Position numbers and translations under genes: made by a program. From the IMG/VR virus record IMGVR_UViG_3300024346_000041, positions 1 through 64,000 of that record: 64,000 bases of DNA; one strand, given 5' to 3'. The notes under the pieces are model-generated. The model did not search any database, was not told where the DNA came from, and saw only the letters and a program-made list of their open reading frames with translations. The DNA is from a virus. Below, piece after piece: positions 1 to 64,000 of the stretch (the first letter of the stretch is position 1; each line of letters opens with the position of its first letter).

Positions 1-93
1 TCAGACCTTGCTAAAGAGTTTGCGGCTAGGCGTAAGGCAATACAAGATGCTACTATGATTGAAGAATTACCTCCAATACCTCCGCCAATTTAA
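1..93 (+). CDS. C-terminal end of an unknown protein (cut by window start)
   Basis: An open frame runs from base 1 to a TAA at 91-93. Only the last 30 residues are visible: a charged helix-like stretch followed by a proline-rich tail ending ELPPIPPPI. The start lies outside the window, so no function can be given. The methyltransferase gene follows after 12 bases. Confidence 0.6.
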   Translation, partial: SDLAKEFAARRKAIQDATMIEELPPIPPPI

Positions 94-105
94 GAAAGTA
101 CAACT

Positions 106-750
106 ATGAACGAGGCTACAATAACCACTCCACTTTGCTCGATAATGCATAAATATGGAAGCGATAAAGGTCTGGGTTGGCACAACTATACTAAAGAATA
201 TTACAACCTATTTAACAATCGTAGGTTTGATGTTAAAGCTGTTTTTGAATTAGGTATAGGTAGTACAAACAGCTTCATACCTACAAACATGGGACCAAGA
301 GGAATTCCTGGAGCGTCACTAAAAGGATGGAGAGAATTCTTTCCGAACGCAATCATATACGGAGCTGACATTGATAAGAGCATACTAATACGTGAAGAAA
401 GAATAGAGAGTTACTACGTCGATCAAACTTCTGAGCTTTCTGTCATGAGCTTGTGGGAAAGCTCAGCTCTTAAAAGTTTAAAATTTGACATTATGGTAGA
501 TGACAGCTTACATAGAGCTGATCCTAATTTTAATTTTTTAATTAACTCTTACCATAAACTTAATGTCGGAGGAGTTTACATAATAGAAGACGTACTTGTT
601 AAAGAAGACAACATAAACGAGTACAGAAACAGGCTAGAAAGTTTATTAAAAAAGGTTAACTTTAAGTATGAAATATTAAAAATTGCACATCCAACTAACA
701 AAATAGACAACTGCATCGTAAAGTTGTCAAACTTTAACGTCATTAAATAG
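106..750 (+). CDS. Class I SAM-dependent methyltransferase
   Basis: This 214-residue protein is predicted to transfer a methyl group from S-adenosylmethionine. It has the Rossmann motif I ELGIG at about 48-52, an acidic end of strand 2 (GADID, 86-90), a DDSLH motif at 132-136 and GGVYIIED at 154-161. The early YGSDKG motif (residues 17-22) is typical of the sugar/macrolide O-methyltransferase group (TylF/MycE-like). It sits directly before a glycosyltransferase gene, so a sugar of a surface glycan is a reasonable but unproven substrate. The Shine-Dalgarno is weak (AGAAAG). The family is clear; the substrate is inferred. Confidence 0.8.
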   Translation: MNEATITTPLCSIMHKYGSDKGLGWHNYTKEYYNLFNNRRFDVKAVFELGIGSTNSFIPTNMGPRGIPGASLKGWREFFPNAIIYGADIDKSILIREERIESYYVDQTSELSVMSLWESSALKSLKFDIMVDDSLHRADPNFNFLINSYHKLNVGGVYIIEDVLVKEDNINEYRNRLESLLKKVNFKYEILKIAHPTNKIDNCIVKLSNFNVIK

Positions 751-770
751 AACATTAACCTTTGGTAACC

Positions 771-799
771 TTGCCCATATTTAAACGTAAAGGTAGTAT
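771..799 (+). promoter_or_regulatory. Candidate sigma-70-type promoter upstream of the GT9-GT2 gene
   Basis: In the 69-base gap before the glycosyltransferase gene, TTGCCC (771-776) and TAGTAT (794-799) are separated by 17 bases, matching four of six consensus bases each. The position just upstream of the ribosome site GGAAGG supports it. It is a pattern match only. Confidence 0.35.
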
Positions 800-819
800 G
801 TCGATTTTGGAAGGTTACT

Positions 820-2745
820 ATGTCTAAGCGAACTATAATCCTAAGGCACCACAGAGCTGCTGGCGACATCCTTGTAATGACAGCTGTGGTTAGGGATCTA
901 TATAAAGCATACTCTGACACCGTAGACATAGGCGTAGAGACCCCATTTCCAGAGATATGGGAAAACAACCCATACATTGTAAAGCTTAAAGATAGAAGGC
1001 TAGGAGCATCTGTATATAACTTAAGCTACGGAGATGGCATACGGAAAGCTGGTAGAGAGCCTATACACTTTATGCAAGCATTCTATGACGACTTTGAAAA
1101 AAGGTCTGGAATGAAGCTTAGCCTTACCGATCCAAAACCTGACCTACACTTATCCGAATCTGAGCTCAGCAAAAGAGCAGTTGAAGGCAGGTACTGGGTA
1201 GTGCTGTCAGGAGGTAAAGCAGACTTTACAACCAAGCACCCTAGATTCTTTGACATACAGGACTCTGTAGACGTACTAAGATCTATGGGTGTAAAGTTTG
1301 TACAAGTTGGAGCCAGCGGTGGAAAGCCAGCCAGCCTTCACAGAACCATAGAAGGAGCCATAGATCTTAGGGGTAAAACGTCGCTAAGAGATCTGATGTC
1401 TTTGATACACCATTCTGACGGAGTTATATGCACTATAACTATGGCTATGCATATGGCTGCAGCTCTGCAAAAGCCATGCGTAGTTCTAGCCGGAGGAAGA
1501 GAAGAGTGGTGGTGGGAAGGCTACGTAAGAGAAAACCCTGCTTTCAAAGGCCTTAACGTAAATGTTCCTCACAAGTATCTTCACACCATGGGCCTACTAG
1601 ACTGCTGCAGAGGACCTAGAGCTTGCTGGAAGAACAAAGTTCTAAAGTCTGAAGGAGACAAGTCTTACTGCAGCTATCCACACCTTGAGCCTGAAGGGCA
1701 GACTGTTCCATTGTGCCAGCACATGATAGGAGCCAGCAAAATAACAGAGGCTGTCCTTTACTACTATCTAACCGGAATATTACAACCATTACCAGATTGG
1801 AGTTTGAATAACATGTTACCGTCAGTTGATAAACCAACCAGCCTAGTGCTTCCAGATGGTAGAAAAGTAAAAGTAGAGGTAACAATCGACGATTATAACG
1901 ATGTTACTTCCAAAAGAAAGATTGAGCTTCCTGTACTAAAGCCAGCCAAAGTGCATGAGCCTTTAGTTGTAAACCTAGTGGAGACGTCTCCACTAGCTGC
2001 CTTAATGGATCACGAAGAGATAGGAGGGCAGTTTACGCTTTGCCTACTTATGTACGGCAAGTTCTTTGATATGCATAAAAGATGCCTTAGCGCGTTAGCT
2101 GGTGTTCCAAACACTAGGTTAGACTTAAGGGTCTACCTTAACGAAGCTTGTGCTGAAACCATAGCTATGGCTGAAGAGATGCATAAAAATAAGCAAATAT
2201 CTGTTCTGTACAGGTCTGACAGTAACAAGTTCAAATACCCTTGCATGAGAGAAATGCTACACGACAAAGATAACCCTATAACCAACAAGTGGATGATATG
2301 GTTTGACGACGATACTATGGCGGACGTGGATAACCACTGGCTTGATAAGTTATGCCAAGCTATAATAACCAGTGTAAAGTCAGATCCTAGAGTAGGAATG
2401 TTAGGTGCTAGATACTTCTTTAGCATGAGCCAGTCACATTTAAGCTGGATAAGATCTGGCTCTTGGTTCAAAGGTGTAAGCTTTAGAGATAAGGTTGGAA
2501 ACCCAGCCCCTAACGGATTTAAAGTGCACTTTGCATCTGGGTCGTGCTGGGCGTTAAAAAGAGAATGTATAAGCGAGTGCGATATACCTGACACTAGGCT
2601 TAGGCACAATGGCGGAGATGTGTGCATAGGAGAGCAGTTGTGGCAGAGTGGATGGCACCTTAAAAACTGGAATAATGATAAAAGAATAATCCTATGGTCA
2701 AGCGTGGCTAGACGCGGATACGCAGAAAGTATCTTTGGAATATGA
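820..2745 (+). CDS. Two-domain glycosyltransferase: GT9 (heptosyltransferase-like) fused to GT2
   Basis: This 641-residue protein joins two sugar-transfer domains. Residues 1 to about 280 look like GT9 ADP-heptose/LPS heptosyltransferases (RHHRAAGDILVMTAVVRDL near the start, then a C-terminal half with a Gly-rich sugar-nucleotide site). A linker of about 100 residues follows. From about residue 404 to the end is a GT-A fold GT2 domain with the metal-binding WFDDDT at about 492-497 and GGDVCIGEQ near 597. The second half is paralogous to the stand-alone GT2 at 57329. The linker carries one of the seven GGAGACGTCTCC palindromes, encoding LVETSPL. It probably modifies host surface or virion glycans. 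Ribosome site GGAAGG precedes the ATG. Confidence 0.8.
   Translation: MSKRTIILRHHRAAGDILVMTAVVRDLYKAYSDTVDIGVETPFPEIWENNPYIVKLKDRRLGASVYNLSYGDGIRKAGREPIHFMQAFYDDFEKRSGMKLSLTDPKPDLHLSESELSKRAVEGRYWVVLSGGKADFTTKHPRFFDIQDSVDVLRSMGVKFVQVGASGGKPASLHRTIEGAIDLRGKTSLRDLMSLIHHSDGVICTITMAMHMAAALQKPCVVLAGGREEWWWEGYVRENPAFKGLNVNVPHKYLHTMGLLDCCRGPRACWKNKVLKSEGDKSYCSYPHLEPEGQTVPLCQHMIGASKITEAVLYYYLTGILQPLPDWSLNNMLPSVDKPTSLVLPDGRKVKVEVTIDDYNDVTSKRKIELPVLKPAKVHEPLVVNLVETSPLAALMDHEEIGGQFTLCLLMYGKFFDMHKRCLSALAGVPNTRLDLRVYLNEACAETIAMAEEMHKNKQISVLYRSDSNKFKYPCMREMLHDKDNPITNKWMIWFDDDTMADVDNHWLDKLCQAIITSVKSDPRVGMLGARYFFSMSQSHLSWIRSGSWFKGVSFRDKVGNPAPNGFKVHFASGSCWALKRECISECDIPDTRLRHNGGDVCIGEQLWQSGWHLKNWNNDKRIILWSSVARRGYAESIFGI
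1975..1996. repeat. Dispersed palindrome, copy 1 (22 bp perfect)
   Basis: A perfect 22-bp palindrome with left half CTAGTGGAGAC and right half GTCTCCACTAG, core GGAGACGTCTCC at 1980-1991. It lies in the linker between the GT9 and GT2 domains and is read there as LVETSPL. It is identical over all 22 bases to copy 5. Confidence 0.9.
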
Positions 2746-2788
2746 TCGCAAGTTAAGGTACACTGTATATAGCCTGGAGGGCATAAGC

Positions 2789-3244
2789 ATGAGTAATTCT
2801 TCTAGTTCGTTTAGTTCTTCTGATACGCCATCGGACAAGCATGGTATCAAGCTAAAGCGCTACATTCAAACTAAGTACGTCATAAACAACATTGATGGAT
2901 TTAGAATGAAGGTAGAAGCCTTAGACGCTAACGGTATGAGCAACTCTATATTCCGGTACTTGCGTGGACCCCTAAGCGCATCTACAGGGCTATACCAAGA
3001 CGATTTCGATGGTATATGTTCTCCGTCTGATTTAGAAGAGTTCTATGAAAATGCTCCAGAGCCAGGGGCTAACCCATCGTGGTTTAGGAAAAGTTACGTA
3101 GACTTAGTATTCAGGTCACAGGCCACGGCTAACGAGGCCTGGGAGATGATGCTAAGCGATGTTAGGATTCTTGTAAAGACGTTAGACACAATGGAAGCTA
3201 TACAGCCAGAGATGACAGTGTCCATAGGCGACCCATTAAACTAA
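2789..3244 (+). CDS. Unknown protein, Ser-rich N terminus
   Basis: A 151-residue protein with no recognised family. The N terminus is a low-complexity Ser stretch (MSNSSSSFSSSD); the rest is mixed alpha/beta-like with many acidic residues. The ATG at 2789 is chosen over an upstream one at 2735 because GGAGGG stands 8 bases before it and the longer form would overlap the preceding gene. It is co-directional with its neighbours and 10 bases ahead of the next gene, so an operon is likely. No membrane segment or catalytic motif is visible. Confidence 0.65.
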   Translation: MSNSSSSFSSSDTPSDKHGIKLKRYIQTKYVINNIDGFRMKVEALDANGMSNSIFRYLRGPLSASTGLYQDDFDGICSPSDLEEFYENAPEPGANPSWFRKSYVDLVFRSQATANEAWEMMLSDVRILVKTLDTMEAIQPEMTVSIGDPLN

Positions 3245-3254
3245 GGAGACTATT

Positions 3255-3581
3255 ATGTCAGAAATTAAAAGCAAGCTAGTTATTATAGACGACGGAATGG
3301 TTATTAACATCCTTAACGACCCTAAGGTTTCAAGCCAAATACAAGCCGTAAAGATAGCTGTTGATAATGCTAGAGCCAGAGTTGGAAACGCTAGAAAAGG
3401 CGGTTGTAGGCCTTGCCAAGCCAAAGCACGTAATATAGCTGTAAACTTAATGTCAGTAAAGAAAGCCATAGCCCAGCTATCAGATGCTGATAAAGCAAAG
3501 CTCAAGAATATAATGAACGCCGAGCAGGCGAGGATAGTGTATACCAACGATTCAGGTAAGATTATACAGCTTACCTTCTAG
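3255..3581 (+). CDS. Small unknown basic protein with a CxxC motif
   Basis: A 108-residue protein preceded by AAGGAG 6 bases upstream. The middle carries GGCRPCQAKAR, a single Cys-x-x-Cys, surrounded by basic and helical sequence (VGNARKGG, SVKKAIAQLSDADKAKLKNIM). One CxxC alone is not enough to call a zinc site unless the protein dimerises. The TAG stop at 3579-3581 is also the first base triplet of a repeated promoter-like element. Function unknown. Confidence 0.7.
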   Translation: MSEIKSKLVIIDDGMVINILNDPKVSSQIQAVKIAVDNARARVGNARKGGCRPCQAKARNIAVNLMSVKKAIAQLSDADKAKLKNIMNAEQARIVYTNDSGKIIQLTF

Positions 3582-3616
3582 CTAAATTGAAGCCCTTTTT
3601 GCGTCATAATATAGTG
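3579..3616 (+). promoter_or_regulatory. Repeated promoter-like element, copy A
   Basis: TAGCTAAAT (3579-3587) is followed 12 bases later by the 17-mer TGCGTCATAATATAGTG (3600-3616). Both words recur with the same spacing at 63185-63222. Inside it, TTGAAG (3587-3592), a 17-base spacer and TATAGT (3610-3615) resemble a sigma-70 promoter. Its two exact copies, each beginning at the stop codon of the gene before, suggest a phage-specific promoter class. Confidence 0.55.
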
Positions 3617-3639
3617 TATGGCTATAGCTATCAAATATA

Positions 3640-3683
3640 AGACCCGTAACGTCTAGACCTCACCGTCTAAACGTTACGGGTCT
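3640..3683 (+). promoter_or_regulatory. Long stem-loop just downstream of the candidate promoter
   Basis: AGACCCGTAACGT (3640-3652) pairs perfectly with ACGTTACGGGTCT (3671-3683). Inside, TAGAC (3654-3658) pairs with GTCTA (3665-3669), leaving a six-base loop CTCACC and one C-A mismatch. The total is 18 base pairs. It would lie about 20 nt from a transcript starting after the TATAGT box. It is followed within a few bases by a weak T-rich run (AATTTTT), so it may be an attenuator, a terminator or a protective 5' hairpin. Confidence 0.6.
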
Positions 3684-3776
3684 GATGTAAATTTTTAGCT
3701 ATTGGGTTTGCTAACTAGCAATAAGGTCAGTACCATAGACGCACGATCGGTACAAATAAACAGAAAGGATAATGAG

Positions 3777-4052
3777 ATGATTAAGGCTATAGCGTCTAAG
3801 TCTGAGAAGGTCGGCCAAAAGGCCAATGTTACGATTGAAGCTACCTCGCTTGAGGAAGCACAATCCAAGGCTTCAAGAGAAGCCGCTATTGAGTTCGGTT
3901 CCCAAAAGTTAGGAATGAACCGTCCAGGAATCTCCGGATCACCATGGATGGAGTGGGTTGACTCTAGTGGTAAATCTTTAAGCCACAAGGAGTTTGAAGC
4001 TGCAAAAGAAAAGTCGGTACATATTTCGTGGCCGCTACAGGAAGGGTTATAA
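3777..4052 (+). CDS. Small unknown protein
   Basis: A 91-residue, lysine-rich protein with helix-forming N-terminal half (SKSEKVGQKANVTIEATSLEEAQSK segments) and an aromatic C-terminal end. The ATG at 3777 follows AAAGGA; an earlier in-frame TTG at 3702 has no ribosome site. It lies first in the operon after the promoter and hairpin at 3579-3683. Its last base overlaps the next start codon (TAATG). The coding sequence contains a small GGCC-AAAA-GGCC hairpin. Function unknown. Confidence 0.65.
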   Translation: MIKAIASKSEKVGQKANVTIEATSLEEAQSKASREAAIEFGSQKLGMNRPGISGSPWMEWVDSSGKSLSHKEFEAAKEKSVHISWPLQEGL

Positions 4053-4768
4053 TGGAACAAGGCAGTAGTCAGGTAAAGCCGTATGAAAGCAGGGATAATT
4101 CAAAAGCCGTATGGCTTAATGGTGAGTCCTACGCCACAGTCCTTCTTATATGCTTCATAGACGCCTACGGCACTGAAGGCTTAGAGTGGGATCCTATGAC
4201 CATAAGGCAAGAGATAGAAGAAGACTTTGGAGTAAAAGTTCCTAACAAAGTTTTTAACCGTCTTATGTCGGCTATAAACATAGCAACTACTGACCAGTTC
4301 TACACGTCTTTACCTGAGTTCATAGACCTTTGCAACATCTTATCAGGAGACATACTAGATCCAAGGTGGTTCGACCCTGCAGACCCTTCGGAGTGTGCTT
4401 GGGGAATAACCGAAGCTCTAATGATATCTCCGCCAGACGATGGAGACGAGAATCCATTCTCTAGCGATATAGTAGGATACATAGCTGAAGTTGTAAAATC
4501 TCACGGAATACACAACCCTCCTGACGTTTTAAAAATAGGTTTAGGAGCTGATGCTGATAAGATAGCAGAAAACGTAGCGCAAACGTTCTCAGACGACCCT
4601 GAGATGTACTCTGCCATATGGAAAGTACAACAAGAGAAATCAGACGACATCAAGACTTATGTTAAAGAAAACCTTAGAAGTCTTATAAGTCAGATAGATG
4701 GTTTAAAACTGGCTAACGGAAATACAGCCGGAGTTATAAAGAAATTAGCAGGGGATAAGCTAAAGTGA
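4052..4768 (+). CDS. Unknown acidic protein
   Basis: A 238-residue acidic protein. The start at 4052 overlaps the preceding stop as TAATG and has AGGAAGGG upstream; a longer in-frame start at 4028 lies inside the previous gene. The centre has a Pro/Asp-rich stretch (PPDDGDEN), and the C-terminal third looks helical. It is translationally coupled to both neighbours (TAATG before, TGATG after), so it probably works with them. No family is recognised. Confidence 0.7.
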   Translation: MEQGSSQVKPYESRDNSKAVWLNGESYATVLLICFIDAYGTEGLEWDPMTIRQEIEEDFGVKVPNKVFNRLMSAINIATTDQFYTSLPEFIDLCNILSGDILDPRWFDPADPSECAWGITEALMISPPDDGDENPFSSDIVGYIAEVVKSHGIHNPPDVLKIGLGADADKIAENVAQTFSDDPEMYSAIWKVQQEKSDDIKTYVKENLRSLISQIDGLKLANGNTAGVIKKLAGDKLK

Positions 4769-5571
4769 TGAAGCTGAAGTTTGGAAGAACTATTCCTTTA
4801 AATTCAGAAGTACTAGAGCTTAATACAGATGAAGCTTATAAGCACTTAGCTATAAGAGATACCTACAGCTTGTACGAGCTAGTAGACGTTTCAAAGCTTC
4901 ACAAAGCTTACTATGAGTTTGATATGTACTTCAATAGTACCAGCGTATTTTCTAAAGCTTACGATCTGTTTAAAGAAGAAGTAGTACCATTTGTTGCGTC
5001 TCTAATAAGCGAAAAGCGTACAACTGAAACATACATAGCAGACGCCAGTGGAGCTACAAATCTTGGAAGATGCAAATATAAGATTTCGTTTCACTTCCGG
5101 TGCCCTAATGATTTAATAGACCACAGGGCTAATTACAACGTTGGCGCTATGTTAGACCCTATTATACAGGGTGAGTTTATGGAAGAGCTTAATGAGCTTA
5201 CTATGCAATTCACCGACAGTGAACGAGCACTGTTTGACAAAGCTTTAGTAGCTACTAACGGATCGTTTAATCCTACTTTTTACCTTAATAAAAATTTTAA
5301 TGAGATAGGTATTAATAGTAAATCAGAAAAAGACATAATTAATCATTTCAATAGTAAAGGCCACAACTCTGGATCAATGTATTCAGTAGTTAACTTTATT
5401 AACACTAACATATACAAAATGAACAGGGCCTATTCTATAGGTTACTTTCATCCAGATAACCTTCCAGCGGTTAGGTTAGTAGGCAGTAAAAAAGCTGGAG
5501 AAAGAGAACTGAAGCCGTTCAAAGACGCTTCGTTCGACATAAACAACTACTTGGTAACCAACGTAGTTTGA
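4768..5571 (+). CDS. Unknown protein
   Basis: A 267-residue protein beginning at the ATG in TGATG, overlapping the previous stop by one base. It is rich in Asn, Phe and Tyr and looks like a soluble mixed-fold protein (many FDMYF/YSIGYF segments). There is no P-loop, zinc or membrane motif. It is part of the 3.7-7.7 kb operon. Function unknown; its place between small acidic proteins gives no specific clue. Confidence 0.7.
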   Translation: MKLKFGRTIPLNSEVLELNTDEAYKHLAIRDTYSLYELVDVSKLHKAYYEFDMYFNSTSVFSKAYDLFKEEVVPFVASLISEKRTTETYIADASGATNLGRCKYKISFHFRCPNDLIDHRANYNVGAMLDPIIQGEFMEELNELTMQFTDSERALFDKALVATNGSFNPTFYLNKNFNEIGINSKSEKDIINHFNSKGHNSGSMYSVVNFINTNIYKMNRAYSIGYFHPDNLPAVRLVGSKKAGERELKPFKDASFDINNYLVTNVV

Positions 5572-5661
5572 TAGACACGTCGCTATAAGAAATACATTAG
5601 ACATAGAGTCGCCAGACGGTGATGTAGCTTTGTATTTTTACACCTAAATAAAGGAGAAGAA

Positions 5662-6285
5662 ATGAGCAACGTATCAGAAGCGATATCTGAAGCCGTGCGC
5701 AGGCGCGGTGAAGACGCTGAAGCAAACGCACTACTTGAAGTGCGTGTAGGGTTTGCTAAAGACAAGCTTATACCTAAGTCAATCCGTTGGGCAAAAGAGA
5801 CTGCAGATGCTCTGCACCCTTTACCAACAAAAATTCATAGAGCTATAAGTTTAGATCTTTTTGAAATGACAGGAGGCTTTCAAAAAGAAGTTAATCTAGG
5901 CGGAATTACAGTACACCCTGTGGTAGGGCGTAAAGAAATAAATTTTAGTATATTTGGTGCATACGACCCACTTAACGGTATTCTGAGCTATATAATTATT
6001 ATGAGTCCTTTAATTCCATTGAAGGACAGTATCTTTAAAACAATAGAAAATACTACGTCTAAACCAGCTCCTGTTCTAAAGGTAGACGGAGAATCAAAAT
6101 GTTACGATTACTCTTTTCAAATAACAACAACGAAGTGCGGTGAAGTTAGAGCAATTAAAGTTGAATGGCCCCACATCAACACTGAGAGGTATGCCGAATA
6201 CCTACATAATATGTGGATGTATGTTTCTGACTTAGTATTTGCTCTAGCAGGACCTAACAACTATGAAGGAGAAAACCATGGATAA
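5662..6285 (+). CDS. Unknown protein
   Basis: A 207-residue protein with a strong ribosome site (AAAGGAGAAGAA) before ATG 5662. The N terminus is a charged helix (SEAISEAVRRRGEDAEAN) and the middle contains a hydrophobic beta-rich segment (GILSYIIIMSPLIPL) that is probably buried core rather than a membrane helix. It overlaps the next gene by 8 bases. The 90 bases before it hold no gene I can support. Function unknown. Confidence 0.7.
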   Translation: MSNVSEAISEAVRRRGEDAEANALLEVRVGFAKDKLIPKSIRWAKETADALHPLPTKIHRAISLDLFEMTGGFQKEVNLGGITVHPVVGRKEINFSIFGAYDPLNGILSYIIIMSPLIPLKDSIFKTIENTTSKPAPVLKVDGESKCYDYSFQITTTKCGEVRAIKVEWPHINTERYAEYLHNMWMYVSDLVFALAGPNNYEGENHG

Positions 6286-7147
6286 CGATTATGAACGAGA
6301 AGAGGTAGTTGCAAAATTAATTGCTATTATAGACGACGCTGTAAAAAATTTAAGAAAGAAGGGCGTTTCTACGCCAGAGCTTATAGTAATGCTCCATAAT
6401 TCTGAGAGCGACATATACGCTAAGATGGAGTCAATGAAGTCAGATATAAAAAAATACAAGATAGAACCAGAAGAAATCTTTTCAGGATTTCTTAAAGCAG
6501 ACGCAGCTGCAGCTAAAGAGCTAAAGACTTGTGTAAAAACTATCGTTGTTACAAATGACGACATAACGTCCATTGTAGATGGAGAAGAGGTAAAAACATC
6601 AATAAACTCTATCTTTGCTAAAAGAAAGAGTCTTCGTATATGGACTCGAGCATTCTTCAGGTCTCAGGTGTTTCCTGAGTACAAAGGTTTAAGTCGTAGA
6701 AAAGGCGGTAGGCCTGATTCAGTATTGGTAGAGTTTACGTGCAAAGACGACGTAGCTACCGTTAAGACTACATGCATACAGCTTGACGATAATAATCCTC
6801 AAGTAAGTGAGATGGATAGGTTTGTAAAAAAAGGAGTTGATGCGTCAGCTTCAGCTGTAGAGATACGTAAGTTGGAAATTGCCAACTTAGTTGCATGCAC
6901 TTTATTCATTCACGGAGACATATATGAAGTAAGCTACTTCAGGGTGTCAAAGAAAGGAAAAATAGCAGAAGAGCCTAAAGCTTCTTTTAGAAACAAAACT
7001 GCACATGATAGATGGGTTAAAAGGTTACTAGAGAAAACTGCTAAAGAACAAGGTATAGACCTTGATAAAGATATTGAAAAGGAAGATAAGCCTTTGACTG
7101 CTCATAAGGTAAAACCAGTCAATCGTATTAACTTTTCTAGTAATTAA
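6278..7147 (+). CDS. Unknown protein with helical, charged termini
   Basis: A 289-residue protein. ATG 6278 is preferred over 6263 because GAAGGAG lies at the right distance before it. The first 100 residues are predicted helical and charged, the middle has a basic patch (RRKGGRP) that could contact nucleic acid, and the C-terminal 60 residues are Lys/Asp/Glu-rich. It overlaps the previous gene, which implies coupled translation. No recognised domain. Confidence 0.7.
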   Translation: MDNDYEREEVVAKLIAIIDDAVKNLRKKGVSTPELIVMLHNSESDIYAKMESMKSDIKKYKIEPEEIFSGFLKADAAAAKELKTCVKTIVVTNDDITSIVDGEEVKTSINSIFAKRKSLRIWTRAFFRSQVFPEYKGLSRRKGGRPDSVLVEFTCKDDVATVKTTCIQLDDNNPQVSEMDRFVKKGVDASASAVEIRKLEIANLVACTLFIHGDIYEVSYFRVSKKGKIAEEPKASFRNKTAHDRWVKRLLEKTAKEQGIDLDKDIEKEDKPLTAHKVKPVNRINFSSN

Positions 7148-7159
7148 TAAGGAGCCAAA

Positions 7160-7354
7160 ATGGGAGCTCCTAGAGAGTACCTAGAAGCTAAGTACGGAAT
7201 AAAAAACGTACTTAGCTTAGAGGAGTTAGAAAAAAGATTCACTATAGAAATGCAAACTAACGAGTCAGCAGTTCTTAAAAATCGAAATGGTAAGATAGTA
7301 TCCTGCTCTAGGCAACTAGACCCTCCCCTTTACTACAATTTTAATAAGTATTAA
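7160..7354 (+). CDS. Small unknown protein
   Basis: A 64-residue protein with AAGGAG before ATG 7160 and a 12-base gap on either side. The sequence begins MGAPREYLEAKYGIKNVLSL and has a central charged helix. It is in the same operon as the genes on both sides. No known family. Confidence 0.6.
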   Translation: MGAPREYLEAKYGIKNVLSLEELEKRFTIEMQTNESAVLKNRNGKIVSCSRQLDPPLYYNFNKY

Positions 7355-7365
7355 AAGGAGGTGTT

Positions 7366-7710
7366 ATGTTAAGCACGGAGCAAGTACTTCAATTCAATAA
7401 TAAGGCTATAAAGAATAGGTTCGTAAAGACGTTAAGTGCTCTACAATTAAAAAATATAAAAAGTATACCAGCTAAGTTACTAGGTTCAGTTAGCTGGGAT
7501 ATAACTAAAGCTATACCTTGCAGTACTATCAACAAGAAAGTTGTAGATAGGTACTTTCGGCTATTGATAGAGCCTCATATTGACAAGAGTTTACTATCAA
7601 AAAAGGAGGCCGCTACGTTAGCGTGCCTTCCATCCTTTGCCATAGATGTGGTAGAGGAAGATTATGTTGATCTGTTTGGCCAATTCGATGAGGAGAATTA
7701 TTGTGATTAA
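7366..7710 (+). CDS. Small unknown protein upstream of the MoxR-type ATPase
   Basis: A 114-residue protein behind a near-perfect ribosome site (AAGGAGGTG). It is basic at the N-terminal half and acidic at the C terminus (EEDYVDLFGQFDEENY). Its last 8 bases overlap the GTG start of the AAA+ ATPase gene, so the two are probably translated together. That linkage makes an accessory or adaptor role for the ATPase/VWA pair possible, but nothing in the sequence proves it. Confidence 0.65.
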   Translation: MLSTEQVLQFNNKAIKNRFVKTLSALQLKNIKSIPAKLLGSVSWDITKAIPCSTINKKVVDRYFRLLIEPHIDKSLLSKKEAATLACLPSFAIDVVEEDYVDLFGQFDEENYCD

Positions 7711-8707
7711 TCAACCAAAGCAAGCTGGTAAGAGTGTGGACGAAATGGGTTTCAATGGTTTAAGGAGTAGTGTAGATATGAGCGCAAGATCAGAAGAGAC
7801 GTCTTTTAGTTATAGAACTGGTACATTTGTACCTGAGTTAGATTCGACATATGTTATGCCAAAAGATACGAAAGAACTTTTCGAGGTTCTTCAGGAAGAG
7901 CGTAAGTCTGAAAGTCAGAACGTTATTTTGGTAGGTCCAACAGGTTGTGGTAAAACAGAATTTGCAAAGCAGTTCGCTGCTATGCACAAACTTCCACTGT
8001 TGAAAATGGATTGTGCTAATGTGACCGAGGCTCAACAGTGGTTCGGCCACTTTGACCTCAAGGGTGGTAATATGAGCTGGCAGGAATCTCCCTTTGACAG
8101 GGTTGTATCTGCTGGGAATCACGTCATATTGTTAGACGAGATCAACAGGGCGGCACCCGAGGTGCTGAACGTGTTGTTACCGTTGCTCGATACCAATCGA
8201 TCTACCTTTATTCAGGACCGCAAACCATCACCAATACTTAGGGACGGCGGTGGCTTGGTTTGGTTCGCAACTATGAACGAAGGTGCCGCTTACACCGGTA
8301 CAATCAAGTTAGACAGAGCGCTACGTGCTCGCTTCTCAGACGTGGTCGAGCTCACTTACCTCTCCAAGGTAGACGAGATCGAGCTACTAGTTAAAAGGAC
8401 TGCTATCAGCGTAGACAATGCGACCAAGCTGGTTGACATCGCCGATACCATTCGCCGTAAGGCAAAAGGTATCGACAGTGTCTTCACCCATACTGTGTCA
8501 ACTCGCGAGCTGTTAAATGCAGCTAAGAAGTTTACACGTGGTGGCGTGAAGACTCTAAGGTTTTCGCTAATCAATCACTTTAGCGCAGGCACTGGTGCCG
8601 ATAGCGAACGTGCCCAAGTGTTAGAAATGCTCAAAGGCAAGTTTGGCTCTATCGATGGCGATACGGCTAAAGCTACTACAGCTAGCGATCTTGTGTCAAG
8701 CTTCTAA
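7703..8707 (+). CDS. MoxR/CobS-type AAA+ ATPase
   Basis: A 334-residue AAA+ ATPase of the MoxR/CbbQ/CobS group, which remodel or activate partner proteins, usually with a VWA protein. Visible are Walker A GPTGCGKT (about 78-85), Walker B ILLDEINRA (about 142-150), a sensor-1-like WFATMNE (about 188) and an arginine-finger region RALRARF (about 208-214). I place the start at GTG 7703, eight bases after GAGGAG; an upstream frame extends to 7664. Arg codons here include many CGT/CGC, unlike the AGA/AGG habit of neighbouring genes, suggesting separate origin or high expression. The VWA partner follows directly. Confidence 0.88.
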   Translation: MINQPKQAGKSVDEMGFNGLRSSVDMSARSEETSFSYRTGTFVPELDSTYVMPKDTKELFEVLQEERKSESQNVILVGPTGCGKTEFAKQFAAMHKLPLLKMDCANVTEAQQWFGHFDLKGGNMSWQESPFDRVVSAGNHVILLDEINRAAPEVLNVLLPLLDTNRSTFIQDRKPSPILRDGGGLVWFATMNEGAAYTGTIKLDRALRARFSDVVELTYLSKVDEIELLVKRTAISVDNATKLVDIADTIRRKAKGIDSVFTHTVSTRELLNAAKKFTRGGVKTLRFSLINHFSAGTGADSERAQVLEMLKGKFGSIDGDTAKATTASDLVSSF

Positions 8708-8727
8708 CCCTAGGTTTTAATTAAGGC

Positions 8728-8753
8728 AGGACGGCGGTTTATATCGCCGTCCT
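8728..8753 (+). promoter_or_regulatory. Stem-loop between the ATPase and VWA genes
   Basis: AGGACGGCG (8728-8736) pairs with CGCCGTCCT (8745-8753) around an 8-base loop. It has no T-tract and the VWA ribosome site GGAGG begins two bases later, so it is better read as an mRNA-processing or translation-control hairpin than as a terminator. Confidence 0.6.
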
Positions 8754-8766
8754 TGGAGGTATCATC

Positions 8767-10758
8767 ATGGGATTCAAAGAATGGTTCAATGATCCAGCAT
8801 ACAGGGCTGGATATGGTAGCAAAAGCTACTGGAAGTCGTGGAACGACGATTTGTATGGTGGGTATGACTACAGTTCGTATACAAGCTACACGTCGACGGC
8901 TTTAGTTCAGAGCCCTCAGGATAAAGCTAAGAAAGTGTGCGAGGATGGCCTGCGCGCTATAGGCCGTTCGGCTAACGTCATTCTGAACTCAGGTGACGAA
9001 AACGAGAGGAAGCTCTCAGTTAAGTTTAGTGACGGTACTGATGTTAACACAATCAGTGACAATACTATTTACATAAGCCCTGACGACTTAGTCAAAGCAG
9101 ACGGCGGCGTTACAGAAGATGACGTTGTAGACAGTTTGTGCGGCCAAGTTATGATGGCAGCTCAACTCAAAAGGCAGATAGACAGCGATACTTATCAAGA
9201 GTTTACTCGAAGCGATGATATGGATGTCAAAGCAGTATGGTCGGCTATTGAGTTTGCCATAGCTCGCGGTGATATTATTAATGATTGGAGAGGCTTCAAA
9301 CCATACTTCGATAACTACTCGATAGCCAGTAGCGTAGTAACCTCAAAGGTTATTAAGCAACTGCTAAAGAGCCACGATGGTTCTAGCCCTGAAAGCAAAA
9401 CGTCTAGTAAGGCGTTTGTTAAAGGCCTAGCGTGGAACCTCTATCACAGTCACGACCCTATTAAAATCCCAGCCGTTTACAACGAAGGTAAAATGGCGAT
9501 AGCTGAAGGTCTAGCTAGCGTTAGAACTCCTAAGGATAGGTGGTACTTAGCAGAGGAGGTAGTTAAGCTTTTTAGAAAGCTATACGACGGAGCTCCTGAA
9601 GAAGAAGAGGAGACTGACCCATCTGAAGATATGGTCAACATACTAAGCAAAGAAGGGTTAATAGAAGAAGCCTCAAAGCCAGCTCCTGTTCTGCCAAAGA
9701 AAGGTGCTGATAAGTTCTCAGGAATAGACGAGAGTCTATTCGGTCTAGCCAAAGTGGGCAACTCTAGCTGTTTCGATGCTTCTTCAATAGATGCAATATC
9801 TGGTGATAAAACGTCAGAGTTGAAAGACACTATCTCTCCTCCAGGGGTTCCAATAGTTTGTGGTATCGGAGGTGGAGGTCTGTCAATCAAGGCTGTGTGG
9901 GTTCCTCCTGATAGCAAGAACGAGAACGCCAAGTACTTTGACGCTACTAGAATGCAAATGATAGAAGCGTTTACAGAAAGGCTTAGAGACTCGTTTAGCT
10001 TCAAGTCTAAGGAAGCATCCAAAAAGATATTTGGATACAACTCTGGTAGGCTGCACTCAAACAGCCTGTACAAGATAGGTATGGACTTAGACACAGTGTT
10101 TTACCGTAGAAGTCACTGTGACTCAGATAAGATAGCAATCTGCCTTCTTGTAGATCAATCTGGTTCTATGAAGAACGAGACCGGAAACAACTCGTCAAGG
10201 ATAAGGGAAGCCGCAGAGGTTGCCTATATTCTTGCCAAGCTGTGTAAAGGTATCAAAGACGTAGACCTAACTGTAGTAGGCTTCAGCGCTCAAGAGTCAT
10301 CTCGTGAAGCGCATAATATGGGCGTATGTTCTTCTGACGAGATGAACATGCGTCTCATATACGATGAGCTAGATGCTAGCGTACCACTTGATAACATCCT
10401 AAAGATGTGTGGTCACGGTAATAACCTTGATGGTTATTCTGTGTGGCATGCAGCTAAGCACTTGCAGGAGTCAAGGCCTGATTACAAACGTAAGGTTATG
10501 ATCGTCATCTCTGACGGTCAACCTAACGGCTCTAATTACGGAGGCGACTCTGCTCATGAGCATGTTAATATGTGTAGGAAAGACGCCAGAGCTAGATTTG
10601 GTGTCGAGACATACGCAATCGGAGTAGCTAACGCTTATCCTGCTGCGCTGGGAGACAAGATGTATGGCCCTGGTAATAACATCATCATCAGTGATGTTAA
10701 GTCCAGTATAGGCTATCTATCTAGGTTCTTGAATCAGCTTGCTGATTCTACCGAATAA
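8767..10758 (+). CDS. VWA-domain protein, partner of the MoxR-type ATPase
   Basis: A 663-residue protein whose C-terminal third (about 455-655) is a von Willebrand A domain with the metal-ion site DQSGSM at about 463-468 and a second conserved strand end ISDGQPNG near 581-588. The N-terminal 450 residues are alpha-helical, with an acidic stretch EEEEETDPSED near 280, resembling CobT/BatA-type architecture. In other systems a MoxR ATPase and a VWA protein form a chaperone that activates a metal enzyme; CobS/CobT-like genes are known in some large phages. The target here is unknown. The 3' end overlaps the convergent minus gene by 11 bases. Confidence 0.85.
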   Translation: MGFKEWFNDPAYRAGYGSKSYWKSWNDDLYGGYDYSSYTSYTSTALVQSPQDKAKKVCEDGLRAIGRSANVILNSGDENERKLSVKFSDGTDVNTISDNTIYISPDDLVKADGGVTEDDVVDSLCGQVMMAAQLKRQIDSDTYQEFTRSDDMDVKAVWSAIEFAIARGDIINDWRGFKPYFDNYSIASSVVTSKVIKQLLKSHDGSSPESKTSSKAFVKGLAWNLYHSHDPIKIPAVYNEGKMAIAEGLASVRTPKDRWYLAEEVVKLFRKLYDGAPEEEEETDPSEDMVNILSKEGLIEEASKPAPVLPKKGADKFSGIDESLFGLAKVGNSSCFDASSIDAISGDKTSELKDTISPPGVPIVCGIGGGGLSIKAVWVPPDSKNENAKYFDATRMQMIEAFTERLRDSFSFKSKEASKKIFGYNSGRLHSNSLYKIGMDLDTVFYRRSHCDSDKIAICLLVDQSGSMKNETGNNSSRIREAAEVAYILAKLCKGIKDVDLTVVGFSAQESSREAHNMGVCSSDEMNMRLIYDELDASVPLDNILKMCGHGNNLDGYSVWHAAKHLQESRPDYKRKVMIVISDGQPNGSNYGGDSAHEHVNMCRKDARARFGVETYAIGVANAYPAALGDKMYGPGNNIIISDVKSSIGYLSRFLNQLADSTE

Positions 10759-11866
10759 AGTCTTCGACTCTTACGACATCGAAAGATGCTTTCTTGTAGG
10801 CAGTCTTTACACCAAGGCTGTCTACAAGCTTATCAAATAAGCCTGCATCCTTCCTAGGAAGGGTTGTAAGCTCTTCTGCTAGTTTCTCAGAGTCCACCAA
10901 GAGGCCGCCGCTTGAAACCCTATCAGTGAATTCTTCACCGAAAACGCCCCTTAACTCATCTAGAGCTATAGATTCAAGTGCGGCCTTTTTATATACAGAT
11001 CCGTTAGTAAGCTGAACATGGCTGTCTAAAGCTTCTGAAGCTTTCTTAATAGACAACGAATACAGGTCGGAATAAGAACCTAGGGACTTAAGCTTATACT
11101 CTTTATCTACAGATTCTATAATTGAAGCTGCTTTATCTAAGTCAGCATCAGTTGATTCTAATACATGCTGAGCTGTCTTTGCTAGCATAGTTTGTATATC
11201 AGAGTCTTTCTTTAATGTCTTAAGAGCCTTAGCTCTGTCAAATAACATGCTGGCTGCTTTAGTTCTAGAAACTAAGCCATTAGCCGCTAACTTATTCAAA
11301 GTATCATCGTTGTCCAACTTGACTCCGTACTCTGAAGCTTTGTCTAATATCTTGCTAGATATAATCTTTCTGTCATGAAAGTTTATGTCTCCAGCAAACT
11401 TTTCAATCCAATCGGCTGCAGCTTTAACTTCGCCAGAGTTACGCAAAGGGTAGCTTCTAGACTTGTTACCGTCTTCAAAGTTAACTACCATAGCGAAGTC
11501 AGAGTCAGACAAGTCGTTCTCAGAATGTGCTCTGAGGGCTGCGTGCTTTTCTACAAGGCTGTCGACGTCTGCTCGGATTCCAAAGTAGTCAGCAGCTTTA
11601 AGTATTCGTGACTTGATTACAGAAGCCACCTTGCCAAGAGACTGTTCTTGGTCTAAAAAGTAAGACATTGAAACGTATGTTGCAGGCGAGCTGTGGCATG
11701 GGAACTTTAAAGTTCTAGTGTCGCCATAAACGTTAGGAGCTAGGTTGCCTCCTTGTCCTGTAATGTCCGACGTAGAAGCTGACTTAACAAACTCAGGAAC
11801 TTCGTAAAGCTTAGTCATACTATGCAACCCTACTCCAGCTCCATCATTAGATTGGTCTAAGATCAT
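10748..11866 (-). CDS. Unknown Ala/Lys-rich, mostly helical protein
   Basis: A 372-residue protein on the minus strand, read from ATG at 11866 (MILDQSNDGAG). The frame is open further upstream, but GGAG stands at the right place before this ATG. It begins with a Gly-rich segment and is otherwise a long series of Ala/Lys/Asp helices with a calculated look of a rod or scaffold-like protein. It lies near the terminase, also on the minus strand, so a virion or assembly role is possible but only inferred. Its start codon overlaps that of the divergent primase-related gene at CATG. Confidence 0.7.
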   Translation of the reverse strand: MILDQSNDGAGVGLHSMTKLYEVPEFVKSASTSDITGQGGNLAPNVYGDTRTLKFPCHSSPATYVSMSYFLDQEQSLGKVASVIKSRILKAADYFGIRADVDSLVEKHAALRAHSENDLSDSDFAMVVNFEDGNKSRSYPLRNSGEVKAAADWIEKFAGDINFHDRKIISSKILDKASEYGVKLDNDDTLNKLAANGLVSRTKAASMLFDRAKALKTLKKDSDIQTMLAKTAQHVLESTDADLDKAASIIESVDKEYKLKSLGSYSDLYSLSIKKASEALDSHVQLTNGSVYKKAALESIALDELRGVFGEEFTDRVSSGGLLVDSEKLAEELTTLPRKDAGLFDKLVDSLGVKTAYKKASFDVVRVEDFIR

Positions 11867-14357
11867 GGCAAATACTCCGATTAGTTTAAACTTCCATGCC
11901 GGTGTTAGTTGGAACAAGGTGATGTCTATTCTAAACATCAAACCTAGTAGCAGCGCGCTACCAATTGAAATACCTTGCGCTTTCTGCCCAAGCAATCTTA
12001 CCATATATGACGATTACTCCACAACAGGACAATGGTTTTACTGCAAATCATGCCATAAGTCTGGAGACATGATAGAGCTTATGGCTGGAAAGCTTAAAAT
12101 AACTGTTAGTGAAGCCATTGCAGCGCTAGTAGCTAGCGGGGATATAGATGACTCGCCAGCTAATTACGGTAAAAAGGTACAAGACCTCTTAATACGAACA
12201 ATAGGCATGAGAGCCAAAGTACTTGAGTTATGGGAAAGGTGTAAAGAAAACAGCAAGAATATGCTACCAGACCACAGGGTCATAGCAGCTAAGATGGGGC
12301 TAAAAATAGGTCATAACTGGGAAACGCTAGGAAGCACTCTTGTAGGGTTTTGCAATAAGCTAGACGTAGATAAAGCCCTTACTATGTCAAACAACGGGCA
12401 TGACCACGTAAACCTAGGAAACAACCGAACATTTACAGGAGAAGGATGGGACGAGGTATGCGTAATACCAGCCTTTGACATGCCAGGAAGAATAAAGACG
12501 CTTGTACTAATAGGAAACCTTGCTAGTCCAGAACTAAGAGTAGTGTGCAGGCACATCTCTTATAAGCTGTGGGGACCACACGACAATGAGTGCGGAATGC
12601 TATTCCTTGAAGAAGCATTAAGATCAAACCATACTAACATAGTTGTAAGCGGAGACATGGTAGACACTGTAAGACTCGCCTTAGACTATGTAGACAGGCA
12701 CAACAGTTTTCCACCTATACTAGCCATACCTGAAGACGAAGCAAGGCTGTCGGATGCATGGAGAGCGCTAAGCTCTGAAAACAAAATTATTACAGTAGTA
12801 GGTGAAAAAGCTGAAACACTGTCAGCGTCAAGCTCTGCGATAAGAATAGCTCAAAACCCAGGGTCTTGGGAGGCTGGATGGATGGGACCCTCAAAGTGGA
12901 TAGCTAAAGTACATGCAGCTGGCGTTGTTAAAAAGAAAGTGGAGACGTCTCCACTGGATGTAGGTTGGGCAAGAGTAACTTACAACGGAGTTAGTTACGA
13001 AGAAAGACCAGACGGAATATACTGCAAAGAAAAGCTAATGTGCGATGCTATTCTTAAAATAGACAAGATAGCCATAGAAGGTTCTAAGAACTACTACACA
13101 GGAAGAATAAAATGTGGAGGCTTAGAAGCTCCGTTTAAAACTAACATGACTGCTATAGACCAGGCATTCTCAAAGTGGATTAAGGCATTCTGTATTAAAA
13201 ACGATATGCAACTGCCAGTATGTAACAATGGGTACGCTAAAGTCGCAGCAAAGATAGCTCTGCTTTCTAAACCTCCTGATAGAGAAGTACTTACCGCTGT
13301 AGCAGCAGAGAGGCAAGACATAGAATACAACTTCTGCAAGTTTGAAATAAACTCAAAAGGTGAAGTAATAGACATAAACACCTATAGAAAGCTTAACGGA
13401 ACTGAATGCTTTATTAACGAGCCTATGACAGCATTTGAAAAAGGAGCCCTGTCAGACGAGAAGTCTGCTCTAGTATGGGCTGTAATAATACCTTGCATGG
13501 CTAACGCAATAGCCAGCAAGATAGGCTTAGCTACGGTAGGAATAGGGGTAGACCCAGAATCTTTTGAAGATATTAAATTTATTGGAAATAAACTTGGATG
13601 CTATACGAATAAACTTACAGGACCAGTATTCACCAAGTCAGTCATATCTACTACATTATCTGACGAGACTAAAAGCACATTACCTGTAGTAATAGCTCCA
13701 GATAAACCAGACGCTCCTATTCAAAGGCTTGGAGTAGAAAAAGCTTCAGGGGCTAGAAACTGCATAATTCCAATGGACTACATGGCCCTACTTGGTTGCA
13801 GGACCATATCTAGATGGGTATACCTAAAGCCAAGCGCCGTAGAGATAACCAGAGACACTGAATCAGCTTTAAACAAGCTTGCGCTAAGCTTTCTATCTTG
13901 GATGGCAAAAAGCGGTTACAAGACGGCAGGGTTCGATTTAATACACAAAACAGTTAATGCTTTAGAAGAGTGGTGCAACGCAAACAAGATAGCCACTAGC
14001 GGTTTAATCATGGGAGCTACCATGATAGATTCAGACCTGTCAAACAGCCTAAACAAGTCGATAACAAACTCGTTCACTGCTCTGTGTGGTAAATTTAGCA
14101 ATATGGGTTACTTTGAAAAGTCATGTAAGCGTAAGTCAACAAGAGTGGTTAAGTTTGGAGAATCTATGTGGGTAGAGTGCAGAGAGCTATTTAATGCATG
14201 TAAAGCTCACAACGTACCTCTACTTGAACCAAGCAGGCTAGCTCAAGCACTGTTAGCTACAAAAACAATACTAGACTACGCTAACAATCCAGACACAAGA
14301 ATACCTTGCTGGGTGATAGACCCAATTATCTGGGATGAGTGGTCTACCAAGCTTTAG
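11865..14357 (+). CDS. Primase-related zinc-finger protein (CHC2-like N terminus)
   Basis: An 830-residue protein. Residues 38-65 carry a CxxC...CxxC zinc ribbon (CAFCPSN, then YCKSCHKSGDMIELM) of the form found in DnaG/gp4-type primases. Around residue 250-290 the segment NIVVSGDMVDTVRLALDY resembles a TOPRIM strand but lacks the usual EG..D pattern, so catalytic activity is doubtful. The remaining 500 residues are unrecognised. A canonical DnaG-like primase is encoded at 43336, making this a second, divergent member. The ATG at 11865 shares CATG with the minus-strand gene. Palindrome copy 2 lies at residues 358-363 (VETSPL). Confidence 0.6.
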   Translation: MANTPISLNFHAGVSWNKVMSILNIKPSSSALPIEIPCAFCPSNLTIYDDYSTTGQWFYCKSCHKSGDMIELMAGKLKITVSEAIAALVASGDIDDSPANYGKKVQDLLIRTIGMRAKVLELWERCKENSKNMLPDHRVIAAKMGLKIGHNWETLGSTLVGFCNKLDVDKALTMSNNGHDHVNLGNNRTFTGEGWDEVCVIPAFDMPGRIKTLVLIGNLASPELRVVCRHISYKLWGPHDNECGMLFLEEALRSNHTNIVVSGDMVDTVRLALDYVDRHNSFPPILAIPEDEARLSDAWRALSSENKIITVVGEKAETLSASSSAIRIAQNPGSWEAGWMGPSKWIAKVHAAGVVKKKVETSPLDVGWARVTYNGVSYEERPDGIYCKEKLMCDAILKIDKIAIEGSKNYYTGRIKCGGLEAPFKTNMTAIDQAFSKWIKAFCIKNDMQLPVCNNGYAKVAAKIALLSKPPDREVLTAVAAERQDIEYNFCKFEINSKGEVIDINTYRKLNGTECFINEPMTAFEKGALSDEKSALVWAVIIPCMANAIASKIGLATVGIGVDPESFEDIKFIGNKLGCYTNKLTGPVFTKSVISTTLSDETKSTLPVVIAPDKPDAPIQRLGVEKASGARNCIIPMDYMALLGCRTISRWVYLKPSAVEITRDTESALNKLALSFLSWMAKSGYKTAGFDLIHKTVNALEEWCNANKIATSGLIMGATMIDSDLSNSLNKSITNSFTALCGKFSNMGYFEKSCKRKSTRVVKFGESMWVECRELFNACKAHNVPLLEPSRLAQALLATKTILDYANNPDTRIPCWVIDPIIWDEWSTKL
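12938..12955. repeat. Dispersed palindrome, copy 2 (18 bp)
   Basis: The palindromic core GGAGACGTCTCC at 12941-12952 is flanked by AGT and ACT, giving 18 bp of perfect dyad symmetry. It lies inside the primase-related gene and is read as VETSPL. Confidence 0.9.
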
Positions 14358-16219
14358 GTGTTCCAGCCTGACATTCCTGATTCCATAGACTGCTCTCTAG
14401 TAACAGAGTACTTGTCCGTCTTAAAGTCAGGCCACCTTCCTGTCATGTGCCATAAACACAAAGCTCCAATGTTGACTGACTGGGCAAAGTCATCAGACAT
14501 GGCTGGGTTTCTCTGAATAGTGTAAATATCAGATCCAGCAGCTGTAGTTGTCTTGTTCTCGATTAAGGCTAAAAAGTCTTGAATAAGGCCAGGGTCTTCA
14601 GAGCTAACGTAATCGTAAGCAAAAAATCTTATCTTCTTAGTTCTAATAGCAGAGCACGTAGTAAGCAGGCTTCTAGTTTTATCAGCTCTGTAGTAAGGCC
14701 TAGGGTGAGTTGGAGAAGCCGGAACGTATGTAAACATACCTTTGCTAGCGGCCCTAACGTACTGCACCGGAAGAAGACTAGACGGCGATATACCCGACTG
14801 AACAAGAACTGTTTCTCTGACTACACCTGCTCCTGAGAAGTCATGAGTTATAAACTCGCATTTGTACATTCTGTAGATCTTTAGGCACTCTGCAGCTTCA
14901 GCCATGTGATCATGAGGTGTAAGCAGACGCTTAGCCCATATAACCTCTATTAGTCCAGTAGCTGTTATTCCCATTACAGCAAGAACGGTCAAGCTTACGC
15001 CCTTCTCACCGCCGCCACCCCAGTCAACTGCTAGTACTCGATGTGCATACTTTTTAAGCATGTCGTCTTTGCAATTAGTTGATGGGTCTCTAGGGTTGTT
15101 TTTAAGGTCTGGATTTGAAGCTGCTTGTAGTTCAAGCATGGACACAAGCTGTAAGCCTGCTCCAGAGCTTTCACCTAGTACTTCGTTTAAGAACTTCTCA
15201 TGCGTATAGTTTCCCATCCCTTCTCTCTTTGCATTCAACTCAGCCCACTTATCAGGTCGTGAGTAGTGAATATGCATAATTGGTTGCGGAATATGATAAC
15301 CAGCGTAGTTTAACCTTCTTTCAGGGTGTTTGTGAATCCATCTTCCATTTCTAGGATGAATAATAGCGAAGCATTTAGCACAGACTGTGCCGGGACGCTC
15401 TTCGCATATGTCAGCCCTAACCGGGCCAATCATGGCAATAAGGTCATGGTTAACAGATGAAACATTTAGATACTTGCAGGCGCTACAGGTTATACACCAC
15501 TCAGCCTGTGAAGATGACAGCCATTCTCTTTCAATGGTGTTATCAAGTGTCTTAGGGGTTCCAGCTAACTTCATAGTACCCCATTCGCTAGCTGACATGG
15601 TTTCACGGATAACTGGTATATGGTCACCATCCATATCCTGAACTTCGTCAATAACCACTTGATCAGCACGAATACCACGCACTCGGTCGGCGTCGAGTAA
15701 GGCAAACGAGAACTGCATCATGCTGTTGTTGCGAAAGCTTCGCTGCAAAACGCTGTTCTCTGTCTCTGGGCCTATCAATACTGATTTAACCGGAGACTGC
15801 TCTATAAAAGGGCGAACGTAGTTACTGGATAGGCGGCGCACCTGTTCAAACAAAGGAGTAATATAAAGGTTTCTAAAGTAAGGTATAGTGGCACAAGTTA
15901 TAACTCCATGCGCCGAGATAACCGTGCTTTTACCAACCTGACGCCCAGTCTTCAATATGGTGCGCCTAGGCATATAAACATTGAAGAGTGACTCAAATTG
16001 ATAGTGCTTTTCTAAGCTGTAAGGTTTACCATCGAGATTGAGTATTGCTGGTAGAATACAGGATAGGTTGGGAATACCTCCCTGTTTTATTCTGGCTACT
16101 ACTTCGTCTAGGCTCTTTTGGCTTTTAGAGGCTTTATCTGTTGGGTTTGGAGTACTAATCATGTTATACAGAATCTCTGAGAGGGTAGAGGACGAGTATG
16201 GTTCTGACGGATACAGCAT
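14354..16219 (-). CDS. terL: Terminase large subunit (DNA packaging motor)
   Basis: A 621-residue packaging ATPase/nuclease. The ATPase half has Walker A GRQVGKS (92-98) and Walker B VVIDE (188-192). A zinc-binding insertion follows (C242, C245, C248, C272, C280, C283). The RNase-H-like nuclease starts at LAVDWGGGGEKG (about 397-406) and contains THDFSGAG and the C-terminal DDFAQS acidic cluster. In the phage family this protein pumps DNA into the prohead and cuts it. It is transcribed against the surrounding genes and ends 4 bases inside the convergent primase-related gene. The start is uncertain: an internal ATG at 16162 would overlap the divergent small gene at CATG; neither start has a strong ribosome site. 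Confidence 0.92.
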   Translation of the reverse strand: MLYPSEPYSSSTLSEILYNMISTPNPTDKASKSQKSLDEVVARIKQGGIPNLSCILPAILNLDGKPYSLEKHYQFESLFNVYMPRRTILKTGRQVGKSTVISAHGVITCATIPYFRNLYITPLFEQVRRLSSNYVRPFIEQSPVKSVLIGPETENSVLQRSFRNNSMMQFSFALLDADRVRGIRADQVVIDEVQDMDGDHIPVIRETMSASEWGTMKLAGTPKTLDNTIEREWLSSSQAEWCITCSACKYLNVSSVNHDLIAMIGPVRADICEERPGTVCAKCFAIIHPRNGRWIHKHPERRLNYAGYHIPQPIMHIHYSRPDKWAELNAKREGMGNYTHEKFLNEVLGESSGAGLQLVSMLELQAASNPDLKNNPRDPSTNCKDDMLKKYAHRVLAVDWGGGGEKGVSLTVLAVMGITATGLIEVIWAKRLLTPHDHMAEAAECLKIYRMYKCEFITHDFSGAGVVRETVLVQSGISPSSLLPVQYVRAASKGMFTYVPASPTHPRPYYRADKTRSLLTTCSAIRTKKIRFFAYDYVSSEDPGLIQDFLALIENKTTTAAGSDIYTIQRNPAMSDDFAQSVNIGALCLWHMTGRWPDFKTDKYSVTREQSMESGMSGWNT

Positions 16220-16295
16220 GGCTGATTCAATGGAGCCGATAGGCCTAGCCTGTCTTATAGCTCTATTGATGGTCTTAGCCTTCGCTGGATTCTAG
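16161..16295 (+). CDS. Possible small membrane protein divergent from terL
   Basis: A 44-residue frame with GGAG eight bases before ATG 16161. The last 20 residues form one hydrophobic helix (IGLACLIALLMVLAFAGF) after an acidic N terminus, a common form of phage single-pass membrane protein. It overlaps the 5' end of the long terL frame on the other strand, so one of the two starts must be wrong or the genes truly overlap. Support is modest. Confidence 0.4.
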   Translation: MLYRISERVEDEYGSDGYSMADSMEPIGLACLIALLMVLAFAGF

Positions 16296-16350
16296 CCTTG
16301 TAAGCCCGTTAGGTACATACACTTACTTTAAAAAAAGAGGTAAAGTTTCA

Positions 16351-16560
16351 ATGGCAAACCGTTCACCTAAGAGGTTTTTAGAGCGTTCAGGATTGATTTC
16401 AACCCAAAGACTGCCAGCTAGTAGACTGGCACTTGGAAACTTAGCTTCCATGAATTATCCACTTAAGCCTCCTTACGATATAGAGCACAATCGACCTAAT
16501 GAAGGGTCGCCGCCTCCTGATAGAGGTATATCACGTGAATGGCCCTATGGAACTCTATAA
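16351..16560 (+). CDS. Small unknown basic protein
   Basis: A 69-residue protein, rich in Arg and Pro and with no hydrophobic segment. AGAGGTAAAG precedes the ATG. It overlaps the annotated upstream extension of the next gene but not the preferred start. Likely disordered. No family recognised. Confidence 0.55.
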   Translation: MANRSPKRFLERSGLISTQRLPASRLALGNLASMNYPLKPPYDIEHNRPNEGSPPPDRGISREWPYGTL

Positions 16561-16565
16561 TAATA

Positions 16566-16856
16566 ATGAGCTATAGATTGTACACTCCTGAAGACGATAA
16601 GGTAACAATAAGCTTTTGGGTAATAGCTGGCGGCCTAGTAGCTGCAGCTGCTCTAAAGTCTATGATTCCTATTTGTTTTAGCTTTGTTCTTTGTTACATA
16701 TTTTTACGAACCGATAGTAATATCAATGAGGGTAAGCCTTTCTGGGCGCCAGGGAAGTTTACTCGCCATCTTGACAGCTCCTATATAAGACTAACAAAAG
16801 GTCGATATAACGGTAGCGGCTATCATCGTAAGAGGAGATCTAAGAACAGGTATTAA
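16566..16856 (+). CDS. Small membrane protein
   Basis: A 96-residue protein starting MSYRLYTPEDDK at 16566. Residues about 14-50 hold a hydrophobic region that could be two closely spaced transmembrane helices (ISFWVIAGGLVAAAALK and IPICFSFVLCYIFL), followed by a basic cytoplasmic tail (RKRRSKNRY). The topology loosely recalls small VirB3/TraL-like proteins, but that resemblance is not enough for a call. A terminator hairpin follows immediately. Confidence 0.6.
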   Translation: MSYRLYTPEDDKVTISFWVIAGGLVAAAALKSMIPICFSFVLCYIFLRTDSNINEGKPFWAPGKFTRHLDSSYIRLTKGRYNGSGYHRKRRSKNRY

Positions 16857-16861
16857 GGAGG

Positions 16862-16901
16862 ACAGACCGATTCCAGCAATAAAGGATCGGTCTGTTATTT
16901 T
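16862..16901 (+). terminator. Intrinsic terminator-like hairpin
   Basis: ACAGACCGAT (16862-16871) pairs perfectly with ATCGGTCTGT (16886-16895) around a 14-base loop and is followed by TATTTT. It separates the small membrane gene from the sulfotransferase gene. Confidence 0.6.
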
Positions 16902-16922
16902 ACTAATCAAGGAAGTCCAAGC

Positions 16923-17495
16923 ATGAAGCTTGTAATAGTAGGATGTGGAAGAAGTGGAACGTCCGCTGTACACTCACAACTAAAAGCTGCTGGGTTCAAA
17001 ATAGGTCATGAAGTTTTACAGGAAGACGGAGGAATAGGTTGGCCTATGCTAATGAGTAGGCTCAAAAACATATGGCAGCCTTTAAACCCTACTGTGCTTC
17101 ATCAAGTTAGAGAGCCCTGGTCGGCTATATCTAGCCTAACCACTCACAAAATGTCTTTATGGAAAGCTGTGTCAAAAGAATCAGCTGGTTTATTAGAAAT
17201 AAAAAATAGCGCTCTAAGGGCAGCTATGTTTTGGATAAATTGGAACAAGCTGTGTATGCAGCTAACTGACAAGTTTTATAGAGTTGAGGACCTTAGGTCA
17301 AGCAGCAGCGAAGGTTACTACTTGCTTACAAGCGCATTAGCAATAAACAAACTACCTAAACCTACAAAAGTAAATTCAAGAAAGCATGCAAAATTAAAAA
17401 GAAACGACTTTGAAAAGTGGCCAAAAGTAGTAGAAGAAATAGATAATATGTCTCACTTATTTGGGTATTCTAGACTTGATAATTACTCTATATAG
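16923..17495 (+). CDS. Sulfotransferase-like protein
   Basis: A 190-residue protein with the PAPS-binding loop GCGRSGTS (7-14) at the first beta strand, the hallmark of the sulfotransferase fold, and a later HQVREPWSAISS segment matching the 3'-phosphate-binding Arg/Ser region. Such enzymes transfer sulfate from PAPS to sugars or other acceptors. A second, diverged sulfotransferase is encoded at 30460-31104. With the glycosyltransferases it may sulfate a surface or virion glycan. AAGGAAG precedes the ATG. The fold is fairly secure; the acceptor is unknown. Confidence 0.7.
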   Translation: MKLVIVGCGRSGTSAVHSQLKAAGFKIGHEVLQEDGGIGWPMLMSRLKNIWQPLNPTVLHQVREPWSAISSLTTHKMSLWKAVSKESAGLLEIKNSALRAAMFWINWNKLCMQLTDKFYRVEDLRSSSSEGYYLLTSALAINKLPKPTKVNSRKHAKLKRNDFEKWPKVVEEIDNMSHLFGYSRLDNYSI

Positions 17496-17508
17496 CAAGG
17501 AGGCTAGA

Positions 17509-17838
17509 TTGATAGAAGCAATTATAACAACTTTAATAGTTGCATTAGCAAGCAAAGGAACTTTAGATGCTTGGTTTGATGGCACTATATTCTCTACAGC
17601 TAGAGCTCACGCTGAAGCTTGGAGAGAATCTAAATCAGCATACACATCATTGGCTGGAGAACTTTTATCTTGCCGATTTTGTCTTGGATACCACGTATCA
17701 TTTTGGATTACAGTTTTATGTTGCTTTAATGGCCTCAGCTTTATACTGTTACTGCCTGTGTGGTTGGCAAGTAGAGCTATTGAGCATGAATTAGAACTAG
17801 AGCTTAGGAGACGTAATGAGCGAAGAGATAATGATTAA
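17509..17838 (+). CDS. Small membrane protein with CxxC loop (DUF1360-like), TTG start
   Basis: A 109-residue protein. The start is taken as TTG 17509 because AAGGAGG lies at 17497-17503, five bases before it, while the earlier ATG at 17461 lies inside the sulfotransferase gene. It has an N-terminal hydrophobic helix (residues 2-14), a loop with SCRFCLGYH, then two more hydrophobic helices and a highly charged C terminus (EHELELELRRRNERRDND). The LxCxxCxGxH element before membrane helices resembles DUF1360 proteins of unknown function. It overlaps the next gene by 23 bases. Confidence 0.65.
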   Translation: MIEAIITTLIVALASKGTLDAWFDGTIFSTARAHAEAWRESKSAYTSLAGELLSCRFCLGYHVSFWITVLCCFNGLSFILLLPVWLASRAIEHELELELRRRNERRDND

Positions 17839-18214
17839 ACAGTCGGAAGCAGTAAAAACAGTAAAGCTTAGACACGAAGAAGCTACTGATAGGTTTACTG
17901 AAGTTATAAATGAAGTGCTTGAAAACATTCCTGAAGTTAGATCTGTAGCTTTAGTAATAGACTGGTCAGTAGGGCAGGAACTATTTCCTTACGGAATAAT
18001 GATAGGAAGACGCGGGTCAGTAAATAGGCCTGATGAGCTTTATAGCTTGATGATACAAACAGCCAAGCTAGTAAGACACCAGTCCGATGTAATGGCCGGT
18101 ATATTGGCAGGGATGGATAAACTTGCTAGCGATTTAGCTTCGCAAATAACTAAACTTAAGAAAGAGCTAAATAACTCAGAAGCCCAACTAGAAGCTATGA
18201 AAGGCAAAGTTTAA
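17816..18214 (+). CDS. Unknown protein with C-terminal coiled coil
   Basis: A 132-residue acidic protein with TAGGAGA before ATG 17816. The first two thirds look like a small alpha/beta domain (VRSVALVIDWSVG), and residues 95-130 form a heptad-like coiled coil (LASQITKLKKELNNSEAQL), suggesting oligomerisation. It is coupled to the membrane protein before it by overlap. Function unknown. Confidence 0.65.
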   Translation: MSEEIMIKQSEAVKTVKLRHEEATDRFTEVINEVLENIPEVRSVALVIDWSVGQELFPYGIMIGRRGSVNRPDELYSLMIQTAKLVRHQSDVMAGILAGMDKLASDLASQITKLKKELNNSEAQLEAMKGKV

Positions 18215-18215
18215 T

Positions 18216-18428
18216 ATGAAAAAAAGCAGGCAATTAAAGGCGGAAAGGGTTATACTACTTAGTAGCAGAAGGATGGCCTCTAGAATATTTAAGGTACAAC
18301 CAAGGGCCATGCCACTAAGCAAATTTAACGAAGACTTCTGTGAAAGGGTACGAGAGTTGTATGAAAGAAAATTCAAGATACCGGACAGGCTTGTAAGAGC
18401 CTACGACCTTGCAAGCCTAGTCCGGTAA
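18216..18428 (+). CDS. Small unknown basic protein
   Basis: A 70-residue, strongly basic protein beginning one base after the previous stop. The sequence is rich in Arg and Lys throughout, with no hydrophobic segment or Cys pair. It could bind nucleic acid by charge, but no known fold is visible. The ribosome site within the previous gene is weak. Confidence 0.5.
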   Translation: MKKSRQLKAERVILLSSRRMASRIFKVQPRAMPLSKFNEDFCERVRELYERKFKIPDRLVRAYDLASLVR

Positions 18429-18439
18429 GGAAGTGAGGC

Positions 18440-18604
18440 TTGAAAAGTGTCAAAATAGTCGGTGTTGAACTACTCAAGTTTAACAAATACTTAGTCATAC
18501 CGTCTTGTAAGCATTCCTTTGTGAATGATACAAGTGTAGTCAAACTAAAGGACGTGCCAGACCGCATAATGTGTTCTCGTTGCAAGTCTATTGATAAGCC
18601 CTGA
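18440..18604 (+). CDS. Tiny zinc-ribbon-like protein, TTG start
   Basis: A 54-residue frame from TTG 18440 to TGA 18602-18604, preceded by AAGGAAGTGAGG. The protein has SCKH at 22-25 and CSRC at 45-48, the Cys/His spacing of a small zinc ribbon. It fits the space between the previous gene and a terminator. Two other tiny CxxC proteins (19606 and 30208) occur in this region. Confidence 0.5.
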   Translation: MKSVKIVGVELLKFNKYLVIPSCKHSFVNDTSVVKLKDVPDRIMCSRCKSIDKP

Positions 18605-18638
18605 TCGAAATCTTAGGCGGGTAACGATTAGGACATGC

Positions 18639-18669
18639 GCCGTGGCTCTCGTTGAGTCACGGCTTTTTT
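18639..18669 (+). terminator. Intrinsic terminator
   Basis: GCCGTGGCTC (18639-18648) pairs with GAGTCACGGC (18654-18663) with one G-U pair and a 5-base loop, followed directly by six Ts. This is the clearest rho-independent terminator of the accessory region. Confidence 0.85.
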
Positions 18670-18700
18670 CGTATCTACAGTTACTTAAAAGGAGCACATC

Positions 18701-19006
18701 ATGAAAAGTAAATCAGTTAAAGCTACTAACGAAAATACCTCTAGTAACAATGTTAAAACAATTACAGTTGACAATGCATCAATACTTAAAACAAAAACAG
18801 TATACGTTCTTGAAAAAAGTGACTTAGACGATTTAATGATAGCTTTAGTAAACTACGTTGAACTTAAAGAAGATATAACCAAAGGTAATTTAGCAATAAA
18901 GAAGTTTAGTATAGATATTACATACGAGCTAAATGGAGAGGTTAATATGAGACAAAGCTATGGAGCATCATCAAATAAAGATGCTTGGAGAAGACCAGCA
19001 TTATAA
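18701..19006 (+). CDS. Unknown protein, tandem paralogue A
   Basis: A 101-residue protein preceded by AAAGGAG. It begins MKSKSVKA, like the next gene, and shares with it DLDDLM.AL, a beta segment near residue 70 (IDITYEL) and a C-terminal AWRRP. The two are a tandem duplication that has diverged, with most of the central part retained. The N-terminal 25 residues are Ser/Thr/Asn-rich and probably disordered. Function unknown. Confidence 0.65.
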   Translation: MKSKSVKATNENTSSNNVKTITVDNASILKTKTVYVLEKSDLDDLMIALVNYVELKEDITKGNLAIKKFSIDITYELNGEVNMRQSYGASSNKDAWRRPAL

Positions 19007-19040
19007 CTACTAACAAAAGTAAAACATTAAAGGAAAAACC

Positions 19041-19490
19041 ATGAAAAGCAAATCAGTAAAAGCTAAAAGTAAAGTAAAAGCTAAAAGCAAAATAGTTAAA
19101 ACAGTCAAGAAAACAAAAGTGCCAATCTCAGGTAATCCTCTTTACCTAAAGTTTGGCAGAGACATAGTAGAAATAGAAGGTAACAAACACGGAAAAATAG
19201 TTAGGAAAGAGTTACATATAGACGCTGATAAGATTAAAACAAAAAAAGACGGTAAGTACATTTACAATAGATACGACTACGACGATTTAATGGGAGCTCT
19301 AGCACGCATGGTAGCCATGTGTAACAGGCGACTTCCACTTGGTAACGATCCAATAGAGATCACAGACTTTTGTATTTCTGTAGCTTATAAGACTACAGAG
19401 GTTATGAAGCACCCTGACCTTAAAGATATGAGAGCTATGGTCAATGGATCACAAAGATTAGCTTGGTTAAGGCCTGGCGATAAGGAATAA
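19041..19490 (+). CDS. Unknown protein, tandem paralogue B
   Basis: A 149-residue protein, the longer copy of the tandem pair. The Lys-rich N terminus (KAKSKVKAKSKIVKTVKKTK) could bind nucleic acid. DYDDLMGALARMV and AWLRPGDKE align with the shorter paralogue at 18701. AAAGGA precedes the ATG. The stop is followed at once by the structured RNA segment. Function unknown. Confidence 0.65.
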   Translation: MKSKSVKAKSKVKAKSKIVKTVKKTKVPISGNPLYLKFGRDIVEIEGNKHGKIVRKELHIDADKIKTKKDGKYIYNRYDYDDLMGALARMVAMCNRRLPLGNDPIEITDFCISVAYKTTEVMKHPDLKDMRAMVNGSQRLAWLRPGDKE

Positions 19491-19581
19491 CATGAAGGGT
19501 TTACCGAGACCTTCATGTTGGTTTGGGAGCCCTTGGTGAGATAAGGGCAGCCCGTAGATAGGTTCTGCGGGCATCCCAAAC
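19491..19581 (+). ncRNA. Structured intergenic RNA: hairpin plus three-way junction
   Basis: The first element is a hairpin of CATGAAGG (19491-19498) with CCTTCATG (19510-19517). The second is a three-way junction: closing stem GTTTGGGA (19521-19528) with TCCCAAAC (19574-19581); arm GCCCTT/AAGGGC (19529-19534, 19543-19548) with an 8-base loop; arm GCCCG/CGGGC (19550-19554, 19568-19572) with a 13-base loop. Single A residues at 19549 and 19573 join the arms. All stems are perfect. It is not a tRNA and lacks the hammerhead core words. It could be a cis-regulator of the tiny zinc gene downstream or a separate RNA. Confidence 0.6.
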
Positions 19582-19605
19582 ATCTAACTTTTAACAAGGC
19601 TAAAC

Positions 19606-19770
19606 ATGATAGATAAAAAAAGTAAATGTAAATGCCCTAAGTGCAACAGGGTAGTTAAGAAGTTTCATCACTTAGCGTCGTACGCAGACAGGCTCTGCGC
19701 AAAATGCCTGGATAAACACGTCAACAAGGTTGGAAATTTTAAACCTATAAAGGAGGGTGACGATGAGTAA
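19606..19770 (+). CDS. Tiny zinc-ribbon protein
   Basis: A 54-residue protein with CPKC (10-13) and CAKC (31-34), a typical two-knuckle zinc ribbon, in a lysine-rich context. It lies 24 bases after the structured RNA, which may control it. Its end overlaps the start of the next gene, whose ribosome site AGGAGGG is inside this frame. Such proteins usually bind nucleic acid or partner proteins; the target is unknown. Confidence 0.65.
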   Translation: MIDKKSKCKCPKCNRVVKKFHHLASYADRLCAKCLDKHVNKVGNFKPIKEGDDE

Positions 19771-20080
19771 TAGCATAGAAGTTCCTGCTCGGGTCTCGTC
19801 TTATTTAACAAATACACTAAACAGAATGCCGTTCGAGCAGCTTCTCACCCTGTTCTTAAAGGGAGCATGCCGTCATACAGGCATACCTAATACTGGTGAA
19901 TTAAACCTTGAGCTTGAGGCAGTAAAGCTGGAGTGCATAGCACTAGATACATACAAATTTACATTTCGTGTAATACACGAATGCCCAGACGACAGAACGC
20001 ATTACGTGGTTGATAAAACCATAGAGGTCCTATCTGTAGCCGCTGCTGTATGGGGGCGTATAGGAGGTGGTCTACAATGA
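19763..20080 (+). CDS. Unknown protein
   Basis: A 105-residue protein from ATG 19763, six bases after AGGAGG. An in-frame GTG at 19757 overlaps the ribosome site and is less likely. Residues 15-35 look helical (LNRMPFEQLLTLFLKGACRH), followed by beta strands. It overlaps both neighbours by a few bases, forming a coupled run from 19606 to 20555. Function unknown. Confidence 0.65.
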   Translation: MSNSIEVPARVSSYLTNTLNRMPFEQLLTLFLKGACRHTGIPNTGELNLELEAVKLECIALDTYKFTFRVIHECPDDRTHYVVDKTIEVLSVAAAVWGRIGGGLQ

Positions 20081-20319
20081 CATGGAACCCTAGGCCTTCA
20101 GACATAGAGTGGACTCGTAACGTCATAGCTATGCTAAAAGAAGGTGGCTCTTGGGTTATTCCTATGACTGGTCAAACCTTTGTAAAACAAGGAGACAAGT
20201 TAATACTAATAGACTCAATGCCAACCGACTCTTACGGAGAAGAAGCTCAAGCTGATATGTTTCAAAAAGTTCTTGAGATCGGAAAACAATTAAACATAAA
20301 GGTAGAGAAACAAAAATGA
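20077..20319 (+). CDS. Small unknown protein
   Basis: An 80-residue protein starting at the ATG of ATGA, overlapping the previous stop, with GGAGGTGG upstream. A longer frame from 20050 would lie inside the previous gene. The sequence is a compact alpha/beta type (MLKEGGSWVIPMTGQTFVK, then ILIDSMP) with a Lys-rich end. Its stop overlaps the next start. Function unknown. Confidence 0.65.
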   Translation: MTWNPRPSDIEWTRNVIAMLKEGGSWVIPMTGQTFVKQGDKLILIDSMPTDSYGEEAQADMFQKVLEIGKQLNIKVEKQK

Positions 20320-20555
20320 CAGTCGACGAAGCAATAGAATTTATGCAAGAGTTAAAAACCCAAGGAAAGAAGCACATAATTGTAGGAGTTTGGACCGCAG
20401 ATCTCTTTGAAGTCAAGGATGACGACGCTTGGGGCGAAGTAGCTAAGGACATAGACGACAACGCTACTAGCTTATGGGATGATATGTTTTCAAACCTTCA
20501 GTTTGCAGTTGATAGCGCCTCTGAAGGCGTAACTGTTACACGAACAGAAGAATAA
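20316..20555 (+). CDS. Small unknown acidic protein
   Basis: A 79-residue acidic protein that starts within the previous stop (ATGA). It begins TVDEAIEFMQELKTQGKKHI and contains many Asp residues (KDDDAWGEVAKDIDDN). This is the last of four overlapped small genes. No recognised domain. Confidence 0.65.
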   Translation: MTVDEAIEFMQELKTQGKKHIIVGVWTADLFEVKDDDAWGEVAKDIDDNATSLWDDMFSNLQFAVDSASEGVTVTRTEE

Positions 20556-20557
20556 AC

Positions 20558-21022
20558 ATGAACATCTTCGTGTTATCTGAGAATGTCAAGGAAGCAGCCG
20601 AGTGGCACGTAGATAGACACGTTGTAAAGATGCCTTTAGAGTCAGCACAGATGCTGTGCACAGCTTTAATAATAAACGGCTGCAATGACGTGGCATACAA
20701 GCCAGCTCACGTTAAGCATCCATGCACCTTGTGGGCTGCAGCAACTAGAAGTAACTTCGAGTGGCTGTGCAGGCTGGGTATAGAGTTATGCGCTGAATAC
20801 ACTTATAGGTACGGAAGAGAGCATGCTTCAGAGAAAGTAATACGTAGCTGCTATGAGAAGCATAGTAGCATACCTCCAGGTTCGTTGACTAGCTTTGCTC
20901 AAGCTATGCCCATAGAGTACAAAGGGGAGTGCGCTATAACGGCTTACAGGCTGTACTATGTTAAAGGTAAAAGCCACTTGGCTTCTTGGAAGCACAGAAG
21001 TAAGCCTGATTGGTTCTTGTAA
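20558..21022 (+). CDS. Conserved phage protein, possible relative of pyrimidine-dimer glycosylases
   Basis: A 154-residue protein with the pattern MNIFVLSENVKEAAEWHVDRHVVKMPLE, later HPCTLWAA, EWLCRLG.ELC.EYTYRYG and a C-terminal ASWKHRSKPDW. I recognise this layout from widespread phage proteins of unclear function that are often annotated as related to T4 endonuclease V-type pyrimidine-dimer glycosylase. The conserved His pair (H18, H22) and Lys25 could be functional. The family membership is moderately sure, the reaction is not. Confidence 0.55.
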   Translation: MNIFVLSENVKEAAEWHVDRHVVKMPLESAQMLCTALIINGCNDVAYKPAHVKHPCTLWAAATRSNFEWLCRLGIELCAEYTYRYGREHASEKVIRSCYEKHSSIPPGSLTSFAQAMPIEYKGECAITAYRLYYVKGKSHLASWKHRSKPDWFL

Positions 21023-21038
21023 ACAAGAGGAGACTTAC

Positions 21039-21308
21039 ATGGAAGACCCATACAAGGATGAAATAGTAGCGAAAGCTGCTTCAAACAGCTTAAAAGTTCT
21101 AGATATGATAATGGAAATCATAAGAAAGGATAGAAAAGCAATAGAGTGCCCAGACTATCAAAGCTTTCTTAGAATGATTCATGATCCAAAATACGCACAT
21201 ATCAAGGAAGTATTAGATAAAACAAAAGCTGAAATAATTAAAAATGATTTAGATAGAAAAGAGCTAAAGAAAGAAATACTAAAGCAGAGAAACGACCTTA
21301 AACGATAA
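21039..21308 (+). CDS. Small unknown helical protein
   Basis: An 89-residue, highly charged and helical protein starting at ATG 21039 after AGAGGAG; a longer frame from 20958 would overlap the previous gene. The C-terminal half (DRKELKKEILKQRNDLKR) is a likely coiled coil. Function unknown. Confidence 0.6.
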   Translation: MEDPYKDEIVAKAASNSLKVLDMIMEIIRKDRKAIECPDYQSFLRMIHDPKYAHIKEVLDKTKAEIIKNDLDRKELKKEILKQRNDLKR

Positions 21309-21342
21309 ACTACCAGTTTTAACACCAACCAAAGGAGATACA

Positions 21343-22005
21343 ATGAACGAGCCACAGTACGTAGTAGTAGAATATTATGAATCTGATAGAGGAGGTAAGC
21401 CTGGTGATAAAGGAAATAAGCTAGCTATTCATAGATTAGAAAATGGAGAAGTTGCAGCCGCTGAAGACGGCGCTCCTGAATCACAAGAAGAAGCTTTGAG
21501 AATGCTACAGGCCTTTCACAGGCCAATATACAAATCGATAGACGTTGCTAATGACGAGTGCGACAACGTTCTAGAGTATGCAGGCGATGGAGACGTCTCC
21601 ACTGACGAAGCTTTTAAAGAAGCTAAGTACGAAGTGGAAACCACTATACCCAACATGCTTATAGGTAACATACTAAAAAGCATTCCAACTGGAACTTATC
21701 ACAAGCTAGTCCTAGTGGAGTCTTCTAAGCTAAAGTGGTTTATGAAAATTGTTAGCTTCAGAAACTGCGGGGCAAAGGTAAGTGACGAGCTCAAAAGACT
21801 TGGAATGAAAGTTCCTGACCCTAAGTACTGGGTAGAGTGCTTTATATACAAAACCAAAGAAAAAGAAGAAGGCTTGGACTATGTAGGTAGCTGCTTAGTT
21901 GGCAAAGAGCTAACAGAACTGCATCTTAGTAAATACGCAGCTACAGGAGACGAGCTGTTTAATGACGAGCTATGGGAGGATAACCGTGCCAAAAGTAAAA
22001 ACTAA
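21343..22005 (+). CDS. Unknown protein carrying palindrome copy 3
   Basis: A 220-residue acidic protein behind AAAGGAG. The N terminus is beta-like (YVVVEYYES), the middle is acidic (EDGAPESQEEA), and a YHKLVLVESSKLKWFMKIVSF segment suggests a compact core. The palindrome GGAGACGTCTCC falls in the codons for GDVS, a different reading phase from most other copies. The 3' end overlaps a possible 27-residue peptide gene. Function unknown. Confidence 0.7.
   Translation: MNEPQYVVVEYYESDRGGKPGDKGNKLAIHRLENGEVAAAEDGAPESQEEALRMLQAFHRPIYKSIDVANDECDNVLEYAGDGDVSTDEAFKEAKYEVETTIPNMLIGNILKSIPTGTYHKLVLVESSKLKWFMKIVSFRNCGAKVSDELKRLGMKVPDPKYWVECFIYKTKEKEEGLDYVGSCLVGKELTELHLSKYAATGDELFNDELWEDNRAKSKN
21588..21601. 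repeat. Dispersed palindrome, copy 3 (14 bp)
   Basis: TGGAGACGTCTCCA with core at 21589-21600. On the right the flank continues ACT as in the longer copies, but the left flank departs after one base. It is read as DGDVST in the host gene. Confidence 0.9.
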
Positions 22006-22069
22006 ACGTAGACCTAAAGTAAAGGTAAAACCATTAACTAGAATCAGGCGGCCCTCAAAGGCCGCCTGA
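21986..22069 (+). CDS. Possible tiny basic peptide, GTG start
   Basis: A 27-residue frame from GTG 21986 with GGGAGGATAACC before it. It encodes a Lys/Arg-rich peptide (MPKVKTKRRPKVKVKPLTR and so on) and overlaps the previous gene. Its last codons and TGA lie in the strong hairpin at 22044-22069, so translation and the hairpin would interfere. It may be real or a chance frame. Confidence 0.35.
   Translation: MPKVKTKRRPKVKVKPLTRIRRPSKAA
22044..22069 (+). terminator. Strong GC hairpin, terminator-like without a T-tract
   Basis: TCAGGCGGCC (22044-22053) pairs perfectly with GGCCGCCTGA (22060-22069) around CTCAAA. It ends the preceding transcript region, but the absence of a U-run leaves open a processing or stabilising role. 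Confidence 0.6.
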
Positions 22070-22088
22070 CTCATTGGAGGGTATTGTT

Positions 22089-22592
22089 ATGTTGACTAGA
22101 CTGATACTAGCTAGCGTAGTTGTATTGTTTGTATCTGCAAAACCAAGCAGTGCAGGCTGAGGCAGCTCAGCATCATCAGCCAGTTGGGCTGATAAAAAGT
22201 TGACGGTGGTTGACATAAGATACATGCAGATGCAGGTAGCATCTATAGATAAGTCTAATTCTAAGCCTATGGTAGAGCTAGCTATGAAGTCTGCTGACTT
22301 TAGAGTTAAGTCAGCTGGCTGCATACTTGCTAGAAAGTTTAAAGATGAATACCTAGAAGAGCTAATAGAGGCAGTAGCTGATGATAGCGAACTAGTTAGA
22401 CAGGCAAGCAGGGAAAGCTTGATAGTCTTGGCTGTATTATTAAACAATAATAAAAAGTCAGGGTCAGTAGATTTTGGCCCAATCCCTGGTGATAAAACAA
22501 TGGCTGGAGCTTGTGCCAGCCAGACCATGTGGAAAGCATGGTTTGCACAAAATAAAGATAAGTTAAACAAACAAAAATCAAAGGAGCAATAA
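22089..22592 (+). pseudogene. HEAT-like secreted protein frame split by an in-frame TGA
   Basis: ATG 22089, after GGAGGG, opens a frame that encodes a good signal peptide (MLTRLILASVVVLFVSAKPSSAG) and then meets TGA at 22158-22160. The same frame continues without interruption to 22592, with a linker GSSASSASWADKK, then alpha-helical repeats resembling HEAT repeats (VKSAGCILARKFKDEYLEEL, DDSELVRQASRESLIVLAV). Without readthrough the body could start at TTG 22200. TGA is an ordinary stop elsewhere here, so this is a nonsense mutation, a readthrough site or two cistrons. GGAGCA at the end serves the next gene. Confidence 0.6.
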
Positions 22593-22808
22593 ATGAGCAA
22601 TATGAATGGAGACGTCCTATACAAGCAAACTCAACTGTCGAACAATCCGACAGTTGAGTACCCCTCGAAAGTCGAGCTTACAAAAAATACCAAAGGGTAC
22701 ACGTGGACTATCTGCCTCAGAGGCAACGATGGTAACGAGCAATCAATGATAAACCGTATGGAAGAACTTAATAAAGAAATGTTGGCTAAATTTAAAGGAG
22801 AGCAGTAA
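22593..22808 (+). CDS. Small unknown protein with strong internal RNA hairpins
   Basis: A 71-residue hydrophilic protein, ribosome site AAAGGAG. The DNA is more striking than the protein: ACTCAACTGTCG (22629-22640) pairs with CGACAGTTGAGT (22648-22659) over 12 perfect bases with a 7-base loop, then CTCGA-AAG-TCGAG follows at 22664-22676. This resembles the hairpin-dense coding style at 63.3-64 kb and suggests a mRNA under structural selection. Function unknown. Confidence 0.65.
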   Translation: MSNMNGDVLYKQTQLSNNPTVEYPSKVELTKNTKGYTWTICLRGNDGNEQSMINRMEELNKEMLAKFKGEQ

Positions 22809-22810
22809 CA

Positions 22811-25024
22811 ATGAAAACCAGAGAACATCTAGTCCAACACTTAGATAAGAAAACAGCTAGAAAATACGGTAAGCTACCTAATCCTGATTATCATTTTGAA
22901 GCAATAACTAAAGTTGACAAAGGCGCTTTAGAGCTTTTGAATAAGCTAGTGCACCTAAAGCCAGAAGAAGTTACAGACGATAACTCAAGATATTTAAGTT
23001 TGAGCTTTGGATCATACTTTAAAATAAATGAAGATGATGCTAGAGAAATAGTTAGCATGCCGTTTCCTGTCTACTTAACAGTGCGAAGTTGTACAAAAGA
23101 AGCTGCATTTATTATTATGGAAGCTAAAAGAGCAGCGGCAGCGCTGGCTCCTATTGATAGATCATACACTCTAAGCCTTCCACAAGAACGTATGCAAGAG
23201 CTTATCTTAGACGCTGTAAACTCAGGTCTTGAGAAAGACCTAGTTCCTTTTCTATACGATGAAGCTAGAGACACTCCTGTGTCTTCAAACTATTCGTCAT
23301 TTAGTGTGCCAGACTTAGAGTTTAAAGACGCAAATCTACTTGCAGCTTTAATAAGAATACAATATCCAAAACTAATAACGTCTACAATATTAGATTTAAA
23401 AGGAAATCATGACGATATTCAAGCAGATATTGATGACTACGACTTTAATACAATACTTACAAACCTTACAAAGGTAACTCCTGAAATATTAGCAGAAGCT
23501 ATGTTTATAATTATTAAACAGTATAGAAGGCTAAACCCTTCTCCAACTCCTAAGATGCTGCCAGTTAGCACTACGTCGTTGACCATACATAATAATTTAT
23601 CAAACATACCTCAGGCTCTTTATGATAAAGGAGCAAGTAGACTAGTAAGAACTAAACATGTGGCTGAACGTATAAAGAAAGTTATATCTTTTATGAAGCA
23701 CATGAATAAAATCATGGAAGATAAAGACAATGCTATGCCTGGATCGTATCACAACACATCTCCAAACTTTGATACGGTTCTTGCTGTAGAGCAAGGCAGT
23801 GTGCCTTACTCAGAAGACACTATTAACGAGATTATAAGCGTAAGCAAAAGCGGTATACGTATAAAAGGCGCGTCAAGAGCTTGCCAAAATAATGATACTA
23901 TGTTCAGCCCTGACGTAATATCACCAAGCACTATAAACTTAAGAAACCTAGACGTAATAAGAAAATACAGTGCAGAAACATCTGTACCTGTTTTTATGGA
24001 ATCTGTAGATACATCAGGAGTGGCAGATGCAGGCTTAAGCGAAGGCTTAAAAGGATTTGTAACTACCACACTTATTGCTCCTATTCTTAAAGTACAGCCT
24101 AACTCCTACATGACGTACAAAGATTACCAGTACGCTGACAGACATAGACAGACTGATAAGTTTAGAGAGCATTACTTTAAAATATCAGAAGCTAGTGGCA
24201 GGCGGTTTATGATTAAGCTAGCGCAAGGTATTCCTGTTAAATACGAAGATATCAATCCTATACTTGAAGCTGTAGAAGATATTGAGAACTTAGTACCAGG
24301 TAATATTTCTGATATACCTGAAAGAGCTAAGCTCGATGATGCTAATAGCTTAGATCTAGTTTGTGGATTCTTTAGAAAGCACACCGCTATGTCTGAAGAT
24401 GCAATTTACAACTTAGCTAAGGTAATACTGCTTCCTTGTAATCCTATTGGGTCTACGTTAACTTACGACACATACACAAGATATAGGCTGTCTAAGTACA
24501 TTATAGAGGCTACTGCAGGTGCGCTTGTTAATATAGTTATTCCAGCAACCTGCCCAATATCTAAGTCTTTGGTAAAAAGAATAAAGTACTTTAATGACAG
24601 GCCAGCTTGTTCTTTTTCACCAACAATAAGACATAGGTTTACTTTTAAGGGAAGCTGCCTATCGTACAGCCATCTAAACCCATATGACAAACAGTATGGA
24701 GACAGTAACAATAATAAGGCTATAGCAGCAGCTGAAGCTAAAAATCATAAGTATCTTTATGAACAAAATGGAGACATAACAGTTCCTTTTGTAGGATATG
24801 ACGTAAACGGAGTTCCAATTGTTAAAACTAAAGAATACTTAGATTTGTTTAGATCTACTGAAAATGGAAACTCAGTAGATATAAGCATATATGGTCACAA
24901 CCTTATAAAGTACGGAACAAGCTTTGGTGACGGGCTGTATCTAAGTATTATCAACTCAGATGAGACTTTAAAAGCATCTAAGGCGTTAGGAAAATCTCCA
25001 GTTCCTGCCGTTGCATCGGTTTAG
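22811..25024 (+). CDS. Large unknown protein (737 aa)
   Basis: A 737-residue protein two bases after the previous stop, with AAAGGAGAGCAG before the ATG. It has no P-loop, zinc cluster, signal peptide or membrane helix. The composition is that of a folded, mostly soluble protein with a helical N terminus and more beta-rich C terminus, including Tyr/Asn-rich segments (YSHLNPYDKQYGDSNNNK). A hairpin terminates the gene, facing a convergent minus gene. Its size and its ending at a convergent terminator suggest a major component of this region, possibly a virion protein; that is a guess. Confidence 0.7.
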   Translation: MKTREHLVQHLDKKTARKYGKLPNPDYHFEAITKVDKGALELLNKLVHLKPEEVTDDNSRYLSLSFGSYFKINEDDAREIVSMPFPVYLTVRSCTKEAAFIIMEAKRAAAALAPIDRSYTLSLPQERMQELILDAVNSGLEKDLVPFLYDEARDTPVSSNYSSFSVPDLEFKDANLLAALIRIQYPKLITSTILDLKGNHDDIQADIDDYDFNTILTNLTKVTPEILAEAMFIIIKQYRRLNPSPTPKMLPVSTTSLTIHNNLSNIPQALYDKGASRLVRTKHVAERIKKVISFMKHMNKIMEDKDNAMPGSYHNTSPNFDTVLAVEQGSVPYSEDTINEIISVSKSGIRIKGASRACQNNDTMFSPDVISPSTINLRNLDVIRKYSAETSVPVFMESVDTSGVADAGLSEGLKGFVTTTLIAPILKVQPNSYMTYKDYQYADRHRQTDKFREHYFKISEASGRRFMIKLAQGIPVKYEDINPILEAVEDIENLVPGNISDIPERAKLDDANSLDLVCGFFRKHTAMSEDAIYNLAKVILLPCNPIGSTLTYDTYTRYRLSKYIIEATAGALVNIVIPATCPISKSLVKRIKYFNDRPACSFSPTIRHRFTFKGSCLSYSHLNPYDKQYGDSNNNKAIAAAEAKNHKYLYEQNGDITVPFVGYDVNGVPIVKTKEYLDLFRSTENGNSVDISIYGHNLIKYGTSFGDGLYLSIINSDETLKASKALGKSPVPAVASV

Positions 25025-25032
25025 TAAATACA

Positions 25033-25060
25033 CACGGGCACCCTTTAACAGGCGCCCGTG
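25033..25060. terminator. Hairpin between convergent genes
   Basis: CACGGGC (25033-25039) pairs with GCCCGTG (25054-25060), with two more inner pairs after an A-C mismatch and an 8-base loop. It sits between the 3' ends of convergent genes and could stop transcription from both sides, though neither side has a long U-run. Confidence 0.55.
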
Positions 25061-25079
25061 CATACAACCCAAACCCGAC

Positions 25080-25331
25080 TTAGGAGCACTTAGCTCTTGA
25101 TCTACTAAACAGCTTTCTTGTGTTTTTACCACAAGAGGAAGCTTTACAGGCCGGTGTCGATTCCTTAACAGTGGCTGCTGGTTTAACAGCCTCTACCTTC
25201 CTGGCTTCTACAACTGGGCTACTAGCTACAGAACAAGAGCCACCTGAGCAAGAAGACTGTCTTTTTGCAAAGACTCCGTCTACTGACTCGGAACCTAGAG
25301 CGATACTTGCAGCCACTACGAATTGAAACAT
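25080..25331 (-). CDS. Small Cys-rich protein, possibly exported
   Basis: An 83-residue minus-strand protein with a perfect AGGAGG five bases before its ATG and a promoter further upstream. The N terminus has a short hydrophobic stretch (FQFVVAASIALG) that may be a weak signal sequence. There are two CxxxxC pairs (CSGGSC, CKASSC), a final Cys, and an Ala/Val/Lys-rich linker between them. Export and disulfides would fit but are inferred. It is one of five minus-strand genes in the window. Confidence 0.65.
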   Translation of the reverse strand: MFQFVVAASIALGSESVDGVFAKRQSSCSGGSCSVASSPVVEARKVEAVKPAATVKESTPACKASSCGKNTRKLFSRSRAKCS

Positions 25332-25376
25332 ACTAACCTCCTGTTAAATCTAACCGGCCCTGTTGCCGGAGATGAA

Positions 25377-25404
25377 AGTTTACAAATGTTAATAGGTTTG
25401 TCAA
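25377..25404 (-). promoter_or_regulatory. Sigma-70-type promoter for the Cys-rich gene
   Basis: Read on the minus strand, a perfect TTGACA (25404-25399) is followed after 16 bases by TAAACT (25382-25377). The transcript leader would contain a CCGGC/GCCGG hairpin just before the AGGAGG site. The 178-base divergent region is otherwise AT-rich with no gene. Confidence 0.55.
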
Positions 25405-25509
25405 ATATACAAGAATAAAAATAGCTCATTTAAACTCATAAGTCTTTTAACATAAAGAGTTTAAAATTTAGATAAAATTAAGTTTTAACAACAAAATGAA
25501 AGGCAAGTT

Positions 25510-25755
25510 ATGAAAGACAAAAAAGAAATCGAGCAGTTAAGAGCTGAATACATTGAAGCAAAAATGGCAACAATGATAGACGATTGCGAAGGAGCCTCAG
25601 CTAATTCAGAAATGGCGTTTTATGCTGAAAAAGGATTAGAGATCGAATGCAATGGTCTTACCTTTGTAGAGCTAGAGGCACTTATGATTGAGCTCGCCGA
25701 GTTAAACGGTGAAGACGAGGACGATGAAGAAGACGAAGACGAAGAGTATGAATAA
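25510..25755 (+). CDS. Small acidic protein with Asp/Glu tail
   Basis: An 81-residue protein, AAAGGCA before the ATG. The last 15 residues are almost all Asp and Glu (EDEDDEEDEDEEYE) and the rest is acidic and helical. Such tails occur in DNA-mimic and partner-binding phage proteins, but charge alone does not prove this. It precedes the inverted-repeat cassette. Function unknown. Confidence 0.6.
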   Translation: MKDKKEIEQLRAEYIEAKMATMIDDCEGASANSEMAFYAEKGLEIECNGLTFVELEALMIELAELNGEDEDDEEDEDEEYE

Positions 25756-25790
25756 CTAAACTTAGTTTAAAAGTGTAACTGTATAAATAC

Positions 25791-25852
25791 TTTGTACAGT
25801 AGTTTGTACACGTTCCACTTAATTCACTATATTCTAAAGAATATAGTATTAT
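25791..25852 (+). repeat. Left 62-bp inverted repeat of the cassette
   Basis: This 62-base segment is the exact reverse complement of 26253-26314. It contains its own hairpin, ACTATATTCT (25826-25835) and AGAATATAGT (25838-25847) with a 2-base loop. It ends 20 bases before the ATG of the enclosed gene, so it forms most of that gene's leader. Matching stops sharply at both ends. Confidence 0.95.
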
Positions 25853-25872
25853 ACTTTTTAAAGGACTAAACC

Positions 25873-26256
25873 ATGGCTTGTGTAAGATGTGTAGTTTTAA
25901 AAAATCATAAGGATAGGAGTGAAGCTGTAAGGTCACAACATTCAAAAATACCTCACTTTGTAAAAATGTCGTGTTCAAAGTTTCAAGTAGCTTTAGGTAA
26001 GCACCATGAATACGCAATAGATAGGGCTAAAGCACAGTTAACTGAAAAAGGTCTTAATCCTGATGATTTTGACTTTTTAAGTTTTGATTACGTAGAAGGC
26101 TACTTTATGAGAGATATGTTTGAGAGCAGTAACTTTGTAAAAATATGGAGAAATGCTGAATTGTTTAATATTAAACCTTTGGGACCATTTTCACCTTGGT
26201 TTTCCGATGGAGAAGAAGCTGACCAGTTTCCAAATGAATTAGAGTTAAATACATAA
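25873..26256 (+). CDS. Unknown protein enclosed by perfect inverted repeats
   Basis: A 127-residue protein with AAAGGA before ATG 25873. It starts MACVRCVVLKNHKDRSEAV, has a CxxC, basic N-terminal half and aromatic, acidic C terminus. It does not look like a transposase, recombinase or homing nuclease. The stop codon overlaps the right inverted repeat by four bases, so the gene fills the cassette exactly. Its mRNA would have fully complementary 5' and 3' ends. Function unknown; the cassette arrangement suggests a mobile or switchable gene. Confidence 0.7.
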   Translation: MACVRCVVLKNHKDRSEAVRSQHSKIPHFVKMSCSKFQVALGKHHEYAIDRAKAQLTEKGLNPDDFDFLSFDYVEGYFMRDMFESSNFVKIWRNAELFNIKPLGPFSPWFSDGEEADQFPNELELNT

Positions 26257-26314
26257 TACTATATTCTTTAGAATATAGTGAATTAAGTGGAACGTGTACA
26301 AACTACTGTACAAA
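26253..26314 (-). repeat. Right 62-bp inverted repeat of the cassette
   Basis: The exact reverse complement of 25791-25852, including the inner hairpin at 26258-26279. No clear target-site duplication flanks the 524-bp unit; only the dinucleotide AC follows the right end and precedes the left end. Confidence 0.95.
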
Positions 26315-26339
26315 ACAAAACCTCATTAAGGATTTTAAC

Positions 26340-26924
26340 ATGATAAAAGACCTAAGACTGAACTTGGACATGGATCAACTCACCGAACTTTTAAACAGTA
26401 TTGGTGATAAGGTTAACTTAAACATAGTACTTAGCCCTAGTAACAAAGCTAGGTTTAAATTAGGTAAGGTGGTTAGTCCAAATGAATTTAGAGATGACTT
26501 TAGCGATAACTTTGAAGAGCTAAACTTGCTAGATGTACAACGCGACGGGTGTAGTTTGAGCCTTCCAGCTGTTAAAGAGCCTAAGCTTAACAAACCTAAA
26601 AAGCGTAGGTTTGGAAAACACACTCGTATTACTAGGAAGCATTTAGAACTAAGGGACTCAATGAATATTGCGCATTATAGTGGAAGGCTTTCAGCTCCTA
26701 GCATGAGAGCTATATTAATTAAAGACTGCGATTTGTTTGATAAAAAGACAAAGAACTTTCTTACTGGGCTAGGTTACATAACTCTTGCTGACGTCACAAA
26801 GTCTACTGAGGCTTTGATTCTAGGGGCCTGCAGTAGTCTCAAATTCAGCGATTACGTCACTAAGACGGGTCTTGGCAGGGTTATTGAATGTTTAGAGAAA
26901 ATAGGTGTGTTTTTGAGAAAGTAG
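26340..26924 (+). CDS. Protein with C-terminal helix-hairpin-helix (alpha-CTD-like)
   Basis: A 194-residue protein, AAGGA before the ATG. The centre has a very basic stretch (KPKKRRFGKHTRITRKH). The last 55 residues (LTGLGYITLADVTKS ... GLGRVIECLEKIGVFL) have the two-hairpin spacing of the bacterial RNA polymerase alpha C-terminal domain, though less clearly than the protein at 48746. A sigma-factor-like gene follows at 27677, so a transcription-related DNA-binding role is plausible. The N-terminal 90 residues are unrecognised. Confidence 0.5.
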   Translation: MIKDLRLNLDMDQLTELLNSIGDKVNLNIVLSPSNKARFKLGKVVSPNEFRDDFSDNFEELNLLDVQRDGCSLSLPAVKEPKLNKPKKRRFGKHTRITRKHLELRDSMNIAHYSGRLSAPSMRAILIKDCDLFDKKTKNFLTGLGYITLADVTKSTEALILGACSSLKFSDYVTKTGLGRVIECLEKIGVFLRK

Positions 26925-26950
26925 TAGTTTTACTTTTAAAGGAGAAAGCC

Positions 26951-27271
26951 ATGGATGGACTAGCTACCTGTATTGCAACCGGATTAGTTGGATTTTCTAA
27001 TGATAAGGATCCGGTTGACTTTGTTAAGGACCATATTTTACGTAAAACTATACTTACAAATATTGACTTAGTGTTCAAAGATACAGCTAATGAAATAGTT
27101 TTATCAGCAACCGCTGATAACGGTAAGTTCTTTAGTTGTTGCATACAAACTCCTAAAGCTCCTGAACAGGAAGAGCTTCTCACAGGCTACATGTCTGAAT
27201 TAAGAAAGCAGTTCTGGGAAGCTATGCAAGAATGTGAGAACTTCGTAGCTGGTGAGAGCTTGCAGTGGTAA
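26951..27271 (+). CDS. Small unknown protein
   Basis: A 106-residue protein starting MDGLATCIATGLVGF at ATG 26951 after AAAGGAG; the frame extends upstream to 26888, inside the previous gene. It has mixed alpha/beta character, a CC pair and an acidic C-terminal helix. Function unknown. Confidence 0.6.
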   Translation: MDGLATCIATGLVGFSNDKDPVDFVKDHILRKTILTNIDLVFKDTANEIVLSATADNGKFFSCCIQTPKAPEQEELLTGYMSELRKQFWEAMQECENFVAGESLQW

Positions 27272-27309
27272 AATTTAGGCTGACAAACTCTTACTTGGAG
27301 GTAAGTAGA

Positions 27310-27579
27310 ATGGCTATTGATCTAAATAAAGAAGACGAGCAGTTGGAGACGTCTCCAAAGCTTAGGAAAGAAGGTAAGGTTCAAATAGACAAGGTTATTA
27401 TTAATAACCTTTCTAAACTTGTTACCTACCCTGCTGGGTATATAAAGTCTGAAGCTATAAACGTTTATAGCGACAGGTGGCGGGTTAACATATGGACACT
27501 TGGCGATAACAACGCCAGAGTTGAAGGTTCTTGGTTTGTAGTAGCTGATCCTAAGGGCGCTGTAGTTTCTTTTAACTAG
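27310..27579 (+). CDS. Small unknown protein carrying palindrome copy 4
   Basis: An 89-residue protein. ATG 27310 has TTGGAGGTAAG at the correct distance and is preferred to 27265, which lies in the previous gene. The palindrome falls at residues 12-16 (LETSP), just before a Lys-rich segment. The C-terminal half is beta-rich (WRVNIWTLG, EGSWFVVADPKG). Function unknown. Confidence 0.65.
   Translation: MAIDLNKEDEQLETSPKLRKEGKVQIDKVIINNLSKLVTYPAGYIKSEAINVYSDRWRVNIWTLGDNNARVEGSWFVVADPKGAVVSFN
27343..27358. repeat. Dispersed palindrome, copy 4 (16 bp)
   Basis: TTGGAGACGTCTCCAA with core at 27345-27356. Read as QLETSPK in the host gene, the same phase as copies 1, 2 and 5. Confidence 0.9.
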
Positions 27580-27587
27580 CGCTTTTA

Positions 27588-27638
27588 GTAAACGGTTTAC
27601 TGTCGTTTACTGCAGAGCTTGTTTAGTACGAGCTCTGC
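27588..27638 (+). promoter_or_regulatory. Operator-like GTTTAC repeats and hairpin before the sigma gene
   Basis: GTAAAC-G-GTTTAC (27588-27600) and a third GTTTAC (27605-27610) form a dyad plus repeat. They are followed by GCAGAGCT (27612-27619) paired with AGCTCTGC (27631-27638). The combination fits an operator and a transcription boundary ahead of the sigma-like gene. GTTTAC/GTAAAC also occurs at 25377 and 50961. Confidence 0.4.
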
Positions 27639-27676
27639 ATATGTATTTAATTTAACTACATTTCTAGGATTAATTT

Positions 27677-28399
27677 ATGGCGGTTAGGCGCTCATCTGGT
27701 CTACGCAAAAAAACTAGCAAACATAACGATTTTGACTACTTTTGGAACAGACACCAAGGAACCGTTGCTTTGTTAGCGGCTACTTTAGTTAAAGATTGCG
27801 GTGGTCATGCAGCAGACTATATGGGCTCTATAGCCCTAACATTTAATACTTTTCTTATAGCTTCAAGAAAAAAAATAAAAAGATATAGTGATCTTAGCTT
27901 TAAGCATTCAGCATTTGCTTTTTGTATTTATTATGTAAAAGCTCATTTTGTAAGATACGACTCTGACCTTATGGCTTCTGAGTGGGTAAACTTTAAAAAT
28001 GGGTTAGGAAGCCGTAGTTTAAACTTGTCTAGTTTTAAAGAAAGTAAAGGAAAAAAAGTTAAAGTAACTACGCCTTCTGACTCTGTTATTAAAAATATAC
28101 GATGCAGAGAGGCTGAACTTAATTGGGCTTTAGGGTTTATTGAAGAAGCTGGCGGAATAGTTCCTATGTGGGAGCTAGTATCATCTAGGTTAACTGCTAG
28201 ATACAAACTGATAGTTAAATACAGATACATTCTTGAGATGACTTTTCAAGATATAGGAGACATCGTAGGCATATGCAGAGAACGCGTTCGTCAAGTAATT
28301 ATGAAGGCTTTAATTATTATTCGTAATACTTTAAGAAGTATTAATAATAAAGAATACCTTCATTTATTTCGAAAAGACAACGTAGGTTTTGAGTACTAA
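27677..28399 (+). CDS. Sigma-70-family RNA polymerase sigma factor
   Basis: A 240-residue protein. Region 4 is clear near the C terminus (about 175-225): LTARYKLIVKYRYILEMTFQDIGDIVG, then CRERVRQVIMKALIIIRNTL, with the RERVRQ recognition-helix motif at about 201-206. The first 100 residues (FDYFWNRHQ ... AFAFCIYYVKAHF) fit a reduced region 2 that binds core polymerase and the -10 element. Compare T4 gp55, a short phage late sigma factor. It probably directs host polymerase to phage promoters such as the repeated element at 3579 and 63185; that link is inferred. Confidence 0.8.
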   Translation: MAVRRSSGLRKKTSKHNDFDYFWNRHQGTVALLAATLVKDCGGHAADYMGSIALTFNTFLIASRKKIKRYSDLSFKHSAFAFCIYYVKAHFVRYDSDLMASEWVNFKNGLGSRSLNLSSFKESKGKKVKVTTPSDSVIKNIRCREAELNWALGFIEEAGGIVPMWELVSSRLTARYKLIVKYRYILEMTFQDIGDIVGICRERVRQVIMKALIIIRNTLRSINNKEYLHLFRKDNVGFEY

Positions 28400-28420
28400 C
28401 AAATCTTATTGAGGTTTATT

Positions 28421-28927
28421 ATGAGTGATTCAATTAGCATGCTTTTTGAAAAGATTCCTATGATCAAGAAGATGATAAAGGCAGTAATGGAAGCTAATGG
28501 CGAGCATCCTCCAGTATTTTTTACATCAGACGGTAAGAAGAAGATTGAAGCTAAGCCTGTGTTTTTTGCTAACGACCGTGATAAGGACGAAGTAATGGCT
28601 TCAATGAAAGTTAAAATACAAGACGGTTCTGTAAAAGAATATGTGTTTGTTGCTGAGAGCTGGTGCGTAGAGACTGATAAAGAAGAGACTTATAAAGATT
28701 ACGGATCTATATCTAAGCATCCATTAAAGAAAGAGATAATGCTTATGCAGTACTCTTCTCATAAAGAGGAGGTGCTGTACAAAGCGGCCATTATTAGGTC
28801 CAAAGGTGATAAGGTCTCACTAGGAGAATGGGAGACTTTTAGTACTAAATCTATTGATAAATTTGCCTCAAACAACACAGGCAGGTTTAACGATATGTTT
28901 GGAAAAGCCATGTCTGAGTTTAATTAA
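28421..28927 (+). CDS. Unknown protein
   Basis: A 168-residue protein from ATG 28421 after TTGAGG. The sequence is Lys/Glu-rich with a helical N terminus (SMLFEKIPMIKKMIKAVMEANGEHP) and a later beta-like part (SVKEYVFVAESW). It overlaps the extension of the next frame but not its preferred start. It lies directly downstream of the sigma factor and could be its regulator, but no anti-sigma motif is visible. Confidence 0.6.
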   Translation: MSDSISMLFEKIPMIKKMIKAVMEANGEHPPVFFTSDGKKKIEAKPVFFANDRDKDEVMASMKVKIQDGSVKEYVFVAESWCVETDKEETYKDYGSISKHPLKKEIMLMQYSSHKEEVLYKAAIIRSKGDKVSLGEWETFSTKSIDKFASNNTGRFNDMFGKAMSEFN

Positions 28928-28943
28928 AAAGAGAAGGCAGACA

Positions 28944-29741
28944 ATGGCAGCTAGCCTCATATCTAGGTTTTATAAAAGCTGTTTTTACTTAGAGTTATTT
29001 GCAACTGCAGCGCAGCACGGCATCAAAAGCCGTGCTGGCGTTATGTCAAAATTGCTGTACTTGAGAAGTAAAAAAACTAAAGCTTTTTTTAAGGTTTTTG
29101 AAAGACTACAAGATCTTAAGAAGCGTTATCCGTTTCTATGCCTTTCTTTGAGAAAGTGTACACTTCCTTCTTACCTTAGGTTTTCTAAAGACAAAGATAA
29201 GAAGACAGCTTACAGATGCAGTAAGATAAGGTATTGCCCATACTGCTGGAACAGGTCTATATGCAGGGCTTACAGGCGTATGACTAATAACCTATCTAAG
29301 GGCAGCGATAAGTATAAAGACTATGGCTTTTTTTACAGTGAAAAAGTTTCTTACATACCTGTAGGATCTAGCAGCAAGGTTATATCTGACAAAGGTTTAA
29401 GTATGTTTTCTCCAAGATGGAAAATGCGCGCTGCTACTCTTGCCGCTCACAAGGTCGCTGGAATAGCCGAAATGCTTATAGTTCACTCTCACTTATTAAA
29501 CGGAGATAGGGTTTACAAGCTTACGCTTAAGCAGGTAGCTTACTGCCACAAAGATTCTAAAACAGCTAAGTCGTCTTTGCATGCGTCTAAAAGATTTGGA
29601 AAAGCTGCTATTAATTTTTGTTGCTTTCCTGTATCGATGCTTTACGATGGCCCGCTAAGGTCTCTTAAGATAGATGAGTCTTTTAGGCGTAGAAGGTTGA
29701 TAAGGCAGTACGGATTGTTTTATTCAGCTGATGAACAATAG
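28944..29741 (+). CDS. Basic protein with CxxxxxxCPYC zinc-like motif
   Basis: A 265-residue, strongly basic protein from ATG 28944 (MAASLISRFYKS) after GAGAAGG. Residues about 103-125 read RCSKIRYCPYCWNRSICRAYRRM, a Cys cluster like that near the N terminus of some rolling-circle replication initiators. VHSH near residue 180 could be an HUH-type element, but a catalytic Tyr helix is not obvious. A nucleic-acid-binding role is likely; an initiator role is only a suggestion. Confidence 0.5.
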   Translation: MAASLISRFYKSCFYLELFATAAQHGIKSRAGVMSKLLYLRSKKTKAFFKVFERLQDLKKRYPFLCLSLRKCTLPSYLRFSKDKDKKTAYRCSKIRYCPYCWNRSICRAYRRMTNNLSKGSDKYKDYGFFYSEKVSYIPVGSSSKVISDKGLSMFSPRWKMRAATLAAHKVAGIAEMLIVHSHLLNGDRVYKLTLKQVAYCHKDSKTAKSSLHASKRFGKAAINFCCFPVSMLYDGPLRSLKIDESFRRRRLIRQYGLFYSADEQ

Positions 29742-29788
29742 TCTATTTTTATAACCATACGTTGGTATTAAGAAAGGAATCTTACTCC

Positions 29789-30250
29789 ATGCATAAAGAC
29801 ACTAAGTTTAAAACCTATGTAGTGTATGTACCTCCTGTGTTTGACAAACTTCCTGATGTCTTGCCAAAATACCCTATGCCTGGAGAGAGTTACAACTATA
29901 GCCAGATGTCTGATGTGATTTCTATATTTGATAAAAGGTGGAAGTCTGCAGGCTCAATACCTGATAGAGAGCCGTTTGCAGTAGCTTCCACCAAGGAAGG
30001 AGTAGAGATTCCTGGGTCAGACCGGATTACTAGAGATATTATATACTCGGCCATAACCAGTGACGCTTACATTGAAGCTGTATCTGAGCGTGAGTCTTCT
30101 AATAAGTTTATTAATGAGTTACTTAGCCTTGACTGTTCTTTGGATGATCAGGATGATCTTGATGAGGTACCTACAACAACGGCTAAGCCACATGGAGGTG
30201 GCGACAAGTGTCAAAAAGAGAAGAAGAAAAGGGAAAACCCAAAAAGGTAG
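29789..30250 (+). CDS. Unknown protein
   Basis: A 153-residue protein starting MHKDTKFKTYVVYVPPVF at 29789 after AAAGGA. It is Pro-rich at the N terminus, acidic between residues 110 and 135 (DDQDDLDEVP), and ends in a basic tail (KCQKEKKKRENPKR). The tail overlaps the next gene in another frame. Function unknown. Confidence 0.6.
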   Translation: MHKDTKFKTYVVYVPPVFDKLPDVLPKYPMPGESYNYSQMSDVISIFDKRWKSAGSIPDREPFAVASTKEGVEIPGSDRITRDIIYSAITSDAYIEAVSERESSNKFINELLSLDCSLDDQDDLDEVPTTTAKPHGGGDKCQKEKKKRENPKR

Positions 30251-30459
30251 TTAAAAAGCCTGCAAAGAAAGCTGACAACAGATACAACAAGCGAGCTAAC
30301 TGTGGCTATAAAAATTGCCTCAGATGCGGCAAGCAGTTTATGTCTAGTGATGTATGCAGGAACAGGATATGCGTTCCGTGCACTAGGCTTAATTGCAAGG
30401 AGTGGTCTCCTGGCGTGTACCGGTCTGGGCTATCCGTTGATTCAGAAGATAACTCTTAA
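30208..30459 (+). CDS. Small zinc-binding protein, GTG start
   Basis: An 83-residue protein from GTG 30208 with GGAGGTGG before it, overlapping the previous gene by 43 bases. After a Lys-rich N terminus comes NCLRCGKQF, then CRNRICVPCTRLNC: a two-knuckle zinc ribbon of the CxxCxxxFxS...NRxCxxC type common in phages of unknown role. It ends exactly where the convergent sulfotransferase gene ends. Confidence 0.65.
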   Translation: MSKREEEKGKPKKVVKKPAKKADNRYNKRANCGYKNCLRCGKQFMSSDVCRNRICVPCTRLNCKEWSPGVYRSGLSVDSEDNS

Positions 30460-31104
30460 CTATTTGTTGTTTCTTAATGAAACGTCAACTATGCTAGTAG
30501 CCCTTGAAATATAGATTTCGTCAGTAATCTCGCAAAACTCAGCTATTTTTTTAACTGTGGTTTTTGTGTTGTCAATGAGGTCGTTGTATGGAACCACTAA
30601 CGTTTCTATTCCAACTTCAGCTGCCCAAGCTAGTGTGTCAAGTCTTGCAGCTTCATATCTTCCTATAATTTCAGTAGCTCTTCTGTAATCTACTTTTATA
30701 ACTTTGCTCATACTTTTTGCAGACAAGTTTATAGGTCTTGATGTGCTAATTATTTTTAACTTACAGTTCATAAGGTATTCTTTAAAGTCTTGAACAAGGA
30801 ACACCATTCTAGGGTCTTTTAATCCCCACTTAGGCTTTACACATCTTTTTCTTATCAAGCTAGCATAAGCAGGGTTTGGAGCAGACGGTGTGCCTGGTTC
30901 AAGCCCGTCCATTAGGTAAGGTATATTTCCGTACATATTAGCGTGGTGATCTAAGAACTCCATGTCTTCGTAGAACCCTTTTGGGTTTTGCTCCATAGGA
31001 GGCAAAAGCCTATCTCCCATACTTATTCCTAAAGTATGTACTACTCCGGATAATGCGCTTGACCCAGACCTTGGAGTGCTTATTATAGCGTAGCATGTGT
31101 TCAT
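30460..31104 (-). CDS. Sulfotransferase-like protein (minus strand)
   Basis: A 214-residue protein on the minus strand. ISTPRSGSSALSGVVHTLG near the start is the PAPS-binding loop of sulfotransferases, followed by GFYEDMEF and ISTSRPINLSAKSM, which matches the 3'-phosphate-binding Arg/Ser region. It differs strongly from the sulfotransferase at 16923, so the two were acquired separately or diverged early. It is divergent from two glycosyltransferase genes 23 bases away, which suggests joint action on one glycan. Confidence 0.7.
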   Translation of the reverse strand: MNTCYAIISTPRSGSSALSGVVHTLGISMGDRLLPPMEQNPKGFYEDMEFLDHHANMYGNIPYLMDGLEPGTPSAPNPAYASLIRKRCVKPKWGLKDPRMVFLVQDFKEYLMNCKLKIISTSRPINLSAKSMSKVIKVDYRRATEIIGRYEAARLDTLAWAAEVGIETLVVPYNDLIDNTKTTVKKIAEFCEITDEIYISRATSIVDVSLRNNK

Positions 31105-31127
31105 GTTTTTCTTTCTAAGGATTTACA

Positions 31128-31943
31128 ATGTCAAAGTCAAAGAAACAACTAGCCGCCTTTACTATAGTCCAAAACGAAGACTTTTTTTTAGATATATGGG
31201 TTAACTACTATTCTAAGACCATTCCTAAAGAAGATTTATACATACTTAATCATAACTCTGCAACAAAATCTTCATTAGAGTCTTTAGACAGACATAGGAA
31301 GGCTGGAGTTAATATTGTACCGGTGCACAGGTTTTTTAGTTTTGATCATGGATGGTTAAGAGACACAGTTCAATCTTTTCAATCGTTTTTGCTTCAAAGC
31401 TATGATGTAGTAGCGTTTGCAGAGTCTGACGAGCTACTAATACCTAACCCAGAGCTACATTCTTACGGTCTTAATGAGTACGTGTCTAAGAGGTTTGCTG
31501 AGCCAGGATTGTCACTTTTAAGATGCGTAGGTTTGGCATTAGACCACGACCCATCCAAAGAGCTTTCTATAGATTTGTCAAAACCTATTTTTGATCAAAG
31601 AGGTTTCTGGCGTTACGACACTATTTATAACAAGACTCTTATATCTAAAGTTTCTTGTAAGTGGGATGTTGGTTTTCATATTTTAAATGTACCTTCTACG
31701 CCAAAAGTAAGCGATGATCTTTTTCTCGTGCACCTTCATAAACTTGATTACGACATGTGTAAGAGTAAACACCGTGAACAAGTAAGCAGAACTTGGAATC
31801 CGGTTGACTTAGCTGAAGGCCTTGGTTTTCATAATAGGTTTTTTGATGGTGTTGAATTTGATAAATGGTTCTTTAAAGGTAATCAAGGACCTATTGATTC
31901 AAGTTTAAGACCTATTCCATTATTTATGCGCGGTGTAATATAG
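31128..31943 (+). CDS. Glycosyltransferase, GT2/GT92-like
   Basis: A 271-residue protein beginning AAFTIVQNEDFFLDIWVNYYS, the nucleotide-sugar-binding start of GT-A enzymes that work on exposed glycans (TIVQNE...WxxYY). It then has DLYILNHNS and a DxD-like FAESDELL near residue 100. AAGGA precedes the ATG. The next gene, a GT75-type enzyme, follows after 10 bases and is probably co-transcribed. The donor and acceptor are unknown. Confidence 0.7.
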   Translation: MSKSKKQLAAFTIVQNEDFFLDIWVNYYSKTIPKEDLYILNHNSATKSSLESLDRHRKAGVNIVPVHRFFSFDHGWLRDTVQSFQSFLLQSYDVVAFAESDELLIPNPELHSYGLNEYVSKRFAEPGLSLLRCVGLALDHDPSKELSIDLSKPIFDQRGFWRYDTIYNKTLISKVSCKWDVGFHILNVPSTPKVSDDLFLVHLHKLDYDMCKSKHREQVSRTWNPVDLAEGLGFHNRFFDGVEFDKWFFKGNQGPIDSSLRPIPLFMRGVI

Positions 31944-31953
31944 AAAGGTAGAC

Positions 31954-33156
31954 ATGACTGACAGTCTTAAACCGTTTTATCTTCAAAACTTATCAAAAGT
32001 TCCTTTAGTATATTCTTCCTTAGTAGTACCAACTATAAGGCTGAATGAGATAAGTGATTTTCTTTTAGCGTGGGAATCCTTAGACTGCTTTCCTAACGAC
32101 GTTCACATAGTATATGATGGTCACTCATCAGGTTTTAAAGACTTTAGTGAGCTGTTAGACCTTATTGACATTAAGAAGTATCGTTTGCATTTTCACAGTT
32201 GGGACTCAACTTACATAGGAAGCTCAGGCTACAATTTAATAGACAATGTTCCTATTCCTATAGACATGCTCGAATATGCAGGGTTTTCTTGTTTTAGTAA
32301 AAAAGATTCAGCAATACGAAGTTACGGGTTTCTTCAAGCTTGTGCTTTAAGCGCTAATAGAAAAAATAACGAATATAGAGAGCACGTTGTATTTACATTA
32401 GATGATGACTGTCGACCTTCAAAAGGTGAACGAGGCGGAGATTTCTTTAAAGCTCATTTATCAAACTTATTTGATTTTAACGTCTGGTCTTCTACAGTGC
32501 CTGGAGTGCGCGTAAGGGGTGTGCCTTACTTTACTAATACAACTCATTTACATAAACCTTTTGTTTCAATGAGTGTAGGTACGTGGGAGGGAATGCCTGA
32601 TTTTGATTCTATACAGAGAATAAGTAACCCAGCCCTTGAGAAAGCAGTACTTCCTTTACTTCACGGTCCTGTGTTAGCTCATCCTTCTGTGGTTTATCCT
32701 ATATGTGGAATGAACTTAGCGTTTATAGACTCGATGTTACCTTATGCTTTATTTCCTCCTATGGGTATGTTGTCTAACTACAAACGATTTGATGATATAT
32801 GGTTTGGTCTGTTTGCTCAGGCTGCTCTAAAGCTTAGCGGTGACGCATGGTGTTATGGTTACCCTAACTTAGACCATCTTAGGCTTAGTGACAGAATGAA
32901 TTGCTTAGTGGCAGAGGCTTCAGGTATAAGACTTAACGAAGAAGTGTGGAGAGGTATAGAGTGGGTGCTTAGCAACTATGGCAGCCCTCCTGAAGATGCA
33001 AAGACAGATGCTGGTGTTATGTCTAATTATATAGCTGAAGCAATGATGACACTAACACCAGACAAAAGCGGCTGCTCACAGGAGTGCTGCGACTACTTCA
33101 AGCTTTGGGCTAAAGCTGTTATTGATTGGAACAGGCTTATTATGAAGTATGTTTAA
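31954..33156 (+). CDS. GT75-type protein (reversibly glycosylated polypeptide / UDP-arabinopyranose mutase family)
   Basis: A 400-residue protein. Key blocks match the plant RGP/UAM family in order: TLDDDCRP (148-155), PYFTNTTHL (191-199), [14 protein letters not shown] (207-220), [10 protein letters not shown] (248-257) and RFDDIWFG (278-285). Members interconvert UDP-arabinopyranose and UDP-arabinofuranose. In a phage this could supply a sugar for surface glycans or for DNA arabinosylation, but no DNA-base-modifying enzyme is visible in this window. The csrA gene overlaps its 3' end on the other strand. The family assignment is by remembered motifs. Confidence 0.7.
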
Positions 33157-33325
33157 GGTTAAACTTGCCAACAGTTTTTGTTTTGTCTTCTAATCTACTA
33201 ACTACTACATGAGCTGGAGCTTCTATTCCTATTTTTACCTGGTTACCACTTATACGAATTATTTTTATTACGATATCGTTTGATATCATTATAGACTCTT
33301 CTACTTTTCTTGATAGTACTAACAT
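33140..33325 (-). CDS. csrA: CsrA-like post-transcriptional regulator
   Basis: A 61-residue protein with the full CsrA core: [33 protein letters not shown] and VVVSRLE. Cellular CsrA binds GGA motifs in mRNA leaders and changes translation and stability. This copy keeps the Arg-containing first strand and the V.SRLE segment used in RNA contact, so it should bind RNA. AGGAG precedes its ATG on the minus strand, and it sits head-to-head with sbcD. A phage copy might compete with host CsrA or act on phage leaders. Confidence 0.9.
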
Positions 33326-33402
33326 TTTAGTTCTCCTAACGTGGTTTTAATTACCGCCCAGTTTATTGTATCTTTTCAAACCCAATTGACAGTGGAGTAT
33401 TT

Positions 33403-34539
33403 ATGAAAAATCTTATTAATAATGTTTCTTTGAATTCAAAGCCTTTGGCAGTAGTTACATCTGATTGGCACGTTGCACTTAACGCTTGGAAGAAGTTTCC
33501 AAGTATAAAAGGCGATGCTGAATACTCTCTTACCCAAATAGTTGATATGGCTATAGGTCTTAACGTACCGTTGATAGCGGCTGGTGATTTGTTTGACATA
33601 AAGAATCCTGACTCTTACAGCATTCACGTTGTTTCAAATCAGATGGCAAGAATGTATGAAAAAGGATTACCAGTATACTATGTGCAAGGGCAGCACGAGA
33701 TGTCAGATCCTACTTGGCTTAGTTTGTTTAAAGGTTGTGAGAATGTTCATAACAAGCACTTTAAAATAAAAGGAGTAGACTTCTTTGGTTACGACTATTT
33801 CCTTCCTAAGTCTGTTGAAGACTCTTACAACAGATTTAAGCCTGCCGACGTTTTAGTTACTCATCAAGTTTGGAGCGAGCTTCTCCCTCATACAGGACAA
33901 GAGTTTTGTTGCTCTTACTCGTTAGTAGAGCACAACCTTAAGTACAAGGCCCTCATAAGTGGAGACTTTCACTCACACTTTGTGTCAGATGTTAACGACA
34001 TGAAGTTTGTATCCCCAGGCAGCATATGCCTTCAAGACTTAAAAGAATCTTGCAACAAAGCAGCTTGGATTATGACTGAAGACCTTGGGTTTGTATCAGC
34101 ACCTTATAAGACAAGGCGACTAATTCAGTCAGTAATAAACTCAGAAAGCGACCTTCACACTATGGTAAAGGTTGCTGAAAAAGTTGAGTCTGACGACATG
34201 CCTAACGACATAGGACGGCCTATATTTAGGCTACGTTACTCTACTAAGTTAGATAACGTTAACGCAGCTATAACTTCAGCTTTTAAGGACAAGGCTCACG
34301 TGGACCTTGTGCCTATAATTGAAGAAATAGTTGACTTGCCATCAGTAGCTTCTGACTTGGACAAGCTAGTAGGATCTTTCGATATAAACTCGTCATTTCA
34401 TGAGTCTTTAAAAGACTTTTGCGATGTTACCGAAAGAAGCTACAGCGACCTTATAAAGCTATGGTCTAGTAGGTCTGTGGAGGACTTAAGGGGAGAGTTA
34501 GATAACATGCTTAGTGACATAAAAAGTGGTGGAACTTGA
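33403..34539 (+). CDS. sbcD: Mre11/SbcD-type nuclease subunit (T4 gp47-like)
   Basis: A 378-residue metallophosphoesterase. The active-site blocks appear in order: TSDWH (19-23), AGDLFD (60-65), GQHE (96-99), and SGDFHSH (186-192). With the ATPase SbcC/Rad50 it processes DNA ends for recombination-dependent replication, as gp46/gp47 do in T4. GGAG precedes the ATG. The C-terminal 150 residues are more divergent and probably bind the partner. The sbcC gene follows after one unrelated gene. Confidence 0.88.
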   Translation: MKNLINNVSLNSKPLAVVTSDWHVALNAWKKFPSIKGDAEYSLTQIVDMAIGLNVPLIAAGDLFDIKNPDSYSIHVVSNQMARMYEKGLPVYYVQGQHEMSDPTWLSLFKGCENVHNKHFKIKGVDFFGYDYFLPKSVEDSYNRFKPADVLVTHQVWSELLPHTGQEFCCSYSLVEHNLKYKALISGDFHSHFVSDVNDMKFVSPGSICLQDLKESCNKAAWIMTEDLGFVSAPYKTRRLIQSVINSESDLHTMVKVAEKVESDDMPNDIGRPIFRLRYSTKLDNVNAAITSAFKDKAHVDLVPIIEEIVDLPSVASDLDKLVGSFDINSSFHESLKDFCDVTERSYSDLIKLWSSRSVEDLRGELDNMLSDIKSGGT

Positions 34540-34556
34540 AAGGTTTATAGGAGATA

Positions 34557-34598
34557 ATGGTAGCTGGCTGCACTCAGTTACCATGTGTCTTCACATAG
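34557..34598 (+). CDS. Possible 13-residue leader peptide within a hairpin
   Basis: After TAGGAGATA, an ATG at 34557 opens MVAGCTQLPCVFT and a TAG. The same bases form a stem: ATGGTAGCTG (34557-34566) with CAGTTACCAT (34575-34584), one G-U pair and an 8-base loop. The next gene's ribosome site lies 15 bases later. A translated short frame in a hairpin is the form of an attenuator or leader, but this may be chance. Confidence 0.35.
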   Translation: MVAGCTQLPCVFT

Positions 34599-34610
34599 TG
34601 AGGTAATAAC

Positions 34611-35240
34611 ATGTCTCAAATTTTTAAGTTAGACTTAGATCAAGTTAGATCTGATTTACAGACTGCAAAAGACGAGCTCAAAAAGTCAGTAAGGGCGCTA
34701 GAGGATAAACGATTAGCGCTTAAAGCTAATACTGGTTGGGACAACACTATTTCTCAAGATCTAGGAACTGCAAGAGCAGCAGTTAATTCGGCAGGTGATT
34801 ATTACAATCAATTAGTTAAGCAGTATAAAGACGTTCCAGACTTGAAGCTGCCTTTACCTCCCACTGTTACTACTGCTAACTCTTTTGGAATTTACGGAAA
34901 CTTTAATACATGGGCAATTCCTCCTGAAATTTGTACAGGGTTTCCACCGCCATCTAATACAGCTGAGCCTATTCCTGATCCACCACCAACTAAGCCTGTG
35001 GTAGAGTCTCCATTAGCACCTAGTAACCCAAAGCCTAAGGGTAAGCCTAAGGGTAAGCCTAAGGTACTTCCTCCTAAGACTAAAGGTATTAATAAAGCTA
35101 AACCTAAAAAGCCAGTTTCAGTAAAGAAGCCTGCTACAATTAAAGGAAGCAGGCCAGCTACAAGCATTCCAAAGCCTGCTCCTCCGTTTCCTGTACAGGC
35201 ACCACCAAAGTCTAGCGCCCCTGCAGCACCTAAGGGCTAG
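34611..35240 (+). CDS. Unknown protein with coiled coil and Pro/Lys-rich tail
   Basis: A 209-residue protein with GAGGTAATAAC before the ATG. Residues 8-75 are helical and charged (coiled-coil-like). From about residue 95 the sequence is disordered, Pro/Lys/Ala-rich and includes a triple KPKG repeat (DNA about 35030-35062). It resembles proteins that tether or condense nucleic acid by charge. Its position between sbcD and sbcC suggests replication-related timing. A terminator follows. Confidence 0.6.
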   Translation: MSQIFKLDLDQVRSDLQTAKDELKKSVRALEDKRLALKANTGWDNTISQDLGTARAAVNSAGDYYNQLVKQYKDVPDLKLPLPPTVTTANSFGIYGNFNTWAIPPEICTGFPPPSNTAEPIPDPPPTKPVVESPLAPSNPKPKGKPKGKPKVLPPKTKGINKAKPKKPVSVKKPATIKGSRPATSIPKPAPPFPVQAPPKSSAPAAPKG

Positions 35241-35297
35241 TATTTTATAATGTAGTACTTAATAAATAATACGTTGTTTTTATTATTAAAATTAAAG

Positions 35298-35336
35298 ATA
35301 AGCCTACCTCTTCTTTGGGGTGGGCTTATTTTGTTT
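35298..35336 (+). terminator. Intrinsic terminator
   Basis: ATAAGCCTACC (35298-35308) pairs with GGTGGGCTTAT (35319-35329) with one G-U pair, then TTTGTTT. It closes the Pro/Lys-rich gene and leaves a gap of about 35 bases before sbcC, which therefore may have its own promoter. Confidence 0.75.
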
Positions 35337-35372
35337 AGTATGTATCATTTACCCTATTAGATTGGAGATATT

Positions 35373-37487
35373 ATGAAACTTGAAAAGCTTCGCTTACGTA
35401 ATTTCTGTCAGCATCAAGAACTTGATTGGACTTTTCTTGATGGCATAACCGCCATCACAGGACCTAATGGCGGAGGAAAGTCTAACGCTATTAAGGGAGC
35501 ATACGCAGCCCTTACTGGAGACTTCAAGAGAAATGAAGGTGTTCTATCAGAGAACATTAATAAAATATGCTCAGATAAAGATGAGTCATTTGTAGAGCTA
35601 ACGTTTTCTACAACAGGCGGCAGGGCTGTTATAAAGAGAAACCTGAGACCTAACAAGCGGTCTTTAATTATAAACTCTATGCCTCCACTTACTGGGGACA
35701 GAGAGGTTACTACTGCTATTGAGGGCTTGGTTGGGGTAAGCTCTAACATATTGTCTGACTACATCTTTGTAGACCAATGGCAAATGTTCAGCATATTTAC
35801 TTTACCTAAGTCTGACAGGCTTTCAGCGCTGCAGTCACTATACGGTTTAGACAAAGCAGAGCTTTGTTACGATGAGATAAATAAATATTCATCTAAGATA
35901 TTAGTTCAGGTTCCATCTGAGACCGTAGAGTCCGTATTAGCGCAGATACGAGAGAAGACTTTACTACTTGAATCTATATCGCAATCTTTGAAGGAAGTGT
36001 CTTTAAACGTAGTAGACGACACTAAGCTTCAAAAAGACCTTAGCGAAGTAAGAAGAAAGAAAGATGTAAAACATGACATTAACAAGTGTTCAGAAAGTTT
36101 AAGTTTAGTTTTGTCTGATCTAAGTCAGGCAGAAGAAGCTAGGCCCCCTCTTTCAGCAAAGGTTGATGATCTGTCTTTAGTTAAGGACTCAGATGCGGCT
36201 TTAGCTGAGTATAAAAAGCATCAGTATCAGTGGGGTCTTATACATAAGTACGACAGCAGCAAAGCAGCTAATGAGGCTCAGCTTGCTATAGTTGAAGAAA
36301 GCATATCAGTACTAGTTGCGTCTGCTCCTATAAAGCCATCTCCCTACATAGAGTCTAGTGGTTTAGATTTTGAGAAGTACTCACAGTCTGCTGGGGCTTT
36401 AGAGGCCAAGAAGCAGAACTTACTTCAGCTTACTTCAAAGAAAGAATGCCCTGTATGCGGCACCACCGGAGAAGTACTGTTAGCTGCAATAGACGCTATA
36501 TCTAAACACCTAGTGGAGACGTCTCCACTAGTAGATCATATGAAGAAGCAATATCAGCTTAGTAGAGAGTACGACACTGCTAACTACAAGCACTCTTCAG
36601 ACTTAGCTGGGCTTAACAGTAAGCTTGAGCTGATTAAACTAAGGCTTCAGGCTGAAAGACCTGAGCAGCCTTCTGTCTCTGAAGACGAGGTTAATAAGTT
36701 TATTTCTACCTTTACTGAGCTTAGAACATCTTATGAGTCTTTGTCATCAAAGCTTTCTGCTTTAGACTTTTCAATAACTTCTTTAAAAGCAACCAGAGAC
36801 TCACTTTTGTCTCAGATTGAAACTAGAAGTAAAGAGTGCAACGTAAGTGAAGACTATTGCATGCAAGAAAGAGTATTGTGTGATAGCATCAATTTAGTAA
36901 ATCAAGACAGAGAAAAGAAAATACGATTTGAAGAGCAATCAAAAGCAACTGTTGAAACTTTAGATTACTTATACAATAGAAGAGATAAGCTGGTTGGAGA
37001 CATAGAAGAAGCTAGGGTTAATAAAGTTGCTAAGGATCATTTTGAAAATCTTAAAGAAGTTATGCATAAGTCTAACTTACCGAAGAGACTTACGGTAAAC
37101 TACTTAAAGAGGACAGTGATTAAGTTGAATGAGTATCTAGAAGACTTTAACGCTCCGTTCAGAGTTTACTCTGATGATGAGTTGGTCTTCTGGGCAAAGT
37201 TTAATGACGGAAGAGATTTACCAGCTGCTAGATTGTCAGGCGGTGAGAAGGTTGTTCTGGCTCTTGCATTCAGGCTAGCTGTTCAGTTTGGAGTAGCTTC
37301 AGGTGTAAACCTGTTAGTACTTGATGAACCAACCGTAGGTCTAGACGATGACAACATCGAATGTTTAGACACAGCTTTCAATAGACTAAGAGCTATGTCT
37401 AAGTCCTCTGGACTGCAAGTTATTGTAGTCAGTCACGAGAAAGCTATGGAGCGCATGTGCGATCATACGCTGACTCTTTATAAATAG
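35373..37487 (+). CDS. sbcC: Rad50/SbcC-type ATPase (T4 gp46-like)
   Basis: A 704-residue SMC-like ATPase. Walker A GPNGGGKSN is at 30-38, the zinc-hook CPVC at about 358-361 in the middle of a long coiled coil, the signature LSGGEK at about 615, and Walker B LLVLDEPTVGLDDDN at about 646-660. It is shorter than cellular SbcC because the coiled-coil arms are short, as in phage gp46. It works with SbcD at 33403. Palindrome copy 5 lies just after the zinc hook (LVETSPL). GGAG precedes the ATG. Confidence 0.9.
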   Translation: MKLEKLRLRNFCQHQELDWTFLDGITAITGPNGGGKSNAIKGAYAALTGDFKRNEGVLSENINKICSDKDESFVELTFSTTGGRAVIKRNLRPNKRSLIINSMPPLTGDREVTTAIEGLVGVSSNILSDYIFVDQWQMFSIFTLPKSDRLSALQSLYGLDKAELCYDEINKYSSKILVQVPSETVESVLAQIREKTLLLESISQSLKEVSLNVVDDTKLQKDLSEVRRKKDVKHDINKCSESLSLVLSDLSQAEEARPPLSAKVDDLSLVKDSDAALAEYKKHQYQWGLIHKYDSSKAANEAQLAIVEESISVLVASAPIKPSPYIESSGLDFEKYSQSAGALEAKKQNLLQLTSKKECPVCGTTGEVLLAAIDAISKHLVETSPLVDHMKKQYQLSREYDTANYKHSSDLAGLNSKLELIKLRLQAERPEQPSVSEDEVNKFISTFTELRTSYESLSSKLSALDFSITSLKATRDSLLSQIETRSKECNVSEDYCMQERVLCDSINLVNQDREKKIRFEEQSKATVETLDYLYNRRDKLVGDIEEARVNKVAKDHFENLKEVMHKSNLPKRLTVNYLKRTVIKLNEYLEDFNAPFRVYSDDELVFWAKFNDGRDLPAARLSGGEKVVLALAFRLAVQFGVASGVNLLVLDEPTVGLDDDNIECLDTAFNRLRAMSKSSGLQVIVVSHEKAMERMCDHTLTLYK
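36510..36531. repeat. Dispersed palindrome, copy 5 (22 bp perfect)
   Basis: Identical to copy 1 over 22 bp: left half CTAGTGGAGAC, right half GTCTCCACTAG, core 36515-36526. It is located in sbcC after the zinc-hook codons and read as LVETSPL. Confidence 0.9.
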
Positions 37488-37494
37488 GTGATAG

Positions 37495-38409
37495 ATGGGT
37501 ACAACAGTAGAAGGTTCGGTTTTCAAGCTTGCCTTAGACAGCAACAGTGAGGTGTGGGTTATAGAAGGCGACAGAATGCCTTACAGCACTAAGCTTACTG
37601 TTGAGGGTTACATAGACAAGCTTGAGACCTCTGGAAACTGCCCTGATAAGATTCGTGTTTTAGGTAGTGGTTCAAACGCCGGTATGATTGTAAGATTGTA
37701 CCGGCTTAAAGTTAAGCACAGGCTCAAGTCTCTTGAGATAGGCAGCCCAATCATAGTATCTAACAACGATGCGCCGGCTAATCTTATTAAGATGAGAATG
37801 GCTTCAGCTATTCCGTCTTTAGGTGGTTGGCATGAGGCTGATATGTTAGATTGCGCTTCATACGGGGTTGGGGCTCTTATAAGATCAGAGACAGAAGGCT
37901 CTCACATAAAAGCTTGTGAGCTAATGAAGCAGCATCCTGTATGGAACTATGTAAGCTTCATACCTCATATAGATGACATGTTCTTCACAAAGGTTATGGC
38001 TAGAATAGGTGACCCAAGGTGGTATATAGACCCTAACCATCCATCTAGGCTTTCAAGGTTGTATTCTTGGCTTGGCTTGTGCAATGGACCACAGACTGAC
38101 GATAAGCTTGTAAAGAAGTTTGACGTTTACTCCTGTTGGTCTAAAGGTCTGTCAGCTTCTATATCCGAGATGGCTAGGCCTGGTTGGTTTATTATAAGAG
38201 AAGGCAGTACTAAATGGGCAAACCACAAGCCTTGGGTTAGTTCGTTAAGAATGTCTCAGCTCTTTATCAAGTTTGTACGTATGGCTTGGATGGACAGCAT
38301 ATACCCATATCCAAACCCTTGGATGGAAAAAGTGTTTGATCCAGATCTTTTCTTTTCACAAGAGAAGGATTCAATAGGTCTGGCTATTCACCTGAGCAAG
38401 TTGAAGTAG
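37495..38409 (+). CDS. Unknown protein in the recombination cluster
   Basis: A 304-residue protein starting seven bases after sbcC with AGGTGA upstream. It has many aromatic residues and Trp (SLGGWHEADML, WSKGLSASISEMARPGWFIIREGSTKWANHKPW), conserved-looking Cys positions, and no P-loop or nuclease motif I can identify. It is co-transcribed with sbcC, so a recombination or replication accessory function is likely. The following 222-base gap holds a promoter and operator. Confidence 0.65.
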   Translation: MGTTVEGSVFKLALDSNSEVWVIEGDRMPYSTKLTVEGYIDKLETSGNCPDKIRVLGSGSNAGMIVRLYRLKVKHRLKSLEIGSPIIVSNNDAPANLIKMRMASAIPSLGGWHEADMLDCASYGVGALIRSETEGSHIKACELMKQHPVWNYVSFIPHIDDMFFTKVMARIGDPRWYIDPNHPSRLSRLYSWLGLCNGPQTDDKLVKKFDVYSCWSKGLSASISEMARPGWFIIREGSTKWANHKPWVSSLRMSQLFIKFVRMAWMDSIYPYPNPWMEKVFDPDLFFSQEKDSIGLAIHLSKLK

Positions 38410-38465
38410 TGTACATGTAAGTTTATTTTTAATATTATTAAGTTTAACTTGCTAGCATGTAACGC

Positions 38466-38483
38466 TTTGTAATTAATTACAAA
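38466..38483. promoter_or_regulatory. 18-bp perfect palindrome, candidate operator
   Basis: TTTGTAATT followed directly by its reverse complement AATTACAAA gives an 18-bp uninterrupted palindrome. It lies 20 bases upstream of a strong promoter and in an AT-rich intergenic gap, as expected for a repressor or activator dimer site. Confidence 0.5.
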
Positions 38484-38503
38484 ACTTGTTTTAAGTTCAG
38501 TAA

Positions 38504-38532
38504 TTGACTCAACTCTACTATCAAAATAGAAT
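38504..38532 (+). promoter_or_regulatory. Strong sigma-70-type promoter before the helicase operon
   Basis: TTGACT (38504-38509), a 17-base spacer and TAGAAT (38527-38532) match the consensus at five of six positions each. It opens the operon of the SF2 helicase, DnaB-like helicase, primase and polymerase. The transcript leader would be about 95 bases. The rest of the 222-base gap is AT-rich and shows no gene; it could also contain a replication origin, which I cannot support further. Confidence 0.6.
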
Positions 38533-38631
38533 CCGAAAGACCTACTTAGTAAAAACAAAAGTAGCAATCACTGGTATTTCCAGAGGTTGCCATAAGCCTA
38601 TTATTTCAAGTTATATTTCGAAGGAGCGATT

Positions 38632-40185
38632 ATGAGTGAAGTTTTATTTACTATAGGTAACTCTCTTTTGCAAGTGTCAGTACCAGGAATGAGTTCTTTG
38701 CCTGAAGATTTATCTAAGAGTTTAGAAAGCAGGCTTTGTTACACTCACAACACATACAACCAGCCTACTTACTTTTCAAAGAAAGGTGGAATAACTACAG
38801 AGATAAGAAGAGTGTTTCAGTATGACGGCCTTAATAACTTAGTTTGCCCAGCTGGGTTTCTATCAAAGATAAAAGCCGATGCAGAACTACTAGGATACAA
38901 GGTTTCAATTGTAGACATAGACAAAGAGTACCACAGCGGACCAGCCTTTAAATACGACATAATGCGGTTGAAGGGAAGGATGGAGCTTAGGGACAAACAG
39001 GATGAGTGCTTGGCAGCTATACTTACTTCTCGCGGCGGTATTATTGTAGGGCCTACAGGCTTTGGCAAAACGTTCATGTTTGCAGCAGTATGTTTAGCTT
39101 ATCCAAACGCCAAGATTCAAATAGTAACTAGAAGAGTAGACGTTATGCGCCGCATTCACTCTGGGTTGTCAAAGTTTATACCTGCTCTTGGAATGGTTGG
39201 TAGCGGAAAGAAGACTTGGGATAGAATCACAGTTATTACTGCTGATAGCATGCATAGGATATCCCACGAAGGCGAAGGTCTGGCAGACATACTTCTTTAC
39301 GATGAAGCACACGAAGCTGTAGCGCCAACGTATCAGCATGAGCTAGGTAAGTTTATGAGGACCCGTAAGTTTGGGTTCACTGCTTCTCCAGACGGAAGAA
39401 TGGATGGAGCTCATTTCATGCTAGAAGCAATATTTGGACCTAGGATATTCGAACTATCATATAGCGACGCTGTAAGTGTAGACCTTGTAGTCCCTATTAA
39501 GGTTGAGTGGGTGTATGTAAAAGGTAATGGCCCAAGCGCATTCTCAGATATGAGCGGAGTCTCTAAGGAGAGATGGGGCATATGGAGAAATGAAGAAAGA
39601 AATAAGGCTATAGCAGCAAAGGCTAGAGAATACGATAACGATGATCAGGTTTTAATTATGGTTAAGTCGATAGAACACGCTATACACCTTAAACAGTTTC
39701 TACCTGAGTTTCAGATGTGTTATGACTCAATGGATCCTGCAGATTACCAATCTTATGTAAACAAAGAACTTATCGATCCAGTTGCTGAGCCTTTAATGAC
39801 ACCTGCTAGAAGAGAAGAGATGAGGCTTGGCTTTGAGAGGGCTACTTTAAAAAAAGTTATAAGCACTGACGTGTGGTCTACAGGTGTAGACTTTGCACAA
39901 CTTTGCGTGTTGATACGAGCAGATGCTAGATCTAGCAAGATAGTAGACATTCAGGCTCCAGGTAGAGTTGCTAGAAAGCATGACGAGTCAGGTAAAAAGT
40001 TTGGTTTGGTTGTTGATTTTATGGATGCCTTCGATTTTACTTTTCTTAATAGAAGTAAGAGTAGAAGAGCAAGCTACAAGCAGATGGGTTGGGCTGAGAA
40101 GTTTATTAAAACAGATGTAGCTAAGACATTTTTTGAAGTAGATATATTAGATGAAGCGTTTGATTCAGTAGATGAAGAACTTTAA
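38632..40185 (+). CDS. Superfamily 2 DNA helicase (UvsW-like)
   Basis: A 517-residue helicase. Motif I GPTGFGKT is at about 140-147, motif II DEAH at 224-227, motif III GFTASP near 246-251 and motif VI QAPGRVARK near 441-449. The organisation (about 120 N-terminal residues, then a RecA-like tandem) fits T4 UvsW, which unwinds branched DNA and R-loops. AAGGAGCG precedes the ATG and a strong promoter lies 100 bases upstream. It leads the replication operon. The exact class (UvsW versus other DEAH phage helicases) is inferred. Confidence 0.85.
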   Translation: MSEVLFTIGNSLLQVSVPGMSSLPEDLSKSLESRLCYTHNTYNQPTYFSKKGGITTEIRRVFQYDGLNNLVCPAGFLSKIKADAELLGYKVSIVDIDKEYHSGPAFKYDIMRLKGRMELRDKQDECLAAILTSRGGIIVGPTGFGKTFMFAAVCLAYPNAKIQIVTRRVDVMRRIHSGLSKFIPALGMVGSGKKTWDRITVITADSMHRISHEGEGLADILLYDEAHEAVAPTYQHELGKFMRTRKFGFTASPDGRMDGAHFMLEAIFGPRIFELSYSDAVSVDLVVPIKVEWVYVKGNGPSAFSDMSGVSKERWGIWRNEERNKAIAAKAREYDNDDQVLIMVKSIEHAIHLKQFLPEFQMCYDSMDPADYQSYVNKELIDPVAEPLMTPARREEMRLGFERATLKKVISTDVWSTGVDFAQLCVLIRADARSSKIVDIQAPGRVARKHDESGKKFGLVVDFMDAFDFTFLNRSKSRRASYKQMGWAEKFIKTDVAKTFFEVDILDEAFDSVDEEL

Positions 40186-40211
40186 ACCTTTTTAAAAGAA
40201 TTGAGTACATC

Positions 40212-40955
40212 ATGACAGAAGAAGTTAAGAAGAAAAAATTACAAGAAAAAGGACCTAAGGTATGGGTAATTGTTTTAGGTTATAAGAACATGCCTTCTTG
40301 GAGAAATATTGGCGGAGTAGAACCTTATTTTGAAGACACGATATATTGCCCTACTATTACAAGTGTATCAAAGAAGGTTATAGACAGCATGGCTTATGCG
40401 TCTGGCGGTGACCCTGAGCTCATGAACTTTTTGCTTAAAGACGACTCTCCTGAGTTTAGAAAAATGCTAGCTATATTGATGAGTAATAAATATGCAGTTT
40501 TTAAGTATTCAGATAAGTTTGATACTACTATCACTTTAACTTTAGAGCACATGGAGTGTGTTTATATACAGCCAACCGCTGTTTCAGGTTACCCATCAGT
40601 AGTTGCTGCATCTAATTTCATAGAAGTAACTGCTATTAATGCTTTTATTACAGATGGTGATGTATTTTTAGAAAATGAAAAATTGTTTTTAAATGAAGAA
40701 CCTTACTATGAGGAGTACGAGTTAACTTACTTAAAAATAGACTCCATAGTAGGCATAGCTGATGACTACAATCTTGCAAAAAAGTTTAAAGTAAAGTTTG
40801 GTTCAGACAGTTGTAAACTTGGAAGCACTATCTACACTAATATTCCTAAGTTAAGGTATCTTAGAGTATTAGAGCCTTCGGCTGTTGTCCTAGCTAGGAT
40901 GAGAGCTGTCGAATTTGAGAAGCAAGACATGCTAGCTCTTGAAGGCGTAAAGTAA
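40212..40955 (+). CDS. Unknown protein in the replication operon
   Basis: A 247-residue protein after a Lys-rich N terminus. The centre is beta-rich with repeated acidic/aromatic segments (EEPYYEEYELTYLKIDSIVG). It ends in TAATG overlap with the next gene. It has no recognised motif. Being between two helicases, it may be a loader or accessory of the replisome, but this is inference. The ribosome site is weak. Confidence 0.65.
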   Translation: MTEEVKKKKLQEKGPKVWVIVLGYKNMPSWRNIGGVEPYFEDTIYCPTITSVSKKVIDSMAYASGGDPELMNFLLKDDSPEFRKMLAILMSNKYAVFKYSDKFDTTITLTLEHMECVYIQPTAVSGYPSVVAASNFIEVTAINAFITDGDVFLENEKLFLNEEPYYEEYELTYLKIDSIVGIADDYNLAKKFKVKFGSDSCKLGSTIYTNIPKLRYLRVLEPSAVVLARMRAVEFEKQDMLALEGVK

Positions 40956-41653
40956 TGGAGTCTATTGGAACTTTAGCTCTTGAAGCAAGACGTCTTTATT
41001 GCATGTTTATGCGTGACTACCTCCTAAAGACTAAGGGGGTCGTGTCTAACTACGGTTCCAGAGTAATACCTAATTACGATGGAACCTCTGTTTTAAGACC
41101 TAGGCCAGGAGAGGCTATACTTCATAAATATGGTAAAGACTACAAGCCTGTCTGGCCTTTAATAGCTAAATGTTCAATTGATAACAAAGTTTCATTGATA
41201 GAACTAATAAGAACTCAATTTGATACTTCTATGGGAGGGCCGCCTGCAGCTAGCGCATGTTACACAGAGAGGGCAGTGTCGATAACCAACTCTAGCAGAG
41301 AAGCTGAAAGACAAGAGACTCATAATTTAATAATGTCTTATAAGAAGATTGTTGAGGTTAACCTTGTAAACTCTATGCACCTTATAAAGAACTCTCGTTC
41401 TTTTTTGGACGTCATAGTGAGTAGCGATGTGTCTTGTTTCTTCAAAGTAAACTCTATGATGTTTATGGATGAGTCAGTAGACATACCCTCTAGCATGGTA
41501 AGCACAGCTATTAAAGATTATTTAATGAGAGTCGATGTCTATGGGACAGTTATACCAGACATTATACATAAATTGTTTATAAACAAAGCTCTTTCAGCTT
41601 TAAATCAGGAGAGGTCTAAGCTTCTAATTAATACCAAAAGCATAGTTTTGTAA
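40955..41653 (+). CDS. Unknown protein in the replication operon
   Basis: A 232-residue protein, start coupled to the previous stop (TAATG) and GAAGG upstream. The sequence is largely helical, without P-loop, zinc or nuclease signatures. The DnaB-like helicase gene follows 12 bases later. A helicase-loader role analogous to T4 gp59 would fit the position, but I see no sequence evidence for it. Near its start lies AAGACGTCTT (40987-40996), a 10-bp palindrome sharing only the central eight bases of the dispersed element. Confidence 0.65.
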   Translation: MESIGTLALEARRLYCMFMRDYLLKTKGVVSNYGSRVIPNYDGTSVLRPRPGEAILHKYGKDYKPVWPLIAKCSIDNKVSLIELIRTQFDTSMGGPPAASACYTERAVSITNSSREAERQETHNLIMSYKKIVEVNLVNSMHLIKNSRSFLDVIVSSDVSCFFKVNSMMFMDESVDIPSSMVSTAIKDYLMRVDVYGTVIPDIIHKLFINKALSALNQERSKLLINTKSIVL

Positions 41654-41665
41654 CACGGAGGTCAT

Positions 41666-43324
41666 ATGCATGATAAATCTGAAAGTTTAGTGGACACCAC
41701 TATAGAGACGGTCTACAGGCTTGATTCAACTACAGTAGACTTTATGGTAAAGCATCTTATAGCTGATCGTCTGCTTATACTTGAGTCATTAGAGTATTTT
41801 AACACAGGATACTTTAGTCATGATGAGCGGGCTTACAGAGTTATCGTTAACGGTATTAAGCTTTACATGAAGACGGTTTACAAAGACCTAACGCTTACAG
41901 CTGAAATATTTAAAACTATAACTATAGATGATGACGAGCTTAGAGGAGGCACTCATGAATCAGCTCAACTTAAGCAGTCTGTGTTTCAAATAATAGACGA
42001 GGCTTTCTTAGTTCCTAAGGACAACATAGAAGCTAACCGTCATATATGTAGAGAGGTTATTCAAAGGTTTTTAACTGAGAGAGGCGTACACGATAAGCTG
42101 TATAGTCACTTTAGTAAGACATCATCTGTTCAATCGGTGTCTAAAGACCCTTCCATATTGTTAGGTCATTTTAGCAAAATATACAACAACTTTAAAGGAG
42201 CTGGCTCATCAGCAATGTGTGAGTCTATTCCAGATGTTTGGAAACCTAACATAGCTATAGGAGCTCCAATGGGACTACCTTACTTTGACAAGTTTATGAC
42301 AGGAGGGGTTGCAGCTGGAGATATTTACGGTCTTCTTGCTGGTACAGGTGCAGGTAAGACTTGGATGGGTATAAACATTATAGCCAACCATTGTTTTACT
42401 GAGCGAGCTAGAGAGATTCTATGTTTAGCTGAAGGAAGGCCTTATAAGCGTAAAGTAGGAGTTTATGCTAACTACGAAGGTAACATAGATTCTATAAGAC
42501 TTAGACTTGCTGCAACTGTGTCTAAAACCCCATTAAATACTATTAAGGCTCACGTTATTAATGGAGCTCTTCTTTCAACTAGTGGCAACCTTAAAGATTA
42601 TGAGCTAAAAAGATACTCAGGAGTTATAGAAGAGGTTCTTAGGATTTCAGAGTCAGATAGGTTTAGGGATACGAAATCCTTAGTTAACACGTATGTTCAA
42701 CTTCTTGACATGAGTGGCTCTGGAGGTACTAAGCTTGGACATGGTTATACCTCTGAGCTTACAGCTCAAGTTGACAAGCTAGTTAACTTTAAGAACGTTG
42801 AGATAGCCTTGATGGTTGTCGACTACGTTAAGCTTATTGTTGACAGGCATATATCAGCTAAGGGTATAAAAGTTGAGAATATGCGCCACTACATACGAAA
42901 GCTTGCTGAGGATGTATCAGTCAATATAGGTCTTAGCTATAACTGCTGCGTTTGGCTTCTGCATCAGCTTAGTGGAGAAGCTAATAGTATTAAAGCTCAT
43001 AAGCCTCTTCATCACTCTATGGCTAGTGAGTGTAAAGATTTTGCTGAGAACTGTCATAGAATGTTCTGCCTTGGGCAGAAGGATTTAAACAGCGGATGTC
43101 AAAGACTTGACGCCACTAAATATAGGGAGGATGAACACACTTCTAAGAATTGTGCAGTTATAAAGTTTGAAGCTGATTCATGTACTTACTCTTTAAACAA
43201 CGAATGGGTAATAGATGAGCAGGCAGGTTTTATAAGGGCTTCATTCTCAGGCAGTTCTATGGATGTCCCAACAAGCCGAAGTTACAAAGCAGCTTCTAAT
43301 GATTACTCTGACAGGGATTCCTAG
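41666..43324 (+). CDS. Replicative DNA helicase, DnaB/gp41-like RecA-fold
   Basis: A 552-residue protein with a long divergent N-terminal part and a RecA-fold C-terminal half. Walker A GTGAGKT is at about 226-232, after GVAAGDIYGLLA; Walker B ALMVVDYV is at about 381-388; a LLHQLSG element near 431 matches the DnaB H4 region. It would unwind DNA 5' to 3' at the fork and pair with the primase encoded next. ACGGAGG precedes the ATG. The helicase domain is secure; ring partner and loader are not known. Confidence 0.85.
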   Translation: MHDKSESLVDTTIETVYRLDSTTVDFMVKHLIADRLLILESLEYFNTGYFSHDERAYRVIVNGIKLYMKTVYKDLTLTAEIFKTITIDDDELRGGTHESAQLKQSVFQIIDEAFLVPKDNIEANRHICREVIQRFLTERGVHDKLYSHFSKTSSVQSVSKDPSILLGHFSKIYNNFKGAGSSAMCESIPDVWKPNIAIGAPMGLPYFDKFMTGGVAAGDIYGLLAGTGAGKTWMGINIIANHCFTERAREILCLAEGRPYKRKVGVYANYEGNIDSIRLRLAATVSKTPLNTIKAHVINGALLSTSGNLKDYELKRYSGVIEEVLRISESDRFRDTKSLVNTYVQLLDMSGSGGTKLGHGYTSELTAQVDKLVNFKNVEIALMVVDYVKLIVDRHISAKGIKVENMRHYIRKLAEDVSVNIGLSYNCCVWLLHQLSGEANSIKAHKPLHHSMASECKDFAENCHRMFCLGQKDLNSGCQRLDATKYREDEHTSKNCAVIKFEADSCTYSLNNEWVIDEQAGFIRASFSGSSMDVPTSRSYKAASNDYSDRDS

Positions 43325-43335
43325 AAAGGAAAGCC

Positions 43336-44394
43336 ATGAGCACTTCGACTAGTTACGATGATGTATTGTGCCCTGAACTATACTTTAAGCTTAAGAAGTT
43401 GTTTGGTCAGGTCTATGTTAATAATAGAGGGGTCGGCATGGTGATGCGCCCCTCATCTAATGGAGAGAGGCCTACCTCTATAGTAAATGGAGAATATTAC
43501 AGGGTCTGCTGCCCTTTTTGTAAAGAGACAAGACATAGGTTGTACATAAACCATAGATGGTTTGAATATAGGCATATGGCAAACTGTTTTAACGAGACAG
43601 CATGTACTAGAGGCGAGTTAGGTAAGCTTAACCTAGACCAGCTTCACATGTGGCTTTTTAACACGTCTTCTAAGATAACTCTTTCAGTAGTTGATAAGCC
43701 TATGTCTTCTGAAGCATTGATTTCACTTACTGAGTGCAGAGCTCCTGAAAGGCTTACAAGTCTATCGGCTCTTAGTAAGGACCACGAAGCCGTAAAGTAT
43801 GTTGAGTCTAGAGGGTACAATCCAGTCGTGCTTGATAAGTACTTAGGCGTAGGCTGGATAGACGATATGGCGATTCCAACTCTTAAGGAACGTTTGTACA
43901 TACCTATATTTCAAGGCTCAAAGCTAATGGGTTATCAAGCAAGAATAATTTACGATGACCCATTGAAAAAGAAGCAGAAGTATATAAACCCAGTCGGAAT
44001 GAAGAAGTCTATGCTTCTTTATAACATAGACAATGCAAAGCTACAGCCAATGATAGTAGTCTGCGAAGGTCCTATAGATGTTTGGTCTGTAGGTCCAGCA
44101 GGTGTCGCTATTTTTGGAAGTGATTGCAGCTCTGGGCAGCTTGCTTTGATAGGGCAGAATTTTAATGGCAAGCCCATAGCTATAGCTTTGGATGGAGACG
44201 TAGCTTACAAAGCTGAGTCTTTAGTTGACAAGCTTCAGCAGGCAGCTCCAAGGTCTAAGATTATAAGAGTTAATATGGCTAAGGATGAAGACCCTGGTTC
44301 TTTAAAGATGGAGTTGTGGAGACGTCTCCAATCTCAGTTTCAAGACATAGGAGAAGCGATGCCAGAAGTATCAAAGGAGTGGCCTAATGATTGA
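43336..44394 (+). CDS. DnaG-type DNA primase
   Basis: A 352-residue primase. The zinc-binding domain is at the N terminus (CCPFCKETRHRLYINHRW, with a second metal ligand pair CFNETAC at about 84-90). The TOPRIM catalytic fold carries VVCEGPIDVW (about 241-250) and ALDGDVA (about 285-291), the conserved Glu and Asp-x-Asp. It makes RNA primers at the fork. It is small because it lacks a C-terminal helicase-binding domain like that of DnaG. It overlaps the polymerase gene by 8 bases. Palindrome copy 6 lies near the C terminus (LWRRLQ). Confidence 0.85.
   Translation: MSTSTSYDDVLCPELYFKLKKLFGQVYVNNRGVGMVMRPSSNGERPTSIVNGEYYRVCCPFCKETRHRLYINHRWFEYRHMANCFNETACTRGELGKLNLDQLHMWLFNTSSKITLSVVDKPMSSEALISLTECRAPERLTSLSALSKDHEAVKYVESRGYNPVVLDKYLGVGWIDDMAIPTLKERLYIPIFQGSKLMGYQARIIYDDPLKKKQKYINPVGMKKSMLLYNIDNAKLQPMIVVCEGPIDVWSVGPAGVAIFGSDCSSGQLALIGQNFNGKPIAIALDGDVAYKAESLVDKLQQAAPRSKIIRVNMAKDEDPGSLKMELWRRLQSQFQDIGEAMPEVSKEWPND
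44317..44330. repeat. Dispersed palindrome, copy 6 (14 bp)
   Basis: TGGAGACGTCTCCA, core 44318-44329, near the 3' end of the primase gene. It is read as LWRRLQ, a different phase from copies 1, 2, 4 and 5. Confidence 0.9.
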
Positions 44395-47300
44395 TTTAAT
44401 AAAAGACTTTAAAAGCATATGCACTTATAGAAACTTTCTTTTGCTACAGGAGGGGACAGGTCCTTTAATAAACTACCCTTTTATATTTCCTTCTAAGAAT
44501 AAGCATATAGTAGCAAAGCCAGGGCCTGACTTTTATCAGTGTGCTGATAAGTTAGCAGGCCCTGAGTATCCGGAAGCAGTAGATTTCTACTCTGACTTTC
44601 TTTACTTTAGGGCTTTGTACTGCCAAAACTTTAGTCTTCCAGTTTTGTTTAATGGAAACATATTAAACGTAAACATGGTTCCTGGTAGCGGTTGGATGGA
44701 CAACTGCAGGCCTGGTCCTTTTAGGAAGTTTAAATGCATGGTAGTTGGTAAGTGTGCTTCCAACTTAGACGTAGCTCATGGAAAGATAGTTTTAGGTAAT
44801 AATAAGAGTCAGTTATACAGTCACCTTTCAAATATTAAAGGGCTATCTGCTGCAGATTTTTATATGACTTGTTCTGTAAAACATACGCTGCTTGATCCTG
44901 CTAGCAATGCTCTTAAAGCAAATTGGATACATAACTGTGCTCCGCTGCTAAAGATAGAGATGGCATTGGTTAAGCCTGACTTCATGCTTCTACTTGGTGA
45001 CGAGGCTATCAAGGCTGTCCTTGGTAGAGACAAGCGCTTACATACATCTACTGGTAAAGTGTTTGAAGTTAACATTCCTTTGCCTGATGGATCTTTTCAC
45101 ACAGCAAAGGCTATAACCTGCGTTAACCCAGCTTACGTTCTTAGATACCCTGAGCATAGTGATAGATTTGAAGCTTCTTTGAACCACTTCTCTGCGTTAT
45201 GCAATGACGTAGAGTTCTTGTCTAAAGAAACTAATATAAATCACTTTGCCGTTAGAACTAGCGAAGAGCTTTTAAAAGTTAGAGACGAGATACTTAAAGA
45301 TACTGCACCAGTAGTAGCGGTTGACCTTGAGTGGAATGGTGCATGGCCTGGAGATAAGAACTCTTACGTTAGGACAGTGCAGCTATCTTGGAAGTCTGGA
45401 GTTGCTTGCAGTATAATCGTAAATCAGGCTGGAGGAGGCTTTGTATTTGACGGAGGCCCTGACGCTTTAAGCTCTATACTAAACTCAATATTCTATCCAG
45501 AAGATGGAAGGCACATCAGAGTTGTAGGTCATTACCTTACTTCTGACTTGCCTTGGCTCAAGTCTATAGGTGTTGATCTTTCAAGCTTATTTGTAGCTCC
45601 AGAGGACGACCCCGTAAGCATGTACGGTCCTGACTATAAGTTTGGTTTTGAAAAGACTAAAGACTTTGGCGGTTTTGATACACTTCTAGCTGCTCACTCT
45701 GTAAATGAGACTGACTACTTTAATTTAGAGGAGCAGGCTGTAAGGTACTGCGGAGTACCGAGATGGGAAGGGCCTATTCTTGATTGGCGTAAGTCTCACT
45801 GTAGGGCTAAGGGTATAAAAGATTCAGAGCTGGAAGGATACGGAGACTGCCCTGATGATGTCATTATACCTTATGGTTGTTATGACGCAGATGTTACAAG
45901 AAGGCTCTTTGACTACTACAACGGCCATGGCAGTGTTAAGGGTAAGCTTGACGCTGATAAGTACGGTAATAACTGTAGGCCTGCTTTTTGGCTGTCTTCA
46001 AGAGCGTATCCTGCGTTCATAGAGATGCACGAAAAAGGAATATTAATAGATAAAGCAAGAGTGTTAGAGCTTACTGACTCTTACAACCTTCTTTATGAAA
46101 ACTTGATGGTTAAGATAAGAGCCGTCATACATTGGCCCGACTATAATCCATCAAGTACATTTCATAACAGAGAGCTTCTTTTTGGTGAGGAGCTATCTGG
46201 TAAGAGGGACATAAACGGCGGGTTCATAAAACAAAGACCTGACGATGCTATGACTCTTTCTTTAACACCTTATAAGAGTACTGGTACAGGATCTAAAGGT
46301 AAACTGTGGGCTGACCTTATAACCAAAAGGGAAGAGCACATGTATACCGCTGCCGTAGACAAGGAGACTCTTACCATATTGGCAGAAAAGCACCCAGTAG
46401 TGGCTATGCTTAGAGACATAAGGTCGCTTCATTACTTACGGACTACTGTTCTTAGAGGTCCAGACTTTGATGACGCAGGTAATGAGAAGACTGATTCTGA
46501 AGGTGACATAGTTTATGACAAGGGCATTCTCTCGTACATGAATGCTGACGACAGAGTTAGATCTATGTTTAGCCAGACTAAAGAAACAGGCCGTGCTTCT
46601 TCATCTAGGCCAAATATGCAGAACCTCGGAAAGACTATAGAAGAAAAGTACAAAGGTATATTTAAGCTGCATGGTAAAGACCTTGGAATGAACTATACGT
46701 ATCCTCTCAGGTCTGTGATAAGTGCAAGGCCTGGAACTGTACTGGTAGAGGCTGACTATACTGGCGCTGAACTGGCAATCATGGCTTGGCAGTCTGGTGA
46801 TAAGAACATGATTGACCATGTTCGTAGAGCTAACCTTCCAGAGGATCACCCAGACCACTACGACATCCATAGTAATGTGGCTGTAAATACATTTAGGTTG
46901 AATTGCCCAGCTACCAAGAAAGGACTCAAGGATATAGGTAAGTCAGGTATTAGAACAGCTGCTAAAGCTGTGGTATTTGGTTACGCCTATGGTCAGGGGG
47001 CTGACTCTACCGCTAGAAAAGCTAAGCAAGAGGGTGTCATAATATCTGTAAGAGAAGCTCAAGAGCTTATAGATGGTTTGGTTGCAATGTACCCTAAGCT
47101 TCCTTTGTACTTCAATGAGTGCAAGTCTAGAGTCAAACACCCAGGCTGGATGAGCAATGCTTTTGGAAGATACAGGAGATTTTCTCCTAGTGAAGATAGG
47201 CTTGTCGTGGCTGAGTATGAACGACAAAGCATGAATTTTCCAATCCAATCTGCGGTAGCTGACGCTATGTCATGCGCCCTAGATCACATATACAGCTACA

Positions 47301-47593
47301 GAAGCGCTGCACCAGTAGGCATGACCTACGACATAATACTTCAGGTTCACGATGCCGTGATTCTTGAGGTTCCATATGCTTGTGTAGAGTGGGTAGTTGA
47401 TACTGTCTTGCCGGTCTGTATGAGTGACAAGGTTGAAATTAGATCTTGTAATTTAGACGGAACGATGAGGAGCGGTAGTAACGGTCCTTTTCATCTAGGT
47501 ATAGCAACGGAGGTATTCACTAAGTGGTCGATACCGCTTACCAAAGAGGACTGTAAAGTTATGGGCATACCTGAGAGGTTTGCCCAGCATTAG
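44387..47593 (+). CDS. Family A DNA polymerase with N-terminal UDG-like domain and 3'-5' exonuclease
   Basis: A 1068-residue replicative polymerase. Residues about 115-265 resemble the uracil-DNA-glycosylase superfamily: FYMTCSVKH (about 157), FMLLLGDEAIKAVLG (about 197-211) and CVNPAYVLRYPE (about 244-255). The DEDD exonuclease follows with VDLEW (about 310), a second motif near 380 and YDADVT (about 498). The polymerase has motif A EADYTGAELAI (about 786), motif B RTAAKAVVFGYAYGQG (about 854) and motif C QVHDAV (about 985). SPO1-like phage polymerases have a similar UDG-polymerase fusion. Whether the UDG part is catalytic is unclear. AAAGGAG precedes the ATG. Confidence 0.9.
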   Translation: MIDLIKDFKSICTYRNFLLLQEGTGPLINYPFIFPSKNKHIVAKPGPDFYQCADKLAGPEYPEAVDFYSDFLYFRALYCQNFSLPVLFNGNILNVNMVPGSGWMDNCRPGPFRKFKCMVVGKCASNLDVAHGKIVLGNNKSQLYSHLSNIKGLSAADFYMTCSVKHTLLDPASNALKANWIHNCAPLLKIEMALVKPDFMLLLGDEAIKAVLGRDKRLHTSTGKVFEVNIPLPDGSFHTAKAITCVNPAYVLRYPEHSDRFEASLNHFSALCNDVEFLSKETNINHFAVRTSEELLKVRDEILKDTAPVVAVDLEWNGAWPGDKNSYVRTVQLSWKSGVACSIIVNQAGGGFVFDGGPDALSSILNSIFYPEDGRHIRVVGHYLTSDLPWLKSIGVDLSSLFVAPEDDPVSMYGPDYKFGFEKTKDFGGFDTLLAAHSVNETDYFNLEEQAVRYCGVPRWEGPILDWRKSHCRAKGIKDSELEGYGDCPDDVIIPYGCYDADVTRRLFDYYNGHGSVKGKLDADKYGNNCRPAFWLSSRAYPAFIEMHEKGILIDKARVLELTDSYNLLYENLMVKIRAVIHWPDYNPSSTFHNRELLFGEELSGKRDINGGFIKQRPDDAMTLSLTPYKSTGTGSKGKLWADLITKREEHMYTAAVDKETLTILAEKHPVVAMLRDIRSLHYLRTTVLRGPDFDDAGNEKTDSEGDIVYDKGILSYMNADDRVRSMFSQTKETGRASSSRPNMQNLGKTIEEKYKGIFKLHGKDLGMNYTYPLRSVISARPGTVLVEADYTGAELAIMAWQSGDKNMIDHVRRANLPEDHPDHYDIHSNVAVNTFRLNCPATKKGLKDIGKSGIRTAAKAVVFGYAYGQGADSTARKAKQEGVIISVREAQELIDGLVAMYPKLPLYFNECKSRVKHPGWMSNAFGRYRRFSPSEDRLVVAEYERQSMNFPIQSAVADAMSCALDHIYSYRSAAPVGMTYDIILQVHDAVILEVPYACVEWVVDTVLPVCMSDKVEIRSCNLDGTMRSGSNGPFHLGIATEVFTKWSIPLTKEDCKVMGIPERFAQH

Positions 47594-47602
47594 GAGGATG
47601 AC

Positions 47603-48142
47603 ATGTACGAGTTGAATAAGAGAGATAAAGCTGCAATTAGAGCTGCTGAACTACTAGGTCCACATAGTGCAGCAGCTGTAAGGGAAATGCTTATAAAAGA
47701 AGGAAACGCTAGACTTAAGATGGATAGGCGTATGGAGATGCTAATGTCAGGTTCTCAAGCTGCGGAGGATATGATCTTAGCAGAAGATGCTATGGAAGAG
47801 GATGCCATGGAAAAAGACAAAAGAACTTTAAAAGAAAAAAGAAAATGGGCCGACGATGAAGACCCTATTCACCAATGTTGCGTATGTAACAAGTCATTGC
47901 CACAGCATCATTGGCAACTACCAAATACTGGTACGGACCACGGCGAGGAGTGTTATTTCTGCGACATGCCTACGTGTCTAGAGTGCATAGACCATGATGC
48001 ACCGCATGCTATAGGAAATGATGAATTAGAGGGGGAGACAGTATGCAAGTCTTGCTGCGAGAAACAAGTTAAACTACGTGATGGTAAAGACCAAGACGAT
48101 GAAGACGATTCTATAGCTGAGGCGGAAGACCACCCAAGCTAG
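47603..48142 (+). CDS. Unknown protein with multi-Cys zinc fingers
   Basis: A 179-residue protein with a perfect AGGAGG before ATG 47603. The N-terminal 85 residues are charged helix rich in Glu, Met and Lys. Then comes a RING/FYVE-like arrangement of Cys and His: CCVCNKSLPQHHW, CYFCDMPTCLECIDHDAPH and CKSCCEK, enough for two zinc ions. The C terminus is very acidic (DQDDEDDS). It follows the polymerase directly and could be a partner-binding adaptor; the function is unknown. Confidence 0.7.
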   Translation: MYELNKRDKAAIRAAELLGPHSAAAVREMLIKEGNARLKMDRRMEMLMSGSQAAEDMILAEDAMEEDAMEKDKRTLKEKRKWADDEDPIHQCCVCNKSLPQHHWQLPNTGTDHGEECYFCDMPTCLECIDHDAPHAIGNDELEGETVCKSCCEKQVKLRDGKDQDDEDDSIAEAEDHPS

Positions 48143-48168
48143 TGTTAACCTAAGCTGTATAACCTATG

Positions 48169-48198
48169 ATCCCAAAATATCTTTTGGGATTATACTTT
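48169..48198 (+). terminator. Intrinsic terminator of the replication operon
   Basis: ATCCCAAAA (48169-48177) pairs with TTTTGGGAT (48182-48190), with a 4-base loop, and is followed by TATACTTTT. It marks the end of the run that began at 38632. Confidence 0.75.
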
Positions 48199-48217
48199 TA
48201 TTAAAAAGGATGACAAC

Positions 48218-48730
48218 ATGGCAGCAATTGACGTGTGGTACACGATAGAAGATAAAAACTTATATAAGACTGAAGAAAATGATGGAGCTCGTTATGTGCG
48301 TAAAGGAGCAGAACGCACAAAAACTCTTCTATGCACAGTTGAACAGGCTGCAGGACATTACCCACGTGAGCTTGCTAAAGCATACCCAGTAAAGTCCATG
48401 ACTGACGAACAGAAGGATAGAGCGGTAGTTGAACAGCCTAAGATGGATGTTAGACCTGCTCTTCGGTCTAGTGATAATACAGAGTGCTCGTGTTGTAAAG
48501 ACGTTATAACCCATGCCAGAGTATTGAGCACGGCTCGTTACCCTATTTTATGCCTCATATGCTACCGCGAGTTACACCTAGGCAAGATTGTAAATCAAAA
48601 CATATCGTTCTTTGGGGGTAGGTTAGACTACAACTTTGAAAAGCATGAGAACGAAATGAGCGGACTCCAATCTAACGCTATAAGAGCTATGGAAGGACCT
48701 GATGGTATTTTTGATGACATTTTTATTTAA
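48218..48730 (+). CDS. Unknown protein with zinc-ribbon pair
   Basis: A 170-residue protein, AAAAAGGA before the ATG. The central part contains CSCC and CLIC about 28 residues apart (residues about 92-125), a plausible zinc ribbon. The N terminus is charged (TKTLLCTVEQAAG) and the C terminus is acidic. It opens a new run of small genes after the terminator. Function unknown. Confidence 0.65.
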   Translation: MAAIDVWYTIEDKNLYKTEENDGARYVRKGAERTKTLLCTVEQAAGHYPRELAKAYPVKSMTDEQKDRAVVEQPKMDVRPALRSSDNTECSCCKDVITHARVLSTARYPILCLICYRELHLGKIVNQNISFFGGRLDYNFEKHENEMSGLQSNAIRAMEGPDGIFDDIFI

Positions 48731-48745
48731 TCAAAAGGAGATTAA

Positions 48746-49222
48746 ATGAGCTGTAACTTAATAGAACTTACAGAGGCATTAAGCAACCTGTCTATACTAA
48801 TAAATGTAGACCATATTGTAAGCGTAAGCTCGGTTAGATGCGTAGAAATGCGAACTAGATACGTTAGGCGTCCATCGTCTAGAGTTGCTTGCTCTCAAGG
48901 TGTCAGCTTTGATGTATTGGAAAGCGTAAAGGACATTTATCATAAATATTTACAAATTAATAAAAGCGACGAGGCTTATAAGTCAATAGTTAGTCAGGAC
49001 CATATTCTAAACAAGCCAATATTTCCTACGTTAAAACTTAATACTAGAACTGTTAGATCTATTTTGCATGAATTTAAGGGTACAACTCTTTCAGAGTTTA
49101 TACAGTTATCTGCTGTAGACATTCTTGATTGGAGAAACGTGGGTGTAATTTCTCTTGCGCAGCTTCGTGCTGAGCTAAAGAGAGTAGGCCTAAGCCTTAA
49201 GGGAGATGAATGTGTTTCATAA
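48746..49222 (+). CDS. Protein with an RNA polymerase alpha-CTD-like domain
   Basis: A 158-residue protein with AAAAGGAG before the ATG. The C-terminal 55 residues align by eye along their length with the bacterial RNA polymerase alpha C-terminal domain: LNTRTVRSIL (compare LELTVRSANCL in E. coli), TLSEFIQLSAVDILDWRNVG, then SLAQLRAELKRVGLSLKG. This fold of two helix-hairpin-helix elements binds DNA and activators. The N-terminal 95 residues are unrecognised. A phage protein bringing its own alpha-CTD could recruit polymerase or decoy activators. The domain call is fairly strong; the role is inferred. Confidence 0.75.
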   Translation: MSCNLIELTEALSNLSILINVDHIVSVSSVRCVEMRTRYVRRPSSRVACSQGVSFDVLESVKDIYHKYLQINKSDEAYKSIVSQDHILNKPIFPTLKLNTRTVRSILHEFKGTTLSEFIQLSAVDILDWRNVGVISLAQLRAELKRVGLSLKGDECVS

Positions 49223-49252
49223 ATTTAACTTAAACGTGAAAGGGTTATAGCC

Positions 49253-49699
49253 ATGGGCGTATGTAAATTTAAAGTTAGCGAAGTGTTAAGGTGTGTAGTT
49301 CACGCTGTAAAGAACACTCCAGACGACGGGTTCTCTGTTCCGTCAGTACTATTAGTGCACGATAGCGGCGTGTACATTATGAGCAATGCTAGCCCTGCTG
49401 ATTTAGAAGGACCAAAATCATACGTAGCCTATGCTGAAGGCTGCAATCCTAGTAAAGACAGTGACTACTATCAAACTGCTAGAAGCTTGGTAGGCGGAGA
49501 TGACTTTGGAGAGGTTATAAAGCTTGATGAATCAACTATATCTAATTTTGCATCATATAAAGATCTATCCGTGTTAGTTACTGATAGTAATATAGAATTT
49601 ACTTTTTCAAATCCAAATAGCAAGAAACCGACTGAGCCTTTGGCTGAACTGTGCTCATCTCTTGAGACAGCACTTAAGAACGCTAATTACATTGAGTAA
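49253..49699 (+). CDS. Conserved protein, DUF3085-like
   Basis: A 148-residue protein, AAAGGG before the ATG. The block VLLVHDSGVYIMSNASP and the following YAEGCNP...DYYQTARSLVGGDDFGEVI matches a family of plasmid and phage proteins I know as DUF3085, of unknown function. The match is by remembered pattern, so the family name is tentative. It is in the middle of a run of small genes with good ribosome sites. Confidence 0.55.
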   Translation: MGVCKFKVSEVLRCVVHAVKNTPDDGFSVPSVLLVHDSGVYIMSNASPADLEGPKSYVAYAEGCNPSKDSDYYQTARSLVGGDDFGEVIKLDESTISNFASYKDLSVLVTDSNIEFTFSNPNSKKPTEPLAELCSSLETALKNANYIE

Positions 49700-49713
49700 C
49701 TAAAGGAGTAAAA

Positions 49714-49911
49714 ATGGAATATCAAGTGATAGTTTCCGACAATGCTTACGAGCTTACAAAGGAAATAAAAGATCTTATCAGTAATGGATGGGAGATTAGA
49801 GGATCTCATCAGGTAGCTCTTCGTAGAGTTCAAAATAGGTTCTCTGGAGAGCGGCATATGGATAGTTTGAATCAGCTTGAGTACTCTCAAACTATGATTA
49901 AAAAGGAATAA
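49714..49911 (+). CDS. Small DUF1737-like protein
   Basis: A 65-residue protein with AAAGGAG before the ATG. The pattern EYQVIVSDNAYELTKEIKDLISNGWEIRG resembles DUF1737 proteins (Y-x-V-I ... GW...G), small beta-alpha-beta units of unknown role. It ends 5 bases before the next gene. Confidence 0.55.
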   Translation: MEYQVIVSDNAYELTKEIKDLISNGWEIRGSHQVALRRVQNRFSGERHMDSLNQLEYSQTMIKKE

Positions 49912-49916
49912 TAATT

Positions 49917-50348
49917 ATGGCAGAGCCTCTAGTTCACTCGCTTAGCTCGGCTAGGCAGTTTGGCGGTAAGCCTGAAGATTATATAGCAATCCACGAGAAG
50001 ATGGATTGCAGTAAGAAGTACTGCGGAGATAACCGACATAGAGCACTTACACATAGCCACTTTTGGATATACGAAGTAATGGAGCCCATTTTCGGAAAGA
50101 CAATTACAAACAGCGACGGAAAGATAGTCAGCATATATAGAATATGTGAACAGCATATCAATGAGGACTTTAAGTTTAAGTTCTTTCCAAACGTGATGGA
50201 TTATCTTTCTGAGATGAATCTCACTCCTTGGATGAATAATGCTATGGGGCCAGCCCCTAGAACTAAGACATACTTGGCCGATTCTGAATCTGAACTTAGA
50301 AAAGTAACTAGAACAATTAACCTGCAATCAATTGGAGAAACAAAATGA
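49917..50348 (+). CDS. Conserved phage protein, DUF6915-like
   Basis: A 143-residue protein with the string HSLSSARQFGGKPEDYIAIHEKMD, then DNRHRALTHSHFWIYEV, TNSDGKIVSI and EQHINEDF. This pattern is that of a phage and plasmid family known as DUF6915, with several conserved His and Asp residues that suggest metal binding. No activity is known. It overlaps the next gene by 4 bases. The family is recalled, not searched. Confidence 0.6.
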   Translation: MAEPLVHSLSSARQFGGKPEDYIAIHEKMDCSKKYCGDNRHRALTHSHFWIYEVMEPIFGKTITNSDGKIVSIYRICEQHINEDFKFKFFPNVMDYLSEMNLTPWMNNAMGPAPRTKTYLADSESELRKVTRTINLQSIGETK

Positions 50349-50953
50349 CTAGTGACGATATTATGACTTATATTGAAAACGCTGCTAAAACTTACAATTT
50401 AATTGGAAGTTTTAGTACAGACTTTTCAGGCGCAGGTGACTCATTTAGCGACTTTGACTCTACGTCTGTAACTTGCATACATTGCGGTGTGACTAGAACT
50501 TCTTACGATTTAATATACAGAAGCTCTCCTGTTAGAATGATTCCAGCTCATGATACAAAATGCCCATGTTCAATAAGCAGTGCTTTGGCTGCTGAGTTTG
50601 AGCAGCAGGCTTTAGACGTCATTTGTTTTACCCCTGTTGATACTAGAACTACAGCTCCACTTTCTAATGTAAATTTATGGGCTGCTAAAGAAGATCTTTT
50701 GTTTCAAATTATAGATCTTGATGCTAGGTCTGATTTTAATAATGACGGATGCAGAGGCGCTATAAGCATTTATTTTAACACCTTAACAGTAGATATAGAG
50801 GTCTCAGAATACGAGCAAGTTTGTAACGACTTAGGTACTAACACTTACGACAAAAGTTATTTTACTGGAGTTAAAGAGCCTGAAGTTAGTAAGGATCCAA
50901 AAGTAGATGTAGATGCTTTAGGCGACTTTAAAACATGGTTAACGCCTTCATAG
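50345..50953 (+). CDS. Unknown protein with zinc-like Cys pairs
   Basis: A 202-residue protein coupled by ATGA overlap with the previous gene, TTGGAG upstream. CIHC near residue 39 and CPC near residue 74, with a His between, could bind zinc. The second half is acidic and ends in a Lys/Asp-rich linker. Function unknown. A promoter follows in the short gap. Confidence 0.6.
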   Translation: MTSDDIMTYIENAAKTYNLIGSFSTDFSGAGDSFSDFDSTSVTCIHCGVTRTSYDLIYRSSPVRMIPAHDTKCPCSISSALAAEFEQQALDVICFTPVDTRTTAPLSNVNLWAAKEDLLFQIIDLDARSDFNNDGCRGAISIYFNTLTVDIEVSEYEQVCNDLGTNTYDKSYFTGVKEPEVSKDPKVDVDALGDFKTWLTPS

Positions 50954-50961
50954 TTATTTTG

Positions 50962-50989
50962 TTTACATCGCAAATACGAATGGTAAACT
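50962..50989 (+). promoter_or_regulatory. Candidate promoter before the dNMP kinase gene
   Basis: TTTACA (50962-50967), 16 bases and TAAACT (50984-50989) with TGG before the -10 box form a sigma-70-like promoter. The two boxes together make a GTTTAC...GTAAAC inverted repeat, the same word as at 27588. Confidence 0.45.
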
Positions 50990-51020
50990 GTGCCCTTATT
51001 AACTTTGTAAGGGGTCAACT

Positions 51021-51524
51021 ATGATAGCTTTCTGTGGATACGGCAGGTCTGGTAAAGACACGTCTGCTTATATGTTTTCTAAGATTACAGGTATTCCATA
51101 CGCAGGCAGCATATCTTGGATGCACAAAGAGATAGTCGCTGCAAAACTAGGTATTCCTGACCAGTTAGCCTGGGACACTAGGCATGAAATAAGAGAAGAC
51201 TGGAAGCGAATACTAGAAGAGTACAGGGGTGATGACCCTGCCAAATTAATCAGGACTTGTTTAAAATTTAGCCCTATTGTGTGTGGTGCAAGAACTTTTT
51301 TAGAGTTACAAGCTGCTTTACAGGAAGGACTTATAAAAATAGCAGTTTGGGTTGATAGGCCAGGTATTGCCAAAGACCCAACGGTAACCTATACTTCTTC
51401 TAACTGCACTCATGTTTTGAACAACGCTGGAGACTTAAGAGAACTTAACAACCAGATAGCGGCATTCATAAGTGTAAATTTTTCTAACGGGTCTAACGGT
51501 CTAATGGTTCCTAGTGGTCTTTAG
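51021..51524 (+). CDS. P-loop deoxynucleoside monophosphate kinase-like protein
   Basis: A 167-residue protein with an N-terminal P-loop GYGRSGKDT (6-14), the form of T4 gp1-type dNMP kinases and adenylate-kinase-like phage enzymes. It also has a DTRHEIREDWKRI segment and AVWVDRPG near residue 112, which suits the lid and Asp-dependent phosphotransfer. It would phosphorylate dNMPs for phage DNA synthesis. AAGGGG precedes the ATG and a terminator follows. Substrate range cannot be read. Confidence 0.7.
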   Translation: MIAFCGYGRSGKDTSAYMFSKITGIPYAGSISWMHKEIVAAKLGIPDQLAWDTRHEIREDWKRILEEYRGDDPAKLIRTCLKFSPIVCGARTFLELQAALQEGLIKIAVWVDRPGIAKDPTVTYTSSNCTHVLNNAGDLRELNNQIAAFISVNFSNGSNGLMVPSGL

Positions 51525-51619
51525 ATGAATCGAGTCTACGTGACGTACAGCACATCGACAATTCGTTTTAAAAATCCAAAAAGTCTATTAGGCTATTTAA
51601 ATCCGTCACACAGTGTTCC

Positions 51620-51648
51620 GGAACAGCGCCGTGCTGTTCCAATTTTTT
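51620..51648 (+). terminator. Intrinsic terminator
   Basis: GGAACAGC (51620-51627) pairs with GCTGTTCC (51633-51640), 5-base loop, followed by AATTTTTT. It isolates the 428-residue gene downstream from the kinase gene. Confidence 0.8.
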
Positions 51649-51664
51649 CATTTGGAGGTCTTTT

Positions 51665-52951
51665 ATGTCTTTAGGTATTAGTTTGCCAAACTTTGATTCT
51701 AGGCCAGATTCTAATAGGGGTGACCATACCCTTAAGTCAGGAGCTGGTATCATTATGCGTCCTTCGTGGACAAAGAGTGATGCTACTGTAATTCGCCCAT
51801 TTCCTTGTACAGAAGGCAATAGCTTTCAACCTGCAAGGTATAGCGAATCTGAGTGTTCTAAGTGGTTTTTTGAGTGCACCATGGTATCAAGCTTTGGTAA
51901 CCCTCAGAAAAGCTGGATTGCTTACGATCCAGAGGACCACAACTACGAGGTAAGGAGCAATCCTAGTGTTATGGTGTATGACTTGGCTTATCAGGTAGCC
52001 AACAACACTAATGTACGCGGTCCTCAAGAGTGGGCTCTTGCTATTAAAGGCGGAGCTGGTAAGTCTGCTACTGTTTCTAAGCCTGATAGAGTGCTTATTG
52101 TAAGATGTGCAGTTTATGAGTACAAAGGGGAACCAAAACAACCTGTGGATGGGCTAGCTCCTCATCACCAGACTGTTTTTATGGTACTCAAAAAGTCAGC
52201 TGCTCAAGCACTTATTAGAGAGGTAAGCTTGTTAAAGCCTGACGGTGCTAGTTCTACTGGTAACGTCAATGACAAGTTTAAGAGTGGTGACGTAGTATCC
52301 GTTAAGGACGGAGCATTCCTAGTCTTTTACGAGATTGGTATGACTCCAAGAGGTTATGAAGCTCCTGCTTTATCTCCAGCTAGCTACGGCAAGCCACAGG
52401 GCAAAGGCTACGATTGTTTAATCAGCAAGACGTACAGAGGCCAACCAGCCAGCTTTACTGATGCAGAGATAGAGATCGTAGCTAGAAGGACTGCTACCCC
52501 TATTAGAGACAACCTAAACTTCCCTTCTGACGAGGAGCAGATTAGGTATGTAGTTGATAGTATGAGAGGACAAGCTGCTCACGCTGGTCTAGTAGTTCAT
52601 GCTTTACGTGATAGATATGAACGTTTCTTGCCTAACGACTTCCTAAACTTTGGTAATGAATACCTTAGGCAGGTTGGTTTAATGGCTACAGCCGTATCTA
52701 ACCCAGGTTATGCTCAGCCTGTACTTCCTACTTACCCTGCACCTGTGTACGCTCCAGCTCAGGCGTATGCTCCAACTCCTGTTCAGGCTCCTGCTCAGGC
52801 TACGGTTAAGGCTGCTCCACAAGCTTATCCAGATCCACAGAAGATTGTTAACGCAGCAGCAGCTGCGCCAGAGATCGACTTAGATAAGGATGCACTTATG
52901 GCTCAGCTAAGAGAGTTAAGGGCTAAAGCTGGAATTACTGACGCTAAGTAG
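51665..52951 (+). CDS. Unknown protein, possible DNA-binding partner of the recombinase
   Basis: A 428-residue protein with TTGGAGG before the ATG, flanked by a terminator before and a hairpin after, so it is probably a single-gene unit with high expression. Residues 1-330 look like a folded beta-rich domain. Residues 345-400 are a Pro/Ala/Tyr/Gln linker with repeated YAP and PAQA units, and the end is a short helix. Core plus flexible linker and its place before the RecA-like gene recall single-strand DNA-binding proteins, but I do not see a proven OB-fold. A virion protein is also possible. Confidence 0.6.
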   Translation: MSLGISLPNFDSRPDSNRGDHTLKSGAGIIMRPSWTKSDATVIRPFPCTEGNSFQPARYSESECSKWFFECTMVSSFGNPQKSWIAYDPEDHNYEVRSNPSVMVYDLAYQVANNTNVRGPQEWALAIKGGAGKSATVSKPDRVLIVRCAVYEYKGEPKQPVDGLAPHHQTVFMVLKKSAAQALIREVSLLKPDGASSTGNVNDKFKSGDVVSVKDGAFLVFYEIGMTPRGYEAPALSPASYGKPQGKGYDCLISKTYRGQPASFTDAEIEIVARRTATPIRDNLNFPSDEEQIRYVVDSMRGQAAHAGLVVHALRDRYERFLPNDFLNFGNEYLRQVGLMATAVSNPGYAQPVLPTYPAPVYAPAQAYAPTPVQAPAQATVKAAPQAYPDPQKIVNAAAAAPEIDLDKDALMAQLRELRAKAGITDAK

Positions 52952-52963
52952 TAGTTAACCTAA

Positions 52964-52988
52964 GACCCTCCAGAGTTACTGGAGGGTC
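52964..52988 (+). terminator. Hairpin after the 428-residue gene
   Basis: GACCCTCCAG (52964-52973) pairs with CTGGAGGGTC (52979-52988) around AGTTA. No U-run follows; TATAAT-like bases come directly after, so it may be both the end of one transcript and near the start of the next. Confidence 0.65.
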
Positions 52989-53020
52989 TATAATACATAT
53001 ATAAATAAGGAGATAGATAC

Positions 53021-54232
53021 ATGGCTAAGAGAAAGTGGGACCCAGACGTAAAGATAACAGCATCTGACTTTTTTTCTTCACAGATGACATCTTCACAGGC
53101 TGAGCTTGGACGTAACGACACTTATATTGGATCAGAGTCTCAAAGGGTTATCATAGGCATTCCATTGCCTGCGTTTAGCCTAAGATACTTGTTCCAAAAC
53201 GACTGTTTTCCATTAAGCAGGATGACAGAACTGTATGGTATCAACGAGTCTTGTAAGTCAGCAATGTTGTATGAGATGTTTAGATGGCATGTTAATGCAG
53301 GTGGTGGGTACATCTTCAACCTAGCCGAACCTAAAGATAGCCCTGATCTTAGGTCTAGTATAATTGGCCATGAGGCTGATAGAAAGTGGCCAACTCAGAC
53401 TTGTAACAGCATAGAGGATTGGCAGGAGAACATAACAAAATGGCTTAAAGAAAGTAGAAAAGCTTTTTCTGAGTCAGGGTCTTGCCCTTTTCCTGGAGCC
53501 ATTGGAGTCGACTCTTTAACAGCTGTTGCAACTAGAGCAGAGATTGCTGCGATATGGGAAAAGGGTTTTGCACAGATAAACTTTGCAAAAGGTGCAAACA
53601 TTATTAACACCTATTGTAAGTTTGTGTTTTCAGAGATTAGAGTGTGGCCTTTTAGCTTCATTGGAGTTAACCATATGAAGGTAGGTAAGGACGCAAACGG
53701 TATTCCAGAGTATAAGATACCTGGAGGCCAATCGTTAGATTTTTATGCTACTTTTAAAATAAGAATGCAAAGGAAGGACGACATAGACAGGCTTGATGAG
53801 TCTGGTCGTTTAATTAAGTTTATTATGGATAAGAACAGCCTTGGAACGGCTCCAGAGCGAAGGTCCATACTAGCTCCTATGAAGTGGACATTTGACGAGA
53901 ATGGAGTTCAAACCACTTGGTGGGATTGGCATGAGGCAAGCATACGCATCATAGAAGGAATGACTTCAGTACGTAAGAAGGTTATTACTGACATCACAGG
54001 ACTTAAAAACATTGATAAGTCACGCAGGACTGCTGACTGCTCAAAGTTGGGCTTGGTAGGAGCTAGCTGGACTGAAGTAGGAGCAGCTATTGACGCAGAC
54101 GTAGCTATGAGAGAAGAACTTGACGCTTCTCAAGGTATACGAAAGCGTAGACCTTTTGTTTTAGGCGTTCCCTACTCAACTCAGATGAGGGAAGCATGTG
54201 AAGCTGGAGAAGTTGAGAAAGTGGGTGTGTAA
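53021..54232 (+). CDS. RecA/UvsX-like recombinase with altered Walker A
   Basis: A 403-residue protein with AAGGAG before the ATG. The RecA core is seen in GINESCKSA (73-81) at the Walker A position, IGVDSL (about 161-166) at Walker B and a later PGGQSLDFYATFKIRMQRKDD, which matches the L2/DNA-binding strand region of UvsX/RecA. Compared with the consensus GxxxxGKT, the Gly before Lys is Cys (SCKS), unusual but compatible with nucleotide binding. It should form filaments on single-stranded DNA for recombination-driven replication. The C terminus is divergent. The call rests on motif order. Confidence 0.75.
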   Translation: MAKRKWDPDVKITASDFFSSQMTSSQAELGRNDTYIGSESQRVIIGIPLPAFSLRYLFQNDCFPLSRMTELYGINESCKSAMLYEMFRWHVNAGGGYIFNLAEPKDSPDLRSSIIGHEADRKWPTQTCNSIEDWQENITKWLKESRKAFSESGSCPFPGAIGVDSLTAVATRAEIAAIWEKGFAQINFAKGANIINTYCKFVFSEIRVWPFSFIGVNHMKVGKDANGIPEYKIPGGQSLDFYATFKIRMQRKDDIDRLDESGRLIKFIMDKNSLGTAPERRSILAPMKWTFDENGVQTTWWDWHEASIRIIEGMTSVRKKVITDITGLKNIDKSRRTADCSKLGLVGASWTEVGAAIDADVAMREELDASQGIRKRRPFVLGVPYSTQMREACEAGEVEKVGV

Positions 54233-54790
54233 ATGGTAAGTAGTGAAGAGTTTTTCAGCAAGAGGCCGGTAGGAATAGATTCGGAGGCTGTCTCAGTTGA
54301 GGCAGCCTTAAGAGTCCTTGTTAATAGGTTTCCTTGCATTGGTTCGTTTCCTCATCTTAAGAGGCTTTGCAAAGAACAAACTGGTGATACCAAGGTTACA
54401 TTATCTTGGTTTTACGAAGAGTATCCTAATTTTCCAATTAGGGTAGTTTATAAAAACATTCCATGGATAAGAGACATGTGGGCTGGTTTACATAGCGGTT
54501 TTAAGAAGACCGAACTATATGCTGCTTGGAAAAGTAATGAAGACGCCATCAAGCTTAGCGGTGTTGATGACTTTCTTACAAAGCCTACAGCAGTAGTGTT
54601 CAACTGGCCCAGTTGGAAGATGTGTTGTATCCATAACTTAGAGTCGAAACAATTTGGCGGTTCTTGGTACAGCGTGGCCGCCGCCAAAGACGATGACTGC
54701 TTAAAGATCTACAAGTCTTTAAAGAACGGAGAAAGCTTTGTGATCGAGCCGTTCGAGCAGCTTCTTGATTCGATCACATGGTCTAATTAA
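54233..54790 (+). CDS. Unknown protein downstream of the recombinase
   Basis: A 185-residue protein whose ATG touches the previous TAA. It is Trp-rich (LSWFYEEYP, FNWPSWKMCC, GGSWYSVAA) and compact. Near the end of the gene, TGTGATCGA (54739-54747) pairs with TCGATCACA (54770-54778), a coding hairpin just before the stop. No family known. It is probably co-translated with the recombinase and may assist it. Confidence 0.65.
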   Translation: MVSSEEFFSKRPVGIDSEAVSVEAALRVLVNRFPCIGSFPHLKRLCKEQTGDTKVTLSWFYEEYPNFPIRVVYKNIPWIRDMWAGLHSGFKKTELYAAWKSNEDAIKLSGVDDFLTKPTAVVFNWPSWKMCCIHNLESKQFGGSWYSVAAAKDDDCLKIYKSLKNGESFVIEPFEQLLDSITWSN

Positions 54791-54804
54791 CGAAAGGATT
54801 TCTA

Positions 54805-55188
54805 ATGAAAGATAACAGTAAAACTGGTGGAAACTTGTATGTAGAGATGAGCAGGTCTGCCAACATACCTTTAGAGGTTAGTGACAGCCCATCATGTGCA
54901 GCTTCCGCTCCTTATAAGTACTTGGAGGTTGCTCTACAGTATGTACCTTCTTGTGACAAAGAAGTAGCTAGCACTTTAGAGGCTTTTGACCGAGATTGGT
55001 TCAAGACTCTTGTAGACTTTAACCCTTCTATAAATAACCTTGGCGATGCTGTAAAGGAAGCGGCCAATGCTCTCATTTCTCAAGTTAACCCAGCCCAAGT
55101 AGAGATGCTTGTTAGCTTGTCTAATGACGTGGACAAGCTTGGGTTTTGTAGTAAGACTGTTAAGTTTTCATGGTCTAAACCAGAGTAA
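54805..55188 (+). CDS. Unknown protein
   Basis: A 127-residue protein with AAAGGA before the ATG. The N-terminal 40 residues are Ser-rich and flexible. The rest is helical (VALQYVPSCDKEVASTLEAF, LGDAVKEAANALISQVNPAQV) with an aromatic end. No metal or nucleotide motif. It precedes the DUF932-like gene by 6 bases. Confidence 0.6.
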   Translation: MKDNSKTGGNLYVEMSRSANIPLEVSDSPSCAASAPYKYLEVALQYVPSCDKEVASTLEAFDRDWFKTLVDFNPSINNLGDAVKEAANALISQVNPAQVEMLVSLSNDVDKLGFCSKTVKFSWSKPE

Positions 55189-55194
55189 CCCACC

Positions 55195-56385
55195 ATGGCT
55201 ACAAGATCCCCTAGTAACGAACCTACCAACCTCGCCGTCTCCTTACGGGGTGCGTTGTTTCATAGAACCGACTATGAAAAGCTAGTTAATGTTTTAGCTG
55301 ACTGTGAAAGGACTACTGATTCTTGGATGATAGACTCCGAGGATCAGCTTGTACTTTCTAGAAAAGCTTTAACAGCTGGGGGTGATCGTATCTCATGGTT
55401 GGCTATGCGCCAGATTTGCAAAGCTCTATCTGCAGGTCTGGCGTCTTCTCTTGCCGACTTATTAGGAATGAGAAGATCTGCAGACGCCATGGATAAACCG
55501 TCAAAAGTTAAAGCAGACCCTGATGAAGACTTTACAGTCGGAGAGGCTGCATCCTTATACAACCTTGTTCTTAAGAAAAGGTTTGGTAGATTGTTTGGTT
55601 TCCAGGCCATTAGAAACTCTGAGACGAGAGTCATAGAGGCTCTAGTAGGCAATAGGTACAGGAGGTTATCCAATAGTGATTTTTTATCGGCTGTTTCTAG
55701 TGTTATGGGTTCTTGTAGCGTAAGTCTTTCTTTCTTCTCTGCTGAGCTGTCCGGAAGACGCGTATCCCTAGTATACTCTACGAACGGCTACGATGAGACA
55801 GGGCTTACACCAGGCATAAGGCTTGTTAATAGCGAGATAGGAGACTCGGCCATAAAAGCGGCTGTAGTACTTATTGATAGCAAAGGAGCCACTATGCAGT
55901 CTTCTTATGGAAGAATGGGAAGAGTAGCTCATTCAGGAAGAGACCTTCTTGGTAAGTTATCTCAACTCATTGTAGGTGTAGTAGCTAAGCTTGAAAACAA
56001 GACATTTTCTAAAGAGTCTATTGCTAAGAAAGAGTCAGACGCTCAGAGTAGGCTTCTAGGTTTTACAGGTGAAGAGAAGGATGAAGCTAGGTTTCGTTCG
56101 TTAGTTGAGTTCTTAACTGACAGGGGTGGTCTTACTTACTTTATGTCTAGACGGTGCCTGTCTATGGTTCTTACTGGTGATGAACCTGCTTCAAACAACT
56201 TCCTCATGCTAGATAGATCTAAGAACTGGCCAAGTAGGTCTGCTATGGACTTGGTACGTTCTATAACTATGGAGAGTCTTGAGCAGAGATCTCTCAACTT
56301 CTCCAACACGGACAAATACGAGCGAATAGCTTGGAATTTGTTTTTTAACAGGTTGGTTTTGCCGGATATTGTTTCCGGTGAATAG
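55195..56385 (+). CDS. DUF932-like protein
   Basis: A 396-residue protein. The region RNSETRVIEALVGNRYRRLSNSDFL (about 141-165) and the following ELSGRRVSLVY resembles DUF932/TIGR03299 phage and plasmid proteins, which are widespread, of unknown function and often next to replication genes. The C-terminal half has an unusual acidic helix and a FMSRRCLSM segment. The ribosome site is weak. The identification is tentative. It lies in a run of co-directional genes from 54233 to 63187. Confidence 0.55.
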   Translation: MATRSPSNEPTNLAVSLRGALFHRTDYEKLVNVLADCERTTDSWMIDSEDQLVLSRKALTAGGDRISWLAMRQICKALSAGLASSLADLLGMRRSADAMDKPSKVKADPDEDFTVGEAASLYNLVLKKRFGRLFGFQAIRNSETRVIEALVGNRYRRLSNSDFLSAVSSVMGSCSVSLSFFSAELSGRRVSLVYSTNGYDETGLTPGIRLVNSEIGDSAIKAAVVLIDSKGATMQSSYGRMGRVAHSGRDLLGKLSQLIVGVVAKLENKTFSKESIAKKESDAQSRLLGFTGEEKDEARFRSLVEFLTDRGGLTYFMSRRCLSMVLTGDEPASNNFLMLDRSKNWPSRSAMDLVRSITMESLEQRSLNFSNTDKYERIAWNLFFNRLVLPDIVSGE

Positions 56386-56412
56386 TCTTTTCTTTTACAA
56401 CTGAGGTGATTC

Positions 56413-57321
56413 ATGAAAGACAAATTAGAAGCAATTGAAAAAGATACTGAGTTGGCTGCAAATCAGCATGTCAAATCAAGTGAACCCAATAAGCCAGATA
56501 TAACTGATTCTATGAGCGACGAGCTATTTGAGATTTACGAGAAGGAAAAGAAAGCTTACCAAGAGTTTAGAGACGATATGATTAGCTTTAACTACGACAG
56601 GGGTAGCGTAGCTAGAACTGTCAGAGGTAATCCTAAGCTTGGAGATAAAGCTGTAGAACAACTTTCTAAGGCTCTTTCAGTTGATAAATCAACTGTCTAT
56701 AAGACTATTACTTTTAGCTCTATGTATACAACTAAGTCAGAGCTTAACAAGGTAGTACAGCGAGCTAAGGATTCTGGGTTTGTATTAACTTGGTCTCACT
56801 TCGCTAGCGTTATGCATCTTCCGAGTTCTTCAGAAACAGACCCACATGATAATAGAAGAAAGATGATAGACAAGGCTATATCTGGTAAGCTTTCGGTTAG
56901 AGATCTTATGTCTGAGATCAAGACTGAGTTCGGCGGTACCACTGCTAAGAGGACTGCTAACAGAGGGTCAGAGGTATCTTCTTCTATCAAGCAGGTCATC
57001 AGCGGTACTGAAAGGTATCAGGCAAAGATTAAGGCTCAAGTTGAAAACATATTGGCTGACTTTACTGAAGTCGTAAACCAGATAGAAAAACCTGATGAGT
57101 TTTTATCAAAAGTAGAGGAGATGCATGAGACTGTAGCCACCCTTAGTTCCATGTTGGCTAGGATTTTAGTATTTACTGAAAACCTTCCATCTGTTACCAA
57201 GAAGGCCATAGAAGAAAGAGATGCCGCTAAGAAGGCACTAACCGATACTGACAAGTCTGAAGCGCTATCCAAGACTAAGTCAAGGAGGCCAGCGTCTATA
57301 GACTCTAAGTTAAGTAGCTGA
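56413..57321 (+). CDS. Possible DNA-binding protein with helix-turn-helix-like element
   Basis: A 302-residue protein, TGAGG before the ATG. The segment KAVEQLSKALSVDKSTVYKTITF (about 79-101) looks like a helix-turn-helix with a Ser-rich turn, and is followed by LTWSHFASVMHLP. The overall pattern (long N-terminal region, HTH, helical C-terminal dimer domain) resembles ParB-like or DUF1016-like proteins. The C terminus is a basic, Lys/Arg-rich tail. A protein of this type could recognise a repeated palindrome such as GGAGACGTCTCC, but there is no direct evidence for that. Confidence 0.45.
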   Translation: MKDKLEAIEKDTELAANQHVKSSEPNKPDITDSMSDELFEIYEKEKKAYQEFRDDMISFNYDRGSVARTVRGNPKLGDKAVEQLSKALSVDKSTVYKTITFSSMYTTKSELNKVVQRAKDSGFVLTWSHFASVMHLPSSSETDPHDNRRKMIDKAISGKLSVRDLMSEIKTEFGGTTAKRTANRGSEVSSSIKQVISGTERYQAKIKAQVENILADFTEVVNQIEKPDEFLSKVEEMHETVATLSSMLARILVFTENLPSVTKKAIEERDAAKKALTDTDKSEALSKTKSRRPASIDSKLSS

Positions 57322-57328
57322 GGTTATA

Positions 57329-58078
57329 TTGAGCACTACGATATGCTGTTTGATGTACGGAGACTACCCTAAGCTGGCTTTAAGGTGTTTAAACCCTATA
57401 AGCCAGCTTTATAAAAGCGGAGTCGAAGTTAGAATAGGACTAAACGAAACGTCTGAGGCTACCAATAAGGTAGTCTCAGATCTTTTCATTAATAGCGACA
57501 GGTTAGTCAACCTTAGCTTTAACCCACAGATATTCAAATACCCTATGATGGATAGGCTTTTCAAGGCAAAGCCTATTACCACCGACTACGTTATGTGGTT
57601 CGATGACGATAGCTTTATAAAGGACTCTAATCCATTGGCGTGGCTGTCAGCTACTGAGAAGTTTATGAACGATAGCGAATCAGACATGGCAGGCGCTATA
57701 TACCACATACCCATATTACCAGGACAGACCGAGTGGAGACGTCTCCACTGCGACTGGTTTGTAAGTGGACCTCTTCCTGGAAGACCAGAGATGACAAAGT
57801 TTGCTACAGGAGGTTGGTGGATTATTAAGACAAGTGTGATAAACAAGTATAAGTGGCCTCATCCAATGCTTAAGCATTGCGGAGGGGATGTCCTTTTAGG
57901 CGAGCTAATAAGGCATCAAGGTCTTAAACTTTCAAGCTATAAGGCTGGCGTCGCTGTAAACGCAGACGATAACGGAAAAGAATCTGCATCTGATAGACGA
58001 GGCTATAACGAGCCACCTCTTGGTTCTAAGAAGTCTCAGATTGAAGTATGGAATGACAGATTTAAGAAAGAAGGGTGA
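57329..58078 (+). CDS. Glycosyltransferase family 2 protein, TTG start
   Basis: A 249-residue GT-A enzyme starting at TTG 57329, six bases after GAGG. It carries the metal-binding WFDDDS at about 90-95 and a conserved GGDVLLGEL near 184. It is a stand-alone paralogue of the second domain of the GT9-GT2 fusion at 820: both share CLLMYG near the start, WFDDD and GGDV..GE. It probably adds a sugar to a surface or virion glycan. Palindrome copy 7 lies at EWRRLH (residues about 136-141). Confidence 0.75.
   Translation: MSTTICCLMYGDYPKLALRCLNPISQLYKSGVEVRIGLNETSEATNKVVSDLFINSDRLVNLSFNPQIFKYPMMDRLFKAKPITTDYVMWFDDDSFIKDSNPLAWLSATEKFMNDSESDMAGAIYHIPILPGQTEWRRLHCDWFVSGPLPGRPEMTKFATGGWWIIKTSVINKYKWPHPMLKHCGGDVLLGELIRHQGLKLSSYKAGVAVNADDNGKESASDRRGYNEPPLGSKKSQIEVWNDRFKKEG
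57732..57749. repeat. Dispersed palindrome, copy 7 (18 bp)
   Basis: The core GGAGACGTCTCC at 57735-57746 with AGT and ACT flanks, 18 bp of perfect symmetry. It is read as EWRRLH in the GT2 gene, the same phase as copy 6. Confidence 0.9.
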
Positions 58079-58081
58079 TTA

Positions 58082-58990
58082 ATGTTTAGCAGGAGGCTTA
58101 GTGATGAGAAGGTTAAGGTGTCTTCGTCGAAAATACTCAACACTCGCAAGCGGGTTGTTGATGCTCTCATTCCTTTTTGTGGCAGCATTCTTACAAGCGA
58201 TTCTATTAGTTCTGCTTCAGCTGCTTTATCATTTTGTATTCCAAAGGCATGCATAGACTTTGCTTTCTCTCAAGATATGCTTCTTAGATATTTAAGGCAG
58301 CCTATTACAGTACGCGACGTAGAGGCTATAGCTGCAAAGATAGCTGGTAACATGCCTCTTCTAATGCAAGGCGAACAGGTTAAAGATACTGACTGGAGAA
58401 TAAGGTCTGACTGGGGCCTTATAAAGATAGTAAGCATAGAGAAGGCTGTGAGGTTGTTTAAAGACGGGAATAAGCAGAGAGGCATATGGGTAGACCTTGA
58501 TGTTATGAGCGGGCCAGCTAGCTCAATGCTATATAGAAGGTTTTGGTCATCAGACATGTGCAACTATGCAAAGTATAGAATAGGTTTTAGTAGAAGCGAA
58601 GATAATAATAAATACCCATATCTAGATGAATCTAACTTTACAAGTCTGTACTTCCTAGGTTACTTTGATCACCTAGCGGTTAGGGAAAAGCCTGACTACA
58701 CAGAATTTCTATGTAATGACTATGTAGTATCTAAGAACAGAGAATTGCTTAGAAAGCGGTACAGGGCTATACATAGGAATGAAGAATTTACTTGTCCACG
58801 TGAGTACCCTGTAACAGTTAATTGTCATAGGTGCCCAGCAGGTTTAAGTGAATGCGAGGCAGCTACTCATCTGAACACCTATCAAGAAAAGCACTGTGAA
58901 GTGTGTAATAAGGTGTCTTGGGTAGACCCAGGAAAGCCAGGTAAGTGTGTTGATTGCGTAATCAGTACTAGTTTAAACTTAGTAGATTAA
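58082..58990 (+). CDS. Unknown protein with C-terminal Cys cluster
   Basis: A 302-residue protein with AAGAAGGG before the ATG. The first 240 residues are alpha/beta with a basic patch (RKRYRAIHRNEEF). The last 55 residues carry six or more Cys and several His (NCHRCPAGLSECEAATH, CEVCNKVSW, GKCVDC), a metal site of possibly two zinc ions or a Fe-S cluster. No enzyme family is recognised; it follows the GT2 gene by 3 bases. Confidence 0.65.
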   Translation: MFSRRLSDEKVKVSSSKILNTRKRVVDALIPFCGSILTSDSISSASAALSFCIPKACIDFAFSQDMLLRYLRQPITVRDVEAIAAKIAGNMPLLMQGEQVKDTDWRIRSDWGLIKIVSIEKAVRLFKDGNKQRGIWVDLDVMSGPASSMLYRRFWSSDMCNYAKYRIGFSRSEDNNKYPYLDESNFTSLYFLGYFDHLAVREKPDYTEFLCNDYVVSKNRELLRKRYRAIHRNEEFTCPREYPVTVNCHRCPAGLSECEAATHLNTYQEKHCEVCNKVSWVDPGKPGKCVDCVISTSLNLVD

Positions 58991-59001
58991 AGGAGAAAGT
59001 T

Positions 59002-59505
59002 TTGGCAACTAACATTTTAGGTCATGTGGATCGCAGGAGATATAACCCTTCAAGAGACATAGCATATTGCTGGCCTAGTATCATGCAGTCTGCCATGGAC
59101 AGGGTAAGCAAGGGCACAGGCCTCCCATGGTTTATGAGCTTAGTTAAAAAGCACCAAGTAACTGATGAGGCGCTTTCAAAAACTGCTAAGGCCATTGCGC
59201 ACTACATGGCTGCTTGTAACAAACCTGACGAATGTCCAAGTAATGTTAAGGATGCTATGGAAAAATCAGGATTATTTGAGTGTGATGAGACAGCAAAGAT
59301 GTTACTCTACGCCGCCTTAGGTGAAACAATGATGGCAGCCTTTTATTCATCTATACGAGACGTCCTTGTAGAAGATGAGCCTTCACCTTTGAATGATAAG
59401 AGGCTAATTGAGCTGGTTGGATCTTCAATGGACAGGATTTTCTATAGTAGAAGGTCAGCTTTGGGAAGGGTATGCGATAAGGTTGTTTCTTTTTTTAAAA
59501 AATAG
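59002..59505 (+). CDS. Unknown helical protein, TTG start
   Basis: A 167-residue helical protein. TTG 59002 follows AAAGGAGAAAG, and no other in-frame start has a better site. It has a SALGRVCDKVVSFFKK amphipathic end and several Cys. There is no known motif. It is between the Cys-rich protein and the DnaQ-like exonuclease in the same run. Confidence 0.6.
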   Translation: MATNILGHVDRRRYNPSRDIAYCWPSIMQSAMDRVSKGTGLPWFMSLVKKHQVTDEALSKTAKAIAHYMAACNKPDECPSNVKDAMEKSGLFECDETAKMLLYAALGETMMAAFYSSIRDVLVEDEPSPLNDKRLIELVGSSMDRIFYSRRSALGRVCDKVVSFFKK

Positions 59506-59517
59506 TTAGGAAGTCTT

Positions 59518-60300
59518 ATGGTAGATGAAGAGTCTGATGTGTGGATGGCAAAGGTAGTATCTAAGCTTGGACCTCTACCTTCCAACTACATAGTGTTTGA
59601 TGTTGAGTCAACAGGCTTAGATTTATCAAACGATTTAGTGGTGCAGTTGGGGTACGTACTGGTACACAATCGCACCTTGGTAGACTGCGGTAGTTTTATA
59701 GTAGACTGGACTCATAATAGCAGCCCAGACTTCTGTTCTTGGCTTGATAACCGCATGGCTTTTACTAAGAATGCTATGGACTCTAAGAACCCTGGAGAAC
59801 TTGGCACCTCCGTATATAAGCACAGCATTGAAAGAATGAAGCAACATGGCATACCTGCCTATGATGCTTTCACTCACTTTATGGACATAGTTAAACTGTG
59901 TAAGTCTAATAAATTTAGCTTTATAGCGCATAACGGTCTTAGGTTTGATCAGCCAATGATAGATAGGTGTGTAAAGCAGCTTAGAGGCGACAACGAGAGC
60001 TTCAGCATTGAAGGCTCAGGTATGAGCTACTTTGACACTATGGGACTAGAGCGTGGAAGTCAGTGTAAGCTAACTCCTAACCCTGGTGACGATTGGTTCA
60101 GCTTTAACGTAAGGCTTATAAAAGAAGGTGGAAGGCTTTACAGCTCTTTAGACAAACACTGCTCTAAGAAGTACGATTTAGTGAATAAGCACAGCCTTCA
60201 AGGAAGTGCTCACGAGGCTGACTTTGACTGTAAGCTTACTCACCATCTTTTTGAAGAGTTTAGAGAGATGTCTGAACGAGGTTTTAAGAAAGTAAACTAA
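59518..60300 (+). CDS. DnaQ-like 3'-5' exonuclease (DEDDh)
   Basis: A 260-residue exonuclease of the DEDDh type. Motif I is VFDVESTGLD (D28, E30), motif II is AHNGLRFDQP with the central Asp, and motif III is HEADFDCKLTHHLF, with the H-x-x-x-x-D order. It would trim 3' ends or proofread in trans. The polymerase at 44387 already has its own exonuclease domain, so this one is likely used for recombination or nucleotide recovery. AGGAAG precedes the ATG. Confidence 0.8.
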   Translation: MVDEESDVWMAKVVSKLGPLPSNYIVFDVESTGLDLSNDLVVQLGYVLVHNRTLVDCGSFIVDWTHNSSPDFCSWLDNRMAFTKNAMDSKNPGELGTSVYKHSIERMKQHGIPAYDAFTHFMDIVKLCKSNKFSFIAHNGLRFDQPMIDRCVKQLRGDNESFSIEGSGMSYFDTMGLERGSQCKLTPNPGDDWFSFNVRLIKEGGRLYSSLDKHCSKKYDLVNKHSLQGSAHEADFDCKLTHHLFEEFREMSERGFKKVN

Positions 60301-60311
60301 TAGGGGTTTGA

Positions 60312-60923
60312 ATGAAACATGACATGGAAAGATGCCCAGACGCTTTAAAGTCAAAGGTATCTTCAGAGAGACCTGAAGGTACTATGACAGTTCTGGGATT
60401 AGATTTAGGTACATCTTGTGGCTACTCTTATTGTTTTTTAACTAAAGGCTCTTCTGATAGAAGAATGCACGCTGGTCAGCTGGACTTATCAGCTGGCCCA
60501 TATGACTCAGGGGCTATAAGGTTTATAAGGCTAAGGCACTTTCTAGCCGCTATCAAGCCGGACCTTGTGGCATTTGAAGACGTCAGGTACACTCCTCCGA
60601 ATACAGGCTTTCAAAGCGTTGGTGCTTTGTTAGCTAGGGCAGCCCCCGCTTGCGAGTGGTTTGGTGCTCTTAAGGCTACTGTGGCTACTTGGTGTGAGGC
60701 GCAGGGAATACCTAGTACAGGCATTCCTATCGGCACTATTAAGAAAAGGGCAACTGGAAAAGGAAACGCCAATAAGAGCGATATTATTGCTGCGTGCAAT
60801 AAAGAGTTTGGTTTTAACTTTGAAGTAGAAGGCTATGAAAGCACCGGTGTGGATAACATAGCTGATGCAGTTTATGTTTGCTCTGTTTTGATAGAGCAGT
60901 ATGGTTCAGGATTAGAGTTTTAA
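60312..60923 (+). CDS. ruvC: RuvC-like Holliday junction resolvase
   Basis: A 203-residue RNase-H-fold nuclease. The four acidic positions can be placed: D31 in LGLDLGTSCGY, E89 in VAFEDVRY, and D181 and D185 in GVDNIADAVY. This is the RuvC order. It would resolve recombination junctions before packaging. TAATAGGGG precedes the ATG at 60312; an internal ATG at 60384 (MTVLG) would also give a complete domain. It follows the DnaQ-like gene by 11 bases. Confidence 0.85.
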   Translation: MKHDMERCPDALKSKVSSERPEGTMTVLGLDLGTSCGYSYCFLTKGSSDRRMHAGQLDLSAGPYDSGAIRFIRLRHFLAAIKPDLVAFEDVRYTPPNTGFQSVGALLARAAPACEWFGALKATVATWCEAQGIPSTGIPIGTIKKRATGKGNANKSDIIAACNKEFGFNFEVEGYESTGVDNIADAVYVCSVLIEQYGSGLEF

Positions 60924-60940
60924 TTATATGAAAGGGTTAT

Positions 60941-61936
60941 ATGAAGAAGTCGTTTGATAGTTCAAGTCAAGTAAAGGCTGCAGAAACAATATTGTCAGCT
61001 CCCAGCGCAGAATCCACAACAGCTTACTTTATGGACGCTTTAAGGTTATCCCAGATGCTGCAGTGGAGGGCCATAGAGGACCTAGAGGCTCAAGCTAAAG
61101 CTGCAGGCGCATCAGAGGAAGCTATAGTAAGGCTTAAGAAGGACGTGCTATCTTTAGCTAGGACCACCCCTATTGATAAGTGCATGCTTCCAAAGACTTG
61201 TATGAGAGTAGCCGGTTATCTTGCAAAGTCTATTCCTAACCACAAGAGGGATATGACATCAAACTTAAGCAAGAAGACTGCTGCCCTTAAAAATGTGATA
61301 GTAGGTGCAGATAAGAAGCGTAACCAGGCTTATAGGTTTGATGCAGGAATGACTGATCCTATATCTGCGTCTATTCCCATGATTGTATTTGGAAAGAGAA
61401 AAGATCTGGACTGTGTTATATCTCACATTCTAAATTGCGCTGAGAACAACTTACAGAACTGTTTGCACCTTAGCATGAAATCTTACAACAAGAAGTTTAA
61501 CAAGTATTACAGGAAGATACATCCAGACGATTGGACTGACAAGCTAAGGTCAAAGGATGGTTTGTTCTCTTTGATCAAAGAGTCAAGCAAGCTAACTCCA
61601 CTAAACCTTCTGCTAGTAGATGAGCTATGTCATGGGTTTAACCCAAAGGCCACAGCTGCTGAGCGCAGGCTCGGATCTAAGATAGGAAGAAAGGGTAGGT
61701 ATAAGGAAGCTCTGTGCTGCTTTAAGAGATGTAGGACAAACACCTCAGTAAAAGGTATCTGCACTATAGCGTTCCACTCCACTGACAGTAACATTGGAGA
61801 GCAGAATCAAGAAGTAACTAAATCTTTTTACGACTTAGGTTCTCCGTTCGATTGTTTGTCAGATAAGAAGTCAGTGTGGTTGGTAGACCGCTTAGGTAAT
61901 GTAACCTTAACTATTGCAAGGGCTGACCATGAATAA
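60941..61936 (+). CDS. Unknown protein
   Basis: A 331-residue basic protein, AAAGGG before the ATG. A helical N terminus is followed by a Lys-rich region, several Cys (CMLPKTCMRV, CAENNLQNC) and LLLVDELCHGFNPKATAAERRLG, which looks like a Walker-B-type strand without a visible Walker A. It overlaps the next gene by 8 bases. Position after ruvC suggests a role in recombination or DNA maturation. Function unknown. Confidence 0.65.
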   Translation: MKKSFDSSSQVKAAETILSAPSAESTTAYFMDALRLSQMLQWRAIEDLEAQAKAAGASEEAIVRLKKDVLSLARTTPIDKCMLPKTCMRVAGYLAKSIPNHKRDMTSNLSKKTAALKNVIVGADKKRNQAYRFDAGMTDPISASIPMIVFGKRKDLDCVISHILNCAENNLQNCLHLSMKSYNKKFNKYYRKIHPDDWTDKLRSKDGLFSLIKESSKLTPLNLLLVDELCHGFNPKATAAERRLGSKIGRKGRYKEALCCFKRCRTNTSVKGICTIAFHSTDSNIGEQNQEVTKSFYDLGSPFDCLSDKKSVWLVDRLGNVTLTIARADHE

Positions 61937-62591
61937 TAAGAAGCTAAGCCAAGAGGAGATAGAGTCTAGGCTTGAAGGTGTACCAGAAACTACGCTAGAA
62001 GGTAGAGTACCTGTATCCGAAGGTGTAGTCGATGGCGGCATAGACAACCCAACATTAGAGGATCTTAAGAAACTACCTCCTTTAAAAAGGGTTGAGCTTT
62101 CAGACTCACTTCATAGCCTTTCTAATGACTTTGTATTCTTTAACCACACAGCCCTGTTCTCCAAAGGAGGACTAGACTTTGACCCTCTTAAGGAGTATCA
62201 GATATGGGCTGATAATCAGGACTTGGTCAGCTATGTTATCTTTAACAGAAGCATATTTAGTGGCCTTGATTATCCTGATAACAGTGGCGGTCATGACTGT
62301 ATGCTCTCATTTGTTCCAATAGAGCACTGGCATGTTATAGAAAAAGCTATAGGCAAGTTTACAATACTTAATCGTGCAAAAGGTCATATGTTTCTTTGTG
62401 AGATGGTCAAGGTTAGAATACCAGACCCTAAGCAACCGAGCTTGACTATAGAGCCTTATCTGTGGAAGATGAACGGCTCAAGCCATAGCTGGGATTACAA
62501 AGGCTTTCCAGTTCCTAAACTAGTTAAGTTACCAGCTAGCTATGAAGCTAAGTATTTAATGAAAGTAGTAAACAATGAACCATCCAACTGA
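61929..62591 (+). CDS. Unknown protein
   Basis: A 220-residue protein from ATG 61929, coupled with the end of the previous gene. The N-terminal 70 residues are acidic and flexible, the rest beta-rich with several aromatic blocks (FNHTALFSKGG, GSSHSWDYKGFPVPK). It overlaps the next start by 17 bases. Function unknown. Confidence 0.65.
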   Translation: MNNKKLSQEEIESRLEGVPETTLEGRVPVSEGVVDGGIDNPTLEDLKKLPPLKRVELSDSLHSLSNDFVFFNHTALFSKGGLDFDPLKEYQIWADNQDLVSYVIFNRSIFSGLDYPDNSGGHDCMLSFVPIEHWHVIEKAIGKFTILNRAKGHMFLCEMVKVRIPDPKQPSLTIEPYLWKMNGSSHSWDYKGFPVPKLVKLPASYEAKYLMKVVNNEPSN

Positions 62592-62871
62592 TTTTATATA
62601 TCGCAAAACAAAAACGTTCGTAGAGGAGAGAGTTTACGAACGACCTGCTGGAGCTACTCCAGACGATTGGAGGCTTGTACGCATAAACGAGCCATTGGAC
62701 GACACTATCAACGAGTGGCTGTTAAATAACCAGTTTACCATTGTTGCAACATCTGCTCCTGGAATGGACAGCAGATGGTTAGACAAGGAGATGACCAGAA
62801 GGTCAGTTCTGGTGGCCATAACCGTTATTTATGAAGGTAACCAAAATGGACAATGGCCTGAACGAAAGTGA
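62575..62871 (+). CDS. Small unknown protein
   Basis: A 98-residue protein overlapping genes on both sides. The N terminus is basic (DFIYRKTKTFVEERVYERPAG), the middle is acidic (NEPLDDTINEW), and it ends in a beta strand (VAITVIYEG). It has no strong ribosome site and probably depends on coupled translation. Function unknown. Confidence 0.6.
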   Translation: MNHPTDFIYRKTKTFVEERVYERPAGATPDDWRLVRINEPLDDTINEWLLNNQFTIVATSAPGMDSRWLDKEMTRRSVLVAITVIYEGNQNGQWPERK

Positions 62872-63187
62872 TTCGGGCCAGACAGCGAAGGATTTATATC
62901 ACATCGTTGTTGTACCCTCTCATGGTTATCCTGAGTGTTTATCTTTCAATAGCAAGGAAGACTTTGTAGAGAAGCTCCGTTCTTACAACGGCAAGCGGGT
63001 GAGTTGTCACGTTTTTTATGGAGAGCGGATGCACATATCCCTTCCTCCACGCAAGCTAATCAATTCAGATGGACAGGTAGAGGCTGACCTTTCTTACGAG
63101 CCTAAGAGTACAGAATTAGACCCTAACGGCTCCATGTTTGACGACATGGAGGTGTTTGACGACGATGATGAGTACTTCAAGTCTTAG
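62846..63187 (+). CDS. Small unknown acidic protein
   Basis: A 113-residue protein from ATG 62846, eight bases after GAAGG; the in-frame ATG at 62831 has no ribosome site. It ends in an acidic tail (FDDDDEYFK). TAG 63185-63187 is the first part of the second copy of the repeated promoter-like element. This is the last gene of the run from 53 kb. Function unknown. Confidence 0.6.
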   Translation: MDNGLNESDSGQTAKDLYHIVVVPSHGYPECLSFNSKEDFVEKLRSYNGKRVSCHVFYGERMHISLPPRKLINSDGQVEADLSYEPKSTELDPNGSMFDDMEVFDDDDEYFKS

Positions 63188-63222
63188 CTAAATCCAGACC
63201 ATAAATGCGTCATAATATAGTG
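63185..63222 (+). promoter_or_regulatory. Repeated promoter-like element, copy B
   Basis: TAGCTAAAT (63185-63193) and the 17-mer TGCGTCATAATATAGTG (63206-63222) recur with the exact spacing of copy A at 3579. TATAGT at 63216-63221 is the possible -10 box. The -35 region is not conserved with copy A, so recognition may rely on the 17-mer. It drives the hairpin-rich unit that runs out of the window. Confidence 0.6.
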
Positions 63223-63252
63223 CTACCTTATGGGTGGCAGAAAGGGGCGGCC

Positions 63253-63537
63253 ATGTTTGAAAACATTGTGGCAGGCCTTGTAATAACCTCCTTTGTAGTG
63301 ACCCTTTTATGGGTCAACTTTTCAAAGGGTAAATCTGGGCGGGTAGCCCAAGACGGTGCGGGCCCTGGTTACAGGCCCCACGTTCAATACGCCGGAGCAC
63401 TACGAGAAGTGGTCCGGCGGAAGGCTCAGAGTGATGGCCAAGTGGCCTGTACTCTGAGGCCTGATACGAAAGGGGCCCCAAGGCCCCAGCTTACTGTCTC
63501 GAAAGACAGTATTCTATGGGTAAAGAAGAAATTTTAA
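63253..63537 (+). CDS. Small membrane-anchored protein with hairpin-rich gene
   Basis: A 94-residue protein from ATG 63253 with AAAGGGGCGG before it. Residues 5-22 form one hydrophobic helix (IVAGLVITSFVVTLLWV), followed by a basic, Gly/Pro/Arg-rich region and a Lys-rich end. This is the form of a small anchored phage protein. The codons after the helix are packed with perfect RNA hairpins (63299-63511), and the base composition is more GC-rich than in the genes before. Function unknown. Confidence 0.6.
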   Translation: MFENIVAGLVITSFVVTLLWVNFSKGKSGRVAQDGAGPGYRPHVQYAGALREVVRRKAQSDGQVACTLRPDTKGAPRPQLTVSKDSILWVKKKF

Positions 63538-63999
63538 AGGAGTCTATTATGTCCCAGCAGCTAAAGGATTTGGCCCTTGTTACTCTGACCCCCAGCGCAT
63601 GGGAGGAGTCTTTTAAGGAAGAATTTTCTCCAGTAGGCCAGATTGGTGTTATCGTTGGATACCCCAACGGCGTCGTTGGGGTTTTCAGTAGGTCGAAGAC
63701 CTACCCATATAGCTACGTGGCCCGTCAGGCTGTTGACCCCTTAGGAAAGGTCTTTAGAACTTTCTGCAAAAGAAGCCCTTCAAATAGAAGGGCTTTTGAT
63801 AAAGCCTTGGATAGATTCGAGACTGGTGACCTCATACCACAGGCGGTGCAACTGCCTGTGGGTTACGGAATGATGTCGTCTTCGGACGACATCAGTCTTG
63901 AGTCATTGGCTTTGGCTTCTGGGGCTGAAGCTCCAGAGGCCTTAGAGGCTGCACTTCTAGGTTCCATCAAGTTGATGGCGCCATACAGGATGGCGCCAT
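63299..63999 (+). other. Chain of hairpins inside coding sequence
   Basis: Stem-loops read directly, by span: 63299-63316, 63336-63350, 63360-63378 (one bulge), 63390-63419 (7+3 bp), 63425-63458 (8+4 bp), 63472-63487, 63492-63511 (8 bp, CGAA loop), 63661-63682 (9 bp), 63688-63704 (7 bp, GAA loop), 63773-63795 (9 bp), 63837-63861 (8+3 bp), 63871-63894 (10 bp with UUCG loop), 63914-63941 (13 bp with wobbles), 63975-63999 (two ATGGCGCCAT copies that pair). They cover much of both coding regions except 63512-63660. Confidence 0.85.
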
Positions 64000-64000
64000 G
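63549..64000 (+). CDS. Unknown protein, cut by the window end
   Basis: A frame from ATG 63549, with AAAGGAG upstream, remains open to the last base, giving at least 150 residues. The visible part starts MSQQLKDLALVTLTPSAWEE, has a beta-like middle (VGQIGVIVGYPNGVVGVF), a basic patch (FCKRSPSNRRAF) and an Ala/Leu-rich helix (ESLALASGAEAPEALEAALL). The gene is dense in perfect hairpins. The gene continues outside the window, so no family can be assigned. Confidence 0.65.
   Translation, partial: MSQQLKDLALVTLTPSAWEESFKEEFSPVGQIGVIVGYPNGVVGVFSRSKTYPYSYVARQAVDPLGKVFRTFCKRSPSNRRAFDKALDRFETGDLIPQAVQLPVGYGMMSSSDDISLESLALASGAEAPEALEAALLGSIKLMAPYRMAP

Follow-up and report, generated by a model that had tools for sequence, protein, structure and literature searches.

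A single gene enclosed by exact inverted repeats

The window, a 64,000-nucleotide stretch of DNA taken from a virus record of 75,404 bases (IMG/VR record IMGVR_UViG_3300024346_000041), contains a 524-bp cassette in which one gene is bracketed by two inverted-repeat arms (Table 1). The arms are 100% complementary over 62 nt, with 400 nt between them, and the right arm includes the TAA stop codon of the 127-residue gene in its first 4 nt, confirming two features of the original prediction, which had been made from the sequence alone. The same prediction had placed a 10-bp hairpin in each repeat; the palindrome ACTATATTCT-AA-AGAATATAGT does have 10-bp half-sites as DNA, but the fold itself consists of 9 bp and a 4-nt loop. 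No further copy of the arm sequence was found in the 75,404-base record. Exact inverted repeats with spacers of 60-2000 bp otherwise reach no more than 14-18 bp in four related genomes (546 kb), which excludes a chance origin of the arms and makes the 62-bp repeat the sole one of its kind in these sequences. Since a like arrangement is present in four other contigs, an assembly artefact is unlikely to be the source of the repeat.

Table 1. Positions of the cassette features and neighboring genes in the window.
Feature	Position	Strand	Remarks
Upstream neighbor, 81-aa acidic protein	25510..25755	+	present in close relative; none at equivalent place in distant clade
TATAAA, -10-like hexamer	25782..25787	+	weak promoter candidate; 3 nt outside left arm
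Left arm of inverted repeat	25791..25852	+	62 bp; stops 20 nt 5´ of ATG, ribosome-binding site outside
TGTACA-N6-TGTACA, outer side of left arm	25793..25810	+	missing from left arm in distant clade
CTTAATTCA, left arm	25818..25826	+	same as upstream element of the clade's promoters; TATAGT at 25842-25847, after 15 nt
Palindrome/hairpin ACTATATTCT-AA-AGAATATAGT, left arm	25826..25847	+	
Ribosome-binding site AAAGGA of enclosed gene	25860..25865	+	just inward of left arm, before ATG
Enclosed gene, 127 aa, ATG...TAA	25873..26256	+	only gene between arms; N-terminal half basic
Right arm of inverted repeat	26253..26314	-	exact reverse complement of left arm; holds TAA stop; ends ~25 nt before downstream ATG
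Palindrome/hairpin ACTATATTCT-AA-AGAATATAGT, right arm	26258..26279	-	
CTTAATTCA, right arm	26279..26287	-	inward-facing, antisense to gene; TATAGT at 26258-26263
TGTACA-N6-TGTACA, outer side of right arm	26295..26312	-	both clades; single TGTACA in close relative
Downstream neighbor, 194 aa	26340..26924	+	homologue lies upstream of cassette in distant clade

The enclosed gene is real and is under purifying selection, with dN of 0.10, dS of 0.43 and dN/dS of 0.24 in the comparison with a close relative. Its product has no relative in Pfam, PHROGs or PDB sequences, in phage or plasmid records, or in genome contigs, and the arm sequence likewise was not found in the genome contigs searched. The protein has no recognizable DNA-binding domain. 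Two AlphaFold models reached pLDDT values of 41-46 and Foldseek returned no significant matches, for which reason the predicted structure was left uninterpreted. A known RNA family was also considered for the cassette and dropped, as Rfam yielded sub-threshold chance matches only.

A third half-site, AAGTGGAAC, lies to the left of the left arm (~25772-25780); the close relative carries an exact form, the window a mismatched one, and in the distant clade described below it takes the form TTAAGTGC. This half-site might be an alternative partner for the left arm, an idea that, given its mismatch in the window, was not built upon.

The gene and its repeats in two phage clades

We compared four phages in two clades, with three distinct arm sequences among them. 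The close relative, represented by two identical contigs, is ~90% identical to the window along its whole length; it has the gene (81% protein identity) at the corresponding place, with the orientation unchanged. Its repeat is exact over 55 bp and shifted, with 12 nt missing from the outer right arm and a longer inner end. Two distant phages, reached through relatives of the phage's RecA/UvsX-like gene, encode the protein at ~41% identity and have exact repeats, 35 and 38 bp long, directly flanking the gene; their arms are related but different in sequence and occupy the same positions beside it. No other carrier turned up in a further scan with a profile built from the four sequences. The arm core occurs in every one of the four genomes as one forward and one reverse copy, always at the enclosed gene. 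The placement of the arms is similarly constrained in all the phages found: between the left arm and the ATG there are 12-25 nt, which in every case leaves the ribosome-binding site outside the arm, and the start of the right arm lies between 3 nt ahead of and 11 nt beyond the stop-codon end. The orientation of the gene relative to its neighbors is identical in all five contigs, which represent four distinct phages.

A long and perfect inverted repeat is commonly taken to mark a recent insertion or inversion. Here, instead, the repeats bracket one gene across phages at 41% protein identity and change in concert. The recent origin that the original prediction had drawn from their perfect identity is thus refuted by the homologous repeats in the distant phages, and our leading reading of the cassette is a long-established, vertically inherited gene with matched inverted arms on both flanks. 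Kinship with Vibrio phage D69 or Salmonella phage Arash was also considered and rejected as too distant (30% identity in the terminase); D69 has no long inverted repeat within its first 50 kb.

Comparison with the close relative brought out three other loci. A lone minus-strand ORF at 25080-25331, encoding an 83-aa cysteine-containing protein whose N-terminus is kept in both clades, sits in a 299-bp stretch that is identical between these phages of ~90% overall identity. The gene at 27677-28399 encodes a sigma-70 region 4 protein, and its positional counterpart in the close relative encodes a protein of only 39% identity, so this gene has either been replaced or evolves very fast. Finally, the two phages match without a single difference along 909 bp at 37227-38135, a stretch overlapping an ORF (37495-38409) that has a weak PHROG match to 'transposase' (E 1.9e-4) and no Pfam match, and that is possibly a recent mobile gene.

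Concerted change of the two arms

The inverted repeat around this one orphan gene is conserved and evolves concertedly in two phage clades. Within the 35-bp core common to all four phages, 10 of 35 positions vary, and all 10 changes are mirrored in the opposite arm. No one-sided change, mismatch or G-U pair was seen in any of the four phages; the core was picked as the exact repeat of the shortest case, such that its 100% Watson-Crick pairing arises partly by construction, which does not apply to the mirrored changes. None of 500 shuffles reproduced the mirrored changes, and register-shifted comparisons gave 0-1 pairs. Between the window and the close relative, AGTATTAT is exchanged for AGTAGTAT in both arms, and within the distant pair CTTAATTCA is exchanged for CTTAAGTCA in both arms; by sequence comparison, these mirrored changes are recent. 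That all 10 core differences are mirrored and none is one-sided supports concerted evolution of the arms, putatively by gene conversion or template switching, and fits the ongoing gene conversion that the original prediction had suggested.

Other parts of the arms have changed between the clades. The local hairpin persists with altered sequence, stem and loop (9 bp + UAAA vs 8 bp + UAA), and the spacing of the palindrome half-sites shifts by 3 bp, the distant clade having the arrangement 9+1+9. The left arms of the close pair differ at a single site out of 62, the adjacent non-coding DNA at 9 of 55. As 16% of the aligned 62-bp windows in this pair are equally similar, arm conservation alone is weak evidence.

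Template switching is known to homogenize the arms of inverted repeats, a process that was first proposed for phages and that prefers short spacers (PMC8604942). The arms of the cassette, like those of quasipalindromes, seem to have been made identical by copying (PMC8604942), but their spacer of 400-470 bp is long compared with the short spacers that are usual and favored, a point against template switching here. With this homogenization being a known mutational bias (PMC8604942), and with the arm similarity in the close pair not being unusual, the perfect arms could simply have arisen because template switching acted on an inverted repeat that was there by chance and has no function itself. 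We regard this as improbable, given that the repeat, its placement at start and stop, the internal hairpin and a CACTTAA-TCA core all persist at 41% protein identity where nearby non-coding DNA has diverged, and given the low divergence of the arms relative to the adjoining non-coding DNA in the close pair.

Possible mobility or inversion of the cassette

The original prediction had offered three mechanisms, the first being a non-autonomous mobile gene. Such a cassette would depend on an enzyme of the host or phage, supplied in trans, to mobilize it by its 62-bp terminal inverted repeats, in the manner of MPME1 (439 bp) and MPME2 of mycobacteriophages, which it resembles in size and layout: ~0.5 kb, one small ORF and inverted repeats (PMC3029335). 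The MPME elements have several insertion sites, empty sites and a 6-bp addition (PMC3029335). Movement would also suit the fact that the cassette precedes the 194-aa gene in the window's clade and follows its homologue in the distant clade; however, the neighbors on both sides also differ between the clades, so that the change in order is not a clean hop. The differing gene order does indicate that a rearrangement took place around the cassette in the past. Unlike MPME, the cassette is a single fixed copy in each genome, at the same site in the ~90% relative, and its protein has no detectable similarity in the phage records, or in the plasmid records and genome contigs. The outer repeat ends, which a transposase presumably would require, vary in all relatives, whereas the inner core is conserved. 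The original prediction had pointed to related phages as the place to look for an empty site or the same repeat; the repeat was present in the ~90% relative and in the distant clade, but no empty site was found, nor a second insertion site among the close relatives. In line with the same prediction, no target-site duplication was visible beside the arms at any of the four loci. With outer bases unconserved, no second copy and no target duplication, we rejected the arms as transposon ends, and a mobile gene is disfavored to the point of being unlikely.

The second mechanism was an invertible switch, in which recombination at the arms flips the gene and keeps the arms identical. Perfect inverted repeats around a segment are also seen in invertons and phage G-segment switches, recombination from arm to arm would account for the concerted evolution, the 10+2+10 palindrome is like a serine-invertase site, and a RecA/UvsX-like recombinase is encoded at 53021-54229. 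Unlike in invertons and G-segment switches, no recombinase was found to go with the cassette and a single orientation was seen, the gene being oriented as its neighbors are in all five contigs. Resolvase and tyrosine recombinase were not found in the record of the window or in its 82- and 190-kb relatives (PF00239, PF00589 and PF01797 were absent from these 75-, 82- and 190-kb records, which may be incomplete), although a host-encoded enzyme could conceivably act instead. The lack of a transposase or invertase noted in the original prediction thus holds for serine and tyrosine recombinases and Y1 transposases, in the 190-kb relative too. The distant-clade palindrome, at 9+1+9, is without the 2-bp centre. 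With neither the centre nor the half-site spacing kept and no recombinase family found, the serine-invertase site was discarded, and inversion appears hardly probable.

Promoter-like elements in the arms

An alternative use of the arms as DNA is suggested by the 9-mer CTTAATTCA. The promoters of the clade, CTTAATTCA/CTTAATCCA-N14-CATAAT, are clear, and exact CTTAATTCA faces inward in both arms of three of the four phages, with TATAGT or AATAGT 15 nt on. Beyond promoters and arms, it occurs only three times in 546 kb. Each arm might thus combine an inward-directed phage promoter with an overlapping palindromic operator, such that the gene is transcribed from the left arm and an antisense RNA from the right; a single regulator, perhaps the gene product with its basic N-terminal half, would control both, and the arms would be homogenized by template switching or gene conversion. 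In the distant clade, where a covarying hairpin and T-run precede the cassette, the gene should have a promoter of its own. Against these points, both arms of the fourth phage carry CTTAAGTCA, off the promoter consensus; the spacing in the arm element is 15 nt vs the expected 14, and the expected GCGTCATAAT is absent. The half-site spacing of the palindrome is unequal in the two clades, and the protein, whose AlphaFold model was unusable, offers no recognizable DNA-binding domain. Paired promoters are a possible explanation of the arms, somewhat less probable than the pairing of mRNA ends discussed below.

The hairpin of the distant clade lies ~55 nt upstream of the left arm and is followed by the T-run (GGGC..GCCC-TTTT vs GGTCA..TGACC-GTTTT). 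A larger terminator-like hairpin is found farther upstream of the cassette in that clade.

Proposed pairing of the mRNA ends

We tentatively put first the third mechanism of the original prediction, in which the 5´ and 3´ flanking hairpins of one mRNA would pair into a long duplex. In an mRNA containing both arms, the 5´ and 3´ arms would first fold as local hairpins with the complementary loops UAAA and UUUA, and the hairpins would then pair to give a 35-62-bp duplex enclosing the coding sequence. This duplex may govern how stable this one message of the operon is, how RNase III processes it or how well it is translated. In DNA, template switching or gene conversion, possibly helped by the hairpins, would copy changes from arm to arm and so maintain the match. 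Several observations favor pairing of the message ends. In RNA folding of 25756-26340, the arm duplex is dominant (-171.5 kcal/mol, z -10). In addition, -10-like hexamers are found just outside the left arm, with TTTAAA, TATAAA and CATAAA in like position among the relatives; the distance to the arm is 3-4 nt in three phages (the window and the distant pair), and in the close relative the hexamer occupies the homologous position. Such a hexamer, which is only suggestive, would start the message at the arm. The persistence of the hairpin despite a shorter stem and loop and a new sequence, as is the way of RNA hairpins, supports an RNA reading, and the 3-bp change in half-site spacing, awkward for a rigid protein dimer on DNA, counts against the latter.

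Other observations speak against pairing or limit what it could do. If transcription started at the inner edge of the left arm, as paired promoters would have it, the mRNA of the gene would be left without the 5´ arm. The complete lack of G-U pairs and mismatches is unlike the outcome of selection on RNA pairing alone; since RNA pairing tolerates both, the flawless match calls for arm-to-arm copying at the DNA level, and such copying could by itself explain the perfection of the arms without an RNA function. Masking of the ribosome-binding site is not indicated, as this site lies between arm and ATG, outside the duplex, and its predicted accessibility with vs without the 3´ arm is little changed in three of the four genomes. 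Still, pairing of the mRNA ends is the best of the three mechanisms originally offered; nothing contradicts it, and it is unproven. Taken together, the comparisons point to a conserved control structure rather than a jumping or flipping gene.

Known RNAs offer partial parallels. In hok/aapA mRNAs, 5´-3´ long-distance interactions involve a short pairing in which a 3´ element masks the Shine-Dalgarno sequence (PMC6733600). The cassette is similar in that one small ORF is bracketed by complementary ends with local metastable hairpins and end covariation (PMC6733600), the complementarity covarying across the ORF flanks with 10 double-sided and no one-sided changes. It is different in that the pairing is perfect, spans 35-62 bp and stops just before the Shine-Dalgarno sequence. 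Unlike type I toxins, the enclosed protein, 127-147 aa across the carriers, is not hydrophobic, and no antisense antitoxin is known. A second parallel is the RNase III stalk of bacterial pre-rRNA, a leader-trailer helix in which flanking inverted repeats form one long duplex in a longer transcript (PMC10250234); the cassette differs in enclosing a coding gene and not rRNA, and in that its processing is only putative. By this analogy, a stalk-enclosed message for one orphan protein may, with less confidence than end pairing as such, be seen as the coding-gene counterpart of the pre-rRNA stalk. It is likewise conceivable, if somewhat speculative, that the flanks of a phage mRNA are actively kept perfect complements by DNA copying, with the resulting double-stranded stalk switching the message on or off or controlling its processing. 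At ~0.5 kb, the system is small enough to test mRNA-end pairing, paired promoters and arm-to-arm copying.

Small-gene operons and a dispersed palindrome

Two further features of these genomes were noted. At 74331-74890 of the record and at 81-84 kb of the reversed 190-kb relative lie small-gene operons, each with the terminator TTTTTTAGCTATCA, in a region that varies between phages. These operons have a strongly conserved promoter, CTTAATYCA-N14-CATAAT, some starting inside a perfect 14-bp palindrome, TGGAGACGTCTCCA. This palindrome, mostly extended to AGTGGAGACGTCTCCACT, recurs every ~5-15 kb, with window positions 1979, 12940, 21588, 27344, 36514, 44317 and 57734. The 75-kb record has 10 copies, the 190-kb relative 23 and the two distant relatives 9 and 13, compared with none in the initial 50 kb of Vibrio phage D69. 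The positions of the palindrome agree between close relatives, and it looks like a dispersed protein-binding site.
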